A stretch of DNA of 64,000 nt from Buttiauxella agrestis (lineage in GTDB: Bacteria > Pseudomonadota > Gammaproteobacteria > Enterobacterales > Enterobacteriaceae): NCBI RefSeq assembly GCF_900446255.1, contig NZ_UIGI01000001.1, forward strand, positions 3,374,763-3,438,762, written 5' to 3'. Positions within the stretch are counted from its first letter, which is position 1, and each line of letters opens with the position of its first letter. The notes under the pieces were generated by a model. The model worked only from the letters and a program-made list of their open reading frames with translations, had not been told where the DNA came from and did not search any database. This document shows, piece by piece, positions 1 to 64,000 of the stretch. Position numbers and translations under genes: made by a program.

Positions 1-640
1 CCACCACATCGCCGCCGATGATTTGCATCATGCGAATCTCAGCTGCGGTTTCAAAGTTGGGGCCAGGATAGGAAACAAACACACCTTCGGTGAGTGGGAA
101 GCCCTGCTCTTTTGCGACTTGCTGTAATACGCCACGGTAATCGGCGTCATAAGCGTTTGCCAGAGAGAAGAAACGCTCACCAAAACGGTCATCGTTAGGG
201 CCGACCGTTGGCGTACCCGGCATGGTATTAATATGGTCGTTCAACGCAACCAGGCTGCCAGGCCCCACTTCAGGACGCAATGAACCCGCGGCGTTTGTGG
301 AAAACAGGATTTCACAGCCGAGCAATTTAAACGTACGAATCGCGTTAGTCATCACTGACATACCGCGCCCTTCGTAGAAGTGACCGCGCCCTTTCATGCA
401 AGCGACAGGAACACCCGCAAGCGTCCCTACCACCAGCTCGCCAGCGTGGCCATGCACAGTGCTTACCGGAAAGCCTGGCAGTTCATCGTAAGGGAAAACA
501 ATAGGTTGTTCGATTTTCTCAGCCAGCTCACCCAGGCCAGACCCAAGAATGAAAGCCACGCGCGGCACCAGGCCATTAATACGGGAACGGATAATATCTG
601 CGGCGTAATACGGAGAGTTATCAAGAGTAGTCATCGGCAT
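1..640 (-). CDS. xapA: Xanthosine/purine nucleoside phosphorylase, 3' end outside window
   Basis: Purine nucleoside phosphorylase of the trimeric PNP/XapA type, which splits (deoxy)nucleosides such as xanthosine, inosine or guanosine with phosphate to free base and pentose-1-phosphate. The minus-strand frame is open from an ATG at 640 to the window edge (about 213 codons). It contains the phosphate-binding ILGSGLG segment, the STVHGHAGELV and KGRGHFYEG motifs, and the NAAGSLRPEVGPG stretch typical of this family. An AGGAG box lies 6 bases before the ATG at 640, so I prefer this start over the ATG at 634. Overall similarity points to XapA rather than to the hexameric DeoD type. The C-terminal portion is missing only because the window ends. 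In E. coli xapA is not next to nfsA, so this neighbourhood is rearranged. Confidence 0.85.
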   Translation of the reverse strand, partial: MPMTTLDNSPYYAADIIRSRINGLVPRVAFILGSGLGELAEKIEQPIVFPYDELPGFPVSTVHGHAGELVVGTLAGVPVACMKGRGHFYEGRGMSVMTNAIRTFKLLGCEILFSTNAAGSLRPEVGPGSLVALNDHINTMPGTPTVGPNDDRFGERFFSLANAYDADYRGVLQQVAKEQGFPLTEGVFVSYPGPNFETAAEIRMMQIIGGDVV

Positions 641-790
641 CAGGTGCTCCTTGTCATGAGTCGAATAATCAGAATTTGCGTTAACTCTGTTATACCGACT
701 GACAATAGTGCAAAACCAATACCGTTTAGGCGGGTGATTGATAGCGAAAATGTATTGATCAGCGGTGGCGAGCGCCACCGCGAGATGCTG

Positions 791-1513
791 TTATCGGGTA
801 GCCCAGCCCTGTTTGTGCAAATAATCGAGAATAAATGGACGGTTTTCTTTGATGATTGTGCGACGAATATGGTCGCTCCACGTGTCGCGGCGCGTATTGC
901 TGCCACGGGAAAGATAGTATTGCGCCATCTCTTCGTCGTATTGCTCCAGCACGTTTTCATCGACCGGCTGATAGCTATTTTCATGCATGATCATGGCCGC
1001 CGGAATGCGCGGTTTAATACCGTGGTCTTCATCAGGCCAACCCAGGCATAAACCAAACAGAGGTAACACGTGTTTTGGGATATTCAGTAATTCCGTCACC
1101 GCTTCGATGTTGTTACGCAGCCCGCCGATATACACGCCACCCAATCCCAGCGACTCCGCTGCGGTAAAGGCATTTTGCGCAAGAATAGCCGTATCAACCA
1201 CGCCGAGGAGCAGCTGTTCGGCCAGACCTAACTGTGCTTGCGGGCAAATTTGTAGATGACGGTTGAAATCGGCGCAAAACACCCAAAATTCTGCAGCTTG
1301 CGCGACATGCTTCTGCCCGCCGGTGAGCGGAACCAATTGCTCACGCAGGGATTTGTCGGTGATACGAATAATTGAGGTGCATTGTAAAAAACTGGAACTT
1401 GAGGCCGCCTGGGCACTGGCAACAATCGCTGCACGCTGTTCATCAGTAATTGGCTCGTCGGTGTAGCGACGAACGGAACGGTGTGAACGCAGCAGATCAA
1501 TGGTCGGCGTCAT
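791..1513 (-). CDS. nfsA: Oxygen-insensitive NADPH nitroreductase NfsA
   Basis: Cytoplasmic FMN-dependent homodimeric nitroreductase. It uses NADPH to reduce nitroaromatics, quinones and chromate by two-electron steps without oxygen cycling. The protein is 240 aa, the same length as E. coli NfsA. It has the N-terminal FMN-phosphate motif HRSVRRY and the C-terminal NADPH-binding arginines R203 and R208 (in YYLSRGSNTRR). The central GLGGVYIGGLRNN segment matches the family. The gene overlaps the end of ybjC by 17 bases and is presumably co-transcribed with it, as in the E. coli ybjC-nfsA-rimK operon; rimK does not follow here. In E. coli the operon is induced by SoxS/MarA. I did not find a convincing marbox. 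Confidence 0.95.
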   Translation of the reverse strand: MTPTIDLLRSHRSVRRYTDEPITDEQRAAIVASAQAASSSSFLQCTSIIRITDKSLREQLVPLTGGQKHVAQAAEFWVFCADFNRHLQICPQAQLGLAEQLLLGVVDTAILAQNAFTAAESLGLGGVYIGGLRNNIEAVTELLNIPKHVLPLFGLCLGWPDEDHGIKPRIPAAMIMHENSYQPVDENVLEQYDEEMAQYYLSRGSNTRRDTWSDHIRRTIIKENRPFILDYLHKQGWATR

Positions 1514-1796
1514 CGTGTTTATCCTTTGGCTTGTCTGAAAGAGATTTCTTAACGGGCGATTGCCCTTTGGTCAGCAGCGGTGCAACGTTTTGAGCCATCG
1601 CCCACACCATGAATGCCGCTGCCGGGATCATGAATGCAATCCCTAAAAATACCATGATGATGGCCGCCGTCGCATTCCCAAAGGGTGCGGGTAATGCCAC
1701 ATAACCGTTAAGGGAAAGATAAGAAAGCAATAAAAAGGCGATACCGATAACTTCGAGGATTAACACAGGTTTCGGTAAGGCACCGAGTGAACGCAT
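1497..1796 (-). CDS. ybjC: Inner membrane protein YbjC
   Basis: Small inner-membrane protein of unknown function (99 aa) that leads the ybjC-nfsA operon. Two hydrophobic segments are visible (about residues 9-32 and 40-65), followed by a polar, lysine- and aspartate-rich C-terminal tail. The start was set at the ATG at 1796 because the protein then begins MRSLGALPKPVLILE, collinear with E. coli YbjC. The frame is open further upstream to 1862, but that part is unlike the family. A TATACT sequence on the minus strand at 1827-1832 is a reasonable -10 and would leave a leader of about 25 bases. The 3' end overlaps nfsA by 17 bases, which suggests translational coupling. Confidence 0.85.
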   Translation of the reverse strand: MRSLGALPKPVLILEVIGIAFLLLSYLSLNGYVALPAPFGNATAAIIMVFLGIAFMIPAAAFMVWAMAQNVAPLLTKGQSPVKKSLSDKPKDKHDDADH

Positions 1797-1977
1797 CCGC
1801 TTGTCTCCACAGGCAATTATCACTTGAGTATAACCTGGTTGCGCCTGACTCTTACGTTGCAATATAGATGATGAATATCAATGTAAGAGGCAAGACCTTC
1901 TTTCCATTCCCCCCGGTTAGCGGCATTATAGTTGCCATTCGCCGGTACGTATCGGCCACAAAAATAAAGGAGATTCT

Positions 1978-2250
1978 ATGTTTGCAGTAATCTTTGGTCG
2001 CCCAGGCTGCCCATATTGTGTTCGTGCTAAAGAGTTGGCTGAGAAATTGACCGCTGAACGTGAAGACTTCAACTTCCGTTACGTTGATATCCACGCAGAA
2101 GGCATCAGCAAAGCCGATCTGGAAAAAACCGTAGGTAAACCTGTTGAAACCGTACCGCAGATTTTCCTCGACCAGAAACATATCGGTGGTTGCACTGATT
2201 TTGAAGCTTACGCGAAAGAACACCTGAGTTTGTTCCAGAACGCGGAATAA
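1978..2250 (+). CDS. grxA: Glutaredoxin 1
   Basis: Cytoplasmic dithiol glutaredoxin that uses glutathione to reduce ribonucleotide reductase, PAPS reductase and OxyR disulfides. The protein is 90 aa with the active-site Cys11-Pro-Tyr-Cys14. The cis-proline region (ETVPQIFLDQKHIGGCTDF) follows, with the usual GG-C/TD glutathione-binding loop. An AAGGAG box precedes the ATG. It is divergent from ybjC-nfsA, as in E. coli, where grxA is activated by OxyR. The upstream sequence has OxyR-like half sites (ATAGATG, ATTATAG), but no site good enough to annotate. A strong terminator follows. Confidence 0.95.
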   Translation: MFAVIFGRPGCPYCVRAKELAEKLTAEREDFNFRYVDIHAEGISKADLEKTVGKPVETVPQIFLDQKHIGGCTDFEAYAKEHLSLFQNAE

Positions 2251-2263
2251 GCATCAGACAGAG

Positions 2264-2311
2264 ATAAAAAAAACCGGCTCAGTGGATATAAAAACTGAGC
2301 CGGTTTTTTTA
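2264..2311. terminator. Bidirectional terminator between grxA and ybjM
   Basis: Perfect 12-bp inverted repeat (AAACCGGCTCAG and its complement, arms about 2271-2282 and 2295-2306) with a run of A before it and a run of T after it. It can terminate both grxA (+) and the convergent ybjM (-), whose stop codon lies at its edge. Confidence 0.9.
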
Positions 2312-2680
2312 TCGCCGCTGACGGCGGAGCAATGTACGAACAAATAAGTAGCTCAATGCTCCAAGAGCACACCAAAACACAGCACTAAACATCCAGGCCA
2401 TTTCCTGCCAGAACGTTCGCGTTGGCGAAAGCCAAAAGTGAATGATTAACAGACAAAGCGGTGAAGCCAGTACTGCGCCCATCAGCGGTTTGATCACTCG
2501 GCCATGGCGTGAAAACACGCTAGCAATAACACCCGGAAGGATAAAAAACAGCAATCCCCACTCTGAATGTCTATCACCCGGGTAGCTATTGGCGGCACTC
2601 AACTTCTGAGACAAAAACACACCAACAAACAACACGAAGCAACAAATGACTCCAAACCAACGTTGTCCACGCATGAACAC
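2309..2680 (-). CDS. ybjM: Inner membrane protein YbjM
   Basis: Integral inner-membrane protein of 123 aa, function unknown. Four hydrophobic segments are visible (about residues 8-25, 40-60, 65-85 and 95-115), ending in a short arginine-rich tail, which predicts a cytoplasmic C terminus. The QRWFGVICCFVLF start and the LFFILPGV, SPTRTFWQEMAW and SAVFWCALGAL segments are collinear with E. coli YbjM. It stands alone between grxA (convergent) and ybjL (divergent), the same arrangement as in E. coli. The start is the ATG at 2680, preceded by an AGGAGGATGTG stretch on the minus strand. Confidence 0.85.
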   Translation of the reverse strand: MFMRGQRWFGVICCFVLFVGVFLSQKLSAANSYPGDRHSEWGLLFFILPGVIASVFSRHGRVIKPLMGAVLASPLCLLIIHFWLSPTRTFWQEMAWMFSAVFWCALGALSYLFVRTLLRRQRR

Positions 2681-2973
2681 ACATCCTCCTGACGATCGCT
2701 TGTATCGAACTTAAAATTACAGTTCTGCACGCAGAACAGCCCGGGTCAGATAAGTTTCAGCAATCCCTGCTCAAAAATAAGTAGTGCAATTCGCACAATA
2801 TTCTTACTAGCCGTAAAACTACATAAAGATTAAACTAGCGGCTATTATCAGGTCTGTGCACTGGATATTTTAATGCAATAAAAATACATTAAATTGCGTT
2901 GTAATTAGTAGAAACCCTAACCCAAAAAACCATTTCTTTCAACAGCTTACTAGTAAACAAGAAGTTATCCTTC

Positions 2974-4656
2974 GTGAATATAAACGTCGCAGATTTGTTA
3001 AGCGGGAATTACATCCTGTTATTATTTGTTGTTCTGACCTTAGGCTTATGTCTGGGTAAATTACGCCTCGGTCCTGTCCAACTGGGTAATTCCATTGGTG
3101 TTTTAGTGGTCTCTTTATTACTCGGACAACAACATTTTTCCATTAACACAGACGCCTTAAATCTGGGTTTCATGCTGTTCATTTTTTGTGTTGGCGTGGA
3201 AGCTGGGCCAAACTTTTTTTCAATTTTCTTCCGCGACGGCAAAAATTATTTAATGCTGGCACTGGTGATGGTCGGCAGCGCCATGCTCCTTGCATTAGGA
3301 TTGGGGAAACTCTTTGGCTGGGATATTGGCCTCACCGCCGGTATGCTCGCTGGTTCGATGACCTCTACCCCCGTGTTGGTCGGTGCAGGTGATACCTTGC
3401 GCCATTCCGGCATAGCGGGAACCGAACTCGCCGCCTCTCTTGATAATCTTAGCCTCGGCTACGCGCTGACTTATCTTATCGGTCTGGTGAGTTTAATTGT
3501 GGGTGCGCGTTATCTGCCAAAACTTCAGCACCAGGATTTGCAAACCAGCGCTCAACAAATCGCTCGTGAACGCGGTCTGGATACCGATGCCGCACGCAAA
3601 GTTTACCTACCCGTTATCCGTGCCTACCGTGTAGGTTCTGAACTGGTTGCCTGGGCGGATGGCAAAAATCTGCGTGAACTGGGTATTTATCGCCAGACCG
3701 GTTGCTATATCGAACGTATTCGCCGTAACGGTATTCTGGCAAACCCGGACGGTGACGCTGTGCTGCAAAAAGGGGATGAAATCGCGCTGGTCGGTTATCC
3801 GGACGCACACTCTCGCCTCGACCCAAGCTTCCGTAATGGTAAAGAAGTTTTCGACCGTGACCTGCTGGACATGCGCATCGTCACCGAAGAAATCGTGGTG
3901 AAGAATCACAATGCCGTAGGTCGCCGCCTGGGGCAATTAAAGCTGACCGATCACGGTTGCTTCCTGAACCGCGTTATCCGCAGCCAGATTGAAATGCCTA
4001 TCGACGACAATATCGTGCTGAACAAAGGCGACGTTTTACAGGTCAGCGGTGACGCTCGACGCGTGAAAACCGTGGCGGAACGCATCGGTTTTATCTCGAT
4101 TCACAGCCAGATTACCGACCTGCTCGCTTTTTGCGCCTTCTTCATTATCGGCCTGATGATCGGCATGATCACCTTCCAGTTCAGCTCATTTAGTTTCGGT
4201 GTCGGTAACGCCGCCGGCTTGCTGTTCGCAGGCATCATGTTGGGCTTCTTGCGTGCCAACCACCCCACGTTCGGCTATATCCCGCAAGGGGCGTTGAACA
4301 TGGTGAAAGAGTTCGGCCTGATGGTATTTATGGCGGGCGTCGGGTTAAGTGCCGGTAGCGGCATTGGCAATGGTTTAGGTGCCGTCGGCGGGCAAATGTT
4401 GATTGCAGGCCTAATCGTCAGCCTGGTACCAGTGGTTATCTGCTTCCTGTTCGGCGCATATGTATTGCGTATGAACCGCGCATTGCTATTCGGGGCGATG
4501 ATGGGCGCACGAACCTGTGCCCCTGCGATGGAAATCATCAGCGACACCGCGCGCAGCAATATCCCTGCCCTTGGCTACGCCGGAACCTACGCTATCGCTA
4601 ACGTGTTGTTAACGTTGGCGGGGACGCTTATCGTAATCATATGGCCTGGTTTGTGA
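2974..4656 (+). CDS. ybjL: Putative transporter YbjL (aspartate-alanine exchanger family)
   Basis: Inner-membrane protein of the AspT antiporter family (560 aa). It has an N-terminal bundle of about five transmembrane segments (residues 5-180), two tandem cytoplasmic TrkA-C (RCK_C) domains (about 200-290 and 295-375), and a C-terminal bundle (about 380-560). Members exchange dicarboxylic amino or organic acids; the YbjL substrate is not firmly established. The start is a GTG at 2974, chosen because [18 protein letters not shown] is collinear with E. coli YbjL. The protein is very well conserved. It is followed on the same strand by the sRNA gene rybB, as in E. coli. Confidence 0.92.
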
Positions 4657-4699
4657 TCCGTACCGCAGACAAAGAAAAAAGATTTTTTTATGACGGTGC

Positions 4700-4726
4700 G
4701 AACTTTTTACCCAAGACAAAGTCTTA
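4700..4726 (+). promoter_or_regulatory. Sigma-E promoter of rybB
   Basis: GAACTT at 4700-4705 and TCTTA at 4722-4726, separated by 16 bases and ending six bases before the RybB 5' end. This is the arrangement of the known RpoE-dependent rybB promoter in E. coli. It links rybB to envelope stress. Confidence 0.8.
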
Positions 4727-4732
4727 ATTAGT

Positions 4733-4811
4733 GCCACTGCTTTTCTTTGATGTCCCCAATTTGTGGAGCCCATCAACCCCGCCTCTTTGGTTCAAGGTTG
4801 ATGGGTTTTTT
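4733..4811 (+). ncRNA. rybB: RybB small RNA
   Basis: Hfq-dependent sRNA of about 79 nt, made under sigma-E control, that represses many outer-membrane protein mRNAs (ompC, ompW, fadL and others) through its 5' seed. The 5' end GCCACTGCTTTTC is the RybB seed, identical to the E. coli sequence as I know it. The middle TGATGTCCCCA...TGTGGAG stem and the terminal CCCATCAAC / GTTGATGGG hairpin followed by T6 are also conserved. The position between ybjL and the ybjK/ybjJ region matches E. coli. The 3' hairpin (4769-4811) is its Rho-independent terminator. Confidence 0.93.
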
Positions 4812-4941
4812 ATTGCCTGAAATTCGTGTTCCCTTTCAAATCAAACTCTTGCCCTTCTCTGCTGCATACGCGCCTTAATCACAGCCAAATCTAAATCCAT
4901 CGTTCATAATTTGAAAATTGAGAGCTAATGAGCGAGGGTTC

Positions 4942-5742
4942 ATGATGTTACTTCAAGACAAAATCGTGGTGATCTTCGGGGGCAGCGGCGCTATCGGTAG
5001 CACGGTGGCGCAGGTGATGGCCCGCGAAGGGGCGCGGGTGTATCTGGGCGCACGCAACCAGGAGAAATTGAACCGAGCCGCTGACAACGTCCGCAAGTCA
5101 GGTGGAACGGTCGAAACATTCCTTATTGATGTCCTCAACGAGCAAGCCATGAGTGAGCAGGTTACTCATCTTGCCCGGCAAACAGGCGGCTTTGATGTCG
5201 TCGTGAACGCAACGGGTTTCATGCACGATCAAGGCAAAGAACTTGCGGAATTATCCCTCGCCGAATTCATGCAGGGAATTACCCCTTTCCTGTCGGCACA
5301 ATTCACTGTATCAAAAGCAGTCAGTCTCTACATGGGTGGCGAGCGTGCCGGAGTCATCTTATCGGTCGTTGCTCCCGCAGGCTCAATGGCAATACCTGGC
5401 CATCTTGGTCATATCGTCGGCTGCGCTGGCACAGAAGCCTTCATTAAAGCGCTCGCCAGCGAACTTGCTCCGAAGAATATTCGCGTCGTCTGTGTGCGCT
5501 CGCACGCCATTTCTGATGCCGTTCAGGCCGGTTCTTATACCAGAGAAATTTTCGAGCCAAAGGCACAGGCGATGGGTTTGAGCGTGGAACAGTGGGTAGG
5601 AGGCGCGGCACAAAGTACGATGTTAAAACGTCTGCCCACGCTTTCGCAGATTGCAGAGTTAATGACATTTCTGGCGTCAGAAAGCGCAGGGGCGATGACG
5701 GCAACGGTGGTTAATATGACTGCGGGTACGACGATTGACTGA
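4942..5742 (+). CDS. Short-chain dehydrogenase/reductase, substrate unknown
   Basis: NAD(P)-dependent oxidoreductase of the classical SDR superfamily (266 aa from the ATG at 4942). The Rossmann nucleotide-binding motif is degenerate (IFGGSGAIG, about residues 11-19) and is followed by the NATG motif. The usual YxxxK catalytic pair is not obvious: the segment where S-Y-K should lie reads SVVAPAGSMAIPGHLGHIVGCAGTE, without Tyr or Lys. This suggests altered chemistry, a divergent SDR, or a scaffold. An in-frame ATG at 4918 lies further upstream; I chose 4942 because a GAGGG box sits just before it. No orthologue is expected here in E. coli. It lies between rybB and the convergent ybjK. Confidence 0.7.
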   Translation: MMLLQDKIVVIFGGSGAIGSTVAQVMAREGARVYLGARNQEKLNRAADNVRKSGGTVETFLIDVLNEQAMSEQVTHLARQTGGFDVVVNATGFMHDQGKELAELSLAEFMQGITPFLSAQFTVSKAVSLYMGGERAGVILSVVAPAGSMAIPGHLGHIVGCAGTEAFIKALASELAPKNIRVVCVRSHAISDAVQAGSYTREIFEPKAQAMGLSVEQWVGGAAQSTMLKRLPTLSQIAELMTFLASESAGAMTATVVNMTAGTTID

Positions 5743-5760
5743 TAGCCTACGCTATCGAAA

Positions 5761-6309
5761 CTAACGCGCAATTTTTGCCAGCATCCTGCTGAGATGATCC
5801 CGGCTCAGCGGGTTCCTGTCCGTCACATAATGCAGCGTCATACCTTCGATAAAAGCATCCAGCATGCGAGCGGTTATCGGGTCAAAATAGGCCTCGAGCG
5901 CCTGTTGGCTGCGACACATCCAATCCTGCATGATGATTTTTAATTCAGGAGTGCGATTAGCGTAAGCATAGAGTTGATACATCACTTGCAGGTTGTATGA
6001 CGTGGCGATTTTCTCACCGCAAATCATGTCGACTATCGCTTCGCAGGCCTCATCACGATTACGGGCCTGCTCAATGCGACAACGATAATCGTCAGACATT
6101 TGATGCGCAAACTGTGTAAAGGCTTCGCTCAAAAGCGATTCGATGCCGTCGAAATAGTAGGTCATCGATCCCAGCGAGACACCTGCCGCTTCGGCAATTT
6201 TGCGGTGCGTGATATGGCTAATCCCGTGTTCCACCAGCATATCCAACGTGGCGTGCAATATACGTGAACGGCGGTCGGGGTCGTTGCGTCGCGGAGCTTT
6301 CGTCATCAT
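5761..6309 (-). CDS. rcdA: TetR-family regulator RcdA (YbjK)
   Basis: TetR-type DNA-binding regulator, 182 aa. The N-terminal helix-turn-helix lies at about residues 33-54 (ITHRKIAEAAGVSLGSMTYYF) and is followed by an all-helical ligand-binding domain. The opening MTKAPRRNDPDRRSRI and the EGMTLHYVTDRNPLSR segment resemble E. coli YbjK/RcdA, a regulator of csgD and of several stress and biofilm genes. Two ATG codons stand in tandem (6309 and 6306); the second matches the E. coli start. It is divergent from ybjJ across about 100 bases, so it may control ybjJ-ybjI as well as itself; this is inference from layout. Confidence 0.82.
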   Translation of the reverse strand: MMTKAPRRNDPDRRSRILHATLDMLVEHGISHITHRKIAEAAGVSLGSMTYYFDGIESLLSEAFTQFAHQMSDDYRCRIEQARNRDEACEAIVDMICGEKIATSYNLQVMYQLYAYANRTPELKIIMQDWMCRSQQALEAYFDPITARMLDAFIEGMTLHYVTDRNPLSRDHLSRMLAKIAR

Positions 6310-6412
6310 TTTCGCTCGGTAAAAACAGGCTCAAAAGAGTTTACCAGGCAATGTGTACAAATGTACACAAACTTGCTAGTGTAATTTCCATTCGCCGCCA
6401 ACCGGTACTTCC

Positions 6413-7636
6413 ATGTCTGCCGCCATTAGTCATCGCAAAGCGACTCAACGTCGCACCTGGGCGCTGTTCGCCTTTTTCTTCCTGCCCGGCCTTGTCATGG
6501 CCTCCTGGGCCACCCGTACGCCAGCCATTCGTGACACACTTAGCGTTTCAACTGCCGGTATGGGTATCGTGCTATTTGGCCTGTCGATTGGTTCGATGAG
6601 CGGCATTTTATGTTCCGGCTGGCTGGTTAAGCGGTTTGGTACGCGCAATATTATTCGCAGCGGCATGACGCTGATGGTCACTGGCATGCTGGTGATGGGC
6701 GCCGCGCTGTTCCTTGCTTCGCCTGTTCTGTTCGCAACTGGCCTGGCAATCCTCGGGGCGGGACTAGGTTCGGCTGAAGTGGCGATGAACGTCGAAGGCG
6801 CGATTGTTGAAGGACTGCTAAAAAAGACCGTATTACCCATGATGCACGGCTTTTATAGCCTCGGCACATTAGCAGGCGCGGGAATTGGCATGAGTCTGAC
6901 CGCCCTTAACGTCACCGCGTATGGGCATCTTTTAGTGATTGGCCTGGTGGTTATCACCCCGATTATTATTGCCATTACTGCGATCCCACACGGTGTCGGG
7001 AAAAATAATGCCGATGCTAATACTGATAATGGACACGAACCTCATCCGCCCTTTTATAAAGATCTACAGCTGATATTAATTGGCACGATTGTGCTGGCGA
7101 TGGCGTTTGCTGAAGGTTCTGCCAACGACTGGCTGCCACTGCTGATGGTCGATGGCCATGGTTTTAGCCCAACCTCCGGTTCAATGATTTATGTTGGTTT
7201 CACTCTGGGCATGACCGTCGGGCGTTTTACCGGCGGCTGGTTTATCGATCGCTACAGTCGTGTAGCCGTGGTTCGCGCCTGCGCAATGATGGGGATCTTA
7301 GGCATCGGCTTAATCATCTTTGTGGATAACACTTTTGTGGCTGGTATTTCCGTTATTTTATGGGGACTGGGAACCTCTCTCGGTTTCCCATTAACGATTT
7401 CCTCTGCGGGCGATACCGGCCCGGACCCGGCGACTCGCGTCAGTGTGGTGGCGGCTTCCGGCTATATCGCGTTTTTAGTTGGTCCGCCGTTGTTGGGCTT
7501 CTTAGGCGAACATTACGGCCTGCGCCTGGCTATGTTAGTGGTATTGAGTTTAATGGTGGTCGCCGCACTGGTTGCGAAAGCCGTCGCGAAACCAACCGAT
7601 CTTGTGACCAACTCGCTTGAAGGGAGAGTTCGATGA
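6413..7636 (+). CDS. ybjJ: Major facilitator transporter YbjJ
   Basis: Inner-membrane MFS permease of 407 aa with 12 predicted transmembrane helices; substrate unknown. The [29 protein letters not shown] start, the [34 protein letters not shown] loop and the C-terminal LGEHYGLR segment are collinear with E. coli YbjJ. The signature loop between TM2 and TM3 ([10 protein letters not shown]) is present. The stop codon overlaps the ybjI start (ATGA), so the two are translationally coupled. It is divergent from the ybjK regulator. Confidence 0.88.
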
Positions 7637-8448
7637 GTGTGAAATTAATTGCCGTCGACATGGATGGTACGTTCCTGGACGATAATAAAGAGTACAACCG
7701 TGCGCGTTTTGCGGAGCTTTATGCGCAGATGAAAGAACAAGGCATTCGATTTGTGGTCGCCAGCGGCAACCAATATTACCAGCTCATTTCATTCTTCCCG
7801 GAGATCGCCCACGAGATTTCTTTCGTCGCCGATAATGGCGGTTGGGTGGTCAGCGAGGGCAAAGATACTTTTAACGGTGAGCTGACAAAGCAGGAATTCA
7901 ACACCGTCATCGATCATCTTTTGACGTTGCCGCATGTGGATATCATCGCTTGCGGCAAACACAACGGTTATACCCTGAAAAGCTATGATGACGCGTTTAT
8001 CAAAATGGCGCGCAGTTATTATCACCGTCTGGAAGTGGTCGAAAACTTCTCAAATCTGGATGACGTGTTCTTTAAATTCGCCCTGAATCTGCCAGACAGT
8101 TTATTAGACGACACCATGGATTCTTTGGCCGCGCAATTCGACGGAATTATGGTGCCGGTCACCAGCGGCCATGGCTCGATTGACCTGATTATTCCCGGTG
8201 TTCACAAAGCGAATGGCTTGCGAATATTGCAGGAAAAATGGGGCATTGATGACAGCGAAGTGGTGACGTTTGGCGATGGTGGGAACGATATCGAAATGCT
8301 ACGCCAGGCAAAATATGGTTTTGCGATGGCGAATGCGCCGGAAAAAATTAAGCAAATCGCCGCTTATCAGACCGGGCATTGCAATGAACAAGGCGTGTTG
8401 AATGTGATTGAGCGAGCGCTGAAAAAAGAAGCGCCGTTTAACGCGTAA
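7633..8448 (+). CDS. ybjI: HAD-IIB sugar-phosphate phosphatase YbjI
   Basis: Cytoplasmic haloacid dehalogenase-like hydrolase, Cof/IIB subfamily, 271 aa. The E. coli homologue is reported to act on small phosphates such as FMN and sugar phosphates. Motif I is DMDGTFLDD (nucleophile Asp9 and acid Asp11), motif II lies in [11 protein letters not shown], and motif IV is [11 protein letters not shown]. The cap domain sits between motifs II and III. The ATG overlaps the ybjJ stop by 4 bases. An intrinsic terminator follows directly. Confidence 0.9.
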
Positions 8449-8456
8449 TATTGAAT

Positions 8457-8482
8457 AAGGGGCTGAAAAGCCCCTTTTTTTT
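8457..8482 (+). terminator. Terminator after ybjI
   Basis: Inverted repeat AGGGGCT-GAAA-AGCCCCT followed by eight T. It ends on the stop codon of the convergent ybiR gene. Confidence 0.9.
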
Positions 8483-9599
8483 ATAATTGCTTAAGCACCA
8501 GCAAAATACCGTATCCCAGCAGTGCCGACCATAACAACATTGGCAGTGAATAATAATGGAAGCGAATCCAGATGCGGCGGTCATTTGCCATGCGTAGTGC
8601 AATCAAATTCGCCAGCGATCCCGGCAATAACCCAAAACCACCGATGTTGACTGCAAAGGCGAGTAACAGGGATGCAGGAACGTAATTCAGTAATAAAATG
8701 GTCGATGGAACATTACTGATAAACTGTGAGAGACCTATTCCTAACGCAAACAATCCACCGGCCGGGAGTTGATTTATTCCTGATAAAGCCTGTTGTAATA
8801 CAGGAAGCTGCGTAATCAGGTAGACGTCGATAAACATCACCATAAATACCAGCAATAAACTCCAGTCGATACTCAGCAATACGCGCCTTGCCAGCAGTAA
8901 AAAGCCCACAGCCACCACGGCCAGACCCCAGGTTTCCTGCTTTAATTCCAGGGCGACGATAAAGATGATGTAGAACGCGATGCAACTCATCACCAGACGC
9001 GGCTGCCAGTCATGAAGTTTGTCGTGAGTGCGATAAGTGAGCTTTTTACGCGGAAAACAGAACCAGCAGAGCACCAACAAGCTGAACATTATCGCCAGCG
9101 CTAGCGGCACCATTTGCCAGGTAAATTCACCGAACGATAAACCCGAGCGTCCCCACAGCAAAATATTTTGCGGGTTGCCAATGGGCGTGAGCATCGAGCC
9201 TGCATTGACCGCTAAAGCCTCAAATATGATGAGACGATTAATCGGTATCGCACACAATTTTTTCAGCGTGATGGTCAGCGGCACGATAATAAACAGCGCG
9301 ACGTCGTTAGTCAGAAACGTTGAAAGTAATGCCGCAGCGCTGACCAGAAATATCGCCAGCGTTCGTTCATTATCAAACCGCTTCACCATGCGGCGGCCAA
9401 GCACATCGAAATAACCGCTCAGTTCCACGCCTTTGGTCAACATCATTAAGCCCGCAAGCGTAATGATAGTGTGCCAGTCAATGGCATGAACCCAATGCTG
9501 TGGCTGAAAAGGCGCGGCAAAACTCAGAATAACGCCCACGATAAGCAATAGATGAAGAAAACGATCGCGGGCAAACGGGCGCACCAGGTTCAGTAACAT
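8481..9599 (-). CDS. ybiR: Putative transporter YbiR (ArsB/NhaD ion transporter family)
   Basis: Polytopic inner-membrane protein of 372 aa, ion transporter superfamily (ArsB/NhaD-like). About ten hydrophobic segments and the NPQNILLW and NVPSTILLLNY half-helix motifs (family type N-P-x-N and N-x-P-S-T) are visible. The substrate is unknown. It lies immediately downstream of mntR with a 2-base gap and the same strand, as in E. coli, so it is probably co-transcribed with mntR. This invites, but does not prove, a link to metal homeostasis. The 3' neighbour is ybjI, which is not adjacent in E. coli. Confidence 0.85.
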   Translation of the reverse strand: MLLNLVRPFARDRFLHLLLIVGVILSFAAPFQPQHWVHAIDWHTIITLAGLMMLTKGVELSGYFDVLGRRMVKRFDNERTLAIFLVSAAALLSTFLTNDVALFIIVPLTITLKKLCAIPINRLIIFEALAVNAGSMLTPIGNPQNILLWGRSGLSFGEFTWQMVPLALAIMFSLLVLCWFCFPRKKLTYRTHDKLHDWQPRLVMSCIAFYIIFIVALELKQETWGLAVVAVGFLLLARRVLLSIDWSLLLVFMVMFIDVYLITQLPVLQQALSGINQLPAGGLFALGIGLSQFISNVPSTILLLNYVPASLLLAFAVNIGGFGLLPGSLANLIALRMANDRRIWIRFHYYSLPMLLWSALLGYGILLVLKQL

Positions 9600-9601
9600 T
9601 G

Positions 9602-10069
9602 CTACTTAAATCCTCGCTGCTCGCTAAACAAGCGGAAGGCTTCCAGCGTTTCTTCACTCACGTGGTGCTCAACACCTTCGGCGTCAATTCTGGCCGTTTC
9701 CGGGCTGATGCCCAGTGCGAGGAAAAAGTTTTCAACGATCTGATGACGCTCACGGCTCATTTGTGCCAGCTTCTCACCTTCCGCCGTCAGAAATACGCCG
9801 CGCCACGGGATTTGCTCAATAAGCCCCACCGAGGCGAGTCTTTTTAACATTTTGGCAACTGTTGGCTGAGAGACACCAAGCCTTGCCGCCATATCAACCT
9901 GGCGAACTTCCCCCACTTCCCGAATCAAATCAGAAATCAGCTCGACGTAGTCATCAATTAATTCACGGCGATGCGCTTCCCGCACCTGCCGAAAGCCTTC
10001 GACATGCTCTTCAACGTTTACCAACTGCGTCATTTTTGGTTTATTTTTTTGGCCTGGCGTACGGCTCAT
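9602..10069 (-). CDS. mntR: Manganese-responsive transcriptional regulator MntR
   Basis: DtxR/MntR-family dimeric repressor, 155 aa, as in E. coli. With Mn(II) it represses mntH and mntS. The winged helix-turn-helix is at about residues 55-95 ([21 protein letters not shown]), followed by the metal-binding dimerisation domain with the EHHVSEET motif. The sequence [24 protein letters not shown] is nearly identical to E. coli MntR. It is divergent from mntS, and a palindromic MntR-type operator lies in the region between them. Confidence 0.95.
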
Positions 10070-10177
10070 GATGCTTCCTCATGCAGGGGTGCGGCATCGT
10101 CCAATGACGAGCTTTGGCCCCATTGTAAACCAGCATCACCCAAGCACAAAAATTTAACGAATTAGCAATAGCTATAC

Positions 10178-10197
10178 AATATAGCCTGTGCTATATC
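10178..10197. promoter_or_regulatory. MntR box upstream of mntS
   Basis: Palindrome ATATAGC-CTGT-GCTATAT, arms 10179-10185 and 10190-10196. The E. coli MntR boxes have the form CATAGC-N4-GCTATG, and this site keeps the TAGC-N4-GCTA core. A partial copy (TTAGCAATAGCTATA) lies just upstream. It sits about 65 bases before the mntS ATG and can serve mntS, mntR or both. Confidence 0.8.
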
Positions 10198-10259
10198 TGT
10201 ATGTAATGCAGTCAGCCTTAAAAGGAATTGAAGGCAGCAGAGGTTATGAGGAGGACAAA

Positions 10260-10388
10260 ATGAATGAATTTAAGAGGTGCATGAGCGTGTTTACACATTC
10301 CCCGTTCCAGGTGCGGCTGATGCTGCTCAATATGTTGTGTGATTGGGTTTCCGGCAAACCACAGCAGAGCGAAAAACCGAAGTCTTAG
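10260..10388 (+). CDS. mntS: Small manganese chaperone-like protein MntS
   Basis: 42-residue protein that in E. coli helps raise the intracellular manganese pool, apparently by inhibiting the MntP exporter. It is made when Mn is low because MntR represses it. The sequence MNEFKRCMSVFTHSPFQVRL... and the charged tail KPQQSEKPKS are clearly those of MntS. The ATG at 10260 has a strong AGGAGG box 7 bases upstream. A longer in-frame extension to 10188 lacks a ribosome-binding site and crosses the operator-promoter region. In E. coli this transcript was first described as the sRNA RybA. Confidence 0.93.
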   Translation: MNEFKRCMSVFTHSPFQVRLMLLNMLCDWVSGKPQQSEKPKS

Positions 10389-10705
10389 GCAGCCGCCCTG
10401 CCTTCTTCACTATGAGTCTGACTCACGTCGGCTATCCCAGCTGCTAGCTTTTCCTTCCATTAGATTCCCTGAAGTTACCGTTTAGCTGCACTTTAACCCT
10501 ACCATTTGTCGGTTTTGTTACCTGCTTCGCAAAACACATTTCTCTTATCAGTTGATCTTCTTATCGTACCGCTCTATCTTCTTGCAGCCCTGCACATGAA
10601 GCGGCTCGCAGATGCGGTCCAGTTCCCCTTCTTTTCCGTCTGTCAGGCAGGTTCTTACCCTCGTCGCCAGGGTTTTCGCATGGCGTTTAGTAGATCTCGG
10701 TAAAC
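10389..10705. other. Non-coding gap mntS-opgE
   Basis: 317 bases without a supported gene. A small GC inverted repeat right after mntS (AGGCAG...CTGCCT) could be a weak terminator. The rest should hold the opgE promoter, but I see no convincing -10/-35 pair. A 65-codon frame here (10506-10703) has no family resemblance. Confidence 0.5.
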
Positions 10706-12292
10706 ATGAATTTAACGGTTAAAGAAACCCTGACGACCCGCGCAATTGCGCTCAATCCGTGGACTGGCTTTTATTTCCTTCAGTCTTTGCTGATTAACTT
10801 CGCTCTCGGTTATGAATTTAGCATTCTGTATGCGGTGGCTTTTAGCTGCGTATTGCTGCTGCTTTGGCGCAGCGCACCTAAATTCCAGAAGGGTTTGCTG
10901 GCAATTTGTAGTTTGATAGCCGCGATGTATTTCCCGTTTGGTCAGGCCTACGGTTCGCCCAACTTTAATACCTTGCTCGCCCTGCATTCGACCAACTTCG
11001 AAGAATCCACGGAATTAATGACCATCTTCCCGTGGTACAGCTATTTGGTGTCGGTATTTATTCTGGCGCTTGGCGTTATTGCCGTGCGTCGTAAAGTCGC
11101 GCCGAAGAAAAGAAACTGGTGTCATTTCGACAGTTTATGCCTGGTTGTCAGCGTGGTTTGTTTCTTTGTGGCTCCGGTGCAAAACCTGGCTTACGGTGGC
11201 GTATTTAAATTCAAAGATTCCGGTTATCCGGTGTTTCGCTTTGTCAAAGATGTGGTGGTCAATAACCAGGAAGTCATCGACGAGCAAACGCGGATGCAGG
11301 CCTTCGCTCAGATGAAGGACACCTGGAATGTGCTGGCAGTAAAACCTAAATATCACACTTATGTGGTGGTGATTGGTGAGAGCGCACGGCGTGATGCTCT
11401 TGGCGCTTTCGGTGGTCACTGGGATAACACCCCATTCGCCAGCCAGGTCAATGGCAACTTGTTTATGGATTACGTCGCCGCCAGTGGTTCAACGCAGAAA
11501 TCATTGGGGATGACGCTCAACCGCGTTATTGACGGCAAACCGCAATATCAGGATAGCATTATCACCCTCGCCAACCGCGCTGGTTTCCAGACATGGTGGT
11601 TCTCAAACCAGGGGCAAATCGGTGAATACGATACCGCAATTGCCAGCATCGCCAAGCGTGCGGATGAAGTGCATTTTTTGAAAAATGGTGATTTTGAAGC
11701 GGATAAAAATACTCGTGACGAAGCATTATTAAAGATGACCGCGCAGGTGTTTGCCACCCAGCACACTACCCCGCAATTAATTGTGCTGCATTTGATGGGT
11801 TCGCATCCACAGGCCTGCGACCGGACTCAGGGCAAATACAAAGATTTTGTACAGTCGAAAGAGACATCTTGTTATCTGTATACCATGACGCAGACCGACG
11901 ACTTGCTCAAACAACTCTATCAGCAACTGAAAAATACCGGTGACAGTTTCTCGATGGTTTATTTTTCAGACCACGGGCTGGCGTTCAAAGAACGTGGCAC
12001 CGATGTGCAATATCTGGCACATGATGACGAGTTCCAGCAAAACTTCCAGGTGCCGTTTATGGTGCTTTCAAGCGATGATACTGCGCATCGTCAGATTAAA
12101 GCCCGCCGTTCAGCCAATGATTTCCTGAACTTCTTCTCAGCGTGGACCGGGATTAAAACCAAAGAGTTAACACCGAAATACAAGTTCATCTCTGAGCAAA
12201 AAGCGGGGCCAATCTATATCACCAACTTTAAGCTCAAGAAGGTGGACTATACTCATTTGCAGACGGATGTGTTTGAAACGCAAACGCGTTAA
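10706..12292 (+). CDS. opgE: Phosphoethanolamine transferase OpgE (YbiP)
   Basis: Inner-membrane alkaline-phosphatase-superfamily enzyme (528 aa) that moves phosphoethanolamine from phosphatidylethanolamine onto osmoregulated periplasmic glucans; it was formerly called YbiP. The N-terminal third has about five transmembrane helices, and the periplasmic catalytic domain begins near residue 215. Visible metal and catalytic motifs are VVIGESARRDALG, ASGSTQKSLG (the Thr is the predicted nucleophile), LHLMGSHPQAC and FSDHGLAFKERG. The length and sequence match E. coli YbiP throughout. Start is the ATG at 10706. A strong terminator follows. Confidence 0.9.
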   Translation: MNLTVKETLTTRAIALNPWTGFYFLQSLLINFALGYEFSILYAVAFSCVLLLLWRSAPKFQKGLLAICSLIAAMYFPFGQAYGSPNFNTLLALHSTNFEESTELMTIFPWYSYLVSVFILALGVIAVRRKVAPKKRNWCHFDSLCLVVSVVCFFVAPVQNLAYGGVFKFKDSGYPVFRFVKDVVVNNQEVIDEQTRMQAFAQMKDTWNVLAVKPKYHTYVVVIGESARRDALGAFGGHWDNTPFASQVNGNLFMDYVAASGSTQKSLGMTLNRVIDGKPQYQDSIITLANRAGFQTWWFSNQGQIGEYDTAIASIAKRADEVHFLKNGDFEADKNTRDEALLKMTAQVFATQHTTPQLIVLHLMGSHPQACDRTQGKYKDFVQSKETSCYLYTMTQTDDLLKQLYQQLKNTGDSFSMVYFSDHGLAFKERGTDVQYLAHDDEFQQNFQVPFMVLSSDDTAHRQIKARRSANDFLNFFSAWTGIKTKELTPKYKFISEQKAGPIYITNFKLKKVDYTHLQTDVFETQTR

Positions 12293-12308
12293 CTCAAATT
12301 CAACGCAT

Positions 12309-12339
12309 AAAAAATCCGCCCCGAGAGGCGGATTTTTTT
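12309..12339. terminator. Bidirectional terminator opgE/ompX
   Basis: AAAAAATCCGCC and GGCGGATTTTTTT arms around a 6-base loop. A-tract and T-tract on either side allow it to serve both convergent genes, opgE (+) and ompX (-). Confidence 0.9.
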
Positions 12340-12359
12340 CACTCGATTAAAGAGTGAAA

Positions 12360-12863
12360 TTAGAAGCGGTAACCCACGCCTGCGATCCAGGTGCCAACAT
12401 CAACGTTACGGATGCGGCTCTGCTCGTAGGAAACGTCAAGAGCGACGTTTTCGATTGGGTTGAACTGCAGACCAGCACCGTAAGAGAACCCGTAATCGCT
12501 AGAAGAATCTTTGTCCGGGTATGCGGTTGCCAGTGCTTTACCGTAACCAACACCGACTACACCGTAGATGCTAGCCCAGTCGTTGATGCGGTATGCAGGA
12601 CCTGCAGTGATGCCGTAGTATTGGCCTTTGCTGTAAACGCCATCTTCGGTGTTGCTTTTCTCAGTGTGAGTGAAAGAAGCGATGTAACCCAGCTGAGTGT
12701 CGTTTTCGTAACGGTATTTCAAGTTGAAACCGCCAGCTTTGTTAGCAACGCCCTGCATATCGCTTTGTGCGTAGCCACCGGTTACGGTGCTAGTTGCAGA
12801 TGCGGTACCAACGGAAACGGCCAGAACACAAGCCAGTGCTGAAAGACATGCAATTTTTTTCAT
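12360..12863 (-). CDS. ompX: Outer membrane protein X
   Basis: Eight-stranded outer-membrane beta-barrel of the Ail/OmpX/Lom family (167 aa precursor). The signal peptide is residues 1-23 with cleavage after ASA, giving TSTVTGGYAQ as the mature N terminus. The final residues GTWIAGVGYRF form the closing C-terminal beta signature with terminal Phe. The start is the ATG at 12863, giving MKKIACLSALA, preceded by AGGTGG; the four extra upstream codons are not used in homologues. Loop regions differ from E. coli OmpX and the protein is four residues shorter. OmpX is a major envelope protein in stress and acid responses and is controlled by sRNAs such as CyaR. Confidence 0.95.
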   Translation of the reverse strand: MKKIACLSALACVLAVSVGTASATSTVTGGYAQSDMQGVANKAGGFNLKYRYENDTQLGYIASFTHTEKSNTEDGVYSKGQYYGITAGPAYRINDWASIYGVVGVGYGKALATAYPDKDSSSDYGFSYGAGLQFNPIENVALDVSYEQSRIRNVDVGTWIAGVGYRF

Positions 12864-13232
12864 AAACCACCTCAAATGTGCTTCAAGTAACTTCTAAGTT
12901 TTTAATATATCAAAATTGTGTAAGAAACTCTGCGACATTTATGTTGTCTAAGGAATCCTTTCATGTAACAGAACATTTCCATTACATCATAGCTCCTTCA
13001 ATTCATAGCCTTTTTGCCATAAACCGGAACAATTATTGGCATAAATTGCAACATCGTCATCCAGATAATTCTTAAACATATTTGAACAAATCTTATGCAA
13101 TCACACAGTTATGTTACTGCATCACGCGATTATTTTTTTCAATGAATTCTCAACCAGTCATAAGTTAATCAATTACACTGGGGCTAACTGAAATTTCTTT
13201 ACCCAAACAGACTTTGACTGACAGGAAGCAGG
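12864..13232. other. Divergent AT-rich promoter region ompX/rhtA
   Basis: 369 bases, strongly AT-rich, between the divergent ompX and rhtA genes. It must contain both promoters and the ompX 5' leader. I could not assign specific elements with confidence, and no open frame here looks coding. Confidence 0.5.
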
Positions 13233-14120
13233 ATGCCCTTATCGCCCCGTAAAACCCCAGTATGGTTGCCCATTGTTGTTCTCTTGATTGCCATGACTTC
13301 CATTCAGAGTGGCGCATCACTTGCAAAATCACTCTTCCCGCTCGTCGGCGCACCCGGTGTGACGGCACTGCGTCTGACTCTGGGTACATTGATTCTGGTG
13401 GTAATTTTTAAACCCTGGCGATTACGCTTTAAAGCCGAACAACGCTTCCCATTATTAATGTATGGACTGGCGCTCGGTGGGATGAACTACCTCTTCTATT
13501 TGTCTATTCAGACGGTGCCGTTGGGCATTGCCGTTGCCCTGGAATTCACAGGCCCGCTTGCCGTCGCATTGTTCTCTTCCCGACGGGCGGTGGATTTTGT
13601 CTGGGTGATTCTGGCCGTGCTGGGGCTGTGGTTCTTGCTGCCTCTGGGGCAATCAATTTCGAGCGTCGATTTAACCGGTGCCGCTTTTGCACTGGGCGCA
13701 GGGGCTTGCTGGGCGATTTATATTCTGTTTGGCCAAAAGGCAGGCGCTGACCATGGCCCGGCAACGGTTGCCTTCGGTTCACTGATTGCTGCCGTTATTT
13801 TTGTACCGATTGGCGCATGGCAAGCCGGTGAAGCGCTCTGGCATTGGTCACTTTTACCGCTCGGCCTGGGTGTAGCGATTCTGTCTACAGCACTTCCCTA
13901 CTCGCTGGAAATGATTGCACTAACCCGTTTACCAACACGCACATTTGGCACATTAATGAGCATGGAACCGGGGCTTGCCGCGTTGTCTGGCATGTTGTTC
14001 CTCGGCGAGCATCTGACCCTGGTGCAATGGCTGGCGCTGCTCTCTATCATCGCGGCTTCCATCGGTTCAACCCTGACGATTAAGCGCGAACCGCAGATTA
14101 CCAGTGTTGATGTAAATTAA
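13233..14120 (+). CDS. rhtA: Threonine/homoserine exporter RhtA
   Basis: Inner-membrane exporter of the drug/metabolite transporter (EamA) superfamily, 295 aa, ten transmembrane helices as two EamA repeats (about residues 12-140 and 148-285). It exports threonine, homoserine and several other amino acids. Sequence and length match E. coli RhtA; the segments LFPLVGAPGVTALRL, ALEFTGPLAVALFSSRR and RLPTRTFGTLMSMEP are conserved. The ATG at 13233 is preceded by AGGAAGCAGG. The gene lies between ompX and dps as in E. coli. Confidence 0.94.
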   Translation: MPLSPRKTPVWLPIVVLLIAMTSIQSGASLAKSLFPLVGAPGVTALRLTLGTLILVVIFKPWRLRFKAEQRFPLLMYGLALGGMNYLFYLSIQTVPLGIAVALEFTGPLAVALFSSRRAVDFVWVILAVLGLWFLLPLGQSISSVDLTGAAFALGAGACWAIYILFGQKAGADHGPATVAFGSLIAAVIFVPIGAWQAGEALWHWSLLPLGLGVAILSTALPYSLEMIALTRLPTRTFGTLMSMEPGLAALSGMLFLGEHLTLVQWLALLSIIAASIGSTLTIKREPQITSVDVN

Positions 14121-14131
14121 TTCTCCTCATT

Positions 14132-14162
14132 ATTTACCGTGGTTATTGCGATCACGGTAAAT
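14132..14162. repeat. Inverted repeat after rhtA
   Basis: Perfect 10-bp arms ATTTACCGTG / CACGGTAAAT (14132-14141 and 14153-14162) around an 11-base loop, 11 bases after the rhtA stop. There is no T-tract, so it is either a weak terminator, an mRNA 3' stabiliser or an operator. The remaining sequence to the dps promoter (14163-14370) is AT-rich and without a supported gene. Confidence 0.6.
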
Positions 14163-14338
14163 ATTCATCACCGATCAAGACTTTATATTCAGGATTACTC
14201 TTAGATTTAAATAAAAATAATTCCCATTCACAGCGCATCTTTTGTTTATTATCGTTAAACCTCGTCATAAATAATATAAAGTAATTTACTAACAATGAGT
14301 TACTAGAATCCATCCGGCCTCTGCTATTAATCTGATAG

Positions 14339-14929
<591 letters not shown>

Positions 14930-14969
14930 TGGCCATTTAAATCCCTGTCTGGGGATTAAATTGTTATCT

Positions 14970-14993
14970 CATCCTCCCGTTTTCGGGAGGATG
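14970..14993. repeat. Hairpin after dps
   Basis: Perfect 10-bp arms CATCCTCCCG / CGGGAGGATG with a TTTT loop, 40 bases after the dps stop. A weaker hairpin (AATCCC...GGGATT) precedes it. There is no T-tract, so this is at best an imperfect intrinsic terminator and may protect the 3' end. Confidence 0.55.
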
Positions 14994-15141
14994 CCTGCAC
15001 CATTTTAGCGCACCTAATTGTTTATCCCTGCCGCATAAGTTACTCATTTGTAATAATCACTTCACACAATCGTTAACGGATGATTGTTTTACCACCTTAA
15101 ACTGCGGTAAAACTAAACATCGTTCTTGCTCACGCAATCTC

Positions 15142-16059
<918 letters not shown>

Positions 16060-16087
16060 TAATTCTAAAATGATTTAAGTAAGACCT

Positions 16088-16117
16088 CAGGGGCGACTTT
16101 CGCCCCTGCTATTTTTG
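16088..16117 (+). terminator. Attenuator-like hairpin after glnH
   Basis: CAGGGGCG-ACTTT-CGCCCCTG followed by CTATTTTT. It is an intrinsic terminator of moderate strength inside the operon and would lower glnPQ transcript relative to glnH. Confidence 0.8.
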
Positions 16118-16124
16118 AACCACG

Positions 16125-16254
16125 GTATAACAACCCAAATAATTCGAGTTACATCGCGGCGGCAAAAGAGCGAGTCCCGATGAGCTTACATAAGTAAGTG
16201 ATTCGGGTGAGTGATTGCAGCCAACAAAGAGGCAGCTTGAAGTATGAAGGGTTA
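16125..16254. repeat. ERIC repeat
   Basis: About 130 bp matching the enterobacterial repetitive intergenic consensus. It has GTATAACAACCCAAATAATT at one end, the central GAGCTTACATAAGTAAGTGA palindrome, then TGCAGCCAAC and GCTTGAAGTATGAAGGG at the other end. It lies in the transcribed spacer between glnH and glnP and would fold into a long imperfect hairpin in the mRNA. ERIC elements are non-autonomous, MITE-like repeats. Confidence 0.93.
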
Positions 16255-16270
16255 ACAATAGGAAATAATC

Positions 16271-16930
16271 ATGGAGTTCGACTGGAGTGCCATTTGGCCT
16301 GCAATCCCGCTTTTAATTGAAGGCGCCAAAATGACCTTGTGGATTTCGGTCCTCGGGCTTTGCGGCGGTCTGATAATTGGTCTGGTCGCAGGCTTCGCCC
16401 GTACTTATGGCGGCTGGATTGCCAACCACATCGCATTAGTATTCATTGAAGTGATTCGCGGTACGCCAATTGTGGTGCAGGTCATGTTTATTTACTTTGC
16501 CCTGCCAATGGCCTTTAACGACCTGCGCATCGACCCGTTCAGCGCCGCCGTCGTGACGATTATGATCAACTCCGGCGCGTACATTGCGGAAATTACCCGT
16601 GGTGCGGTGCTGTCGATTCATAAAGGTTTTCAGGAAGCAGGCTTGGCATTGGGCTTGTCTAAGCGTGAAACTATTCGCCACGTGATTATGCCGCTGGCGC
16701 TGCGTCGTATGCTGCCGCCATTGGGCAACCAGTGGATTATCAGTATCAAAGATACATCGCTGTTCATCGTTATCGGTGTGGCTGAATTGACCCGTCAGGG
16801 GCAAGAAATTATTGCCGGAAACTTCCGTGCGCTGGAGATCTGGAGCGCCGTTGCGGTCTTCTATCTGATTATTACTTTGGTGCTGAGCTTCGTGCTGCGT
16901 CGCCTTGAAAGAAGGATGAAAATCCTGTGA
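16271..16930 (+). CDS. glnP: Glutamine ABC transporter permease
   Basis: Inner-membrane permease of the glutamine importer, 219 aa, five predicted transmembrane helices, His/Glu/Gln/Arg/opine family. The EAA cytoplasmic loop that contacts the ATPase reads [29 protein letters not shown]. It is nearly identical to E. coli GlnP from start to end. The ATG at 16271 has a GGAAATAATC leader with a modest ribosome site. Its TGA overlaps the glnQ GTG start, so the two are coupled. Confidence 0.95.
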
Positions 16931-17649
16931 TTGAATTTAAAAATGTTTCTAAGCACTTTGGCAAAACCCAGGTGCTGCACAATATCGATCTCGATATTAA
17001 ACAAGGTGAAGTCGTCGTTATTATCGGGCCGTCAGGTTCGGGTAAATCCACGCTGCTGCGCTGCATTAACAAACTTGAAGATATCACCAGCGGCGACCTG
17101 TTCGTTGATGGTCTGAAAGTAAACGATCCGAAAGTTGATGAGCGCCTGATTCGTCAGGAAGCAGGCATGGTGTTCCAACAGTTTTATCTGTTCCCGCACC
17201 TGACTGCGCTGGAAAACGTCGCCTTTGGCCCGATTCGTGTCCGTGGTTTGAAAAAAGACGCGGCCGATAAACTGGCTAAAGAACTGCTGGCAAAAGTGGG
17301 CCTCGCCGAGCGTGCGCATCACTATCCTTCAGAGCTTTCCGGCGGTCAGCAACAGCGTGTGGCCATTGCCCGTGCGCTGGCGGTTAAGCCGAAAATGATG
17401 CTGTTCGATGAGCCAACGTCTGCACTTGACCCGGAACTGCGCCATGAAGTTCTGAAGGTTATGCAGGATCTGGCCGAAGAAGGCATGACGATGGTTATCG
17501 TGACTCACGAAGTGGGTTTTGCTGCCAAAGTCGCATCGCGCCTGATCTTTATTGATAAGGGCCGCATTGCTGAAGATGGCAACCCGCTAGAGTTGATTGA
17601 GAACCCGCCAAGCCAGCGTTTACAGGAATTCTTGCAGCACGTTTCCTGA
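16927..17649 (+). CDS. glnQ: Glutamine ABC transporter ATPase
   Basis: Cytoplasmic ATP-binding subunit driving glutamine import with GlnP and GlnH (240 aa). Walker A is GPSGSGKST (about residues 37-45), the ABC signature is LSGGQQQR, Walker B is [11 protein letters not shown], and the switch histidine lies in VTHEVGF. Translation begins at a GTG (16927) that overlaps the glnP stop by 4 bases. It ends the operon; a REP-like palindrome follows. Confidence 0.95.
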
Positions 17650-17655
17650 GTTTTC

Positions 17656-17700
17656 ACCCTCACCCTAATCCTCTCCCCCAGGAGAGGGCCGGGGTGAGGG
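17656..17700. repeat. REP-like palindrome after glnQ
   Basis: CCCTCACCCTAATCCTCTCC paired with GGAGAGGGCCGGGGTGAGGG around a few bases. This GC-rich interspersed palindrome is common in gammaproteobacterial intergenic spaces. It probably stabilises the glnHPQ 3' end or acts as a DNA gyrase or IHF-type REP site. Confidence 0.75.
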
Positions 17701-17792
17701 ACGTCGCTCCAGATAATTCCTGTTTTTCCGACCGCAAAACCCTCCCCTCTATACTTATTCCTTTGTCTGACTTTTCAGATTGGAGGAACGCC

Positions 17793-20045
17793 GTGCCGCT
17801 ACTCTTGCTCCTGCTGTGCATGTTTAGCTTTCAAACTCAGGCTGTCAGCCCCCCTGCTGCGGCTGCGGCTTCCTCTCAACAGAGCACTACCGCCCCACCC
17901 GCCGAACCTAATCTTGAAGAAAAAAAGAAAGCCTATTCCGCGCTGGCCGATGTGCTGGATAACTCGCAATCGCGCAATGAGTTAATTGAACAACTACGCA
18001 AAGTAGCCGCCACGCCACCGCCAGAGCCGGTTCCCGCCATTGTGCCACCTGAGCAACTGAGCGAAGACAAAACGGTGCTCGAAAATGTCACCGATGTCAG
18101 TCGCCATTACGGCGGTGAATTAGCGCAGCGCTTTGCTCAACTGCACCGCAATATTACCGGTGCTCCGCATAAGTCGTTTAATTCACAGACTTTCTATAAC
18201 GCGCTCACGCATTTTACGATGCTCGCCGTCAGCGTTTTCGCTTTCTACTTGCTGATTCGCACCTGTATGACGCCGGTCTGGACGCGCATGGGTAAATGGG
18301 GGCGCAAAAAGAACCGCGACCGCTCGAGCTGGTTCCATCTGCCGCTGATGATCATTGGCGCATTTATCATCGACTTGCTGCTCCTGGCATTAACGATTTT
18401 CGTTGGACAAATATTTAGCGACATGATGAACGCAGGCAGTCGCACCATCGCCCGCCAGCAGGGGCTGTTCCTGAATGCCTTTGCGTTAATAGAATTCTTC
18501 AAAGCGATATTGCGATTAATATTCTGCCCGCGTTTCCCCGATTTACGTCCCTTCCCGGTCAGTGACCAAAATGCACGATACTGGAACATTCGCCTTGCCG
18601 GTTTGAGCAGCCTGATTGGCTACGGCATTTTGGTCGCCGTACCGATTATCTCCAACCAGGTCAACGTGCAGGTCGGCGCGATAACCAATGTTTTGATTAT
18701 GCTGTGCATCATGCTTTGGGCGTTGTATCTGATATTCACCAATAAACGCCATATTCAACAAAGCCTGATTCAACTGGCTGACCGCTCGATGGCGTTTTTC
18801 AGCCTGTTTATTCGCGCCTTCGCGCTGGTCTGGCACTGGCTGGCGAGCGCTTACTTTGTGGTGTTGTTCTTCTTCTCGCTATTCGATCCTGGTAACAGCC
18901 TTAAATGGATGATGGCGGCTTCTCTGCATAGCCTGGCGATTATCAGTATTGCGGCGTTTATCTCAGGAATGCTGTCACGCTGGCTGGCGAAAACCATCTC
19001 TCTTTCACCACAGGTTCAGCGCAATTACCCGGAACTGCAAAAACGGCTGAATGGCTGGATTTCAGCGCTGTTGAAACTGGCGCGTATTCTGACGGTTTGC
19101 GTTGCCGTGATGATGCTGCTCAATGCCTGGGGACTGTTTGATATGTGGGCATGGCTCACCAACGGTGCCGGTGAGAAAACTATCGACATTCTCATCCGCA
19201 TTGTGCTGATTTTGCTGTTCTCAGCCGTTGGCTGGACGCTGCTGGCAAGCCTGATTGAAAACCGCCTGGCGTCTGATATTCATGGTCGCCCGATGCCCAG
19301 CGCACGTACCCGCACGCTGCTCACCTTGTTCCGTAACGCGCTGGCGGTCGTTATCAGCACCATAACCATTATGATTTTATTGTCAGAAATTGGGGTGAAT
19401 ATCGCGCCGCTACTCGCCGGGGCTGGCGCTCTGGGGCTAGCCATCAGTTTCGGGGCACAAACGCTGGTGAAGGATATTATTACCGGGGTGTTTATTCAGT
19501 TTGAAAATGGGATGAACACCGGAGATTTAGTCACTATCGGGCCGATTACCGGCAGCGTTGAGCGCATGTCGATTCGTTCGGTTGGTGTGCGCCAGGACAC
19601 CGGGGCGTATCACATCATTCCGTGGTCATCGATCACCACGTTCGCCAACTTTGTGCGCGGCATTGGTTCGTTTGTTGCCAACTATGACGTAGACCGACAG
19701 GAGGATGTCGACAAAGCCAACCGTATTCTGAAAGAAGCGGTGCATGAACTGATGGAGCAGGAAGATATTCGCAAACTGGTGATTGGCGAACCGTCGTTTG
19801 CCGGGATTGTCGGGCTGACTAATCAGGCATTTACGGTGCGTGTGTCATTCACAACCCAGCCGCTGAAGCAGTGGTCGGTGCGATTTGCATTAGATGGGAT
19901 GGTGAAAAAGCACTTTGATGCGGCAGGCATTCGCCCGCCAGTGCAAACAGTGCAAGTGATGCAACCGGGTGCCGATGCCACTCAGGCGCTACAGGATGCG
20001 CAGGCGGCAGCGGGAATGCTGCCACCAGCAAATCCTACGGTGTGA
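17793..20045 (+). CDS. ybiO: Mechanosensitive channel YbiO
   Basis: Large MscS-family channel in the inner membrane (about 750 aa) that opens under osmotic downshock; E. coli YbiO is a moderate-conductance channel active in late growth. It begins with a signal peptide (residues 1-17), a periplasmic helical region to about 125, then about eleven transmembrane helices. The MscS pore helix is APLLAGAGALGLAISFGAQTLVKDIITG, followed by the beta domain (GDLVTIGPITGSVERMSIRS). The start is a GTG at 17793 with GGAGG seven bases upstream. An ATG 33 codons earlier would place a charged stretch before the signal peptide and run into the REP palindrome. The stop abuts the convergent rlmF stop with no gap. 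Confidence 0.9.
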   Translation: MPLLLLLLCMFSFQTQAVSPPAAAAASSQQSTTAPPAEPNLEEKKKAYSALADVLDNSQSRNELIEQLRKVAATPPPEPVPAIVPPEQLSEDKTVLENVTDVSRHYGGELAQRFAQLHRNITGAPHKSFNSQTFYNALTHFTMLAVSVFAFYLLIRTCMTPVWTRMGKWGRKKNRDRSSWFHLPLMIIGAFIIDLLLLALTIFVGQIFSDMMNAGSRTIARQQGLFLNAFALIEFFKAILRLIFCPRFPDLRPFPVSDQNARYWNIRLAGLSSLIGYGILVAVPIISNQVNVQVGAITNVLIMLCIMLWALYLIFTNKRHIQQSLIQLADRSMAFFSLFIRAFALVWHWLASAYFVVLFFFSLFDPGNSLKWMMAASLHSLAIISIAAFISGMLSRWLAKTISLSPQVQRNYPELQKRLNGWISALLKLARILTVCVAVMMLLNAWGLFDMWAWLTNGAGEKTIDILIRIVLILLFSAVGWTLLASLIENRLASDIHGRPMPSARTRTLLTLFRNALAVVISTITIMILLSEIGVNIAPLLAGAGALGLAISFGAQTLVKDIITGVFIQFENGMNTGDLVTIGPITGSVERMSIRSVGVRQDTGAYHIIPWSSITTFANFVRGIGSFVANYDVDRQEDVDKANRILKEAVHELMEQEDIRKLVIGEPSFAGIVGLTNQAFTVRVSFTTQPLKQWSVRFALDGMVKKHFDAAGIRPPVQTVQVMQPGADATQALQDAQAAAGMLPPANPTV

Positions 20046-20987
20046 CTATTTATAACGCGTAGCGGCCCAACGAACGCGCTGTGCGTCGTTCATAAAGGTC
20101 CAGGCAATGAAACGACTCTGTTTCTGCCCCTGGGCCATCTCTTTCTTCACCACTTTCTCCACGCCCGCTTCCTGCAATGCGCGATAAATCAACGGCAGGT
20201 TTTCGCCTCGGGAGACCAATGACGTGAACCACTGCACCTGGCGGCCAAATTCTTTGCTCTCTTTCGCCATCTGGCTAACAAAAGCGACCTCGCCACCTTC
20301 GCACCACAACTCTTGCTCACGACCACCAAAATTCAGTGCGCCGTCTTTAGACTGGCCGAGGTTAACGCGTTTACGCTCGCTGCCGCTGCGTGCCGCCTGC
20401 GCCGAGTCATGGAAAGGAGGGTTGCACAACGTGGCATCGAACATTTCATTCTTATGAATCACGCCCGGCAAGATAGCCGCAGGATTTTTTTGGCGGCGCA
20501 CACGAATCAGGCGCGAAAGCCCCGGATTAGCGTCAATAATTGCGGTCGCACTGCGCATCGCTTCCGGGTCAACATCCGTCCCGGTAAAACGCCAGCCGTA
20601 TTCATGCTGCCCGATAAGCGGATAAATGCAGTTCGCGCCCATGCCCACATCCAACACAGAAGCCTGAGAAGGCACAACGCCACCATTCCCTTCCGCCAGC
20701 AAATCGGCCAAATGGTGAATATAATCAGCGCGACCCGGAACTGGCGGGCAAAGAAAACCTTCTGGAATATCCCAATGTTTCACACCGTAGAAATGTGCCA
20801 GCAGCGCCTGGTTCAATGCTTTCACCGCCTGTGGGTCGGCAAAATCAACAGTCGTTTCGCCGTGTGGGCCTGGGCGTAAAAATGCGCTCAGCGCCGGGCT
20901 ACTTTGTTCAAGTGCCGGAAAATCATAACGGTTACGATGGCGGTTGCGTGGGTGCAGACCCGGTTTGGTGGTGGCAGAGGTTTTCAT
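20046..20987 (-). CDS. rlmF: 23S rRNA (adenine-1618-N6) methyltransferase
   Basis: SAM-dependent N6-adenine methyltransferase that modifies A1618 of 23S rRNA (formerly YbiN), 313 aa. The SAM-binding motif is [13 protein letters not shown], and the catalytic N6-methyltransferase motif IV is NPPF (in [10 protein letters not shown]). The HRNRYDF segment near the N terminus and the C-terminal RFIAWTF motif match the family. The start is the ATG at 20987; a 27-codon upstream extension is not conserved. It is convergent with ybiO and divergent from the flavin-reductase-like gene. Confidence 0.93.
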
Positions 20988-21079
20988 TGCGGCTTCTCCT
21001 TGTGTGGGCGCGTAAGATACTCTGTGAAGCCAGCGGCGTAAACACGCCACGTCAATTTCATCACGCAAGCAGAGGTTTT

Positions 21080-21706
21080 ATGTCCGCGAAACGCTATTAC
21101 TATGAACCTGCCGATGGCCACGGTTTACCACATGATCCCCTTAACGCGATCGTCGGCCCTCGCCCTATCGGCTGGATTGCTTCGTATGACAGCCACGGGA
21201 ACCGTAATCTGGCCCCGTATAGCTTCTTTAACTGTTTTAATTATCGCCCACCGATTATTGGTTTTGCCAGCAGCGGCTGGAAAGACAGCGTGCAAAATAT
21301 TCTCGACACCAAAGAGTTCGTCTGGAACCTGGCGACTCGCGAACTGGCGGAGCAGATGAATGAAACCTCAGCGTCCATTCCACACGGTGAAGATGAATTT
21401 ACCCGCGCCGGATTAACTGCCGTTCCTGGTCAAAAAGTTAAAGCCAGTCGGGTCGCAGAAAGCCCGGTTAACTTTGAATGTCGTTTGTCGCAATGCATTC
21501 AGTTAACGAGTGCCGACGGTACAGCGATTGATAGCTGGCTGGTACTGGGCGAAGTTGTCGCGGTGCATATTGATGAAGCCTTGCTGATAGACGGCATTTA
21601 TCAGACTGCGCTGGCGAAACCTGTGCTGCGCGCGGGTGGCCCGTCAGCTTATTACACCATTGATGAAGCGCACCGCTTCGATCTGACTCGCCCGGATGCA
21701 CGATAA
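21080..21706 (+). CDS. Flavin reductase-like FMN-binding split-barrel protein
   Basis: Protein of the flavin reductase-like domain family (208 aa), predicted to bind FMN as a dimer in the cytoplasm. Conserved features are the N-terminal IVGPRPIGWIASYDSHGNRNLAPYS motif, the SFFNCFNYRPP and DTKEFVWNLAT segments, and a C-terminal GGPSAYYTIDE. Members either reduce flavin for a partner oxygenase or carry FMN in small reductases; I cannot assign a substrate. The start is the ATG at 21080 with an AGAGG box. It is divergent from rlmF by 92 bases and is not at this place in E. coli, where mcbA follows rlmF directly. Confidence 0.75.
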   Translation: MSAKRYYYEPADGHGLPHDPLNAIVGPRPIGWIASYDSHGNRNLAPYSFFNCFNYRPPIIGFASSGWKDSVQNILDTKEFVWNLATRELAEQMNETSASIPHGEDEFTRAGLTAVPGQKVKASRVAESPVNFECRLSQCIQLTSADGTAIDSWLVLGEVVAVHIDEALLIDGIYQTALAKPVLRAGGPSAYYTIDEAHRFDLTRPDAR

Positions 21707-21885
21707 AACCAGAAAAATCATGCACCTGTATCTGACTGATTTGTAAGCATTTCGTCAAGTAATGTCGTTCAAAAAATGAGCATGAGTTCATCAATTTTTT
21801 GCGTCCTTTAATTATCACATTAGACCTACACTTTCAGTGTTGATGTTTTTTTAATCGACCCCCTAAAAGCGATGAGGATGTGATT

Positions 21886-22146
21886 ATGAAAAAATTGCTG
21901 TATTTTTCTGCGGTTGTCACCCTTGCGGCATTACCGTTTGCTACCATGGCAGCCCAAGAAATGAGTGATATGAACACAGGTCAGCTACGTCCGGCAGGAA
22001 CCGTTTCTGTCACGGGTGCTTCAAGCCTTGATGATCTACAGGCCAAACTTGGAGAGAAAGCGAAAGAAGAAGGGGCAAAAGGTTTTGTTGTTAACTCGGC
22101 TAGCGGAAATGAACGTATGTTCGGCACCGCGACTATTTATAAATAG
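21886..22146 (+). CDS. mcbA: Periplasmic DUF1471 protein McbA
   Basis: Small secreted stress protein of the YhcN/BhsA/McbA (DUF1471) family, 86 aa. In E. coli McbA affects colanic acid production and mucoid biofilm under McbR control. The signal peptide is residues 1-22 (cleavage after TMA), and the mature part has the DUF1471 signature TGASSLDDLQAKLGEKAKEEGAKGFVV ending GTATIYK. The ATG at 21886 is preceded by GAGGATG; a GTG two codons earlier is less likely. The GQLRPAGTVS segment distinguishes it from the second family member, ybiJ, at 30763. A terminator follows. Confidence 0.88.
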   Translation: MKKLLYFSAVVTLAALPFATMAAQEMSDMNTGQLRPAGTVSVTGASSLDDLQAKLGEKAKEEGAKGFVVNSASGNERMFGTATIYK

Positions 22147-22175
22147 TCTCAAGAAATCCCCGGAGGGGTTCCACT

Positions 22176-22214
22176 AATAACGGTTTCCATACCAGGAGAC
22201 CGTTATTTTATTGT
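22176..22214 (+). terminator. Terminator after mcbA
   Basis: AATAACGGTTTCC and GGAGACCGTTATT arms with a short loop, followed by TTATTGTT. Confidence 0.75.
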
Positions 22215-22511
22215 TAAGTTTAAGTGTTAATTAACACATTAATAAACAACCATACTAATTCCGCATTAAAACATCGGCATTTCCTTGTATTCATCGCTTT
22301 AATCCGAAAATTAATCACTCTCGCAACAAAAATTGCATTTATTAATAAACCCGGAAAGGTGAGCAAGGGCACAAAAAAGATCTAAACCAATCCCATTAAA
22401 TTAAAAGTGTGACCTCGACACACCCTGGTTATCGGACAAATACAATAAGCTGTCATACAGCAATAGAAATCTCTCATCCTCACTTAATATTTTATGCAGG
22501 GAGCATTATTT
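22215..22511. promoter_or_regulatory. AT-rich control region of the TRAP operon
   Basis: About 300 AT-rich bases upstream of dctP with no supported gene. At 22407-22423 there is a small inverted repeat GTGTG-N7-CACAC that could be an operator (GntR-like or degenerate CRP-like). I cannot assign the regulator, and no dedicated regulatory gene adjoins the operon. Confidence 0.4.
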
Positions 22512-23498
22512 ATGAAATTTTTAACTCTACCTCGCCAATTACTCTGTGCCTCGCTAATGACTTTATGTGCCACTGGCGCAAATGCGGCAGATAAAATCAC
22601 CCTAAAACTGGCGCATAATCTGGAGCGCAGCCATGTTGTGCATCTGGCATTTGAAGAATTGGCCAAAGAGGTACAACAACTTTCAGACGGTAATATGCGT
22701 ATTCGCATTTACCCTAGCAGCCAAATGGGCAGCGCGCGCGAAACACTGGAGCTTTTGCAAAATGGTGCGCTGGATATGACGAAAGGTTCGGCCAGTGATT
22801 TGGAATCTTTTGACAATACTTACGCTATCTATAATTTGCCGTATTTATTTAAAGACCAGCAGCATTTTAATCGCGTGGTGTTTGGTGAAGTCGGCAAAGA
22901 AATTATGGAATCAACGAAAGATAAAGGGTTCTTTGGTATTTCCGCCTATGTTGCCGGCACCCGTAGTTTCTATGCTAAAAAACCGATTACCAAACCAGAA
23001 GATTTAAAAGGTCTTAAAATTCGTGTCCAGGCAAGCCCTACAACATTAAAAATGGTTGAATTAATGGGCGGCTCACCTACCCCTATTTCATTCGGTGAAG
23101 TGTATACCGCGATGCAACAAGGCGTGGTTGATGGTGCAGAAAATAACGTGCCGTCATGGGTTCAGACTCGTCATATCGAAATCGCTAAAGTTTTCTCGGA
23201 AGATGAACATACTTCCATTCCTGACTTCCTCGTTATCTCCACGAAAACCTGGCAGAAGCTATCACCTGAACAGCAGCAAATCCTGATGAAAGCGGCGAAA
23301 AACTCCGAAGCGTATCAACAAAAGCTTTGGGAGAAAGTCGATGCTGATTCACGTGCTCAGGCTAAAGCCATGGGCGCGACTATCCTCAGCGTAGATAAAG
23401 CCCCATTCCGCGCCGCAGTAAAACCGCTGTATGACGACTTCGCCAAAGATCCAAAACAAGCCGCACTGCTGGCTAAATTCGAAGCCGCTGCCGAGTGA
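22512..23498 (+). CDS. dctP: TRAP transporter substrate-binding protein (DctP family)
   Basis: Periplasmic receptor of a tripartite ATP-independent transporter, 328 aa with a signal peptide (residues 1-26, cleavage after ANA). The mature part begins ADKITLKLAHNLERSHVVH. The family arginine that pairs with a substrate carboxylate is in LKGLKIRVQASPTT, and the GGSPTPISFGEVYTAMQQGVVDGAENN motif is intact. Substrates of this subfamily are sugar acids, C4-dicarboxylates and related carboxylates; I cannot choose. The start is the ATG at 22512 with a GGGAG box; an ATG at 22494 lacks one. It leads dctQ and dctM, separated from them by a REP-like hairpin. Confidence 0.88.
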   Translation: MKFLTLPRQLLCASLMTLCATGANAADKITLKLAHNLERSHVVHLAFEELAKEVQQLSDGNMRIRIYPSSQMGSARETLELLQNGALDMTKGSASDLESFDNTYAIYNLPYLFKDQQHFNRVVFGEVGKEIMESTKDKGFFGISAYVAGTRSFYAKKPITKPEDLKGLKIRVQASPTTLKMVELMGGSPTPISFGEVYTAMQQGVVDGAENNVPSWVQTRHIEIAKVFSEDEHTSIPDFLVISTKTWQKLSPEQQQILMKAAKNSEAYQQKLWEKVDADSRAQAKAMGATILSVDKAPFRAAVKPLYDDFAKDPKQAALLAKFEAAAE

Positions 23499-23511
23499 TT
23501 TTAAGGTTTTG

Positions 23512-23538
23512 TTGGTCGGGTGACGCTTACCCGACCAG
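23512..23538. repeat. REP-like hairpin inside the TRAP operon
   Basis: TTGGTCGGGTGACGC and TTACCCGACCA form a near-perfect palindrome. It resembles the REP-type element at 40474 (GTCGGATAAGCG...GTCATCCGAC). It lies between dctP and dctQ, where it could protect the dctP message from 3' decay. Confidence 0.65.
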
Positions 23539-23579
23539 CTAAAACGCGTGTCATCAATATTATTTCCAGGTATGCAAAC

Positions 23580-24077
23580 ATGATACTTAAGCCCATAAAG
23601 CTTGCGGTAGACCGGACTATTGCCACTTTTTCTGTACTGGTGATGGTCGCTCTGGTTGTCTGCGTGGTGTGGCAGGTTTTCAGCCGCTACGTCCTCAACC
23701 AACCCAGTACTCTCACCGATGAACTGGCACGTTTTCTGATGATCTGGGTGGGTCTGCTGGGCGCATCTTATACCGTTGGCGCACAACGCCACCTTTCCAT
23801 CGATTTCCTCTCGATGATGCTGCCAGATAATAAAAAACCGCTGCTTAACATCGTGATTAACGCGCTGATATTACTGTTTTCATCCACGGTTATTGTCAAC
23901 GGCGGCCTGAAGCTGATTGAAAAAACATTAGCCACCTCGCAGCTCTCAGCGGCGTTACAAATCCCGATGGGTTATGTCTACATTGTGCTGCCATTAAGCG
24001 GGGCAATTATGATGTTTTACTCGCTCTATTTTATCCTGACCGACGCTCACACTCTGGTCAGCAAGGAAGGGAAATAA
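23580..24077 (+). CDS. dctQ: TRAP transporter small permease (DctQ family)
   Basis: Small membrane subunit of the TRAP transporter, 165 aa with four predicted transmembrane helices. Conserved family positions include the FSRYVLNQPSTLTDELARFLMIWVGLLGASY segment and the QIPMGYVYIVLPLSG segment near the C terminus. It forms a complex with DctM for sodium-driven carboxylate import. The start is the ATG at 23580 (MILKPIKLAVDRT), which has a CCAGG box; the upstream extension covers the REP hairpin. The TAA overlaps the dctM ATG. Confidence 0.85.
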   Translation: MILKPIKLAVDRTIATFSVLVMVALVVCVVWQVFSRYVLNQPSTLTDELARFLMIWVGLLGASYTVGAQRHLSIDFLSMMLPDNKKPLLNIVINALILLFSSTVIVNGGLKLIEKTLATSQLSAALQIPMGYVYIVLPLSGAIMMFYSLYFILTDAHTLVSKEGK

Positions 24078-25378
24078 TGGAAACTTATATCGCCCTCACC
24101 TTATTTGGTGCGTTCTTCGTTCTGGTGTTTATCGGGGTGCCTATTTCGTTTGCGATTGGGATTGCCACCGTTTCCTCTATGTTGCTGATGTTCCCATGGG
24201 ACGTGGCGGTTATCACTGTTTCGCAGCGTCTCGCCAATGGCCTGGATAACTTTGCGCTACTGGCGATCCCGTTCTTTATTTTTGCCGGAACACTGATGAA
24301 CAGCGGCGGAATAGCCATCCGCTTAATTAATCTTGCACAAATTATGGTTGGCCGTATTCCCGGTTCTCTTGGCCATGTCAACGTGCTGGCGAATATGATG
24401 TTTGGCTCCATCTCCGGTTCGGCTGTTGCCGCTGCCGCAGCCGTAGGGGGAACACTTTCCCCGATTCAAAACAAAGAAGGCTATGACCCGGCGTTTTCAA
24501 CGGCGGTCAACGTTTCATCGTGCATTACAGGGTTGCTGATTCCACCTTCTAACGTGCTGATTGTGTTCTCGCTGACGGCGGGTGGCGTATCGGTGGCATC
24601 GTTATTTATGGCCGGTTACTTGCCGGGCATCTTAATGGGCCTGTCAATCATGCTGGTGTGCTGGATTATCTCCCGGCGCCGCGGCTATCCGGTTTCCGCA
24701 CGTCCAACCTGCGCTCAAGCAGCAAAAGCGTTCCTCGACGCGTTGCCAAGCCTGTTACTGGTGATTATCGTCATGGGCGGGATTCTGGGCGGCGTATTCA
24801 CCGCAACGGAAGCCTCAGCCATCGCGGTGGTTTACACCTTCGTCCTTTCGGTGCTTATCTATCGCGAAGTGAAATGGCGTGATTTACCAAAGCTCATCCT
24901 TGATTCGGTGGTGACAACCTCGATTGTTCTGCTGCTCATTGGCTTCTCAGTTGGCATGTCCTGGGCCATGACCAACGCGGATATTCCCTACATGATTAGC
25001 GATGCGCTGATGGGTGTCTCGGATAACCCGCTGGTGATTCTGTTGCTTATCAACATCGTGCTGCTCATTGTCGGCATCTTTATGGATATGACGCCAGCGG
25101 TGCTTATCTTTACGCCAATCTTCCTGCCTATTGCGCAAGATTTGGGGATGGATCCGGTTCACTTCGGCATCATGATGGTCGCTAACTTGTGCGTCGGCTT
25201 GCTGACTCCTCCGGTTGGCAGCGCACTGTTTGTCGGCTGTTCCATCACGGGCGTTAAAATTCAGAATCTGATCAAACCGTTGCTGCCCTTCTATGCCGCG
25301 CTGTTTGTCTCACTGATGATGATTACCTACATTCCTGAGATTTCCCTGTTTATTCCTCGGCTGTTGGGACTGATGTAA
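24077..25378 (+). CDS. dctM: TRAP transporter large permease (DctM family)
   Basis: Large permease and transport channel of the TRAP system, 433 aa, about twelve transmembrane segments, ion transporter superfamily. Recognisable motifs are IGVPISFAIG, the GSISGSAVAAAAAVGGTLSP hairpin, IPPSNVLIVF and NLCVGLLTPPVGSALFV. It is translationally coupled to dctQ by an overlapping start. A terminator follows, so the next PTS operon is separate. Confidence 0.9.
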   Translation: METYIALTLFGAFFVLVFIGVPISFAIGIATVSSMLLMFPWDVAVITVSQRLANGLDNFALLAIPFFIFAGTLMNSGGIAIRLINLAQIMVGRIPGSLGHVNVLANMMFGSISGSAVAAAAAVGGTLSPIQNKEGYDPAFSTAVNVSSCITGLLIPPSNVLIVFSLTAGGVSVASLFMAGYLPGILMGLSIMLVCWIISRRRGYPVSARPTCAQAAKAFLDALPSLLLVIIVMGGILGGVFTATEASAIAVVYTFVLSVLIYREVKWRDLPKLILDSVVTTSIVLLLIGFSVGMSWAMTNADIPYMISDALMGVSDNPLVILLLINIVLLIVGIFMDMTPAVLIFTPIFLPIAQDLGMDPVHFGIMMVANLCVGLLTPPVGSALFVGCSITGVKIQNLIKPLLPFYAALFVSLMMITYIPEISLFIPRLLGLM

Positions 25379-25391
25379 TTCCTGCCTTCTG

Positions 25392-25416
25392 AAAGCGACT
25401 TTCGGGTCGCTTTTTA
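25392..25416 (+). terminator. Terminator after the TRAP operon
   Basis: AAAGCGAC and GTCGCTTT arms with a short loop, then TTTTTA. Confidence 0.85.
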
Positions 25417-25463
25417 CTTGTTGATTTATTATAAGCAATCACTTGATACTTTTATTAACCATC

Positions 25464-25506
25464 TGTGAATTAACTCACTTTATTCGCCGCTAACAATGTC
25501 TACTGT
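25464..25506 (+). promoter_or_regulatory. CRP site and -10 of the PTS/asparaginase operon
   Basis: TGTGA-ATTAAC-TCACT (25464-25479) matches nine of ten bases of the CRP core TGTGA-N6-TCACA. A TACTGT hexamer at 25501-25506 is placed so that the site would be centred about 41 bases before the start of transcription, the class II position. This predicts catabolite-sensitive expression. Confidence 0.65.
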
Positions 25507-25512
25507 ATGCAG

Positions 25513-25532
25513 CACAAGAATTGTCTCTTGTG
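25513..25532. promoter_or_regulatory. Operator-like inverted repeat at the predicted +1
   Basis: CACAAGA-ATTGTC-TCTTGTG, a perfect 7-bp inverted repeat just downstream of the proposed -10. A repressor bound here would block initiation. Which protein binds it is unknown; the convergent HTH protein at 29581-30402 is a candidate. Confidence 0.5.
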
Positions 25533-25553
25533 ATTACTTACGGAGCGGTAACA

Positions 25554-26861
25554 ATGAAAAACCTGATGGCCGCAATAGAAGCAAAGCTGATGCCCCTTGC
25601 CGGAAGAATGGCGCAACAACGCCACCTCGGGGCCATTCGCGATGCGTATATCTCGTTTATGCCTTTTATTATTGTCGGTTCAATTCTGCTGGTTATCTCC
25701 TCTTTCCCAAGCACTGCCTATCAACAGTTTATGGCGTCGATTTTTGGTGAAGGTTGGTCTGCAACTATCGAAATCCCGTTTAATGCCATCTTCTCGACCA
25801 TGGCGGTGTTCATTAGTTTCCTGGTCGCTTATCGTCTTGCAGAGCGTTATGACATCGACAAAATGTCCGCCGGGATTTTGTCTCTCTCCTGCTTCCTGAT
25901 TCTCACCCCCTTCGCTAAAACCCAGGAAATTGGCAACCTTATTCCGATGGAGTGGTTGGGTTCAAAGGGGTTGTTTGTCGCGATGCTCGGTGCGATTGCC
26001 AGCACTGAATTATTTGCCTGGATGCTAAGCCGCAACTGGGTGATCCGTATGCCGGATGGCGTGCCACCTGCGGTACAAAAATCCTTCGCGGCTTTGATTC
26101 CATCACTGCTGATTCTGGTGATTGCGCTCGCGATTCGCGTGCTGTTCGCCCGCACGGATTACCACACTATTCACCAGTTTGTTTACGAAGTGCTGGCTAC
26201 GCCAATTCGCCACTTCGGGACTTCCTATGTTGGCGCGTTGTTTACGTGCTTTAGCATTACCAGCCTGTGGTCGGTCGGGATTAACTCAGGCTCGATGGTC
26301 AACGGCATCCTGCGTCCATTCTGGATGGAAAACCAAATGGAGAACCTGACCGCAACACAGGCAGGATTGCTGCCTCCGCATGTTGTCACCGAACAGTTCT
26401 ACGACATGATTTGGATGGGCGGCGCGGGAGCCACCTTGTCTCTGGTGATTGCTATGCTGCTGTTTGCCCGCAGCCAGCATATTAAGAACGTTTCGCGTCT
26501 GGCTGCAGGTTCTTCCATCTTCAACATTAACGAGCCGGTGCTGTTTGGCCTGCCGGTCATCATGAACCCAATAATGCTTATCCCATTCAACCTGGTCCCG
26601 CTGGTGCTGGTGACGGTGCAATACATCACCATGTCGATAGGTTGGGTCGCCACCACCACTGGGGTCTATATCCCGTGGACGCTGCCGCCAGTATTAAGCG
26701 GGTTTATCGTTACCGGGCATCTCAGCGGCGCTGTAATTCAGCTTATCAATCTGTTGATTGGCGCCATCATCTACCTGCCGTTCCTTAAAGTCGTGGACAA
26801 GCAATACCGGGCGAATGAAACCCCGGAAATTTCAGCCACCACTAAACCCGCCACGGAGTAA
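25554..26861 (+). CDS. PTS EIIC, lactose/cellobiose/diacetylchitobiose family
   Basis: Membrane permease component of a sugar phosphotransferase system, 435 aa. It has eight to ten transmembrane helices and the family hallmark IFNINEPVLFGLPVIMNPIMLIPF, plus GGAGATLSLVIAM. It takes up and phosphorylates a sugar as it enters the cell, receiving phosphate from an EIIB of the Lac/Chb type. That EIIB lies at the far end of this operon. The start is the ATG at 25554 behind CGGAGCGG; an in-frame TTG at 25521 overlaps the operator. The next gene starts 8 bases after its stop. Cargo is not known; see the operon-level interpretation under the asparaginase. Confidence 0.88.
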   Translation: MKNLMAAIEAKLMPLAGRMAQQRHLGAIRDAYISFMPFIIVGSILLVISSFPSTAYQQFMASIFGEGWSATIEIPFNAIFSTMAVFISFLVAYRLAERYDIDKMSAGILSLSCFLILTPFAKTQEIGNLIPMEWLGSKGLFVAMLGAIASTELFAWMLSRNWVIRMPDGVPPAVQKSFAALIPSLLILVIALAIRVLFARTDYHTIHQFVYEVLATPIRHFGTSYVGALFTCFSITSLWSVGINSGSMVNGILRPFWMENQMENLTATQAGLLPPHVVTEQFYDMIWMGGAGATLSLVIAMLLFARSQHIKNVSRLAAGSSIFNINEPVLFGLPVIMNPIMLIPFNLVPLVLVTVQYITMSIGWVATTTGVYIPWTLPPVLSGFIVTGHLSGAVIQLINLLIGAIIYLPFLKVVDKQYRANETPEISATTKPATE

Positions 26862-26869
26862 GTAAAAAC

Positions 26870-27838
26870 ATGACGTTATCGAAAAACTGGGGCGTGATAG
26901 CGACCTGGCGTATGGCCTGGGAAGGGGTCAGTGAAGCCGCGCAGTTATTGCAAAGGAACAACGACGCCAGTGGTGCTGCGGTTCGCGCAGTCACCTGTGT
27001 AGAAGATTATCCATTTTATAAATCAGTTGGTTACGGCGGCTTGCCTAACGAACAAGGTGTGGTTGAACTGGACGCTGCGTTTATGGACGGTTCAACGCTC
27101 GCCATAGGCGCGGTTGCCAGTATTCGCGATATCGCTAACCCGATTCTGGTGGCGCAAGCCTTAAGCCGCGAGCGCTTCAACAGTTTTATGGTCGGCGAAG
27201 GCGCACAAACCTGGGCGCTCGCGCAAGGTTTTGAGCGCAAAAACATGCTGACCGATCGCGCCCATCAGCATTATCTCAAGCGTAAACGTGAAACGTTGGA
27301 TCGCGGCCTTAGCCCGTACACCGGGCACGATACCGTTGGCGTGATCACCCTCGATCAGAATCAACAGATGTGCGTCGCCACCTCCACCAGCGGCTTGTTT
27401 ATGAAGCGCCCTGGGCGCGTGGGCGACTCGCCGGTATCGGGTTCCGGTTTTTATGCCGACAGCCAGATTGGTGCCGCCACCGCCACCGGCCTTGGCGAAG
27501 ACTTGATGAAAGGATGCATCAGCTACGAAATCGTCAGCCGCATGGGGCGCGGAATGTCACCACAACAGGCGGCTGAATCAGCGGTTTACGACCTCGAAAG
27601 CCAATTGATTGCCCGCTATGGTCGCGCCGGTGATTTGTCGGTGGTGTGTATGAATAACCGCGGTGAATACGGTGCAGCCACGACCATTGATAACTTCTCG
27701 TTTTCAGTCGCCACGGCAGCGCAAACGCCAGCGGTATTTTTGACCACCCGCGAAGGAAAACACACCCTGATTCGCCCGGCAGACCAGGCGTGGCTTGATG
27801 CCTATATCGAACGTATTACCGCCGAGGTGATCGTATGA
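26870..27838 (+). CDS. Glycosylasparaginase-type Ntn hydrolase (family T2)
   Basis: Predicted N4-(beta-N-acetylglucosaminyl)-L-asparaginase-like enzyme, 322 aa. It is an Ntn hydrolase that cuts itself to expose a catalytic threonine. The predicted cleavage is D154/T155 in GHDTVGVI, identical in pattern to the HDT site of human and flavobacterial aspartylglucosaminidase. The asparagine-binding Arg183 and Asp186 (in GRVGDSP) and the oxyanion-region ATGLGED are conserved, and the alpha chain has VGYGGLPNEQGVVELDAAFMDG. These favour glycosylasparaginase over the IaaA isoaspartyl type. There is no signal peptide, so it acts in the cytoplasm, unlike the exported flavobacterial enzyme. Placed between PTS genes, it would release aspartate from an imported phosphorylated glycosyl-asparagine. 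This substrate is inferred. The stop overlaps the next start (ATGA). Confidence 0.88.
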   Translation: MTLSKNWGVIATWRMAWEGVSEAAQLLQRNNDASGAAVRAVTCVEDYPFYKSVGYGGLPNEQGVVELDAAFMDGSTLAIGAVASIRDIANPILVAQALSRERFNSFMVGEGAQTWALAQGFERKNMLTDRAHQHYLKRKRETLDRGLSPYTGHDTVGVITLDQNQQMCVATSTSGLFMKRPGRVGDSPVSGSGFYADSQIGAATATGLGEDLMKGCISYEIVSRMGRGMSPQQAAESAVYDLESQLIARYGRAGDLSVVCMNNRGEYGAATTIDNFSFSVATAAQTPAVFLTTREGKHTLIRPADQAWLDAYIERITAEVIV

Positions 27839-29304
27839 AATGCCAGTTAACCACCCTTACGCAATGCCCGGCAGATGCGCATTTAATACTGTGGAAAGCT
27901 CACGCCAACGCGTGGCCGCAAACACTGCGCCCGCTGCTGGATGAAATGGCGCTTTCCAGTGAATCGCAAACCACCACTTTCGGTTTAAGCAGCAAATGCC
28001 TGCAACTAACCCTTTTATCTTCGGCCGACATTGAGCGTCCTGAAGCGTTGCGCCAGTTAACAGAATATCTGAATAGCGTTTTGCCAGGCCCGCTTTCACA
28101 CCCTGTCGCCGTCGATATCTCAGGTTTTGACCTGGCAAACCGTGTCGTTTTTGCACGCCTGCGCACCCTCCTGGTGGCAGTGATGAACCGTTTCTATCAG
28201 TTGCCGCAGTTGGGATATCGCGCCCAGCAAGCGCAAAGTCACGGGCAACTGCTATTGCTGGTGGCAGAACACAATCCGCAATCGTCAGACCTGGCTGCGC
28301 AAGCGCAGGCAGTGGCTCAAGGGATGCTGCTTTCGCGCAAACTGGCCGACACTCCAGCAAATGACTGCCGCCCGCATGATGTGGCCCAACAAGCTGAAAG
28401 CTGGGCGCGCGAGCATCCGCAAACGCACTGTGAAATCCTTGATGAAAACGCCATTCGCGAGCAGGGTTTAGGTTGTCTTGATGCCACAGGAAAAGGCAGC
28501 GACAACCCGCCCCGGCTGGTGACGCTACGCTGGCAAGGTGGCGCTGAAAACGCACCGTATTACGCGTTTGTCGGCAAAGGCATTACCTTCGATACCGGCG
28601 GGATGTGGCTGAAAGAAGGCGAAGGAATGCGCACCATGAAATACGATATGTGTGGTGCTGCCGTGGTGTTCGGGCTGATGGAAATCGTCAAAACGCTGCA
28701 ACTTCCGCTTAATGTTGTCGCTGTGATGGCGCTGGCCGAAAACATGCCTGGCGTTAACGCCATGCTGCCGGGTGATGTCGTGAAATCGCACGCCGGTCAT
28801 AGCGTCGAAATTATAAATACCGATGCCGAAGGTCGCCTGGTTTTGGCGGATGCGCTGAGTTACGCCGCCACGCGCTTTAATCCGGCAGCGTTAATTGATG
28901 TCGCCACCCTGACCGGAGCGGTAGTCAAAGCCCTGGGGTATGACATCTCCGGGTTGATGAGTAATGATTCCCCCCTTAGCCGCCAATTGCAGCAGGCAGC
29001 CGATTTAACCCAGGACCGAATCTGGCCGCTGCCGCTCGACGAAAGCTTTGATTCGCAAGTCAAAAGCCATATTGCCGACCTCACGAATACACCGCCCAAT
29101 AACGCGGCCATCGCGGTATCCGCCGCCCAATTCTTGAGTAAGTTTTGCCACCAGTCGCCGTGGGCGCATTTAGATGTGAGCGGCACCGCGTTGAGCCGGG
29201 GTAAATTCACCCAGGCCAGCGGCCGCCCTGCTCTGTTACTGACGCAATTCTTACTCGACATCTGCAAAGGAAAGACAAATGAAAAAGATTCTACTGGTAT
29301 GTGA
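27835..29304 (+). CDS. M17 family leucyl aminopeptidase
   Basis: Dizinc (or dimanganese) aminopeptidase of the PepA family, 489 aa, cytoplasmic and expected to be hexameric. Metal and catalytic residues are visible: Lys248 and Asp253 in GKGITFDTGG, Asp271-region in MKYDMCGAA, and the signature N328-T-D-A-E-G-R-L335. It removes N-terminal residues from peptides. The N-terminal domain is divergent from PepA and PepB, so this is a paralogue with its own role. It overlaps the upstream asparaginase by 4 bases and the downstream EIIB by 26 bases, which indicates tight translational coupling. The operon context suggests trimming of imported peptides or glycopeptides. Confidence 0.88.
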   Translation: MKCQLTTLTQCPADAHLILWKAHANAWPQTLRPLLDEMALSSESQTTTFGLSSKCLQLTLLSSADIERPEALRQLTEYLNSVLPGPLSHPVAVDISGFDLANRVVFARLRTLLVAVMNRFYQLPQLGYRAQQAQSHGQLLLLVAEHNPQSSDLAAQAQAVAQGMLLSRKLADTPANDCRPHDVAQQAESWAREHPQTHCEILDENAIREQGLGCLDATGKGSDNPPRLVTLRWQGGAENAPYYAFVGKGITFDTGGMWLKEGEGMRTMKYDMCGAAVVFGLMEIVKTLQLPLNVVAVMALAENMPGVNAMLPGDVVKSHAGHSVEIINTDAEGRLVLADALSYAATRFNPAALIDVATLTGAVVKALGYDISGLMSNDSPLSRQLQQAADLTQDRIWPLPLDESFDSQVKSHIADLTNTPPNNAAIAVSAAQFLSKFCHQSPWAHLDVSGTALSRGKFTQASGRPALLLTQFLLDICKGKTNEKDSTGM

Positions 29305-29584
29305 TTTAGGCATGTCGACCAGTCTGGTCGTCAAACGTATGCAGGAAGCGGCGGTGAAACGCCAGCTTGAAGTCGAGATTCAGGCGAAAGGAATGAGCGA
29401 TTTTAAAAACGCGATTACTGCTTTTGACTGCGCACTGCTTGGCCCGCAAATCGCCTATAAGCTCGCAGACTGCAAACAGATTGCCGCGCCGCTTAATAAG
29501 CGTGTTGAAACCATAAATATGATGGATTACGGCATGGTAAACGGAGAGAAGATCCTCGACCACGCGTTGAGCCTGATCGACTAA
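29279..29584 (+). CDS. PTS EIIB, lactose/cellobiose family
   Basis: Cytoplasmic phosphoryl carrier of a Lac/Chb-type PTS, 101 aa. The phosphocysteine is Cys8 in KKILLVCDLGMSTSLVV; the usual sequence after Cys is S/A-A-G, here D-L-G. The P-loop GMSTS that holds the phosphate is intact. It hands phosphate to the EIIC encoded at 25554. No EIIA of this family is present in the window, so EIIA must come from elsewhere (for example a chb-type locus). It ends the operon and overlaps the convergent regulator's stop by 4 bases. Confidence 0.85.
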   Translation: MKKILLVCDLGMSTSLVVKRMQEAAVKRQLEVEIQAKGMSDFKNAITAFDCALLGPQIAYKLADCKQIAAPLNKRVETINMMDYGMVNGEKILDHALSLID

Positions 29585-30402
29585 ATATTCTTGAGCCACG
29601 CAGCCGGGGTCAGATTCTTGAGTCGGCTGCGGATAATTCGCTTGTTCAGCAATTCTTCAAACTCCAGCAAAACCGCGCCAAAACCCAGGCGCTTATCGTA
29701 ACGCTCACCGTTAAGTAACTGTTCCAGCGTTTGCGTCCACTCACCCTCTGCGGCTCTTTCCTGCCAGGCTTCTGGCTCGGCTTCATGCAAGGGAACCCCA
29801 AGTTGTTGCGCCAGTTGTTGAGTCAGCGTGGTAGAACAGGCCGTTAATGACCGCACTTTCAATAGCAAACCCTGCTGCAAAAAACCGACCAGAGCATCAA
29901 GCGATTGCTGTTCACCCCGCTCGCGAAGCGCCACGGCCAAAAAACCTGAAACCGGACAGCTAAATGCCAGCAACGAGCCGTGTTTATGGCTAATGCTTTC
30001 AGGAAGCGAAAACACATCAAGGCGCAAATGTCCGACCGGCTGCTTTAAATCAGGTTTAGCGAGCCGGGATTGCTGCCAGTTTTGCAATGTTCTGCTGACA
30101 CTGGCGCGCGAAATACCCTGCTGGACCAGCAATTGCGCGGCTTCCACAAGCTCATCCAGGGAAAGTGACAAACGCACGCGCAGAAAGACCAGCATCGCCT
30201 CCTGCTCATGGCTCAACGCACGATGAATGGTATTAGGCCGATGAGATTTGTCATAACAGTCATCTCGCTTACGCCAGCGCCTGACGGTATCCACAGAAAT
30301 ATTCAACTCCTCCGCCAGTTCACCGTCGGTTTTGTCAGAGCTTTGAATATATTTGCGGGTTCGCGGCGTGGTGGTGGCGTTGGAGTGCAGCTTGATCTCC
30401 AT
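29581..30402 (-). CDS. Domesticated IS481-type transposase-like HTH protein, putative regulator
   Basis: 273 aa. The N-terminal 110 residues align in pattern with IS481-family transposases: LHSNATTTPRTRKYIQSS opening, HTH with DGELAEELNISVDTVRRWRKR (about residues 26-46), DKSHRPNTIHRALSHEQE, then LSLDELVEAAQ...ISRASVSRTLQ. The rest follows the RNase H-like integrase domain, but the catalytic triad is broken. Asp129 (RLDVFSLP) remains; the position of the second Asp (family LTDNG) reads LTACS (Ala188); and the C-terminal Glu motif is not recognisable. The protein is shorter than active members and no terminal inverted repeats flank it. It is probably exapted as a DNA-binding regulator of the operon it faces; this is inference from layout. 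A TATAAT lies upstream. Confidence 0.72.
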   Translation of the reverse strand: MEIKLHSNATTTPRTRKYIQSSDKTDGELAEELNISVDTVRRWRKRDDCYDKSHRPNTIHRALSHEQEAMLVFLRVRLSLSLDELVEAAQLLVQQGISRASVSRTLQNWQQSRLAKPDLKQPVGHLRLDVFSLPESISHKHGSLLAFSCPVSGFLAVALRERGEQQSLDALVGFLQQGLLLKVRSLTACSTTLTQQLAQQLGVPLHEAEPEAWQERAAEGEWTQTLEQLLNGERYDKRLGFGAVLLEFEELLNKRIIRSRLKNLTPAAWLKNI

Positions 30403-30437
30403 CGAACCTCTTGAGTCATGAGTTAAGTAAGGTCTTC

Positions 30438-30443
30438 ATTATA
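30438..30443 (-). promoter_or_regulatory. -10 element of the HTH regulator gene
   Basis: Perfect TATAAT on the minus strand, giving a leader of roughly 28 bases before the ATG at 30402. The flanking GAGTCA/TGACTC inverted repeat could allow autoregulation; I see no clear -35. Confidence 0.55.
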
Positions 30444-30697
30444 AAAGTAAGTGACTCAGCGGAAAGAGCAAATCCACACATAATCGTAAAAAGAGTGCGC
30501 AAGCGATTGCAGGCCAGACCAGTTCTATCTTATGAAAAAAAGTAGCAAAAAATGCGGAAAGCGAAGCGAGATCTGGATCACACAATCAACAATGATGATT
30601 CGCGTGCTAATCATCACTTATTTCAATGATTTAACTTAAATTCAAAAAATTTGAACAAGGCCGTCAATTCTATTCGATTTATTCTTCTGCCTAAAAG

Positions 30698-30713
30698 TGT
30701 GACCATAATCACA
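30698..30713 (+). promoter_or_regulatory. CRP site upstream of ybiJ
   Basis: TGTGACCATAATCACA, a perfect match to TGTGA-N6-TCACA, ending 49 bases before the ybiJ ATG. Its closeness to the gene means either class II activation with a short leader or repression. Confidence 0.75.
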
Positions 30714-30762
30714 TCGACGGAACAACGTCACCTTAAACAGAATAACCTGCGAGAAATATACT

Positions 30763-31023
30763 ATGAAAACCATCAAATATGCTGTAGCCGCCATCGCCCT
30801 GACCACTCTTTCTTTCGGCGCATTCGCTGCACAATCTATCAGCCCATCTGAAGCACAGAACATGAATAAAATCGGTGTGGTTTCGGCTGATAACGCAACG
30901 ACTCTGGATGGCCTGGAAGCGCAACTGGCTTCTAAAGCAGAACAAGCAGGCGCAAAAGCGTACTCAATTACTTCTGCTAACACCAACGGCAAAATGAGCG
31001 GTACTGCGGTTATCTATAAATAA
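30763..31023 (+). CDS. ybiJ: Periplasmic DUF1471 protein YbiJ
   Basis: Small secreted protein of the YhcN/BhsA (DUF1471) family, 86 aa, function unknown but linked in E. coli to stress. The signal peptide is residues 1-22 (cleavage after AFA), and mature protein starts AQSISPSEAQNMNKIGVVSADNATTLDGLEAQL. The ending GTAVIYK is a family hallmark. It matches E. coli YbiJ and precedes ybiB, as in E. coli apart from the missing ybiC. It shares the fold with McbA at 21886. The perfect CRP site upstream suggests control by carbon supply. Confidence 0.92.
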   Translation: MKTIKYAVAAIALTTLSFGAFAAQSISPSEAQNMNKIGVVSADNATTLDGLEAQLASKAEQAGAKAYSITSANTNGKMSGTAVIYK

Positions 31024-31102
31024 CCCTGCGGTATTGCCCTGAGATACACCCTCATTTTTGGAGCGATGCTCCACCCTGCTTGACCCTGTTATTACCCTTG
31101 TT

Positions 31103-31133
31103 GCCCGCGGCCATTTACCGCGGGCTTTTTTTT
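31103..31133 (+). terminator. Terminator after ybiJ
   Basis: GCCCGCGG-CCATTTA-CCGCGGGC followed by eight T; strong intrinsic terminator. Confidence 0.9.
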
Positions 31134-31150
31134 GCTTTGCATTCAGCTAT

Positions 31151-32119
31151 TCAGAATGTCTGATTAATGCGAACTAAACCGTCTTCAAACGTCGCCACTT
31201 CACCCGTCGCCACCAGACAGCATGCCATTTGTATTTTCAATGATTGCGGAATAGGTTCAACACCCGCCACACAGCGCTCAATCCAACGGGCGGTCACGTC
31301 GGGATCTTTACCCGCTGGCAACACGATTTCATCTTCGTTGATATCTGTCTGACGTTCGCTCACAACACGTGATCCTAAACTATCAATAAGCGTAATCTGC
31401 GGGCAGCGTTGTGGGTTCGCATAAACTTCCCCTTCTGTTCCGTGCATCAACAGACCACGCCCGCCAATATCAGCAAAGAACTTCGCCACTTTCGGGACAT
31501 ATTCAGGATGGGAAACGCTGGCTAGACGAAGTGCGGCATTTTCTTCAAACGGTGTCGCCAGTTTGGCGAGCGTATGCGCACTATTACGCACCCCCATTCG
31601 CCAGCGCATGGCGAGCTGATCTTCCATCGGCGGGCAAAGCGCACCGATCGGGATATAGACCGGATGATGCGAGTCCAGTTTAGCTTGCGCCTGGCCCGCA
31701 TGAAGCGTGGGTTCAATGCCCATCAGCGTAAAAATGGTTTCGGTTAATACCCGAGTGGGATCGTGGCTGACGCCATGCACCACCACCGGAAAACCGAGGC
31801 GGTTGAGTAACATCGCTAATAATGGCGTGAGGTTGGCTTGTTTACGCGCGCCGTTATAAGAAGGGATCACAATCGGCATCGGCTTGTTGACCGGAGGCGT
31901 CAGGGGGATGACATGGTGCTTCATCGCGTCATAGAAGCCGAGCATTTCATCCTCGCCTTCGCCTTTGATGCGCAACGCAATCAACACGCCACCGAGTTCA
32001 AGTTCAGGTACTTCGCCTCTGAGCATATGGGCATATAAGCCACGAGCGGTATCAAAATCCAGGGAGCGGGCATGGTTTTTACCGCGCCCTATTTCTTTGA
32101 TTATTTTACGGTAATCCAT
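31151..32119 (-). CDS. ybiB: TrpD2-like nucleic-acid-binding protein YbiB
   Basis: Homologue of anthranilate phosphoribosyltransferase (TrpD2 group), 322 aa. E. coli YbiB lacks the enzyme activity, binds single-stranded nucleic acids and is in the LexA regulon with dinG. The N-terminal RKIIKEIGRGKNHARSLDFDTARGLYAHML helical part and the ELGGVLIALRIKGEGEDEMLGFYDAM segment are conserved. The glycine-rich phosphoribosyl-pyrophosphate motif is altered (PSYNGARKQANLTP). It lies 14 bases downstream of dinG on the same strand, as in the E. coli dinG-ybiB operon. Confidence 0.92.
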   Translation of the reverse strand: MDYRKIIKEIGRGKNHARSLDFDTARGLYAHMLRGEVPELELGGVLIALRIKGEGEDEMLGFYDAMKHHVIPLTPPVNKPMPIVIPSYNGARKQANLTPLLAMLLNRLGFPVVVHGVSHDPTRVLTETIFTLMGIEPTLHAGQAQAKLDSHHPVYIPIGALCPPMEDQLAMRWRMGVRNSAHTLAKLATPFEENAALRLASVSHPEYVPKVAKFFADIGGRGLLMHGTEGEVYANPQRCPQITLIDSLGSRVVSERQTDINEDEIVLPAGKDPDVTARWIERCVAGVEPIPQSLKIQMACCLVATGEVATFEDGLVRINQTF

Positions 32120-32133
32120 TCAGACTCTCCTTT

Positions 32134-34293
32134 CTATTTCTTGCTCACACGTTTGCGCCGCACCGTTTTTTTAGGTTTGGTATCAATCGGTTTAGCTGAT
32201 GGCGCTTCAGGCTGACTTATCGGAAACACCGGCAATGCACCCAGTAAACGCTGCCCATAATTTTTGGTCAACAGGCGGCGGTCATAAATCACCACTTCGC
32301 CGTAACAACCGTGGCTACGAATCAAGCGCCCAACCTGCTGAATAAGATTAAACGAAGCACTCGGTAAACTCTGTACTTCAAAAGGATAGCGTTTCAGGGT
32401 TTTTAGCCACTCGCCCTCGGTAAGCACAACCGGGCTATCAATCGGTGGGAAAGCAATTTTGTGGATATGCACCTGGCTGAGTAAATCGCCTTTTAAATCG
32501 AGGCCTTCTGCAAAAGATTGCAGGCCAACCAGCACGCTGGTTTCGCCCTGTTCGACGCGCTTGCGGTGCATCTCCACCAGCCGATAACGTGGCTGATCGC
32601 CTTGCACTAATAACGTCAGACGCAAGTCGGTGACATGGGTTAAAAACACCTGCATCGCACGGTTGCTGGCAAATAGCACCAGCATGCCTTTATGTTCACC
32701 TTTCGCCAGTTCAGCGCGGAAAAACGCTGCCATTTCAGCCAGATGCTGGGCTTCGTTTTCCATCGTTGGTTCGACGGTTAACTGTGGGATGACCAGTTTG
32801 CCTTGCTCGACATGGTTAAACGGCGAGTCCAGTGCGACAAATCGGTCGCCCGCATGTTCGTCTAACCCGCTCATCTCTTTCAGACGGTCGAATTTATTTA
32901 ATGAACGCAACGTGGCGGAAGTGACGATGACATGCGGCACATTGCGCCACACCAGTTTTTCAAGCTGATCGCTAACGCGAATGCCGACGCAATGGAAGAA
33001 CAGATGCGGCTGGCCTTCACGGATATCACGCGTCACCCATTTCGACACCGGCGCCCCAGAAGCCTGTTCCATCGCTGATAGCCGCCACAGTTTGCTCTGC
33101 GTCTCGAAATAACCCAGGGCGCGGTTCATATGCAGCAACGCGCGGTGCAAACGCACGATATCGTGGCTACCGGTTTTTTCGCCCAAATCGTTGAGTAACG
33201 CTTCTGACAGGCTGCGCAACCCTTCCATCAGTTTCGCCAGCCGTTTGCAAATCACCATCAGTTCTTCAGGAAGAACGCCCATTTCAAAGCGATGTTCGGC
33301 TTCTTGTTCCCCCGCCAGCCATAACGACACAATGCTGCTAAACGAGCTTAAGAGTTCGTAAATTTCATCGCAATGATTGGTCAGACGTTCCGGGGAAGTC
33401 AGCGGCGGCGGGCTTTTCGGGCGGAACTGCGCCATGCAGGTTTCCACCAGTTTGGTGAAGAGATCGAACTGCAAACGACTATAACCGGGCGTCACTTCCG
33501 CACTCATTTCCAGCGCATCGCGGGCGACGTCGGGCAAATGATGGCCTTCGTCCAGAATCAGCAACAGGTTTTTAGCTTCCGGTAGCACGGCATCGCTTTC
33601 CATTGCCGCCATGACCAGCGCATGATTTGCGACCACCACCTCGGCATCGTCTATTTCACGCCGCGCCACAAAGAACGGGCATTCGCGATACCAATGGCAA
33701 TTTCGCCCCAGGCAACTGGCTTTGTCGGTGCTCAGACGCCGCCATAAATCATCTTCAATATTTTGTGATGCATGGTCACGCAGCCCGTCCCACTTGTAAG
33801 CATCAAGATCGGTTTTCAGCTTGCCGCAGCGCTGTTGTTCGTCTTTGCTGGTCGGAGCCATTTCATCTTCGAGAAACGCCAACAAATCGCCCTGCGCCAG
33901 GTTGTCCGTCGCCAGCGCAGCAAGATTACGCGGGCATACATAACGCCCGCGCCCAAAGGCGGCGGTGAATTTTAAGTCAGGGATAATTTTGCGTAGCAAG
34001 GGTAAATCCTTGCTAAATATTTGATCCTGCAACGCGACGTTAGCGGTACTGACCACCAGCGTTTTTTGTTCGCCGCGGGCAATCGCAATGCCCGGAATCA
34101 GATAAGAAAGGGTTTTCCCCACGCCAGTCGGTGCTTCAATCGCCAGATGACGCCCCGCTTCACCCGCCAGTGTTTTCGCCACTTCAGCAATCATCTGCCG
34201 TTGCGGTGGGCGCGGAATAAAGTCCGGGATCTGCTGTTGTAGCGCCTTATACCAGGCGGCGATTTGCTCTTTTTGCGCGGAGGACAAGGCCAT
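32134..34293 (-). CDS. dinG: ATP-dependent DNA helicase DinG
   Basis: SF2, XPD-like 5'-3' helicase of 719 aa, induced by DNA damage. It unwinds D-loops, R-loops and forked DNA and carries a redox-sensitive 4Fe-4S cluster. Walker A is APTGVGKT (residues 54-61), the cluster cysteines are C120, C194, C199 and C205, exactly as in E. coli, and the DEAH-type box is D248-E-G-H. The C-terminal motif VI is in QQVGRLIRS. The start is the ATG at 34293; 26 extra upstream codons would run through the LexA site. It heads dinG-ybiB and is divergent from roxA. Confidence 0.95.
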   Translation of the reverse strand: MALSSAQKEQIAAWYKALQQQIPDFIPRPPQRQMIAEVAKTLAGEAGRHLAIEAPTGVGKTLSYLIPGIAIARGEQKTLVVSTANVALQDQIFSKDLPLLRKIIPDLKFTAAFGRGRYVCPRNLAALATDNLAQGDLLAFLEDEMAPTSKDEQQRCGKLKTDLDAYKWDGLRDHASQNIEDDLWRRLSTDKASCLGRNCHWYRECPFFVARREIDDAEVVVANHALVMAAMESDAVLPEAKNLLLILDEGHHLPDVARDALEMSAEVTPGYSRLQFDLFTKLVETCMAQFRPKSPPPLTSPERLTNHCDEIYELLSSFSSIVSLWLAGEQEAEHRFEMGVLPEELMVICKRLAKLMEGLRSLSEALLNDLGEKTGSHDIVRLHRALLHMNRALGYFETQSKLWRLSAMEQASGAPVSKWVTRDIREGQPHLFFHCVGIRVSDQLEKLVWRNVPHVIVTSATLRSLNKFDRLKEMSGLDEHAGDRFVALDSPFNHVEQGKLVIPQLTVEPTMENEAQHLAEMAAFFRAELAKGEHKGMLVLFASNRAMQVFLTHVTDLRLTLLVQGDQPRYRLVEMHRKRVEQGETSVLVGLQSFAEGLDLKGDLLSQVHIHKIAFPPIDSPVVLTEGEWLKTLKRYPFEVQSLPSASFNLIQQVGRLIRSHGCYGEVVIYDRRLLTKNYGQRLLGALPVFPISQPEAPSAKPIDTKPKKTVRRKRVSKK

Positions 34294-34305
34294 GGAAACC
34301 ACTTT

Positions 34306-34325
34306 CACTGTATAAACAACCACTA
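34306..34325 (-). promoter_or_regulatory. LexA box of dinG
   Basis: Minus strand TAGTGGTTGTTTATACAGTG, collinear with the known E. coli dinG LexA site. The distal half ends in CAG with ten bases back to GTG in place of the canonical CTG. It lies 12 bases before the dinG ATG. Confidence 0.8.
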
Positions 34326-34394
34326 TTCTCCCACTTTTTGCAGTCTTACAGCAAGGCTTGACGCATGACAAAGTGGCCAGGGGTGGTTCCTCTC

Positions 34395-34400
34395 TATAAT
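34395..34400 (+). promoter_or_regulatory. Candidate -10 of roxA
   Basis: TATAAT 34 bases before the proposed roxA ATG. It supports that start, because an upstream in-frame ATG at 34365 would precede the promoter. No good -35. Confidence 0.45.
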
Positions 34401-34433
34401 CGAGCCCGTTTATCTTCCCACTGGTATCAAAAA

Positions 34434-35555
34434 ATGGATTATCAACTCAATTTAGACTGGCCTGAGTTTATGGCGAAATACTGGCAGAAAAAGCCAGTCG
34501 TTTTAAAAAATGCGTTTCCTGATTTTGTCGATCCGATTACCCCGGACGAATTAGCCGGTCTTGCTATGGAAGCAGAAGTGGACAGCCGCCTGGTTAGCCA
34601 TACCAATGGCCAATGGCAAGCCGCTAACGGGCCATTTGAGCATTTTGACAATTTAGGTGATACCGGTTGGTCACTACTGGCTCAAGCCGTAAACCATTGG
34701 CATGCGCCGTCTGCTGAGCTGGTGCGCCCGTTCCGCGTATTACCAGACTGGCGTTTAGACGACCTGATGATCTCCTTCTCGGTGCCGGGTGGCGGTGTGG
34801 GTCCGCATATCGACCAATACGATGTGTTTATCATTCAGGGGATGGGCAGCCGTCGCTGGCGTGTGGGCGACAAACTGCCAATGCGCCAGTTCTGCCCGCA
34901 TCCCGCCTTGCTGCACGTTGATCCGTTTGAACCGATTATTGATGAAGATCTGGAACCTGGCGACATCCTGTATATTCCACCTGGTTTCCCACACGATGGC
35001 TTCACGCATGAAACGGCGCTTAACTATTCCGTCGGTTTCCGTGGGCCAAATGGCCGCGATTTGATCAGCAGCTTTGCGGATTACGCACTGGAAAACGATT
35101 TAGGTGGCGAGCACTACAGCGATCCTGATCTCACCGTTCGCGAGCATCCTGGCAAAGTTGAAAGCTATGAGCTTAATCGTCTGCGCGACATGATGATGGA
35201 AGTCATCAGCCAGCCTGAAGATTTCAAACAGTGGTTTGGCCGTTTCGTCACCACTCCGCGTCACGAACTCGATGTCGCACCGGCTGAACCGCCATACCAG
35301 CAAGACGAAATCGTCGACGCTTTGCTCGGCGGCGAATGTCTGACGCGCTTAAGTGGTTTACGTGTTCTCAATGTTGATGGTCAGTTCTTCGTCAATAGCG
35401 AACCTATGGAAGCCCCGGTTGAAGAGGCGGCTGATGCATTGTGCCGTTACACCACGGTAAGCCAAAACGAATTGGGCGATGCGCTGCAAAACCCCGAGTT
35501 TGTTAACGTATTGACCGAACTGGTTAATCAGGGCTACTGGTACTTCGACGATTAA
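34434..35555 (+). CDS. roxA: 50S ribosomal protein L16 arginine 3-hydroxylase
   Basis: Fe(II)/2-oxoglutarate-dependent JmjC-type oxygenase (YcfD/RoxA, 373 aa) that hydroxylates Arg81 of ribosomal protein L16. The metal triad is H125, D127 (GPHIDQYD) and H187 (PPGFPHDGF), the same residue numbers as in E. coli. C-terminal dimerisation and winged-helix regions follow (about 210-373). The start is the ATG at 34434, giving MDYQLNLDWPEF as in E. coli; the upstream extension is not conserved. In E. coli roxA lies far from dinG, so its place here is unusual. It is followed by mlrA on the same strand after 92 bases. Confidence 0.92.
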   Translation: MDYQLNLDWPEFMAKYWQKKPVVLKNAFPDFVDPITPDELAGLAMEAEVDSRLVSHTNGQWQAANGPFEHFDNLGDTGWSLLAQAVNHWHAPSAELVRPFRVLPDWRLDDLMISFSVPGGGVGPHIDQYDVFIIQGMGSRRWRVGDKLPMRQFCPHPALLHVDPFEPIIDEDLEPGDILYIPPGFPHDGFTHETALNYSVGFRGPNGRDLISSFADYALENDLGGEHYSDPDLTVREHPGKVESYELNRLRDMMMEVISQPEDFKQWFGRFVTTPRHELDVAPAEPPYQQDEIVDALLGGECLTRLSGLRVLNVDGQFFVNSEPMEAPVEEAADALCRYTTVSQNELGDALQNPEFVNVLTELVNQGYWYFDD

Positions 35556-35647
35556 TTTTTTGTTACATCGGTAACTAAAAATTACACAGAGTCTATGCGA
35601 CTGACTACAGTTATACGGGGGCTTCCCGGGCAAACTGTGGGGATAAC

Positions 35648-36403
35648 ATGGCACTTTTTACCATTGGTGAAGTGGCTGTGCTTTGTGATATCAACCCCGT
35701 AACGTTGCGTGCCTGGCAACGGCGTTACGGGCTACTGAAACCGCAGCGAACGGATGGCGGCCATCGGCTGTTTGATGATGCCGACATCGAACGCATCCGT
35801 GAAATCAAACACTGGATTGAAAATGGGGTTCAGGTCAGCAAGGTGAAAGCCCTTCTGAGCGGCGAACTTCAGGATATGGAAAGTGGCTGGCGAGAACGCC
35901 AGGAACTGTTACTTCACCATTTGCAAAGCGGCAACCCTTCTCGTCTTCGCGCCTGGATTGCGGATGTGGGCCGTGATTATCCGGCTGAAACGCTTGTTCA
36001 ACAACTCTACACCCCTCTGCGTCGTCGCCTTCAATGCCAACAAGTCACCCTCAATACCCTGTTAAGCCTGCTGGACGGCGCGCTGATTAATTACATCGCG
36101 TTATGCCTGTCATCGGCCCGTAAACGGAGCGGTAAAGATGCGTTGTTGGTGGGCTGGGACACGCCAGATACCACGCGTTTGTGGATGGCGGCATGGATGG
36201 CAATCCAACAAGGCTGGCGGATTGATGTGCTGGCGCACCCGCTGCATCAGCTTCGCCCTGAGATCTTCGCCCAACAGACATTATTGGTATGGTGTGGCGA
36301 TACGCCCACCCCTCACCAGCTCGACCAACTGGAACTTTGGCGCTGCGCGGGCCTGCAAATTTTCCCGCTGATGAGCAACGGCCATTCGACCGAGCACGCA
36401 TAA
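35648..36403 (+). CDS. mlrA: MerR-like regulator MlrA of curli and biofilm
   Basis: Transcription activator of csgD in the RpoS/c-di-GMP cascade (DgcM-PdeR-MlrA), 251 aa. The N-terminal MerR helix-turn-helix is residues 3-70 (TIGEVAVLCDINPVTLRAWQRRYGLLKPQRT). The C-terminal half is a B12-binding-like domain without an evident cobalamin histidine motif. It is closely similar to E. coli MlrA, but ends in a distinct tail (SNGHSTEHA). An AAGCTGTGGGGATAAC stretch precedes the ATG. The order mlrA-yohO-yehWXY-osmF is that of E. coli. Confidence 0.93.
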   Translation: MALFTIGEVAVLCDINPVTLRAWQRRYGLLKPQRTDGGHRLFDDADIERIREIKHWIENGVQVSKVKALLSGELQDMESGWRERQELLLHHLQSGNPSRLRAWIADVGRDYPAETLVQQLYTPLRRRLQCQQVTLNTLLSLLDGALINYIALCLSSARKRSGKDALLVGWDTPDTTRLWMAAWMAIQQGWRIDVLAHPLHQLRPEIFAQQTLLVWCGDTPTPHQLDQLELWRCAGLQIFPLMSNGHSTEHA

Positions 36404-36472
36404 GATAAATTTAAAGGTTCATTAACAAGCCGGCTTCATCTTATAATCTCCCCCGCAATATAAGGAGCGAAG

Positions 36473-36580
36473 ATGAAACTGAGTAAAATTGCCCTCGTGG
36501 GCGGCATGCTGGTCATGGCTATCGGCGGAATTGGCGGCGTGATGCTGGTAGGTTATATCGTTATTCTGCATGGCGCGTGA
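36473..36580 (+). CDS. yohO: Small membrane protein YohO
   Basis: 35-residue single-pass membrane protein, [19 protein letters not shown]... ending [12 protein letters not shown]. coli YohO has the same length and the core [14 protein letters not shown]. Function unknown. The ATG has a strong AAGGAG box seven bases upstream. It lies between mlrA and the convergent yehW as in E. coli; the last 20 bases overlap the 3' end of yehW. Confidence 0.9.
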
Positions 36581-37292
36581 TGTGACGTAAAACGCGCTCA
36601 AACAGGCGGTCGACAACAATTGCCGCCAGCGCAACCAGCAAAGCGCCCTGAATCACGTATGCGGTGTTAAAACCGCTCAGGCCAATGATTATCGGTGAGC
36701 CTAAAGTGCTGGCACCCACGGTTGAAGCAATCGCCGCAGTACCAATATTAATAATCACCGATGTGCGGATACCCGCCAGAATCAACGGTGCCGCCAGCGG
36801 CAACTCCACTTTTCTGAGCATTTGCCACCGGCTCATTCCGGCCCCCATCGCAATCTCTTTTGTCGCTTCCGGCACCGCGCCCATTCCTGCCAACGTCCCT
36901 TGTAAAATGGGCAACAAACCGTAAAGCACGAGCGCGATAATGGCAGGCTGTTGGCCAAAACCCATCACCGGAACGGCAATCGCCAGCACCGCCACCGGCG
37001 GGAAGGTTTGCCCGGCAGCGGTTATGGTTTCAACCAGTGAACGAAATTCCAGCCCCGCCGGGCGCGTTACTGCAACGCCCAACCCGACGCCAATCACAAT
37101 CGCCACCACGCTGGAAACGCCGACCAGCATCAAATGTTTAAATGCCAGCGCCATAAAACTGTCTTGCAGATAAACCGGCCTTTCCAGTTCTGGAAACAGC
37201 CAGCTGAACAACGTGCTGCTGTACGGCATCACCGCTAATAATGCGATGAATACCGCAATCAGCCACAATAAGGGATCACGTAGCAGGCGCAT
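36561..37292 (-). CDS. yehW: OsmU ABC transporter permease YehW
   Basis: Inner-membrane permease of the glycine-betaine/choline-type OsmU (YehWXYZ) importer, 243 aa, about six transmembrane helices. The EAA loop is [24 protein letters not shown]. The start is the ATG at 37292 ([10 protein letters not shown]), preceded by GAGGG and collinear with E. coli; a longer open frame to 37343 lies inside yehX. It overlaps yehX by 17 bases and yohO by 20. The operon is RpoS- and osmotically controlled in E. coli and Salmonella. Confidence 0.92.
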
Positions 37293-38220
37293 TTTCACCC
37301 TCAACCAAATCACTAAAATGCAGTACACCGCAGGGTTCGCCATGCTGATTCACCACCGGTAACTGCTGGCACTGGCGATGAACAAACAACGACAGCGCTT
37401 CACGTAACGTGACGGATTCGCTTATCGGCTCACCTTCTATTCGCTCATGAGTTCGCACCCGGTCGGCAACATGGCGCAGCGAAAGCAGACGCACGCCCAG
37501 CTCGCTGCGCCCGAAGAAATCACGCACAAAATCCGTCGCCGGGCGGGTTAACAGTTCCAACGGCGTACCTTGTTGAATCACCTGCCCGTTGTCCATCAGC
37601 ACAATACGGTCGGCAAGCGTCAGGGCTTCGTCGATATCGTGCGTGACCAGCACAATGGTGCGCCCGAGCAACTGGTGAATACGGATAATTTCCTGCTGTA
37701 GCGCCCCACGGGTGACGGGATCGAGCGCGCCGAATGGCTCGTCCATCAGCAGCACTTCCGGGTCAGCCGCCAGCGCCCGTGCCACGCCGACGCGCTGCTG
37801 TTGCCCACCAGAAAGCTGATGCGGATAACGGTCACGAAACTGCGCGGCTTCAAGGCCGAGTAAGTCCAGCAATTCGTCGATACGCGCGTTGATTCGCGCT
37901 TTTGGCCACTTCAGCAATTGCGGCACGGTGGCAATGTTCTGTGCCACATTCCAGTGCGGGAACAGGCCAATAGATTGAATCGCATACCCCATACGGCGGC
38001 GCAGCGTTTTCGCATCAAAATTACGGATTTCTTCTCCCGCAAAGCGGATGCGCCCGGTATCATGCTCCACCAGGCGGTTAATCATTTTCAGCGTGGTGGA
38101 CTTGCCCGAGCCGGAAGTGCCAATCAGCACCGTGAACTGCCCTTCTTTGATGTTCAGCGACAAATCACTGACCGCCGCCTCGCCCTGGAAAAACTTGCTG
38201 ACATTTTCAAATTCAATCAT
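37276..38220 (-). CDS. yehX: OsmU ABC transporter ATPase YehX
   Basis: ATPase subunit of the OsmU osmoprotectant importer, 314 aa. Walker A is GTSGSGKST, signature LSGGQQQR, Walker [14 protein letters not shown], switch His in VTHDIDEA. The C-terminal part (about 235-305) holds a CBS-like domain, typical of osmotically gated ProV/OpuA ATPases. The ATG overlaps the yehY stop by 4 bases (ATGA). It continues into yehW by overlap. Confidence 0.93.
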
Positions 38221-39374
38221 GGCTGTTTTTCCTCAAGCAATGAGATAAACAGTTTAAAAAGTGCGTCAAAAATAACCGCCAATGCAATAACCGGAATCAC
38301 GCCGAGCAACACTAAATCCAGCGCGCTACTGAGCAGCCCCTGGAAAATGATGGCCCCGAAACCACCGGCCCCAATCAGCGCAGCAATCACCGTCATACCG
38401 ATGGTTTGCACACAGACGACGCGCAGGCTTCGCAACAAAACCGGCAGCGCCAGTGGCACTTCCGCCTGCCAGAATATCTGCCAGCGCGACATGCCCATGC
38501 CTTCGGCACTTTCAATAATATTGCGCGGGACTTGCTGCAATCCGGCGACCACGCCACGCACCAGGGGCAACAGCGCGTACAACACCAGGGCGATTAACGC
38601 CGGAGCGATGCCAATCCCACTCACGCCGAGCGAAGCCAACCATGGCGCCAGTTTGACTAACCCCGCCAGGGGCGCAATCAACAAACCAAATAAGGCTACC
38701 GACGGCACGGTTTGAATGACGTTGAGCACCGAAAACACCGAGGATTGCCAGGCCGGACGGGTATAACAAAACACACCTAACGGCACGCCAATCAGTAATG
38801 CGGGCAACAACGTTCCGACCAGCAAAGCCAGGTGGCGCAATAAGGCATCGTCAAAAACTTCCTGCCGATTGGCATACTCTTTTAGCAAGGAAAGATCGGC
38901 AAAGTACCCGCTGAGTAACAGACCAAGAGGCACAATCCAGATTTGCAGATTAAGCAGCAATCGCCACAGCGCTTTTGCCGACAGGCGGTTGATAGCATCA
39001 GCACACAGCAGCAAGCACAGCGTTAACGACATCCACAGTCCGCTACCGGGTGATGTCCGCGCAAGCGTACTGCCTTGCTGAGCAAAGTGCGTCGCCGTTT
39101 GTCCAAGCCGCCACAAAATGGCGATGAACAGGAACTCGCCGACCATGAGAGTCAGCAATAATGGGAGTGGCCGACATGGTGTCAGCGCGAGGATTGCCAG
39201 AACGAATACTGGGACACAGAACAGCAACCAGGTTTGCGCCGGGAGTTGGCTGAGCGCGATAGGCTCCCCGGAAACCAGGCGGTTGGGCGCAAAGTTGATA
39301 AACGGTAATACTGCGCCCGCCACTACCAGCAAAAAAACCAGCAGTAGCAGGACGCGATTATGAATTTTGAGCAA
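38217..39374 (-). CDS. yehY: OsmU ABC transporter permease YehY
   Basis: Second, larger permease of OsmU, 385 aa. It has about five N-terminal transmembrane helices not found in YehW, followed by the conserved binding-protein-dependent permease domain (about 175-385) with EAA loop [24 protein letters not shown]. Translation apparently starts at a TTG (39374) with AAGGA seven bases upstream. This gives a protein the same length as E. coli YehY; there is no ATG nearby. It lies 30 bases after osmF. Confidence 0.9.
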
Positions 39375-39404
39375 ACGTACGTCCTTGATTTATCCCACAA
39401 AAAG

Positions 39405-40316
39405 CTATTTTACGAAGCCTTTTTGTTTCAGGTAGTCAGCCGCCACTTTTTTGGCATCTAACCCCTCCACCGCGATACTGGCGTTAAGCTGTTGTAACGT
39501 TTTTTCATCCAGAGATGCAAACACAGGTTTTAGCCAGGCGTCCAATTCCGGGTAGGCTTTTAGCACCGCTTCACGCACGACAGGTGTTGGCGCGTAGATT
39601 GGCTGTACGCCTTTCGGATCGCTCAGAGTTTGCAAACCGAGTGCCGCAACCGGGCCATCCGTTCCATAGGCCATTGCTGCGTTCACGCCAGACGTTTGCT
39701 GTGCCGCCGCTTTAATGGTGACAGCCGTATCACCCCCTGCCAGCGACAATAATTGCGGCTGTTCGAGTTTAAATCCGTAGGCTTTTTCAAAGGCAGGAAG
39801 CGCATCGGAGCGTTCGATAAATTCAGCGGAAGCCGCCAGTTTGAATTCGCCGCCTTTTTTCAGATACGCGCTGAGATCGTCAAGCGAGGTGAGTTTGTTT
39901 TTTTCAGCCAAATCTTTGCGCACCGCAATGGTCCAGGTATTGTTTGCGGGCGCGGGTGTTAGCCACACCAGGTGATTTTTTTCGGCATCGAGTTTTTTGA
40001 CTTTCTCGTAGCCCTGCTGCGCATTTTTCCACGCTGCATCTTTTTCATCTTTGAAGAAAAACGCACCGTTACCGGTGTATTCCGGGTAAATATCCAGCTC
40101 GCCTGCGGTTATCGCTCCACGCACAACGGGAGTGGTTCCAAGTTGCACTTTATTGACGGTTTTAACACCGTGGCTCTCCAGTACCTGCAAAATGATATTA
40201 CCGAGCAACGACCCCTCGGTATCAATCTTAGAGCCGACTTTGACTGGCTCTGCGGCCTGCGCCCCTGCGGCTAACAATGCTAAACCTGCCATGCTCCAAC
40301 GCGCTGCTAAGTTCAT
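39405..40316 (-). CDS. osmF: OsmU periplasmic binding protein OsmF (YehZ)
   Basis: Periplasmic binding protein of the OsmU importer, OpuAC/ProX-like family, 303 aa. The signal peptide is residues 1-21 (cleavage after AQA), and the mature part begins AEPVKVGSKIDTEGSLLGNIILQVLE. The ligand-site segments LGTTPVVRGAITAGELDIYPEYTGNG and MAYGTDGPVAALGL are conserved. The ATG has a GAGGAAGCACG box. It is first in the minus-strand order osmF-yehY-yehX-yehW. The E. coli counterpart is induced by RpoS and has low affinity for betaine. Confidence 0.93.
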   Translation of the reverse strand: MNLAARWSMAGLALLAAGAQAAEPVKVGSKIDTEGSLLGNIILQVLESHGVKTVNKVQLGTTPVVRGAITAGELDIYPEYTGNGAFFFKDEKDAAWKNAQQGYEKVKKLDAEKNHLVWLTPAPANNTWTIAVRKDLAEKNKLTSLDDLSAYLKKGGEFKLAASAEFIERSDALPAFEKAYGFKLEQPQLLSLAGGDTAVTIKAAAQQTSGVNAAMAYGTDGPVAALGLQTLSDPKGVQPIYAPTPVVREAVLKAYPELDAWLKPVFASLDEKTLQQLNASIAVEGLDAKKVAADYLKQKGFVK

Positions 40317-40409
40317 CGTGCTTCCTCACTGTTTTTCTTTGCTTAAAAATCATGGAGTCGCAAAAGTTTAGCTGAGAATTTTAAGGTTGGCTGGGCGAAA
40401 CGGGGAAGA

Positions 40410-40439
40410 ATAAGAAAAGAGCCGGAAAACCGGCTCTTG
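40410..40439 (-). terminator. Terminator after bglX
   Basis: AAGAGCCGG and CCGGCTCTT arms around a 4-base loop; read on the minus strand it is followed by TTCTTATTCTT. It separates bglX from osmF. Confidence 0.85.
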
Positions 40440-40473
40440 ATTTGGAGTTGCGCCAGGAGCGTGGACGCAGTTT

Positions 40474-40504
40474 GTAGGTCGGATAAGCGAAGCGTCATCC
40501 GACA
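40474..40504. repeat. REP element after bglX
   Basis: GTAGGTCGGATAAGCG with GCGTCATCCGAC forms an imperfect palindrome of the REP type, seven bases from the bglX stop. A related pair occurs at 44826-44899 and a shorter one at 23512. Confidence 0.8.
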
Positions 40505-40510
40505 CCACCA

Positions 40511-42808
40511 TTACTTCAATTCAAACTCACCCTGCTTAACGCGCGCAGAATCCAGCCCGATGAACACGTTAAACTTGCCAGGTTCAGCGACGTGCTTCAT
40601 CTGTGCGTTCCAGAATTTCAGCGCTTCAACGTCAATCGGGAAGCTCACGGTCTGGGTTTCGCCAGGCTTCAGCGTCACTTTCTTAAAGCCTTTCAGTTCT
40701 TTAACCGGGCGACTCATAGAAGCTGTTACATCCTGCAAATACATCTGCACCACGGTTTCGCCTGCGCGGTCGCCGGTGTTTTTCACTTCAACAGAGGCTT
40801 CTACTTTGCCATCCGCTTTCATGGAAGGTGCCGACATTTTCACATCAGAAACGGTGAACGTGGTGTAGCTCAGGCCGTAACCGAATGGGAACAGCGGGCC
40901 GTTAGCTTCATCAAAGTAGTGCGAGGTATATTTGTTCGGTTTTTCCGGATTGTACGGGCGACCGGTGTTCAGGTGGCTGTAGTACGTCGGGATCTGGCCC
41001 ACAGAGCGCGGGAAGGACATCGGCAGCTTGCCTGACGGGTTGTAATCGCCAAACAGGATATCGGCCACCGCGTTACCGCCTTCAGTCCCGCTATACCAGG
41101 CTTCCAGCAGCGCGTCGGCCTGTTGGTTTTCTTTCACCAACGCCAGCGGACGACCGTTCATTAATACCAACACCAACGGTTTACCGGTGGCTTTTAACGC
41201 GCTGATTAGATCGCGCTGGCTCTGCGGCAGAACCAGGTCGGTACGGCTTGATGCCTCGTGCGCCATGCCTTGCGCTTCGCCCACCACCGCCACAACCACA
41301 TCGGCAGATTTTGCAGTGTTAACCGCTTCGTCGATCATCTCTTTCGCAGAACGTTTATCCACGGAAACCGCAGGTTCGTACTGGTTGAGGAATTCAACAA
41401 TGCCTTTATCGTCGGTGACGTTAGCGCCTTTGGCGACCACGATTTTAGCGTTGTCACCCACCGCGGTTTTAATACCCTGCAATACGGTAACAGTCTGGTC
41501 GGCAACCCCTGCGGCAGACCAACTCCCCATCATGTCGCGTTTGCTGTCAGCCAGCGGGCCAACCACGGCAATGGTGCCGGATTTTTTCAGCGGCAATGTT
41601 TGCAGACGGTTTTTCAGCAGAACCATGCTTTCACGCGCAACTTCACGCGCTTCTTTACGATGCAGACGGCTTTCGGCGTTGGTGTCTTCCGGGTCTGATT
41701 CTTTCGGGCCTAAGTGGCTGTATGGATCGTTAAACAGGCCCATATCGTATTTCACGTTCAGTACGTGGCGGGTTGCATCATCCAATTCCGCCATCGGCAC
41801 TGCACCGCTTTTCACCAGTTCCGGCAAGTATTTGCTGTAATACTCGTCGCTCATACTCATGTTGATGCCGGAGTTGAGCGCGATACGCACCGCATCTTTC
41901 GGGTCACTTGCCACACCATGCTTGATCAGCTCTTTAATGGCACCGTGATCGGAAATCGTGATGCCTTTAAATTTCCATTCATCGCGCAGCAGATCTTTCA
42001 ACAGCCATGAATCAGAAGAAGCAGGTGTACCGTTCAGCGAGTTCAGCGCCACCATCACGCCACCGCTGCCCGCATCCAGAGCGGCTTTGTACGGCGGCAT
42101 GTAGTCGTTGAACAACCGCTGCGGGCTCATATCAACGGTGTTGTACTCTTTGCCGCCTTCGACTGCGCCATAGGCCGCGAAGTGTTTCACGCTGGTCATC
42201 ACGGAATAGCGATCTGCCGGGCTTTTGCCCTGCATCGCTTCAACCATGGTGCGCCCCATAATTGAAGTCAGATAGGTATCTTCACCAAAGCCTTCGGAAA
42301 CTCGGCCCCAGCGCGGGTCACGCGAGACATCGACCATCGGTGCCCAGGTCATGTTCAGGCCATCGTCTGCGGCTTCATAAGCCGAAACGCGCCCTACGGT
42401 TTTCACCGCATCGAGGTTGAATGAAGAGGCTAAACCGAGGCTGATTGGGAACACGGTACGTTGACCATGAACCACGTCATAAGCAAAGAATAATGGGATT
42501 TTCAGGCGGTTAAGGCTCATCACCTGATCTTGCATAGTACGAATGTCGTGGCGGGTGACGGTATTAAAAATCGCGCCCACCTGCCCGTCTTTAATCATCT
42601 CGCGAATGGCTTCTTTCGGGTTATCCGGACCGACACTGATTAAACGCAACTGGCCGATTTTCTCATCGGTGGTCATTTTCTTCAGCAAATCAGTGACAAA
42701 CGCGTCACGCGCTTCTGGCGTTAGCGGGTGCGGGCCAAACATTTCGTTCGCCAGCGCAGGTTGCAGCGCAAGGCTAACTGCGATACTTACAGAACAGAGC
42801 CATTTCAT
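40511..42808 (-). CDS. bglX: Periplasmic beta-glucosidase BglX
   Basis: Periplasmic glycoside hydrolase family 3 beta-glucosidase, 765 aa. It hydrolyses beta-linked glucosides and cello- or laminari-type oligosaccharides. The signal peptide (MKWLCSVSIAVSLALQPALA) is cleaved before NEMFG. Domains in order are a (beta/alpha)8 barrel with the nucleophile Asp in GITISDHGAI, the alpha/beta sandwich carrying GEAQGMAHEASSRTD, and a C-terminal fibronectin-III-like domain. The ATG at 42808 gives the E. coli length and has GAGAG eight bases away; the ATG at 42814 is less likely. It is divergent from dld. Confidence 0.93.
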   Translation of the reverse strand: MKWLCSVSIAVSLALQPALANEMFGPHPLTPEARDAFVTDLLKKMTTDEKIGQLRLISVGPDNPKEAIREMIKDGQVGAIFNTVTRHDIRTMQDQVMSLNRLKIPLFFAYDVVHGQRTVFPISLGLASSFNLDAVKTVGRVSAYEAADDGLNMTWAPMVDVSRDPRWGRVSEGFGEDTYLTSIMGRTMVEAMQGKSPADRYSVMTSVKHFAAYGAVEGGKEYNTVDMSPQRLFNDYMPPYKAALDAGSGGVMVALNSLNGTPASSDSWLLKDLLRDEWKFKGITISDHGAIKELIKHGVASDPKDAVRIALNSGINMSMSDEYYSKYLPELVKSGAVPMAELDDATRHVLNVKYDMGLFNDPYSHLGPKESDPEDTNAESRLHRKEAREVARESMVLLKNRLQTLPLKKSGTIAVVGPLADSKRDMMGSWSAAGVADQTVTVLQGIKTAVGDNAKIVVAKGANVTDDKGIVEFLNQYEPAVSVDKRSAKEMIDEAVNTAKSADVVVAVVGEAQGMAHEASSRTDLVLPQSQRDLISALKATGKPLVLVLMNGRPLALVKENQQADALLEAWYSGTEGGNAVADILFGDYNPSGKLPMSFPRSVGQIPTYYSHLNTGRPYNPEKPNKYTSHYFDEANGPLFPFGYGLSYTTFTVSDVKMSAPSMKADGKVEASVEVKNTGDRAGETVVQMYLQDVTASMSRPVKELKGFKKVTLKPGETQTVSFPIDVEALKFWNAQMKHVAEPGKFNVFIGLDSARVKQGEFELK

Positions 42809-43001
42809 CGACATTACTCTCTTGCTCAGGCCGCCGCGGTGGGCAGCACGAAGTGATAAGACGTGCAGTGTGCCACAAGGTTAAAGCGGTAAGAAGAGTC
42901 GCCCCGGTGTTATATGCTGATTTTCCGAACGTTTAAGAAGATTCATTATCGATTTGCGAGCTATGCTTGTAGTCGTCAATATTTTCCCAAGGAGCGGATA
43001 A

Positions 43002-44747
43002 ATGCCTAACCCTACCCCATCCCAAAAACAAACATTTATAAACGAACTGAACCGTCTGGTGGGCAGCCAGCATGTGTTAACGGATGCGGCTAAAACCGCG
43101 CGCTATCGTAAAGGTTTCCGCTCCGGCCAGGGCAACGCGTTAGCCGTGGTTTTCCCCGGCACGCTGCTTGAGTTATGGCGCGTACTGAGCGTCTGCGTCA
43201 GCACCGACAAAATCATTTTGATGCAGGCGGCCAATACCGGACTGACCGAAGGTTCGACGCCGAACGGCAACGATTATGACCGTGAAATTGTCATTATCAG
43301 CACCCTGCGTCTGGATAAATTGCAGCTGCTGGATGGCGGCAAGCAGGTGCTGGCCTTCCCTGGCAGCACGTTGTATCAACTGGAAAAAGCGCTGAAACCA
43401 CTGGGACGTGAACCCCATTCGGTGATTGGTTCGTCGTGCATTGGCGCGTCGGTGATCGGCGGGATTTGTAATAACTCCGGCGGCTCGCTGGTGAAACGTG
43501 GCCCGGCGTATACCGAGATGGCGCTGTATGCGCGCATTGATGAGCAAGGCAAGTTAACGCTGGTGAACCATCTGGGGATTGATCTGGGTGTCACGCCGGA
43601 GCAGATTCTCGGGAAGCTCGATGATGAACGCGTGAAGCCTGAAAACGTGCTGCATGACCAGCGCCAGGCGTCCGATAAAGATTACGCCGAACGCGTGCGC
43701 GATGTGGATGCCGACACGCCATCACGCTTTAACGCCGACCCAAGCCGCCTGTTCGAAGCCTCAGGCTGCGCCGGGAAACTGGCCGTTTTTGCGGTACGCC
43801 TCGATACGTTTGTAGCCGAAAAGCAAAATGAAGTCTTTTATATCGGCACCAATCAACCGGAGGTGCTAACTGAAATCCGCCGGCATATTCTGGCTAATTT
43901 TGAAAACCTGCCGGTGGCGGGCGAATACATGCACCGCGATATTTACGATATTGCCGAAGTGTATGGCAAAGACACTTTCATGATGATCGACAAACTGGGC
44001 ACCGACAAGATGCCGCTGTTTTTCACACTGAAAGGCCGTACTGACGCCTGGTTTGAAAAAGTCCCCTTTGTTAAACCTCACTTTACCGACCGTGTGCTAC
44101 AGCGCGTAAGCGCCTGGTGCCCGAGCCATTTGCCACCACGCATGAAAGAGTGGCGCAGTAAGTACGAACATCATCTGCTGTTGAAGATGTCTGGTGATGG
44201 TATTAGCGAAGCACGCAATTGGCTTGAGAGCTATTTCCAGCAGGCCGAAGGGGACTTTTTCGTTTGTACCCCAACCGAAGGCACAAAAGCGTTTTTACAC
44301 CGTTTCGCCGCAGCCGGAGCCGCCGTGCGCTATCACTCCGTTCATGCCAATGAAGTGGAAGATATTCTGGCGCTCGATATTGCCCTGCGTCGTAATGACC
44401 AGGAATGGTTCGAGCAATTACCAGCGGAAATCAGCAACCAGATTAGTCACAGCCTGTATTACGGCCACTTTATGTGTCATGTATTCCATCAGGATTACAT
44501 CGTCAAAAAAGGGGTGGATGTTCACGCGTTGAAGGAGCAGATGCTTGAACTGCTCCGCACCCGGGGCGCGCAGTATCCGGCGGAACATAACGTCGGGCAT
44601 TTATACGAAGCCCCAGACAGCTTAAAACAGTTTTATCAGGCAAATGACCCTACAAACAGTATGAATCCAGGCATTGGCAAAACCACGAAGCATAAATGGT
44701 GGGAGGAGCAAACCTGTAACCATACTCATCACCACAATCCCCATTAA
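43002..44747 (+). CDS. dld: Quinone-dependent D-lactate dehydrogenase
   Basis: Peripheral inner-membrane FAD enzyme that oxidises D-lactate to pyruvate and passes electrons to quinone, 581 aa. The FAD-binding PCMH domain has NTGLTEGSTPNG and GSSCIGASVIGGICNNSGGSLV. The membrane-binding middle domain is rich in basic residues (residues 340-400). The C terminus is slightly longer than in E. coli and histidine-rich (CNHTHHHNPH), an unusual tail. An AAGGAGCGG box precedes the ATG. It is divergent from bglX, as in E. coli. Confidence 0.94.
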   Translation: MPNPTPSQKQTFINELNRLVGSQHVLTDAAKTARYRKGFRSGQGNALAVVFPGTLLELWRVLSVCVSTDKIILMQAANTGLTEGSTPNGNDYDREIVIISTLRLDKLQLLDGGKQVLAFPGSTLYQLEKALKPLGREPHSVIGSSCIGASVIGGICNNSGGSLVKRGPAYTEMALYARIDEQGKLTLVNHLGIDLGVTPEQILGKLDDERVKPENVLHDQRQASDKDYAERVRDVDADTPSRFNADPSRLFEASGCAGKLAVFAVRLDTFVAEKQNEVFYIGTNQPEVLTEIRRHILANFENLPVAGEYMHRDIYDIAEVYGKDTFMMIDKLGTDKMPLFFTLKGRTDAWFEKVPFVKPHFTDRVLQRVSAWCPSHLPPRMKEWRSKYEHHLLLKMSGDGISEARNWLESYFQQAEGDFFVCTPTEGTKAFLHRFAAAGAAVRYHSVHANEVEDILALDIALRRNDQEWFEQLPAEISNQISHSLYYGHFMCHVFHQDYIVKKGVDVHALKEQMLELLRTRGAQYPAEHNVGHLYEAPDSLKQFYQANDPTNSMNPGIGKTTKHKWWEEQTCNHTHHHNPH

Positions 44748-44825
44748 GTTTGGGTGTCAACCACCAGATCGGGGGCTATTCTTCGCATACTTTTCGTACT
44801 AGATTAGGTCCCTAAACAGGTGTTA

Positions 44826-44899
44826 TAGGGTGGATAGGCGAGAGCGTCATCCACCCTTTGCGTCAGTTGTGTCGGATGGCGCTGCTGTACGACCTACCA
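44826..44899. repeat. Pair of inverted REP-like elements after dld
   Basis: First unit GGGTGGATAGGCG...CATCCACCC (about 44828-44856). Second unit TGTCGGATGGCG...TACGACCTACC (about 44869-44899), which is the inverse of the REP at 40474. The opposed pair is BIME-like and follows dld. Confidence 0.7.
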
Positions 44900-44936
44900 A
44901 TAGATCACTTTAGTTTTTTGCGTACAGGAGCGAGAA

Positions 44937-45494
44937 ATGTCAGTGCTCGAAACATTGCCGATAACGCGGTTGCAGGTTCGTGATGCAACGCCTGATGATA
45001 TCCCGGCCATCACTGCTATTTATGAATGGCATGTTTTACATGGCCGTGGATCTTTTGAAGAAACGCCGCCCACGCAGGCTCAAATGTCTGAACGCTTGCA
45101 AGCCGTTCGCTCCCAGGAACTTCCCTGGCTGGTCGCCTTGCATAGCGGCATTGTGGTGGGTTATAGCTACGCAACCGCTTATCGCCCGCGTCCGGCGTAC
45201 CGTTTTACGCTTGAAGATTCCGTTTACATTGACGCCAGCATGACCGGGCGAGGTGTCGGGCGCGAGTTATTAACCCAATTGATCGCTATCTGTGAGCAAG
45301 GCCCATGGCGACAAATGGTGGCCATTATTGGCGACGGTGAAAACAACACGGGTTCATGTCGTCTGCATAGGCAGTTAGGTTTTGAAGTGGCCGGGCAGTT
45401 GCGAAGTGTAGGATATAAGCTTGGGGCGTGGCGCGATACGTTGATTATGCAGCGTCCGCTCAATGATGGGGACCGGACGCCGCCAGTTGTTTAG
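44937..45494 (+). CDS. GNAT acetyltransferase, phosphinothricin/amino-acid type
   Basis: N-acetyltransferase of the PAT/MnaT group (185 aa), which acetylates the amino group of phosphinothricin, methionine sulfoximine/sulfone or related amino acids. The acceptor motif RDATPDDIPAITAIYEWHVLHGRGSFEETPP is at the N terminus. The acetyl-CoA loop reads SMTGRGVGRELL (Q/R-x-x-G-x-G/A), and C-terminal NTGSCRLHRQLGFEVAGQL is typical. The native substrate is unknown. A GGAGCGAGAA box precedes the ATG. It has been added between dld and pbpG, which are neighbours in E. coli, and is convergent with pbpG with three bases between stops. Confidence 0.82.
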   Translation: MSVLETLPITRLQVRDATPDDIPAITAIYEWHVLHGRGSFEETPPTQAQMSERLQAVRSQELPWLVALHSGIVVGYSYATAYRPRPAYRFTLEDSVYIDASMTGRGVGRELLTQLIAICEQGPWRQMVAIIGDGENNTGSCRLHRQLGFEVAGQLRSVGYKLGAWRDTLIMQRPLNDGDRTPPVV

Positions 45495-45497
45495 CCC

Positions 45498-46448
45498 TTA
45501 GTCATCCAGGGCATTGCCTTGCGAACTATTGTTCGCCATTTGCGCCGCTTTTTGCTTTTTATAAGCCAGAGCGGAACCTGGGACTGGCGTCACCTTGCCG
45601 CTTTCCAGGTAATTACGCAGACGGTTTGCATCCGCAAAGTGCGTATATTTCCCGAATGCATCCAGCACCACTAATGCCACCGGACGATTGTTAATCATGG
45701 TGCGCATCACTAAACAATGGCCCGCGTTGTTCGTAAAGCCGGTTTTGGTCAGCTGAATATTCCATTTGTTGTTGTAAACCAAATGGTTGGTATTTCGGAA
45801 TGGTAGCGTATACGGCGGATTGGCGAAGGTCGCCATATCTTCTTTGGTGGTGCTCAACTGGCCAAGCAGCGGGTATTGCTTCGAAGCAATCAGCAGTTTG
45901 GACAAATCACGCGCCGTAGAAACGTTTTGAATCGATAACCCCGTTGGCTCCACATAACGTGTGTGCGTCATGCCCAGAGATTTCGCTTTCGCATTCATCG
46001 CCCGAATAAATGCGTTGTAGCCGCCAGGATAATGGTGCGCGAGGCTCGCCGCCGCACGGTTTTCCGATGACATCAACGCCAGCAGCATCATATCTTTGCG
46101 ATTGATTTTGCTATTCAGACGAACGCGAGAATAAATCCCTTTCATTTCAGGCGTCTGGCTGATGTCGACACTCAGCATTTCATCCATTGGCAATTTGGCA
46201 TCCAGCACCACCATCGCCGTCATCAATTTGGTAATGGATGCGATGGGACGGACCAAATCCGGATGGCTGGAATAGAGAACTTTATTGGTTTGCAAATCGA
46301 CAATCATGGCGCTACCGGAAGCAATTTCCTGCCCGGCAGACTGTTGTACGGTCGATGATACGGAAGCTTTATTCGCGGCCTGAGATGCGAATGGTACGGC
46401 AATCATCAGCGCTAGGCTGAGCAACGAAAGGCGGATTTTTGTCGGCAT
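45498..46448 (-). CDS. pbpG: D-alanyl-D-alanine endopeptidase PBP7
   Basis: Periplasmic low-molecular-weight penicillin-binding protein (PBP7/8), 316 aa. It cuts D-Ala-meso-DAP cross-links in murein. The signal peptide ends about residue 24 (ASQA). The three serine-peptidase motifs are S71-I-T-K74, S128-E-N130 and K235-T-G237. The start is the ATG at 46448 ([20 protein letters not shown]), collinear with E. coli; 43 upstream codons have no resemblance. The C-terminal tail SYKK-type ([14 protein letters not shown]) is conserved. It lies downstream of yohC as in E. coli. Confidence 0.94.
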
Positions 46449-46580
46449 GGTGACACTTCTGTAATTATTCAAAAAAATAATGTGTCCTTCGAATCTCTTC
46501 ACAGCGCGTATGAATAGATGAGGCGCCAGCATAATACGCTGACGCCCCGGAAAACTGCCACCATTGATTCGTAACAATTA

Positions 46581-47168
46581 TCAGAATAGTCGATATCCAT
46601 AACCCCAGAGAATTACACTCAGGGCCAGTAACACTTCCAGAACCAGCACACCAATGGCGAGCGTTGAGCTGGAAAAGCTCATCCCCTCTTCTTTATTGAT
46701 GCCCAGGAACTCAGGTACGCCGACATACAGCAGATAGCCGGTATAAATTAAGGCTGCCGCTCCCACCAGCACACACAACCACACCAGCGGATAAAGTGCC
46801 ACAAGGCCACTTAAAAACAGCGGGGTTGCGACATAGCCCGCAAACACCATGCAGCGAGCCAGTGACGGGCGATGCGGATAATTTCGCGCCATCCACCAGA
46901 TAACGCGCCCCATCACGGCAACGCCTGCCAACATCAGTGCATAAAACAGTACGCCTAAATAGAATCCGGTAAACATCGACAATTGAACGAACGTACCGTC
47001 ACCAAAGTTCCAGCCAATTTGGGTTGTGCCAATAAATGCACAGATAACCGGAATGGCCGCCATGATTAGCACATGGTGAGTGTAGTGATGCGATACCGTT
47101 TCGTTCTCGCGTTTTATGGTCTGCATTTCACGATTCGGATGGGAGAATAATCCCCAGACATGACTCAT
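46581..47168 (-). CDS. yohC: Yip1-domain inner membrane protein YohC
   Basis: Inner-membrane protein of the Yip1 family, 195 aa, as in E. coli; function unknown. Five hydrophobic segments are visible (about 33-53, 70-92, 105-125, 130-150 and 170-190). The opening MSHVWGLFSHPNREMQTI and the NYPHRPSLARCMVFAGYVATPLFLSGL segment are highly conserved. The start is the ATG at 47168 with GGAGGCGTT upstream; 15 extra codons are not conserved. It precedes pbpG on the same strand. Confidence 0.9.
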   Translation of the reverse strand: MSHVWGLFSHPNREMQTIKRENETVSHHYTHHVLIMAAIPVICAFIGTTQIGWNFGDGTFVQLSMFTGFYLGVLFYALMLAGVAVMGRVIWWMARNYPHRPSLARCMVFAGYVATPLFLSGLVALYPLVWLCVLVGAAALIYTGYLLYVGVPEFLGINKEEGMSFSSSTLAIGVLVLEVLLALSVILWGYGYRLF

Positions 47169-47400
47169 AACGCCTCCTGACAAACGATTGAGCACAGTCC
47201 AAGTATAATGCACAGCGGCTTGATTGTTTTTTAATCATTTGAAAATAATCAGGGAGAGAGTGTTAGCGAATTTAATGCCGTTACGTTGACGAAACGGCAA
47301 AAGCGTCATATTTAAATAACCTACCGACTAATTCCTTCCAGGATTGTTCCCGATGTAGTGCCGTAACCAATGAGCCTGTCGTCACAAGATGACCTTGTTA

Positions 47401-47421
47401 TTTCTCACCCGCGGTGAGAAA
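47401..47421. promoter_or_regulatory. Operator-like palindrome before the MFS gene
   Basis: TTTCTCACC-CGC-GGTGAGAAA, a perfect 9-bp inverted repeat 32 bases before the MFS start. The rest of the yohC-MFS gap (285 bases) contains a looser repeat (GCCGTT...AACGGC near 47278-47299). The binding protein is unknown. Confidence 0.6.
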
Positions 47422-47453
47422 CGCACACTTATTGGATTTTTACGGAAAACATC

Positions 47454-48680
47454 ATGTTAAAAGCACTTCACCAGGCTCTGGCTGGAAAGCCATGGCTGCA
47501 ATTACTCGGCTTGTCTTTTATTGTGTCCTCTATCGGGAACGGCCTGACCTATATCGTTATTTTCAGTGAATTAATTCGTCTTTCTGTGCCCGCTGCGTCG
47601 CTGGCTATCGCCTACGTGCTATCCACCGCACCCGGTTTAATCGGCAGCAAAATCGGTGAACGGTTTAGCAGGCAGGGAAACCCATTTCAAATTCTGATTG
47701 CCGGTGAATGCCTCGGGCTTTTAGGGCTTGCTGCCCCTTTTATTGCGGTGATGAATGGCTCTGTGGCGCTATTCTTTGTCGCACAGAGCATTTCCGCGTT
47801 TACCCTCGGCATGACCTTCCCGGCCATCAGTAAAATATTTAAAACGGGGCTGAGCGAGAAAGAGCTTCCGGCTGCGACCGCACTCGAAACGCTAATATTT
47901 GCCTGCAATGTCATATTTGGCGTTGGACTTGGGCTGATATTGCTGGGGCATATCAGCGTTATCACATTACTGTTCATCGACCTGGGAAGCTTCGCTGTTG
48001 CACTGATATTGCTGAGTTTGTCTAAGTCACAGTTTCGCCAGAGTTTCTCTGTCGTATCCGTATCCGGGGCAAAAGTCAGTTGGCGATCGATTTCCGGCAC
48101 ACAACGACGAGCGATGTTGCTTTTACCGTTGCTGGCCTGTGCCGGTGCACCGGCAATGGCGCTGTTGCCGAGTCTGGTTCCAGCAACATTTTCAGCTCGT
48201 GAAGCACAAAGCCTGGCGCTGGCCTTACTTTTCGCCCGCAGTCTTGGGCAATTAGTGGGACCATTGATTCTGAACCCGGAAAAATTCGAAAAATACAGCA
48301 ACAGCAATCTGCTGATGCTCGGCTGCCTGTTCATTTTTATCGCCTGTTACGGGCTGGTTCCTTTAATGCCATCACAATATCCGGCGCTGATGCTGATATT
48401 TACCGCCCACATATTCTCGAATGTCGTTGCCTCGCTGGCGATTTATGCCCTCCTGAGAAAATTTGATGAAGACCTGGTTCCCGGAGCCATGGCCAAAAGC
48501 TATCGCTGGCAAATGATCGTCACGTCGGTGGTTTCCGTTGGAGCAGGTTACAGCGCCCAATATTTTGGCGTGGCGTACGCACTTTATTTGTTCAGCGGGG
48601 CGGGATTTGCACTGATTGTTGTGCTGTCGTTCAGCGGGCATGGGTTAAAACAAAAGTCAGCCGCGTTCAGGAGTGAATAG
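47454..48680 (+). CDS. MFS transporter, substrate unknown
   Basis: Inner-membrane major facilitator of 408 aa with about 12 transmembrane helices. The TM2-3 loop reads GSKIGERFSRQGNPFQI (a G-x-x-x-D/E-R-x-G/S-R pattern). The protein is most like small efflux-type MFS members, but I do not recognise a subfamily and will not assign a drug or metabolite. It is absent between yohC and yohD in E. coli. No neighbouring regulator gene is present, but a palindrome just upstream looks like an operator. It lies 71 bases before yohD on the same strand. Confidence 0.7.
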   Translation: MLKALHQALAGKPWLQLLGLSFIVSSIGNGLTYIVIFSELIRLSVPAASLAIAYVLSTAPGLIGSKIGERFSRQGNPFQILIAGECLGLLGLAAPFIAVMNGSVALFFVAQSISAFTLGMTFPAISKIFKTGLSEKELPAATALETLIFACNVIFGVGLGLILLGHISVITLLFIDLGSFAVALILLSLSKSQFRQSFSVVSVSGAKVSWRSISGTQRRAMLLLPLLACAGAPAMALLPSLVPATFSAREAQSLALALLFARSLGQLVGPLILNPEKFEKYSNSNLLMLGCLFIFIACYGLVPLMPSQYPALMLIFTAHIFSNVVASLAIYALLRKFDEDLVPGAMAKSYRWQMIVTSVVSVGAGYSAQYFGVAYALYLFSGAGFALIVVLSFSGHGLKQKSAAFRSE

Positions 48681-48751
48681 CGAATACGGAGGAATACAGC
48701 AGCAAGCGCTATACTGTTGTTGAACAACAACAAGGAGTTACATAATTCACT

Positions 48752-49321
48752 GTGGATATTAATAATCTGATTGAGCATTACGGTTATGCCGCACTGATCA
48801 TCGGCAGTATGGCTGAAGGGGAAACCGTGACGCTGCTAGGCGGCGTTGTGGCTCACCAGGGGCTGTTGAAATTCCCACTGGTGGTGCTGTCTGTGGCGCT
48901 CGGCGGAATGATTGGCGACCAATTGTTGTATCTGATTGGCCGCCGCTTCGGCGGCTCAATTAAAGAGCGTTTCAAAAAACATCAAAAGAAAATCAATAAA
49001 GCGCAGCGGCTTATCAACCGCCATCCATATTGGTTCGTGATTGGCTCGCGCTTTATGTACGGTTTTCGTGTGATTGGCCCCATTTTGATTGGGGCCAGCC
49101 GCCTGCCACCAAAGATATTTCTGCCGCTCAACATTCTGGGCGCCATTCTTTGGGCAACGCTGTTTACAACACTGGGGTATGTCGGGGGAGAAGTGGTTGG
49201 CCCATGGCTACATAACCTGGACCAACATATTAAGCACTGGATTTGGCTACTGGGCGTGGTTGCCGTGGTCTGGCTGATGCGTTACTGGTTTAAACACCGC
49301 GAGAGCAAACAGCAAGATTAG
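48752..49321 (+). CDS. yohD: DedA family membrane protein YohD
   Basis: Inner-membrane DedA (SNARE-associated/VTT) protein of 189 aa. Family members include undecaprenyl-phosphate or phosphatidylethanolamine flippases; the role of YohD itself is not settled. The GSMAEGETVTLLGGVVAHQGLLKF motif and the GSRFMYGFRVIGPILIGASRLPPKIFLPLN motif with its conserved arginines are clear. Translation starts at GTG (48752), by collinearity with E. coli (MDxNxLIxxYGYAAL). An AAGGAG lies rather far upstream (14 bases). The last 4 bases overlap the yohF stop. Confidence 0.9.
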   Translation: MDINNLIEHYGYAALIIGSMAEGETVTLLGGVVAHQGLLKFPLVVLSVALGGMIGDQLLYLIGRRFGGSIKERFKKHQKKINKAQRLINRHPYWFVIGSRFMYGFRVIGPILIGASRLPPKIFLPLNILGAILWATLFTTLGYVGGEVVGPWLHNLDQHIKHWIWLLGVVAVVWLMRYWFKHRESKQQD

Positions 49322-50091
49322 CCTTTGGGTTTGAAATGAGGGTTGGCGAACATAAAACCGCCATCCACGATAAACGATTGCCCGGTGGTATAACTGGCGC
49401 TGTCTGAACATAGCCATGCGACCAGGCTAGCAATTTCTTCCGTTTCCCCTGCTCGCCCGAGCGGGATTTCAGGGATTTTGCTTTTGGCTCCGTCACCTTC
49501 GCTCATGTTATTCATTGGCGTGGCGACAGCGCCTGGTGCCACCGCATTCACCAGAATCTTGTGATGAACCAGTTCCATTGCCATTGATTTAGTCAGTCCG
49601 CCCAGTGCATGTTTGGCGGCAGTATAAGCGCAGGCATCCGGCAGCGGCGTGTGCTCGTGAACGGAGGTAATATTCACAATCCGCCCACCTTGCCCCTGCG
49701 AAACCATTGCCCGCGCGACTTTTTGTGAACATAAAAATGCGCCGTCCACGTCCACAGTAAACAGCTCTCGCCACTCTTCGAGAGTGACATCAAGAAACGC
49801 ATTTTTACTCATCGCCCCGGCGTTATTCACCAGCGCATCGACGCGCCCGAAGCGAGCAATCAGCTCGTCAATTCCCGCCGCACCGTCTGGCAGATGGGCT
49901 AAATCGAGTTGAACCGTTTCCGCCCGCCTGCCAGACCCTCTGACCTGACGCGCCGTTTCTTGCGCGCCTTGTTCATCAGAATGCCAGGTGATGCCGACAT
50001 CGAACCCCTGCTCTGCCAGTATCAACGCACATTTTTTGCCGATACCGGAATCCGACGCCGTGACGATAACCACTTTATTCGCCGTACTCAT
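49318..50091 (-). CDS. yohF: Short-chain dehydrogenase YohF
   Basis: NAD(P)-dependent SDR of 257 aa, reported in E. coli to act as an acetoin/diacetyl-type reductase. The Rossmann motif is TASDSGIGKKCA, then NNAGAMSKN, catalytic Ser in NITSVHEHTPLP and the YTAAK pair (Y-x-x-x-K). The C-terminal GQSFIVDGGFMFANPHF is conserved. The start is the ATG at 50091 with GGAGG five bases upstream; two GTG codons just before it overlap that box. It is convergent with yohD and lies downstream of mdtQ. Confidence 0.9.
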   Translation of the reverse strand: MSTANKVVIVTASDSGIGKKCALILAEQGFDVGITWHSDEQGAQETARQVRGSGRRAETVQLDLAHLPDGAAGIDELIARFGRVDALVNNAGAMSKNAFLDVTLEEWRELFTVDVDGAFLCSQKVARAMVSQGQGGRIVNITSVHEHTPLPDACAYTAAKHALGGLTKSMAMELVHHKILVNAVAPGAVATPMNNMSEGDGAKSKIPEIPLGRAGETEEIASLVAWLCSDSASYTTGQSFIVDGGFMFANPHFKPKG

Positions 50092-50155
50092 CACCACCTC
50101 CAGGCTAAGTTCAATCAGCTTTTAATTATAGGAGGTGGCGAGAGAATCGCGTCTG

Positions 50156-51604
50156 TTATGCCTTACCAGATTGATGATAACCACCACCGAGCGCGGAGAT
50201 TAACTGCACGTCAGCATTGAGCCACTGCCCGTGGAGTTGAATGGCTTTCGCCTGTTCTGACAGCTCCGGCAAGGTTGCAGCACTGAATCTGGCCCCAGAA
50301 ATCACACCTGCTTTATAACGCGCCTGAGCAAGAGTTGTGAGTTTATGAGTGCCTTGCAATACCGTCTTCTGATGCTGGTTTTCAGCCGCTACGGCGTTCA
50401 ACTGGCTGGCCGCTTTTTCAACGTCATTCACCGCACCGACCACCGCTTTGTTGTAGCTGGCAATCGACAAATTACTTTCTGCGCGAACAATATCGAGATT
50501 CGCGTTCAGTCGGCCACTGTCGAAGATTGGCAACGTGAAGCCGCCGATAATGCCCATTTGCTGCGCCGAGCCACGGAACAAATCACTCAGGTGCAGCGCA
50601 TCATTTTGCAGGAACGCGCCCAGGTTCACATCCGGGTAAAACGCAGCTTTTGCGGCATCAACACTGCTCAGTGAAGATTCGATATACCAGTGCGCTTCCT
50701 GAAGGTCCGGGCGGCGAGCCAGCAGTTCATACCCCATATGTTCAGGCACGCTCGATTTCACCTTCGGCAGTTCAACACGTCGGATATTTGAAGCTGCATG
50801 CGCATCGCCGGTAATTGCAGCAAGCTGCGCTTTAGCAATATTGATGCGCCCTTCGATCTCATCGAGTTGCTGCTGGGTTTTCACGTAATCAATATTCGGT
50901 TCAACATCATCAACCGATGAATTGATCCCTTGCGCATAAAGTTTTGTCTCAACATCAACGATATTTTTCTGTGCCGCGAGGGTTTGCTGTTTGACATCTT
51001 TTAACGCCAGCAGCGTTTGCATATCCCAGTACAAGCGCACGACGTTTGCCGAAATCACCTGTTTGGCCTGGGCAAGTTCAGCCTGTTTCGCTCTCATGAC
51101 GCCTACTTTCGCTTCCACTTCCGAGCGATTTTTGCCCCACAAATCCAGATCCCAGCTTGCCGTCAGCCCAAAGGTACCGTTGGTGTAATACGGGCCGGTA
51201 GTGCCAGCCGCCGGGTCAGTCAACGCAAACGGACCCATCACCCCTTCCTGAGACATTTTCTGACGCTCGATATTGGCGGAGAAATCCATTTGCGGGCCGT
51301 CACTGGCTTCCTGCATTTGCGTTTGCGCCTGCGCAAGTTTAATGCGCTGCTGCACGACGGCCAGATCCGGAGAATCTTTCAGCGAACGTTCGACCAGCGT
51401 AGTGATCTGGCTGTCATGATAATCGCGCCACCAGTCACTGCCCGGCCAGCCGTGCGCCAGTTCAGGAGGTAGTTTGGTATCCAACTGTTGTGGAGGAGTT
51501 TTTTGAGCGAGAGGTGCATCGTCATTGTGCATTGGCGCGCAGCCGGACAAAACGAGCATTAACGCGACGCCAGTCGCCGCGAGAGGGAAACGTGAGGAAG
51601 TCAT
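50156..51604 (-). CDS. mdtQ: Outer membrane efflux lipoprotein MdtQ, intact
   Basis: TolC-like outer-membrane factor of the NodT/OprM family, 482 aa, with lipobox LSGC and lipidated Cys22. Two OEP repeats are visible (about residues 75-260 and 285-470). Conserved signs are GLTASWDLDLWGKNRSEVEA and the LLARRPDLQEAHWYIESS motif typical of efflux lipoproteins. It would form a drug-export channel with an inner-membrane pump encoded elsewhere. In E. coli K-12 the gene is a broken pseudogene; here it is full length. It lies upstream of yohF on the same strand. Confidence 0.9.
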   Translation of the reverse strand: MTSSRFPLAATGVALMLVLSGCAPMHNDDAPLAQKTPPQQLDTKLPPELAHGWPGSDWWRDYHDSQITTLVERSLKDSPDLAVVQQRIKLAQAQTQMQEASDGPQMDFSANIERQKMSQEGVMGPFALTDPAAGTTGPYYTNGTFGLTASWDLDLWGKNRSEVEAKVGVMRAKQAELAQAKQVISANVVRLYWDMQTLLALKDVKQQTLAAQKNIVDVETKLYAQGINSSVDDVEPNIDYVKTQQQLDEIEGRINIAKAQLAAITGDAHAASNIRRVELPKVKSSVPEHMGYELLARRPDLQEAHWYIESSLSSVDAAKAAFYPDVNLGAFLQNDALHLSDLFRGSAQQMGIIGGFTLPIFDSGRLNANLDIVRAESNLSIASYNKAVVGAVNDVEKAASQLNAVAAENQHQKTVLQGTHKLTTLAQARYKAGVISGARFSAATLPELSEQAKAIQLHGQWLNADVQLISALGGGYHQSGKA

Positions 51605-51860
51605 AATTAACCACAGAGTAAAAGAAAGTGCTCAGGTTACGCATTCCGTTACGCAAAAGTTTAGGTATCAGTGGCAATACACACGAGGTTAATAAGGGAT
51701 ACAATTTGAAACTAGTTTATGTATATTATTATTTTTCACCTATAAATAACCATGGCAATCATTCACGACATTAGTCTACTTTTCCCGCAAACTCTTTCCC
51801 CTTGCTCCTAACTTTATTAGACTTCGTCCGCCAATCATGGCTTTGCGAACAGGAGTTGCA

Positions 51861-52598
51861 ATGACACAAAATATCTATGATAACCCGGCATTTTTTGAAG
51901 GATACGCCACTCTCGACCGCTCCATTAAAGGGCTAGATGGCGCGCCGGAATGGGCAACCATGCAAACGTTTTTACCGCCGTTACAAGGTAAAACTGTGGT
52001 GGACTTAGGCTGCGGTTACGGTTGGTTTTGCCGCTACGCACGTGACCAGGGTGCGGTGAAGGTTTTAGGGCTGGATGTCTCATTGAAAATGCTCGAAAAG
52101 GCCCAGGAAATGACGACGGGCGCAGGCATTGTTTATCGCCGTGAAGATTTGGAGCAGTTACAGCCGGAAGGGCAAAGTGTTGACCTGTTTTACAGCTCGC
52201 TGGCGCTGCATTATCTGGAAAATATTCCGGCACTTTTCAACACGCTTTATCAGGCGCTGGTTCCCGGTGGCATGCTGGTGTTTTCGGCAGAGCATCCGAT
52301 TTATACCGCCCCGTTGCAACAAGGTTGGGTTACCGATCAGAGCGGGCAAAAATCCTGGCCGGTGAATAATTATCAGCAGGAAGGCGTGCGTATCAGCAAC
52401 TGGTTTGCCGATGGCGTAAAGAAACAACATCGCAAACTTTCGAGCTGGATAAACGCACTTATTGCCAGCGGTTTTATTATCGAAAAGCTTGATGAATGGG
52501 GGCCAGACGCTGAACAAATCGCCCAGAACCCGGCGCTGGATGAAGAAAAAGAACGCCCGATGATTTTCCTGTTGGCTGCGCGTAAGCCTCTAATCTAA
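51861..52598 (+). CDS. Class I SAM-dependent methyltransferase
   Basis: Cytoplasmic Rossmann-fold methyltransferase, 245 aa. Motif I is VVDLGCGYGWFCRYARDQGA (about residues 47-66), followed by LGLDVSLKMLEKA and motif post-I FYSSLALHYLENI. The domain is the Methyltransf_11/25 type used on small molecules. The SAEHPIYTAPLQQGW and C-terminal LDEWGPDAEQIAQNPALDEEKERPMIFLLAARK segments are characteristic of a subgroup whose substrate I do not know. The start is the ATG at 51861 with CAGGAG five bases before. It is divergent from mdtQ and is an addition relative to E. coli. Confidence 0.82.
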   Translation: MTQNIYDNPAFFEGYATLDRSIKGLDGAPEWATMQTFLPPLQGKTVVDLGCGYGWFCRYARDQGAVKVLGLDVSLKMLEKAQEMTTGAGIVYRREDLEQLQPEGQSVDLFYSSLALHYLENIPALFNTLYQALVPGGMLVFSAEHPIYTAPLQQGWVTDQSGQKSWPVNNYQQEGVRISNWFADGVKKQHRKLSSWINALIASGFIIEKLDEWGPDAEQIAQNPALDEEKERPMIFLLAARKPLI

Positions 52599-52704
52599 TT
52601 CACTTCAATTTATCTCAATTTGCGTTTATGGGGAGGCAACTCCCCCCGCCCCGCACTTCCTTGCCTATACTGTTTAAACACTAGCCATAAGATAGGGAGT
52701 CGTG

Positions 52705-52788
52705 ATGAAAATTATTCTTTGGGCAATTTTGATTATCTTTATTATTGGCTTATTGGTCGTTACTGGCGTGTTTAAGATGATTTTCTAA
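52705..52788 (+). CDS. yohP: Small membrane protein YohP
   Basis: 27-residue single-pass membrane protein, MKIILWAILIIFIIGLLVVT... ending FKMIF, virtually identical to E. coli YohP. That protein is known for mRNA targeting to the membrane and SRP-dependent, post-translational insertion. The ATG has an AGGGAGTCGTG leader. A terminator begins 7 bases after its stop, so it is a stand-alone gene. Confidence 0.93.
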   Translation: MKIILWAILIIFIIGLLVVTGVFKMIF

Positions 52789-52794
52789 AACAGC

Positions 52795-52824
52795 GGGTGC
52801 CACCACAATGGCGGCACCCCTTTG
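52795..52824 (+). terminator. Terminator after yohP
   Basis: GGGTGCCACCA and TGGCGGCACCC arms with a short loop, then CTTTGTT; moderate intrinsic terminator. Confidence 0.7.
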
Positions 52825-52936
52825 TTAGCGTCGTCCCCTCGCTTCCTCTTGTGTATTCATTTCCAGTCAAAATCGAGTTCACCTTGCGGACACTGACCGC
52901 GAAGCTTTATTATCACTCCAATTGATTGGAGAAATA

Positions 52937-53860
52937 ATGACTATCAAAGAAAGTGATTTCCGCAAAATCGACCTCAACTTGTTGATTGCTTTTGCAGTTT
53001 TATTTCGCGAACAGAGCGTGTCTCTGGCGGCGGATAAGCTACATCTCGGCCAGCCCGCAGTCAGCGGTTCGCTGGCACGTTTGCGTGAAATGTTTGATGA
53101 CCCGCTCTTTATTCGCAGCGGCCATCGTATGCAGCCCACGGCGCGTGCAACAGAACTGCATACCGAATTGATGCCGCTGCTCGAGCAATTGCAAAGCGCA
53201 TTGTTCCAGCAGGCGGAGTTTCACCCCGCTTCAGCAAAAGCGACAATCACCATCGGCATGACTGACTGGGTAGAAATGTGGCTGATGCCACAACTGTTGC
53301 CAGCGCTGCGCGCGCAGGCGCCAGGCGTGCGCCTGAATGTCGTCGCCAGTGACCCTTTTACGGATGCGCAGCGTCTGGAAGGTGGGGATTTGGATATGGC
53401 CATCAGCGTGGCAAACCAATCCGCACGGTGGATGGAACGCGAACTTCTGACGCCGATGGAGTTTGCTGCGCTATGGCATCCGTCGCAGTTGCAACTCGCC
53501 GCCCCGCTTTCTGCGGAGGTTTATGCTGCGCAACAGCATGTTTTGGTAAGCTACCGCGAAGCGACCAGCAGCCATATCGACACCGTGTTAGCCCGGCAAA
53601 ATTTGAAACGTGAGATTAACTACACCACCCCGCACTTTTCCGCGCTGCCGGGACTATTAAGCATGATGCCGATACTGGCAACTGTGCCGCAGGGGTTGTG
53701 TGAAAATTGGCAGAAAACCTGGGGACTGTGCAGCAGCCCTGTGCCGCTAGAAATAGCGCCGCTTGAAGTGGCGTTGTTGTGGCATCAGCGCCATAACAGT
53801 GATGCGGCGCTGATGTGGGTGCGCGGGTTTATTAAGCGAATGGTGAGTGAGCGGGGTTAA
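52937..53860 (+). CDS. LysR-family transcriptional regulator
   Basis: LysR-type regulator of 307 aa. The N-terminal winged HTH spans about residues 10-70 (DLNLLIAFAVLFREQSVSLAADKLHLGQPAVSGSLARLREMF). The effector-binding domain with two lobes starts near residue 95. It resembles the group of LysR proteins with a short, NodD/NahR-like beginning. The ATG at 52937 has a GGAGAAATA spacer; an upstream ATG is less favoured. It is convergent with the beta-glucosidase gene and there is no obvious target next door except possibly itself. Effector unknown. Confidence 0.82.
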   Translation: MTIKESDFRKIDLNLLIAFAVLFREQSVSLAADKLHLGQPAVSGSLARLREMFDDPLFIRSGHRMQPTARATELHTELMPLLEQLQSALFQQAEFHPASAKATITIGMTDWVEMWLMPQLLPALRAQAPGVRLNVVASDPFTDAQRLEGGDLDMAISVANQSARWMERELLTPMEFAALWHPSQLQLAAPLSAEVYAAQQHVLVSYREATSSHIDTVLARQNLKREINYTTPHFSALPGLLSMMPILATVPQGLCENWQKTWGLCSSPVPLEIAPLEVALLWHQRHNSDAALMWVRGFIKRMVSERG

Positions 53861-53875
53861 CCCCCGCCCCAACAA

Positions 53876-57152
<3,277 letters not shown>

Positions 57153-57183
57153 TCACCTTTCGGCATATATGACTGAGTAAAGT

Positions 57184-57259
57184 AAAAAAAAACCTGAGAC
57201 CGACTTCGCTCAAAGAGAAGCCGGTGCTCAGGTTTTGCCTGCCTTAGCAGTAACAATCC
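57184..57259 (-). promoter_or_regulatory. RAT antiterminator and terminator before bglF
   Basis: Minus strand GGATTGTTACTGC...GCAGGCAAAACCT at 57230-57259 is a BglG-type ribonucleic antiterminator. It overlaps a terminator hairpin with AAACCTGAG and CTCAGGTTT arms and an A/T-tract (57184-57235). It can attenuate bglF and the glucosidase independently of bglG. Confidence 0.9.
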
Positions 57260-57291
57260 GTTTTTGTTTTCGTCGGCCTTTCGGCACGGCG

Positions 57292-58251
<960 letters not shown>

Positions 58252-58314
58252 TTACTCCACAACCGAGCGTTGATAGAAGCGTGACGGAGATCGCTATCTG
58301 CGGGTTGAGCACGC

Positions 58315-59196
58315 TCACTTACTCTGAGGAATAATCAGCTTGTGATACTGATTGTCGTACTCGGACGCGTTCCACTGGCCGTCGAAGGGTGTCCAGGTAA
58401 TGTAGCCTTCACTAAGCCAGGCAGTATCCGTGCCTGCTGGGCCTGGCTTCATCGCATCGGCACTCATTAGCTGTTGCGCTTTGCCGTCCTCAAGGATTTT
58501 CCAGGCAAGCTGCGGCTTCGGATGCGGCTCATTCTTAACAACTTTGACGCCGTGAATCGCGCTTTTATCCAGTGGCGGATAGTTAATACTCAAGCCAGAT
58601 CCTGCTGGCAACGGCACTTTACCCGGCTGCCATCCAACATTCAGGGTGTCCACCAGGCTTACCACATAATTCACGGCATCCGGCCAATAGCGCTGTGTAG
58701 AAGGCCATTTTGCTTTCATCTCTTCTTCAGTAAAGATGTAGCCTATGCTTGCCGCAATCGCCGGATAGCCGTAGCGAACCGCACGTGCAGCGGCGGAAAC
58801 AGTGCCAGAATTAAGCTGCGCCGCGCCAGTATTCGGCCCGTCATTCACGCCTGATATCACCAGGTCCGGCGGGTTATCTTTCAAAATACCAAACAGCCCG
58901 AAATCAACAGAATCTGCCGGAGTTCCAGGGAAGCAGTAGCGCTTTTCTGCCACCTTTTTTACATCAAAAATTTTATTGGGCTTAAACGTGATTGCCGTCC
59001 CGACGCCGCTTTGGTTGGTGGAGGGAGCCACCATCCAGACGTCATAGCCTTTGGCCGCCAGCTTTTCTTGCAAAGAAGTGGTGCCCACTGATTCGCAACC
59101 ATCGTCATTGACGATAAGAATACGCATGGGGCGATCTGCCGCATGGGCTCCCCCGTAAATCAGTGGAAGAAGTAATATTGGCAGGTATTTCTTCAT
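58315..59196 (-). CDS. Exported SurE-like 5'/3'-nucleotidase (acid phosphatase)
   Basis: SurE-family phosphatase with a signal peptide, 293 aa; residues 1-19 (cleavage after AHA), so it is periplasmic. The SurE metal site is visible: N30-D31-D32-G33, then Ser in STNQSGVG and Asn in ISGVNDGPNTG. The usual SurE is a cytoplasmic protein of about 250 aa that removes phosphate from nucleoside monophosphates. The added signal and length mark a separate, exported subgroup. It lies between porin and bglG on the same strand, 57 bases after the porin. Why a phosphatase is in a beta-glucoside operon is unclear; dephosphorylating an outer substrate before uptake is possible. Confidence 0.85.
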   Translation of the reverse strand: MKKYLPILLLPLIYGGAHAADRPMRILIVNDDGCESVGTTSLQEKLAAKGYDVWMVAPSTNQSGVGTAITFKPNKIFDVKKVAEKRYCFPGTPADSVDFGLFGILKDNPPDLVISGVNDGPNTGAAQLNSGTVSAAARAVRYGYPAIAASIGYIFTEEEMKAKWPSTQRYWPDAVNYVVSLVDTLNVGWQPGKVPLPAGSGLSINYPPLDKSAIHGVKVVKNEPHPKPQLAWKILEDGKAQQLMSADAMKPGPAGTDTAWLSEGYITWTPFDGQWNASEYDNQYHKLIIPQSK

Positions 59197-59253
59197 GATT
59201 TAATATTCCTTATTGATTAATTCAAGAGCGTTACTGGAAGTCACGCCAGGTCA

Positions 59254-60579
59254 TTAAAACAGGTTGAATTGATATTCAAACCGCAGCGCAGAACCAACCC
59301 CTTTTGCCCGGTGAAATGTTCGTTTATCATCACTCAGGGAAGGCGTTTTTTTGCTGGTAAGTTTCCAGCTATAACTTGGCCCAACGCCCGCAAATACAGT
59401 AAATCCTTTGATTTGAGCTGGCGACCATAGGAAATATCCACCGTATTCCCACTCTTTCAAAGCGACATCCTGATATTCCATGCCGTAACCATAGTTGCCG
59501 TACACCCCGACAACCAGTTCTGGCGAGAATTTATATTTGCTGTACAAATACACCATTTGCTCGCCGTCATTTATATAATCGTTCCCTTCGCCATCAGCCG
59601 GGCTATTAAATGCGCCACGGGTATTTTTACCAAAGTGCCAATAGAAATACCCTAAACCATTATCCAACGAAGCCTGGGTTTTCGACCAACCGATGCCCGA
59701 TTCAGAAGCACCATATTGATATCCTACCTGAGCATAGAAATGCTTCGCGTCATGATTAAATGCCCGGGTTTGTTCCCACGAACTTAATCCACGGTTGTAA
59801 TAAAACACGCCACGGGTCAGCAAATTCAATTTGTCATTTATTGGCCAGGTGGCGTTAGCTTCAAGCCCCTGACGCAACAAATAGTCTTTGGCTTCACCCA
59901 CAACATAGCTAATTTTTGTGCCTTTATTGGGTGACCAACTGACATCACCCGTGCCGATGTAATCAATTTGCTGATTGCTGACAAGCGTTGTAAAACGGCG
60001 TTTTTCTGGTTCATCACGTTCTGAGAAACGAGTCACAATAGCACCGCGTAGGGTGACTTCGTCCCACACGGCTTCAGAACTGATTCCCTCCCAGGTACTC
60101 GGCGTGGCGCGGCTGCGGGACGAGGTAAGCGTGCCGAATTTATACATCTCTTTCCAGCCTGCCCAAAGAGACAGATGCTGCGCTTTATCGCCCCAGCGCC
60201 CTTTGCCGTAAATCTGCCCGAGCTTGTTAAAGCCTTCCGCATGGCCGTTATTATCGCGCACCAAATCACGGCCGTAGAACGCATCATTGGCATAGAGTTT
60301 TTCCACGCCATACCAGGAGGCATCAACACCCACGGTGTCCCACAGCCACCCGCTTTGCCAGTTTAAATGCAATGACTGAGCCCAGGCGTTCTGATCGCCA
60401 ACCCCCTGGTCTGCAAGCTGATCGGTGGTATTCACCATCCAGACGTTTTGTAATATGAGATCCAGGTGGCTATCTTCCAGAAAGCCGCCGGTGGAATAGT
60501 CCATTGCTTCTGCCAACGGCATAAAACAGCAGCCCGCCGTCAAAATAACCAGAGGTATTGATTTGTGATGTAAGAGCAT
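59254..60579 (-). CDS. OprD/ChiP-type outer membrane porin
   Basis: Outer-membrane beta-barrel, 441 aa. The signal peptide ends at AEA (about residue 25), and the mature N terminus MDYSTGGFLEDSHLDLILQNVWMVNT has the FLEDS motif of OprD/ChiP-family porins. The final residues RFEYQFNLF end in Phe, as barrels do. The start is the ATG at 60579 with AGGA eight bases upstream; alternative starts at 60588 and 60609 are less well placed. It is the first gene after the third RAT leader, so it is likely induced with the beta-glucoside system as an entry pore, a role played by the LamB-type BglH in E. coli. Confidence 0.83.
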   Translation of the reverse strand: MLLHHKSIPLVILTAGCCFMPLAEAMDYSTGGFLEDSHLDLILQNVWMVNTTDQLADQGVGDQNAWAQSLHLNWQSGWLWDTVGVDASWYGVEKLYANDAFYGRDLVRDNNGHAEGFNKLGQIYGKGRWGDKAQHLSLWAGWKEMYKFGTLTSSRSRATPSTWEGISSEAVWDEVTLRGAIVTRFSERDEPEKRRFTTLVSNQQIDYIGTGDVSWSPNKGTKISYVVGEAKDYLLRQGLEANATWPINDKLNLLTRGVFYYNRGLSSWEQTRAFNHDAKHFYAQVGYQYGASESGIGWSKTQASLDNGLGYFYWHFGKNTRGAFNSPADGEGNDYINDGEQMVYLYSKYKFSPELVVGVYGNYGYGMEYQDVALKEWEYGGYFLWSPAQIKGFTVFAGVGPSYSWKLTSKKTPSLSDDKRTFHRAKGVGSALRFEYQFNLF

Positions 60580-60724
60580 AATAAGCATCCTGTTATTTTT
60601 ATTATCCACACGTAAACAAGAAACGGAAAAAACACGCGCTATTACGACAAGCGCTTACACCCTCTCTTATTAAAGACAGATAAGAACATTCACTTTTTAA
60701 TACCCGGAGTGCTAAATAAAAAGC

Positions 60725-60800
60725 AAAAAAAAACCTAATCACCTAACGCCAAAGCATGGCATTAAGTGATTAGGTTTTGCCTGTCAGACAGTCACAATCC
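60725..60800 (-). promoter_or_regulatory. RAT antiterminator and terminator before the porin
   Basis: Minus strand GGATTGTGACTG...CAGGCAAAACCT at 60772-60800, overlapping a long terminator stem (AAACCTAATCAC and GTGATTAGGTTT arms, T-tract; 60725-60777). It is diverged from the other two RATs but keeps the consensus ends and lies 146 bases before the porin ATG. Confidence 0.85.
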
Positions 60801-61010
60801 TGATATCAATTATTCGCAAAGCTAACATTGCGTTTATTATTAATCCAGAGGGGAAAGGTAATAATATTCTAAAGTGTGAGAAGTGTCGTAAAAGAAGAAG
60901 ATTAATAGACAAGCATCAACAGGGGTAAATATATTCACCAAATAAATGAATGGCGCATAATTCCGAAATAAGATTAATCGGCTCCGGGGCTATTTCCAGG
61001 AGCCGGAAGA
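60801..61010. other. Promoter region of the porin operon
   Basis: About 210 AT-rich bases between the dusC stop and RAT3. A promoter for the minus-strand porin operon must lie here. I see AT-rich -10-like sequences and only a half CRP site (CTCACAC), so I do not call an element. Confidence 0.4.
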
Positions 61011-61943
61011 TTACAACTGCTGAATAGCAAGGGCGATATCTTTCGACGTTTTCAGCGTACGGATTTTCACGAAGACATCCGTTGCCTCAACATATTCTTT
61101 ACGCAAATACCCCAGCCACTGTTTGATACGCGCCACGTGATACATCCCCGTGTCGCCCTGCTTTTCGAGCTGGCTATATTTTTGCAGCAGTTTCACCACA
61201 TCCGTCCATGGCATCCGCGGCTCATTGTATTTAATCACGCGGCTTAAATTCGGCACATTAAGCGCGCCACGGCCAATCATTACCGCATCACAGCCTGTTG
61301 CTGCCAGGCAATTTTGAGCACTTTGCCAGTCCCAGATTTCGCCATTAGCAATCACTGGAATCGACAAACGCTGGCGGATTTCGCCAATCGCCGCCCAGTT
61401 TATTCGCTCGGCTTTATAACCGTCTTCTTTGGTTCGCCCGTGGACCACAAGTTCGGTTGCACCGGCCTGCTGTACGGCGTCAGCAATTTCAAACTGCCGG
61501 GCATCACTGTCCCAACCCAGCCGGATTTTAACGGTGACAGGTAAGTGCGCAGGCACCGCTTCACGCATCGCTTTCGCGCCACGGTAAATTAAGTCGGGAT
61601 CTTTGAGTAGAGTGGCACCGCCACCGCTGCCGTTCACCAGTTTAGAGGGACAACCGCAGTTGAGATCTACGCCCCAGGAGCCAAGTTCCACCGCGCGAGC
61701 CGCGTTTTCAGCCAGCCATTGCGGGTGTTGCCCTAGTAATTGAATGCGCACTAATGTGCCGGACGATGTGCGGCTGGCATGATGCAGTTCCGGGCAAAGC
61801 TTATAGAAGGATTTTGCTGGCAAAAGCTGATCGACCACGCGCAAAAACTCGGTGATACACAAGTCGTAGTCATTAACCTCTGTCAGCAGTTCCCGAACGA
61901 GCGAGTCGAGAACGCCTTCCATTGGTGCCAGTAGCACGCGCAT
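61011..61943 (-). CDS. dusC: tRNA-dihydrouridine(16) synthase DusC
   Basis: FMN-dependent enzyme that reduces U16 in tRNA D-loops to dihydrouridine with NADPH, 310 aa. The FMN TIM barrel begins [20 protein letters not shown], the catalytic cysteine is Cys98 (LNCGCPS), and FMN-phosphate motifs are [10 protein letters not shown] and VMIGRGALN. The C-terminal helical tRNA-binding part is about 240-310. It is nearly collinear with E. coli DusC and five residues shorter at the end. It follows the rhlE terminator closely and lies next to rhlE, not near yohJK-cdd as in E. coli. Confidence 0.94.
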
Positions 61944-61955
61944 AACATTTCCCGG

Positions 61956-61986
61956 TAAAAAAAAGAGGCGCTATGTTAGCGCCTCT
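61956..61986 (-). terminator. Terminator after rhlE
   Basis: AGAGGCGCT and AGCGCCTCT arms, followed on the minus strand by eight T. It ends 13 bases before the dusC ATG. Confidence 0.92.
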
Positions 61987-62011
61987 GTTTGAGTTGGCAA
62001 AGCCTAATTAA

Positions 62012-63376
62012 TTATGCTGATGCTGGCTTGCGTGGCGGACGACGACGACCATTAGCGCCCGCGGGTTTTGCGCCATCTGCCTGTGGGCGAGATGGGCGAC
62101 GCGGTGCATTGCTGCGCTCAGATGATGCGCCACCATTGCCACCACGACGTTGACCCTGGCCTTGACCGCCGCCGTTGCCACGACCGCCGCCACGCTGCTG
62201 CTGGCGACCGTTAACGATAGGCTCGGCTGGGATTGTTGGATCCACTTCGTACCCTGGAATCGCCATACGCGGCACTTCACGCTTAAGTACACGTTCAATG
62301 TCACGCAGCAGTTTGTGTTCATCAACACACACCAGAGACAGCGCTTCACCCGTTGCCGCAGCACGGCCAGTACGGCCGATACGGTGCACATAGTCTTCCG
62401 GTACGTTTGGCAGTTCGTAGTTCACAACGTGTGGCAGTTCTTCGATATCAAGACCACGCGCGGCGATGTCCGTTGCTACCAGCACACGGATGCCACCGTT
62501 TTTGAAGTCAGCCAATGCACGAGTACGCGCGCCCTGGCTCTTGTTACCGTGGATGGCCGCCGCGGTGATACCGTCTTTGCCCAGCTGTTCTGCCAGGTGG
62601 TTTGCACCATGTTTGGTACGGGTAAACACCAGCACTTGCTGCCAGTTACCTTCGCCAATCATCTGCGATAGCAGCTCTCTTTTACGTTTCTTATCAACGA
62701 AGTGAACGTGCTGGGTCACTTGCTCAGAAGCGGTGTTGCGACGCGCCACGGAAACTTCTTCCGGGTTGTGCAACAGCTTTTCAGCCAGGCCTTTAATATC
62801 GTCAGAGAAGGTCGCGGAGAACAGCAGGTTCTGGCGACGAGCGGGCAGTTTTGCCAGCACGCGACGGATATCGTGGATAAAGCCCATGTCCAGCATGCGG
62901 TCAGCTTCATCCAGTACCAGGATTTCTACCTGGTCTAGTTTGACTGCGTTCTGGTGTTCTAAATCCAGCAGACGGCCCGGTGTTGCCACCAGCACATCGA
63001 CACCGCTACGCAGTTTCATCATCTGTGGGTTAATGCTCACGCCGCCGAAAACCACCAGCGAACGGATATCTAAATATTTGCTGTAGTCGCTGACGTTTTC
63101 GCCAATCTGAGCAGCAAGCTCACGGGTTGGTGTCAGGATCAGCGCGCGCACCGGGCGACGGCCTTTCGCATGCGGCTGTTTGTCTACCAGGCGCTGCAAC
63201 AGCGGCAAGGTGAAACCAGCGGTTTTGCCGGTGCCGGTTTGGGCACTGGCCATCAGGTCACGACCGGCTAAAACAACCGGGATCGCCTGACGTTGAATAG
63301 GGGTAGGCTCACGATAGCCCTGCTCTTCCACTGCACGCAGAATATCGGCGTTCAGGCCGAGAGAATCAAAAGACAT
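62012..63376 (-). CDS. rhlE: DEAD-box ATP-dependent RNA helicase RhlE
   Basis: DEAD-box RNA helicase of 454 aa, as in E. coli, involved in ribosome assembly and interacting with RNase E. The Q motif is in [13 protein letters not shown], motif [11 protein letters not shown], motif II DEAD, motif III SAT, motif [12 protein letters not shown] basic, glycine-, arginine- and proline-rich tail occupies the last 75 residues. The start is the ATG at 63376 ([16 protein letters not shown]); upstream codons overlap the promoter region shared with cecR. It is divergent from cecR, as in E. coli. Confidence 0.95.
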
Positions 63377-63590
63377 AGGTACTCCAGAATCGCCCTGACC
63401 GCGAGGTGCGGTGTAGTTTCCAGGGGTTCGTATGACGCCAGTCATTCTGGCGCAAGAGAGGGGCACAAACCACGGTGCCGTAAGCCGCGCAGTGTAACAG
63501 GTTTTGTGACTTTGCGCACAAATTCTATTTTTCGATGCATTCACAAGATAAATGTTTGGAACTGGACACTGCGATATCGAGAGCCTACTC

Positions 63591-63610
63591 TTAATCAATC
63601 GATTGATTAA
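63591..63610. promoter_or_regulatory. CecR operator candidate
   Basis: Perfect 20-bp palindrome TTAATCAATCGATTGATTAA, 17 bases before the cecR ATG and 215 bases before the rhlE start. TetR-family proteins bind such palindromes; autoregulation by CecR is the simplest reading. Confidence 0.75.
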
Positions 63611-63627
63611 CTTTTTAAGAGGTCGGT

Positions 63628-64000
63628 ATGAACGCGACACCGACGCCGGTCACTTCCCGTGGTGAGCAGGCAAAAAACACGCTAATTACAGCCGCCATCG
63701 CGCAATTTGGCGAATATGGCTTGCACGCCACGACTCGCGATATCGCCGCACTCGCCGGGCAAAACATTGCTGCCATCACCTACTATTTCGGCTCGAAAGA
63801 AGAGCTGTATATGGCGTCCGCACAATGGATTGCTGATTTCATCACCCACAATTTCCAGCCTCACGTCAAACGTGCCGAAGCTATTCTCAGCCAGGAAAAT
63901 CCGGACAAACCGCAGATTCGCGAGCTGATTCATACCGCGTGCGAGCACATGATTATCCTGCTGACTGCCGATGAAACGCTGAACCTGAGCAAATTTATAT
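63628..64000 (+). CDS. cecR: TetR-family regulator CecR, truncated by window end
   Basis: First 124 codons of CecR (YbiH), a TetR-type repressor that in E. coli governs rhlE and the ybhG-yhhJ-type efflux genes and affects cefoperazone and chloramphenicol sensitivity. The N-terminal HTH region [34 protein letters not shown] is nearly identical to E. coli. The end of the gene lies beyond the window. It is divergent from rhlE, with a perfect palindromic operator just upstream. Confidence 0.92.

Follow-up and report, generated by a model that had tools for sequence, protein, structure and literature searches.

A Lac/Chb-family PTS operon of Buttiauxella agrestis that probably serves the use of N-glycoprotein remnants

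Which substrate would call for a sugar phosphotransferase (PTS) permease, an Ntn hydrolase and an aminopeptidase in one gene cluster? The question is raised by a locus of Buttiauxella agrestis, analysed here within a window of 64,000 nucleotides (the whole stretch of DNA under study), in which EIIC, the hydrolase (AGA), an M17 peptidase and EIIB form a four-gene unit at 25554-29584 whose neighbours abut or overlap. The features of the locus are as follows.

25391..25414, + strand: terminator-like hairpin (10 pairs, T tail) that separates the EIIC operon from the TRAP genes upstream
25464..25478, + strand: CRP-type site, TGTGA-N6-TCAC, ~90 bp upstream of the ATG of EIIC
25554..26861, + strand: PTS Lac/Chb-family EIIC, 435 aa (PTS_EIIC, 189.8 bits)
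26870..27838, + strand: glycosylasparaginase-type Ntn hydrolase (AGA), 322 aa (Asparaginase_2, 209 bits)
27835..29304, + strand: M17 leucyl-aminopeptidase-type peptidase, 489 aa (Peptidase_M17, 371 bits)
29279..29584, + strand: PTS Lac/Chb-family EIIB, 101 aa (PTS_IIB, 66 bits)
29581..30402, - strand: probable cognate regulator, 273 aa, convergent with the operon (HTH and RNase H-like domain)

The four tightly packed genes described in a first-pass annotation were confirmed by their coordinates and Pfam matches, with overlaps of 4 bp between AGA and M17 and 26 bp between M17 and EIIB; the hairpin, the CRP-type site and the convergent gene were absent from that annotation. For EIIC, the ATG at 25554 with GGAG just upstream is preferred as start codon to a TTG at 25521, which is a mechanical ORF start only. 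M17 contains the motifs GKGITFDTGG, DMCGAA and NTDAEGR.

We consider it quite probable that this operon is a CRP-controlled system for the use of N-glycoprotein remnants, a Gram-negative version of the ega locus of enterococci. EIIC would bring in GlcNAc-asparagine (GlcNAc-Asn) or a very short glycopeptide, and EIIB, with an EIIA from another locus as phosphoryl donor, would phosphorylate the sugar at C6; M17 may trim N-terminal residues to leave an asparagine with the free alpha-amino group that glycosylasparaginases require. AGA would then cut the amide by means of Thr155 to give aspartate and 1-amino-GlcNAc(-6-P), which would lose ammonia to become GlcNAc-6-P and enter the NagA/NagB route, with the transposase-like HTH neighbour regulating the operon. 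The features observed directly (the genes present and their conserved order, the family matches, the active-site residues and the CRP-type sites) are best read as uptake of GlcNAc-Asn or of a small glycopeptide; from them we infer substrate, phosphorylation, peptide trimming and regulation. The glycosyl-asparagine or glycopeptide use proposed earlier is supported to this extent, by inference from the grouping of AGA, the gene linkage, the EIIB cysteine, the EIIC glutamate, NagA and the CRP-type sites.

Among 198 family genomes, all 18 close relatives keep the order EIIC-AGA-M17 with gaps of at most 36 bp, which argues that this linkage is more than chance; one EIIC is broken, no extra gene lies between the three in any of the 18 loci, and NagA is present in 18/18 cassette genomes. 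Of the order proposed for survey by the first-pass annotation, EIIC-hydrolase-M17-EIIB, the first three genes held in these relatives; EIIB is frequently missing, with neither EIIB nor EIIA near 48 of the 64 pseudomonadotal loci. This, together with the lack of an EIIA in the window operon, counts against the preferred explanation, as do several other findings: four of the 64 pseudomonadotal loci (Vibrionaceae) have no M17 nearby; EIIC lies within 6 kb of AGA in only 7/16 Bacillota loci; two of the Bacillota genomes that were searched throughout (L099, L109) yielded no EIIC of the cassette class; Bacillota locus L264 has a dipeptidase near AGA and no PTS gene nearby; EIIC is only 36-38% identical to its Enterococcus and Latilactobacillus counterparts (38% to that of E. 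raffinosus); and the linked peptidase of Lactobacillus casei, PepV, is dispensable for 6'FN-Asn according to PMC6960285. In E. coli, megablast with the operon as query gave no match and a distant search with AGA and M17 found none of 5,426 genomes covering 80% of the query; among the matches listed, all 20 were pepA. Among the matches listed from the open-licence PMC literature, no described enterobacterial version appeared. A 645-aa protein without a Pfam match in L064 and a GrdB-like neighbouring protein were also seen; neither gives a clear message.

The missing EIIB and EIIA genes bear on a different, somewhat unlikely reading, in which EIIC, at least in the EIIB-less versions, acts as a facilitator that passes GlcNAc-Asn unphosphorylated, and AGA frees GlcNAc for a subsequent kinase in the manner of the L. 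casei alf-2 cluster, which is served by an MFS permease and the kinase SugK (PMC6960285). L057 (Cedecea colo) carries a degraded EIIB, and none was found in L058-L062 or L054; and a ChbC substrate residue is altered throughout, with the window EIIC carrying N244 where ChbC has H250 and Asn occupying this position in 78/78 cassette EIICs versus His in 16/16 other Lac-family EIICs. Against this reading, the equivalent of ChbC Glu334 (E327 in the window) is kept in 78/78 cassette EIICs; the window EIIB has its Cys, within CDLGMSTS, and a CxxGMSTS loop is found in 26 of 28 cassette EIIBs, the remaining two beginning at a contig or locus edge; and an EIIB-EIIA pair without EIIC is encoded elsewhere in 14/14 EIIB-less genomes checked, a co-occurrence uncorrected for phylogeny. 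A GGDEF protein precedes the free EIIB-EIIA pair, with no clear message.

It is rather improbable that the PTS and AGA serve another glycosyl-asparagine, such as glucosyl-Asn or a disaccharide-Asn. In favour of this, Lac/Chb EIICs usually carry disaccharides, the sugar identity is fixed by no tested feature, and a glycosyl hydrolase family 1 gene lies 3' of AGA in Endozoicomonas L067; the uninterrupted EIIC, AGA and M17 genes of the 18 loci speak against it, as does the report in PMC6960285 that GlcNAc-Asn is a substrate of L. casei AsnA2, a protein compared here by description and not by sequence.

By sequence, AGA groups with glycosylasparaginases rather than isoaspartyl peptidases, matching structures of the former with 183 bits and those of isoaspartyl peptidases/asparaginases with 116 or less. 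As the first-pass annotation claimed, the HDT cleavage site (H153 D154 T155, with T155 as nucleophile) and R183 with D186 are present, and both are invariant in 84/84 aligned sequences, as is T12-W13; no signal peptide was evident by eye, again as claimed. R183 and D186, aligned to the Flavobacterium enzyme, are presumably the Arg/Asp pair that anchors the substrate alpha groups in glycosylasparaginase. AGA shares 55-57% identity with proteins of Enterococcus and Latilactobacillus that are annotated as N(4)-(beta-N-acetylglucosaminyl)-L-asparaginase and whose genes adjoin EIIC and a dipeptidase and, in the two Enterococcus loci, also EIIB and EIIA; identity is 57% to the E. raffinosus enzyme encoded next to EIIB, EIIC and a dipeptidase. 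That the hydrolase is instead an isoaspartyl peptidase/asparaginase beside a PTS for an unrelated sugar is highly improbable: one Pfam family covers both subfamilies and the sole NCBIfam match is beta-aspartyl-peptidase (117 bits, far under the 567-bit cut-off), but the glycosylasparaginase match is better by 67 bits, the T12-W13 motif is invariant, AGA is linked to EIIC in two phyla, and 16/18 close-relative genomes have a second copy, a paralogue at 33-40% identity, that would presumably be the isoaspartyl-peptidase type.

A CRP-type pattern lies upstream of EIIC in 50 of 70 related loci, against 0.11 expected from shuffles, and in 50/57 Enterobacterales loci; these sites suggest a role in carbon catabolism, and the operon is probably CRP-controlled. 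The transposase-like HTH protein is likely to be its cognate regulator, as its gene adjoins the operon in 18/18 family loci and 62/64 pseudomonadotal loci. Its RNase H-like domain resembles DDE transposases, and the catalytic triad is not conserved: at positions chosen by eye, the presumed first Asp is D in 6/21 members and a second Asp is not conserved (TDN occurs in one member). All 21 members of the regulator family match the IS481 profile with E-values of 1e-3 or lower, the best being 2.2e-21, the window protein scoring 47.5 bits against the NCBIfam IS481 transposase, under its cut-off of 224; when the 21 regulators were combined into a profile and compared with five IS481-family transposase loci, the best E was 0.0036, not convincing alone. 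The TRAP genes at 22494-25378 were not adopted as part of the system. The hairpin at 25391-25414 that separates them from EIIC is a consensus match only (14 such sites in the region versus 12.1 expected), and the genes are missing from G166 (L032) and from 6/6 Cedecea-clade loci (L057-L062); they precede EIIC in 5/5 named Buttiauxella loci (L052-L056), so the two may be linked inside Buttiauxella.

CutC, of a 'copper homeostasis' family named for a phenotype since traced to a small RNA (PMC6538781), sits inside the AGA-PTS cluster in many Bacillota. It is near AGA in 13/16 Bacillota loci, occurs in 8/8 close-AGA genomes versus 31/390 others (uncorrected for phylogeny), and elsewhere lies beside nagA in 6 of 20 loci, which suggests that CutC handles the amino-sugar left by AGA. 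We tentatively propose that CutC is the enzyme acting on the glycosylamine left by glycosylasparaginase, either 1-amino-GlcNAc or its 6-phosphate, and that chromosomal cutC performs the same step in Enterobacteria including Buttiauxella. The idea that CutC is a general PTS neighbour was not supported, as the 20 CutC loci of AGA-less Bacillota had no EIIC, EIIB, EIIA, M20 or AGA; these came from 20 of the 31 AGA-less CutC genomes, mostly the top of the list (leaving out G683, G604, G646, G967, G596, G793, G733, G679, G783, G586 and G758), with 5/20 stretches shorter than planned. An M81 peptidase and a fucosidase adjoin some CutC genes, with no clear message.

If the proposed GlcNAc-Asn pathway is right, PTS-based scavenging of glycosyl-asparagine extends from Enterococcus and lactobacilli to Clostridia and many Gram-negative genera (Enterobacterales, Vibrionaceae, Endozoicomonas and Histophilus), a harmless species becomes available in which to study it, and the His-to-Asn change is a sequence signature for this EIIC class. 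The locus also offers EIIB-less EIIC operons in genomes that encode an EIIB-EIIA pair separately, a possible regulator that resembles a transposase, and a concrete hypothesis for the widespread CutC.

The first-pass annotation knew of no described PTS pathway of this kind, a claim overtaken by the E. faecalis ega locus, which groups EgaG with the PTS components EIIB and EIIC, a dipeptidase and a regulator of the GntR family according to PMC11160706, which cites Combret 2024; the title of Combret et al. 2024, the source for the ega (enterococcal glycosylasparaginase) locus, names GlcNAc-Asn use. As so described, a glycosylasparaginase and a peptidase are joined in both systems to EIIB and EIIC of the Lac/cellobiose family, but gene order differs and ega has a dipeptidase and GntR regulator where Buttiauxella has M17 and the transposase-like regulator. 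Further traits of the Buttiauxella type are the CRP-type sites, EIIB and EIIA genes that are often missing, and an Asn where ChbC has His250. Ega was compared by description, and the alignments used loci of E. raffinosus and E. gilvus that share its gene content; M20 (M20/Sapep type in E. raffinosus) is within 6 kb in 0/64 pseudomonadotal loci, with M17 in its place in the window, and GntR is likewise found in 0/64. The L. casei alf-2 cluster is the MFS-permease version: its intracellular glycosylasparaginase AsnA2, which cleaves GlcNAc-Asn, is similarly linked to a peptidase, but the permease, a fucosidase and SugK replace the PTS and fucose is required for transport (PMC6960285). In L. sakei, a table of PMC3146418 lists an asnA2 cluster (LSA1689, LSA1690, LSA1693); the L. 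sakei/L. curvatus type shares asnA2 with EIIC and an M20 peptidase (L. curvatus plasmid L051) and differs in its GntR regulator and GrdB-like gene; the L. curvatus stretch has no annotated EIIB. The E. coli chb operon for N,N'-diacetylchitobiose has Lac/Chb-family EIIC and EIIB in common with Buttiauxella, whose operon lacks EIIA, ChbF, ChbG and ChbR and has Asn for the ChbC-type His. Flavobacterium glycosylasparaginase (PDB 1p4k) shares the HDT nucleophile, the Arg/Asp pair and the TW motif with AGA; AGA has TWRM where the Flavobacterium enzyme has TWNF, and is linked to a PTS.

The four-gene operon picked out in the first-pass annotation was borne out: all four genes gave clear family matches, with a gap of 8 bp between the gene for the PTS component EIIC and that for the glycosylasparaginase-type hydrolase (AGA), a 4-bp overlap of AGA with the M17 peptidase gene and a 26-bp overlap of M17 with EIIB. 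The end of EIIB overlaps by 4 bp an opposite-strand gene whose product carries an N-terminal HTH.

25391-25414: terminator-like hairpin, after the dctPQM TRAP genes and upstream of EIIC
25464-25478: copy of TGTGA-N6-TCAC
25554-26861, + strand: EIIC
26870-27838, + strand: AGA
27835-29304, + strand: M17
29279-29584, + strand: EIIB
29581-30402, opposite strand: HTH gene

The dctPQM TRAP transporter genes (22494-25378) precede EIIC in the window and in L052-L056; among the loci compared they are absent from L032 and L057-L062.

Some AGA match was present in 96 of 198 genomes of the family and a close match (64-100% identity) in 18. EIIC, AGA and M17 follow one another with no gene between in 18/18 close loci, although a stop splits EIIC in G135, and the HTH gene adjoins this cassette in all 18. 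EIIB is missing from 14/18 cassettes. The cassettes occupy several genomic sites: ybiJ is the neighbour in Buttiauxella and Cedecea-type loci (4/18); arsC-like, bepA and hda/uraA genes in L042, with same-sized genes in 11 other loci; sdaA in L045; and L048 has yet another site. Among 369 genomes of the class, only G001, the nearest to the window of the genomes compared (31% of the window's sampled words shared), gave an AGA match at E 1e-45. A scan of named genomes yielded 389 AGA relatives at E 1e-3, and counts use the best 80 of these, which include many close Enterobacter and Klebsiella species, some cut contigs and four copies from one strain (L110, L111, L112 and L117). EIIC lies directly 5' of AGA in 63/80, with M17 directly 3' in 57. 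Within 6 kb, the 64 pseudomonadotal loci have EIIC in 64, M17 in 60, the HTH gene in 62, EIIB in 16 and EIIA in 12; the 16 Bacillota loci have EIIC in 7, EIIB in 8, EIIA in 13 and an M20 peptidase in 12.

Residues 9-281 of the window AGA matched a Flavobacterium glycosylasparaginase at 183 bits, as against 116 bits, starting at residue 23, for the best isoaspartyl peptidase/asparaginase. Residues T12, W13, S52, D68, H153, D154, T155, R183, D186, T206, G207 and G209 are identical in 84/84 aligned AGAs; at position 173, 82 have Thr and two have Ser. A second match (33-40% identity) in 16/18 genomes with a close AGA is presumably an isoaspartyl-peptidase paralogue. In a quick tree of 57 sequences (27 of the 84 being left out as near-copies), the deep part of which is unsure owing to long branches, 12 rows comprising the window, Buttiauxella, Cedecea and three titled Enterobacter/Enterobacteriaceae form one clade (support 100). 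As this clade groups with Vibrionales and Oceanospirillales (82, not starred), apart from the other 22 Enterobacterales rows (100), the tree suggests that Enterobacterales groups acquired AGA separately.

The closest relative of window EIIC is B. cereus ChbC, whose His250 and Glu334 hydrogen-bond the substrate according to PMC8193941. The His250 position is Asn in 78/78 cassette EIICs and His in 16/16 other Lac-family EIICs (13 plus 3 added later, seven mutually orthologous); the Glu334 equivalent is retained in 78/78. Where Bacillota AGA loci had no EIIC close by, five of the genomes were searched whole: 3/5 have a 52% EIIC with the same signature farther from AGA (at 7 kb in L130 and at about 12 kb in L125), and those of L099 and L109 have no EIIC of the cassette class.

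A CxxGMSTS loop is present in 26/28 EIIBs, the remaining two starting at a locus edge. EIIB is degraded in L057 and was not found in L058-L062 and L054; in G075 the contig ends past M17, and a genome search likewise shows no closer EIIB. All 14 genomes with EIIB-less cassettes, and two Buttiauxella with EIIB only, carry elsewhere a free EIIB-EIIA pair; EIIC is absent from the surrounding 6.5 kb at 16/16 of these loci. An rpoC-sized (or cut) gene lies 3' of the pair in 16/16 and a thiH-sized gene 5' in 15/16, thiH and rpoC being identified by search in L215 and by gene size elsewhere; in L214 an RHS gene precedes the pair and a Dcu transporter precedes rpoC. A GGDEF gene lies just 5' of the pair in L223 and, by size, in some others of L213-L228. 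The two genomes with EIIB and EIIA inside the cassette have no free pair. At least 85% identity to the pair's EIIB was found in 41/198 genomes, 16/18 with the cassette and 25/180 without (Fisher p 8e-11, uncorrected for kinship). The pair, though not restricted to cassette-bearing genomes, may thus feed the EIIB-less EIIC.

In the stretch from 350 bp 5' to 60 bp 3' of the called EIIC start, 50/70 loci contain TGTGA-N6-TCAC (0.11 expected from shuffling). Every one of the 50 belongs to the 57 loci from Enterobacterales, many of which are closely related, and 0/13 loci outside Enterobacterales have it. The HTH gene is likely a transposase-derived putative regulator, judging from sequence and a predicted structure. 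An IS481 transposase model is matched by 21/21 homologues, the window protein itself falling far below the model cut-off. Foldseek with the AlphaFold model (mean pLDDT 87.3) gave IS21 transposase IstA as top match (E 9.4e-8), then retroviral integrases; query TM-scores were only 0.33-0.40, and the likeness is therefore at domain level. With positions set by eye, 6/21 homologues have D where the first catalytic Asp is presumed to lie, and no second Asp is conserved, one member having TDN there. This gene, whose product resembles DDE transposases in fold and shows no conserved triad of catalytic residues, is the one beside the cassette in 62/64 pseudomonadotal loci.

Other neighbours of AGA include a glycosyl hydrolase family 1 gene directly after it in Endozoicomonas (L067, 7109-8509) and, 2.4 kb past it in Clostridium cadaveris (L130, 12386-17965), a large LPXTG-anchored beta-N-acetylglucosaminidase-like protein (375 bits; model cut-off 1000). 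A GrdB-related putative oxidoreductase gene (NF041545 in L087) recurs at AGA loci of Bacillota (7/16 of those in the best 80), for example:

L087, 8373-8897: GrdB-related gene
L122, 8403-8921: GrdB-related gene
L051, 10695-11219: GrdB-related gene

The most valuable lead of the analysis is a link with CutC, a 'copper homeostasis' family protein; in PMC6538781, copper sensitivity of cutC mutants is attributed entirely to the sRNA MicL. NagA and CutC are both found in 18/18 cassette genomes of the family. CutC lies within 6 kb of AGA in 13/16 Bacillota and 2/64 pseudomonadotal loci of the best 80. Bacillota with CutC-family genes in or beside the AGA cluster include L087, L122, L130, L262, L263, L265, L267 and others. 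Of 398 Bacillota genomes, nine have an AGA match, eight of them close (one, G567, is the genome of L087, also among the 16 loci). CutC is present in 39/398, namely 8/8 with close AGA and 31/390 others, the distant-AGA genome having none (Fisher p 4e-9, or 3.5e-8 if all nine are included; uncorrected for kinship). Its distance from AGA is 1-5.4 kb in 6/8, and in 2/8 it is encoded elsewhere. Leaving out G567, the seven further loci read EIIA-AGA-EIIC-CutC-EIIB (three), EIIA-AGA-CutC-EIIB, EIIA-AGA-EIIC-EIIB with CutC and nagA 5 kb on, EIIB-EIIC-GrdB-like-M20-AGA-EIIA without CutC, and AGA with M20 and without any PTS gene. Twenty of the 31 CutC loci from genomes lacking AGA served as control: EIIC, EIIB, EIIA or AGA was present in 0/20; nagA adjoined CutC or was one gene off in 6/20, with a C69 dipeptidase between in 3/6 and ROK sugar kinases adjoining nagA in both loci checked, and 14/20 had no nagA. 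Given the AGA linkage and the nagA neighbours, CutC tends to accompany the catabolism of GlcNAc and peptides. In L. casei alf-2, AsnA2 splits GlcNAc-Asn into aspartate and 1-amino-GlcNAc, the latter decaying, as PMC6960285 describes. We infer that CutC could convert 1-amino-GlcNAc(-6-P); action on another GlcNAc metabolite would fit these associations as well.

PMC11160706, citing Combret 2024, gives the E. faecalis ega locus as EgaG, EIIB, EIIC, a dipeptidase and a GntR regulator. Since ega and related loci are known, the first-pass annotation was wrong that no PTS pathway of such a layout had been described, although its functional reading, PTS uptake of a glycosyl-asparagine or glycopeptide, is largely sound. 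Enterococcus raffinosus and E. gilvus have consecutive genes for GntR, Sapep dipeptidase, AGA, EIIB, EIIC and EIIA, and a Latilactobacillus curvatus plasmid has AGA, GntR, a GrdB-like gene, EIIC and a dipeptidase; their AGAs are 57 and 56% (Enterococcus) and 55% identical to that of the window. An L. casei pepV mutant (alf-2) showed wild-type growth, according to PMC6960285. Set against E. faecalis ega, the window operon is a Gram-negative variant.

Follow-up and report, generated by a model that had tools for sequence, protein, structure and literature searches.

Import of a sugar-asparagine conjugate is familiar from the fra (fructose-asparagine) locus, which in this respect is like the system proposed here, although it handles an Amadori compound and its enzymes and transporter are unlike those of the operon described below. 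A closer counterpart is the ega locus of enterococci, which, according to the available text of PMC11160706, encodes the glycosylasparaginase EgaG together with EIIB and EIIC of a lactose/cellobiose PTS, carries a putative oxidoreductase pseudogene, and has a GntR regulator and a dipeptidase under another promoter. The title of Combret et al. 2024, as cited in that article (PMC11160706), names GlcNAc-Asn use by E. faecalis as dependent on the ega catabolic and transport genes. Another point of reference is the alf-2 cluster of L. casei BL23, for which the accessible portion of PMC6960285 describes an intracellular enzyme, AsnA2, that splits GlcNAc-Asn, and a neighboring peptidase, PepV, that is dispensable when the glyco-amino acid alone is used. 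L. casei uses fucosylated GlcNAc-Asn, and on GlcNAc-Asn alone its regulator mutant did not grow (PMC6960285, same portion). An intracellular glycosylasparaginase and a peptidase gene in the cluster are common to alf-2 and the operon that is our subject, whereas alf-2 has an MFS permease, an alpha-fucosidase, and the ROK kinase SugK where this operon has a PTS (PMC6960285, same portion).

The operon lies in a 64,000-nucleotide stretch of the Buttiauxella agrestis genome (contig NZ_UIGI01000001.1), and this whole stretch is called the window here. Its hydrolase has a 100% match in B. agrestis ATCC 33320, and 31% of the 31-letter words sampled from the window occur in the closest genome searched. 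We read it, with a probability of roughly 80%, as a Gram-negative glycosyl-asparagine utilization operon and a counterpart of ega, for which we infer the substrate, its phosphorylation on entry, the role of the peptidase, and the sign of regulation. The features of the locus, in window coordinates, are as follows.

25437..25448, + strand: putative operator AATCACTTGATA (core AATCANNTGANA), upstream of the CRP-like site
25464..25479, + strand: CRP-like site TGTGAATTAACTCACT, kept upstream of EIIC
25554..26861, + strand: EIIC, lactose/cellobiose-family PTS permease (PF02378, PTS_EIIC, 8.7e-56)
26870..27838, + strand: predicted cytosolic glycosylasparaginase-type Ntn hydrolase (PF01112, Asparaginase_2, 1.2e-61)
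27835..29304, + strand: M17 aminopeptidase (PF00883, Peptidase_M17, 6.2e-111)
29279..29584, + strand: EIIB, lactose/cellobiose family, with Cys8 (PF02302, PTS_IIB, 4.7e-18)
29581..30402, − strand: operon-linked regulator with an HTH, a second helical region, and an RNase H-like (integrase/transposase) domain

The original prediction of four overlapping or tightly spaced genes in the order EIIC-hydrolase-M17-EIIB agrees with the open reading frames, their Pfam families, and their spacing, which is a gap of 8 bp between EIIC and the hydrolase, an overlap of 4 bp between the hydrolase and M17, and an overlap of 26 bp between M17 and EIIB. Upstream of the EIIC start at 25554, a TTG at 25521 is also open. 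That prediction mentioned neither the regulator gene, which is convergent to the operon, nor the lack of an EIIA gene, none being present in the window operon by its list of open reading frames; the same list shows no glycosidase, fucosidase, or deacetylase gene in the operon. The upstream TRAP genes (22494-25378) were considered as operon members and dropped, as they do not adjoin it in a Cedecea locus (L011).

Set beside ega, the window operon has a glycosylasparaginase of the same clade next to EIIB and EIIC of the Lac/cellobiose family, a peptidase, and a regulator gene. One enterococcal locus (L105, E. faecalis-type DNA) has the ega layout, with a peptidase of family M20 and, recognized by eye, a GntR gene; the hydrolases of L105 and of the window share 58% identity. 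The two systems differ in that ega has a dipeptidase (M20 in L105) and a GntR regulator where the window operon has M17 and a transposase-like regulator, as well as in gene order and in the GrdB-like gene of ega. On megaplasmids of E. raffinosus and E. gilvus the order is GntR-M20-hydrolase-EIIB-EIIC-EIIA. Since ega is known (PMC11160706, in its available text), the earlier statement that PTS pathways of such a layout were undescribed falls, while the functional claim that accompanied it gains support. Among the matches listed from the open-licence PMC literature (titles and abstract starts), no Gram-negative glycosylasparaginase-PTS operon was found. As far as this search reached, what is new is M17 where Bacillota have M20, a locus that lacks EIIA and in 45/60 cases (best 80 of at least 493) EIIB as well, and a regulator of transposase/integrase-like fold with a broken triad.

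Compared with solved structures, the window hydrolase matches the glycosylasparaginase of E. meningoseptica (1p4k) at 6.8e-53 and the best isoaspartyl peptidase/asparaginase at 2e-32. At an identity of 38%, it shares with the former its family, the substrate-binding residues, and the predicted autocleavage site HD|T, where H153-D154-T155 aligns by sequence with the Thr of 1p4k. The kept glycosylasparaginase residues are W13, S52, H153, D154, T155, T173, R183, D186, T206, and G207, and thus the HDT site, Arg183, and Asp186 of the original prediction are all in place. We take the W, S, T, R, D, and T-G positions to be substrate-pocket residues of the E. meningoseptica enzyme. The absence of a signal peptide was also rightly called, in that the N-terminus MTLSKNWGVIATW, judged by eye, has no hydrophobic leader; this is a difference from the E. 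meningoseptica enzyme, which the available text of PMC6960285 likewise sets against the signal-less AsnA2. A tree built from 44 sequences puts the window hydrolase and those of Clostridia, Lactobacillales, and E. faecalis, together with kinase-linked AsnA2-like hydrolases, in one group of 38 rows (100/99) apart from the E. meningoseptica enzyme and IaaA, with the deep placing unsure because long outgroup branches meet, as the program warned. Within it, 11 gammaproteobacterial hydrolases group together (100/100), nested in a set of 18 rows that also includes clostridial hydrolases (100/98). Alignment and tree support a glycosylasparaginase-type enzyme that is predicted to cleave GlcNAc-Asn.

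A genome scan with the hydrolase confirmed at least 493 relatives, of which the best 80 loci were used, 60 being gammaproteobacterial and 20 from Bacillota by record title; four of the latter (L052, L053, L054, and L059) are one Clostridium genome and several stop at contig ends. Within these best 80 of at least 493, EIIC stands beside the hydrolase in 60/60 gammaproteobacterial loci, with no more than 150 bp between the called ORFs in 59 of the 60 (the called hydrolase start in L020 overlaps EIIC). M17 is found in 57 of the same 60 and is missing in the Vibrionaceae loci L012, L013, and L016; the regulator gene is found in 58, EIIB in 15, EIIA in 10, all among those with EIIB, and M20 in none. 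The 20 Bacillota loci of the best 80 have EIIC in 14, M20 in 18, CutC in 15, a GrdB-like gene in 13, and M17 in 0. This recurrence of neighboring genes indicates that the operon is a real unit, with M17 as its peptidase in gammaproteobacteria and M20 in Bacillota. Co-occurrence of the genes in other genomes, on which the original prediction had staked its reading, is therefore borne out for EIIC and the hydrolase and mostly for M17; it does not extend to the full set of four, since EIIB is missing in 45/60 loci and M17 in 3/60 (best 80 of at least 493). Among the 12 Buttiauxella genomes searched, seven have the operon hydrolase, and hydrolase, regulator, and operator are jointly present in 7/12 and jointly absent in 5/12. 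In E. coli, megablast with the window operon and a search in 11-base words with the E. asburiae hydrolase gene gave no DNA match. CutC was weighed as a component of this pathway in Gram-negative bacteria and rejected: it occurs in 10/10 genomes searched but is nearby in only 2/60 gammaproteobacterial loci (best 80 of at least 493), and E. coli has CutC yet no DNA match to the hydrolase.

The M17 protein has the catalytic domain and metal-ligand motifs of a leucyl aminopeptidase, keeping GKGITFDTGG, MKYDM, and NTDAEGR, which are presumably the catalytic motifs of M17. The genome has three M17 proteins, and the other two, as found in the closest genome searched, show 39% and 38% identity to it. 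Each of nine Gram-negative genome records searched, two of which (G001 and G002) seem to be the same assembly, has three M17 genes, and the third M17 gene of the Enterovibrio genome (G006) is outside the operon. Two unrelated enzymes, M17 and M20, alternate in the peptidase slot, which is an argument for the importance of a peptidase at this point.

On the transport side, EIIC scores 445 bits with TIGR00359 (cut-off 434) and 231 bits with the diacetylchitobiose EIIC model (cut-off 760), and has a solved relative in 3qnq (E 9.6e-114). The EIIC and EIIB domains, the NxNEP motif of EIIC, and the cysteine of EIIB are those of a Lac-family PTS, Cys8 being the candidate phosphorylation residue. Three EIIA genes lie elsewhere in the B. 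agrestis genome, as does NagA. EIIA genes are present in 10/10 genomes searched, the sole one in G006 and in G007 being the operon's own, and NagA is above cut-off in 10/10 genome records, two of them apparently one assembly. All five examined genomes with no or weak operon EIIB (G003, G004, G005, G009, and G010) have an EIIB-EIIA pair near rpoC; as a dedicated partner of EIIC this pair was set aside and is a candidate only, since 5/5 operon-free Buttiauxella genomes have it too. In G003 and G008 it is divergent to a pair of EIIC and GH4 genes.

How the sugar phosphate might arise can be approached from one Bacillota family in which 17/29 genomes were positive and gave 19 loci. EIIC is found in 8 of these loci, a ROK kinase in 6, both in 0, and neither in 5, for a hypergeometric value of 0.017 that is optimistic, given the relatedness of the genomes and the contig ends that truncate some of the stretches. 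That EIIC and the kinase never come together is expected if either one supplies the sugar phosphate. Very close hydrolases in the tree have a PTS beside one (L157) and a kinase beside others (L156 and L159), which suggests that either route can supply GlcNAc-6-P. The hydrolase itself gives no sign of meeting a 6-phosphate, because AsnA2, once purified, splits GlcNAc-Asn that carries no phosphate, and kinase-linked and PTS-linked hydrolases can be very close. Two residues were tried and rejected as marks of such a contact: position 180, which is Arg or Lys in the PTS-linked hydrolases aligned and Met in 1p4k, is also Lys in 5/6 kinase-linked hydrolases, and Arg14 is kept in kinase-linked and PTS-linked hydrolases alike.

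These data bear on three other explanations. One holds that the operon serves to break down isoaspartyl (beta-aspartyl) peptides or asparagine and that the PTS genes are mere neighbors importing an unrelated sugar. The hydrolase does share its Pfam family with IaaA, a peptidase is part of the operon, and the sole NCBIfam match is beta-aspartyl-peptidase; we nevertheless regard this explanation as very improbable. The match, at 117 bits, is far under the cut-off of 567, a separate IaaA-like gene with 37-40% identity to the window hydrolase is present in 12/12 Buttiauxella genomes searched, and the two fall on different tree branches, so that the window hydrolase is not a member of the IaaA orthologue group. 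Moreover, the W, S, and H positions are lost in the genome's own IaaA-like protein and kept in all PTS-linked hydrolases aligned, and the hydrolase is linked to EIIC in every gammaproteobacterial locus (60/60; best 80 of at least 493).

Uptake without phosphorylation, in which EIIC would be a facilitator where EIIB and EIIA are missing and a housekeeping kinase would phosphorylate the released GlcNAc, is also unlikely. It could account for the loci without EIIB (45/60) and for the mere 10/60 with EIIA, and a weak ROK-kinase match lies at least 4.4 kb beyond the M17 gene in 11/60 (best 80 of at least 493 in each case). A ROK kinase gene is nonetheless inside none of the gammaproteobacterial operons of that set, the window and 15/60 loci keep EIIB, 10 of the latter with EIIA, and the pair near rpoC is present in all five genomes where the operon EIIB is absent or weak. 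A less remote alternative, still doubtful, is that the cell imports some other glyco-amino acid, larger than GlcNAc-Asn or otherwise distinct from it, such as chitobiosyl-Asn, fucosylated GlcNAc-Asn, or glucosyl-Asn. While the lack of glycosidase, fucosidase, and deacetylase genes in the window operon and the naming of GlcNAc-Asn in the published ega title (Combret et al. 2024, via PMC11160706) speak against it, EIIC is of the cellobiose family, a ChbG (chitin-disaccharide-deacetylase-like) gene is near 5/20 and a GH4-type gene near 4/20 Bacillota loci (best 80 of at least 493), and L. casei takes the fucosylated form, GlcNAc-Asn having failed to feed its regulator mutant (PMC6960285, in its accessible portion).

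Regulation of the operon appears to involve an unusual protein. The regulator combines an HTH with an RNase H-like core fold, as IS21/IS481-like DDE transposases do, and its predicted structure (pLDDT 87.4) has the IstA transposase 8b4h as best Foldseek match (E 8.1e-7); the curated IS481 model gives 47.5 bits, under its cut-off of 224. With triad positions placed by strand order and no superposition, all three are acidic in 0/31 regulator sequences, the window regulator having D129, T187, and E249 and the other subgroup mostly K129, E187, and C249. Among 60 relatives, the 8 that have the hydrolase, and no others, carry a full-length regulator gene. In the 58 regulator-bearing loci of the best 80 of at least 493, the operator motif is exact in 40 and within one mismatch in 55, versus 9% of shuffles that preserve base composition only, a contrast that is optimistic because the motif was derived from alignments of 27 of the same 58 loci; loci without the regulator, mostly Bacillota, have it exact in 0/20. 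A more independent check than the shuffles is the search of Buttiauxella genomes for AATCANNTGATACTT, which was found in 7/7 operon-bearing and 0/5 operon-free genomes, with 9 matches in total and 1 for the reversed pattern. Autoregulation of the convergent-group regulator is not supported, because the exact operator is upstream of the regulator gene in 0/15 and a one-mismatch form in 4/15. The CRP-like site is found within one mismatch upstream of EIIC in 47/58 regulator-bearing loci (best 80 of at least 493), versus 0.8% of the same kind of shuffles. Only this conservation counts, since the 4 CRP-like matches within the window, against 1.7 expected, are reached by 8/100 shuffles. We lean slightly toward the view that the regulator descends from a DDE transposase which Gammaproteobacteria domesticated as a dedicated, catalytically dead transcription factor of the glyco-asparagine PTS operon; it would bind AATCANNTGANA directly upstream of the CRP site and travel from genome to genome along with the operon and its operator. 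A bacterial transposase-derived operon regulator was not found among the matches listed from the open-licence PMC literature (titles and abstract starts).

Returning to glycosyl-asparagine utilization, the function originally predicted, we find it strengthened by the pairing of a glycosylasparaginase-type hydrolase with a Lac-family PTS, by the conservation of the two as a unit, and by ega as a sister locus. Points against it are the absence of EIIA from the operon, the absence of EIIB from 45/60 loci (best 80 of at least 493), and the dispensability of PepV in L. casei (PMC6960285, same portion). The pathway would begin with GlcNAc-Asn, the stub left from broken-down glycoproteins, or a very short glycopeptide, imported by EIIC, EIIB, and an EIIA from elsewhere in the genome, which would phosphorylate the sugar. 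The M17 aminopeptidase would free glycosylated asparagine that arrives in a di- or tripeptide, and the cytosolic hydrolase would then cut the sugar-asparagine amide bond, yielding aspartate and a glycosylamine that would lose ammonia to give GlcNAc-6-P for NagA. Control would be exerted by CRP and the dedicated transposase-derived regulator.

In Bacillota, the poorly understood CutC family is repeatedly found beside the glycosylasparaginase pathway. The regulator offers a compact case, a putatively transposase-derived protein and a predicted operator with one or two copies per genome. The operon itself would extend PTS-linked GlcNAc-Asn use from enterococci to Enterobacterales, Vibrionaceae, and Pasteurellaceae.

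In Enterobacteriaceae, a gene pair encoding EIIB and EIIA adjoins rpoC, often together with thiH, and in several genomes no EIIC lies alongside. This pair is a candidate in-trans partner for hydrolase operons that lack an EIIB gene of their own. The Cedecea colo locus, L006, carries a weak EIIB-like ORF (57-bit match), and no such ORF occurs at the same position in the other Cedecea-type loci (L007-L011). The C. colo ORF looks as if it were an EIIB undergoing loss.

L135 2475-3134: EIIB-EIIA pair near rpoC (also in L174, L175, L176, L177, L178, and L180)
L006 11468-11695: weak EIIB-like ORF, Cedecea colo

Two further observations concern the regulator gene, which is broken into two ORFs at one Trabulsiella odontotermitis locus, and a perfect CRP-like site in the window.

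L072 6763-7547: regulator gene in two ORFs, T. odontotermitis
Window 30698-30713: CRP-like site TGTGACCATAATCACA, upstream of a small ORF (30763-31023)

Among the best 80 of at least 493 hydrolase relatives, a CutC-family gene lies inside 15 of the 20 Bacillota loci (L032, L033, L047, L059, L062, L064, L066, L070, L073, L074, L077, and L078, among others); four of the 20 come from one genome. CutC is also noted at L014 and L017. A short GrdB-related putative oxidoreductase is encoded at 13 of these 20.

L064 8403-8921: GrdB-related putative oxidoreductase (NF041545)

The 161.6-kb record OR846587.1 (L105), labelled Enterococcus phage, contains an ega-type metabolic locus, the enterococcal counterpart of the window operon; its DNA is most likely that of the bacterial host rather than of a phage.

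In a sample of Bacillota genomes, 21 of 199 had CutC, 19 of them above the cut-off. Ega-type genes adjoin CutC at four of the 19 places examined, and at some of the others the neighbors, judged by eye, resemble NagA-type or ROK-kinase genes. According to PMC6538781, the copper sensitivity of cutC mutants stems wholly from loss of the sRNA MicL. CutC may therefore be an amino-sugar or glycosylamine enzyme.
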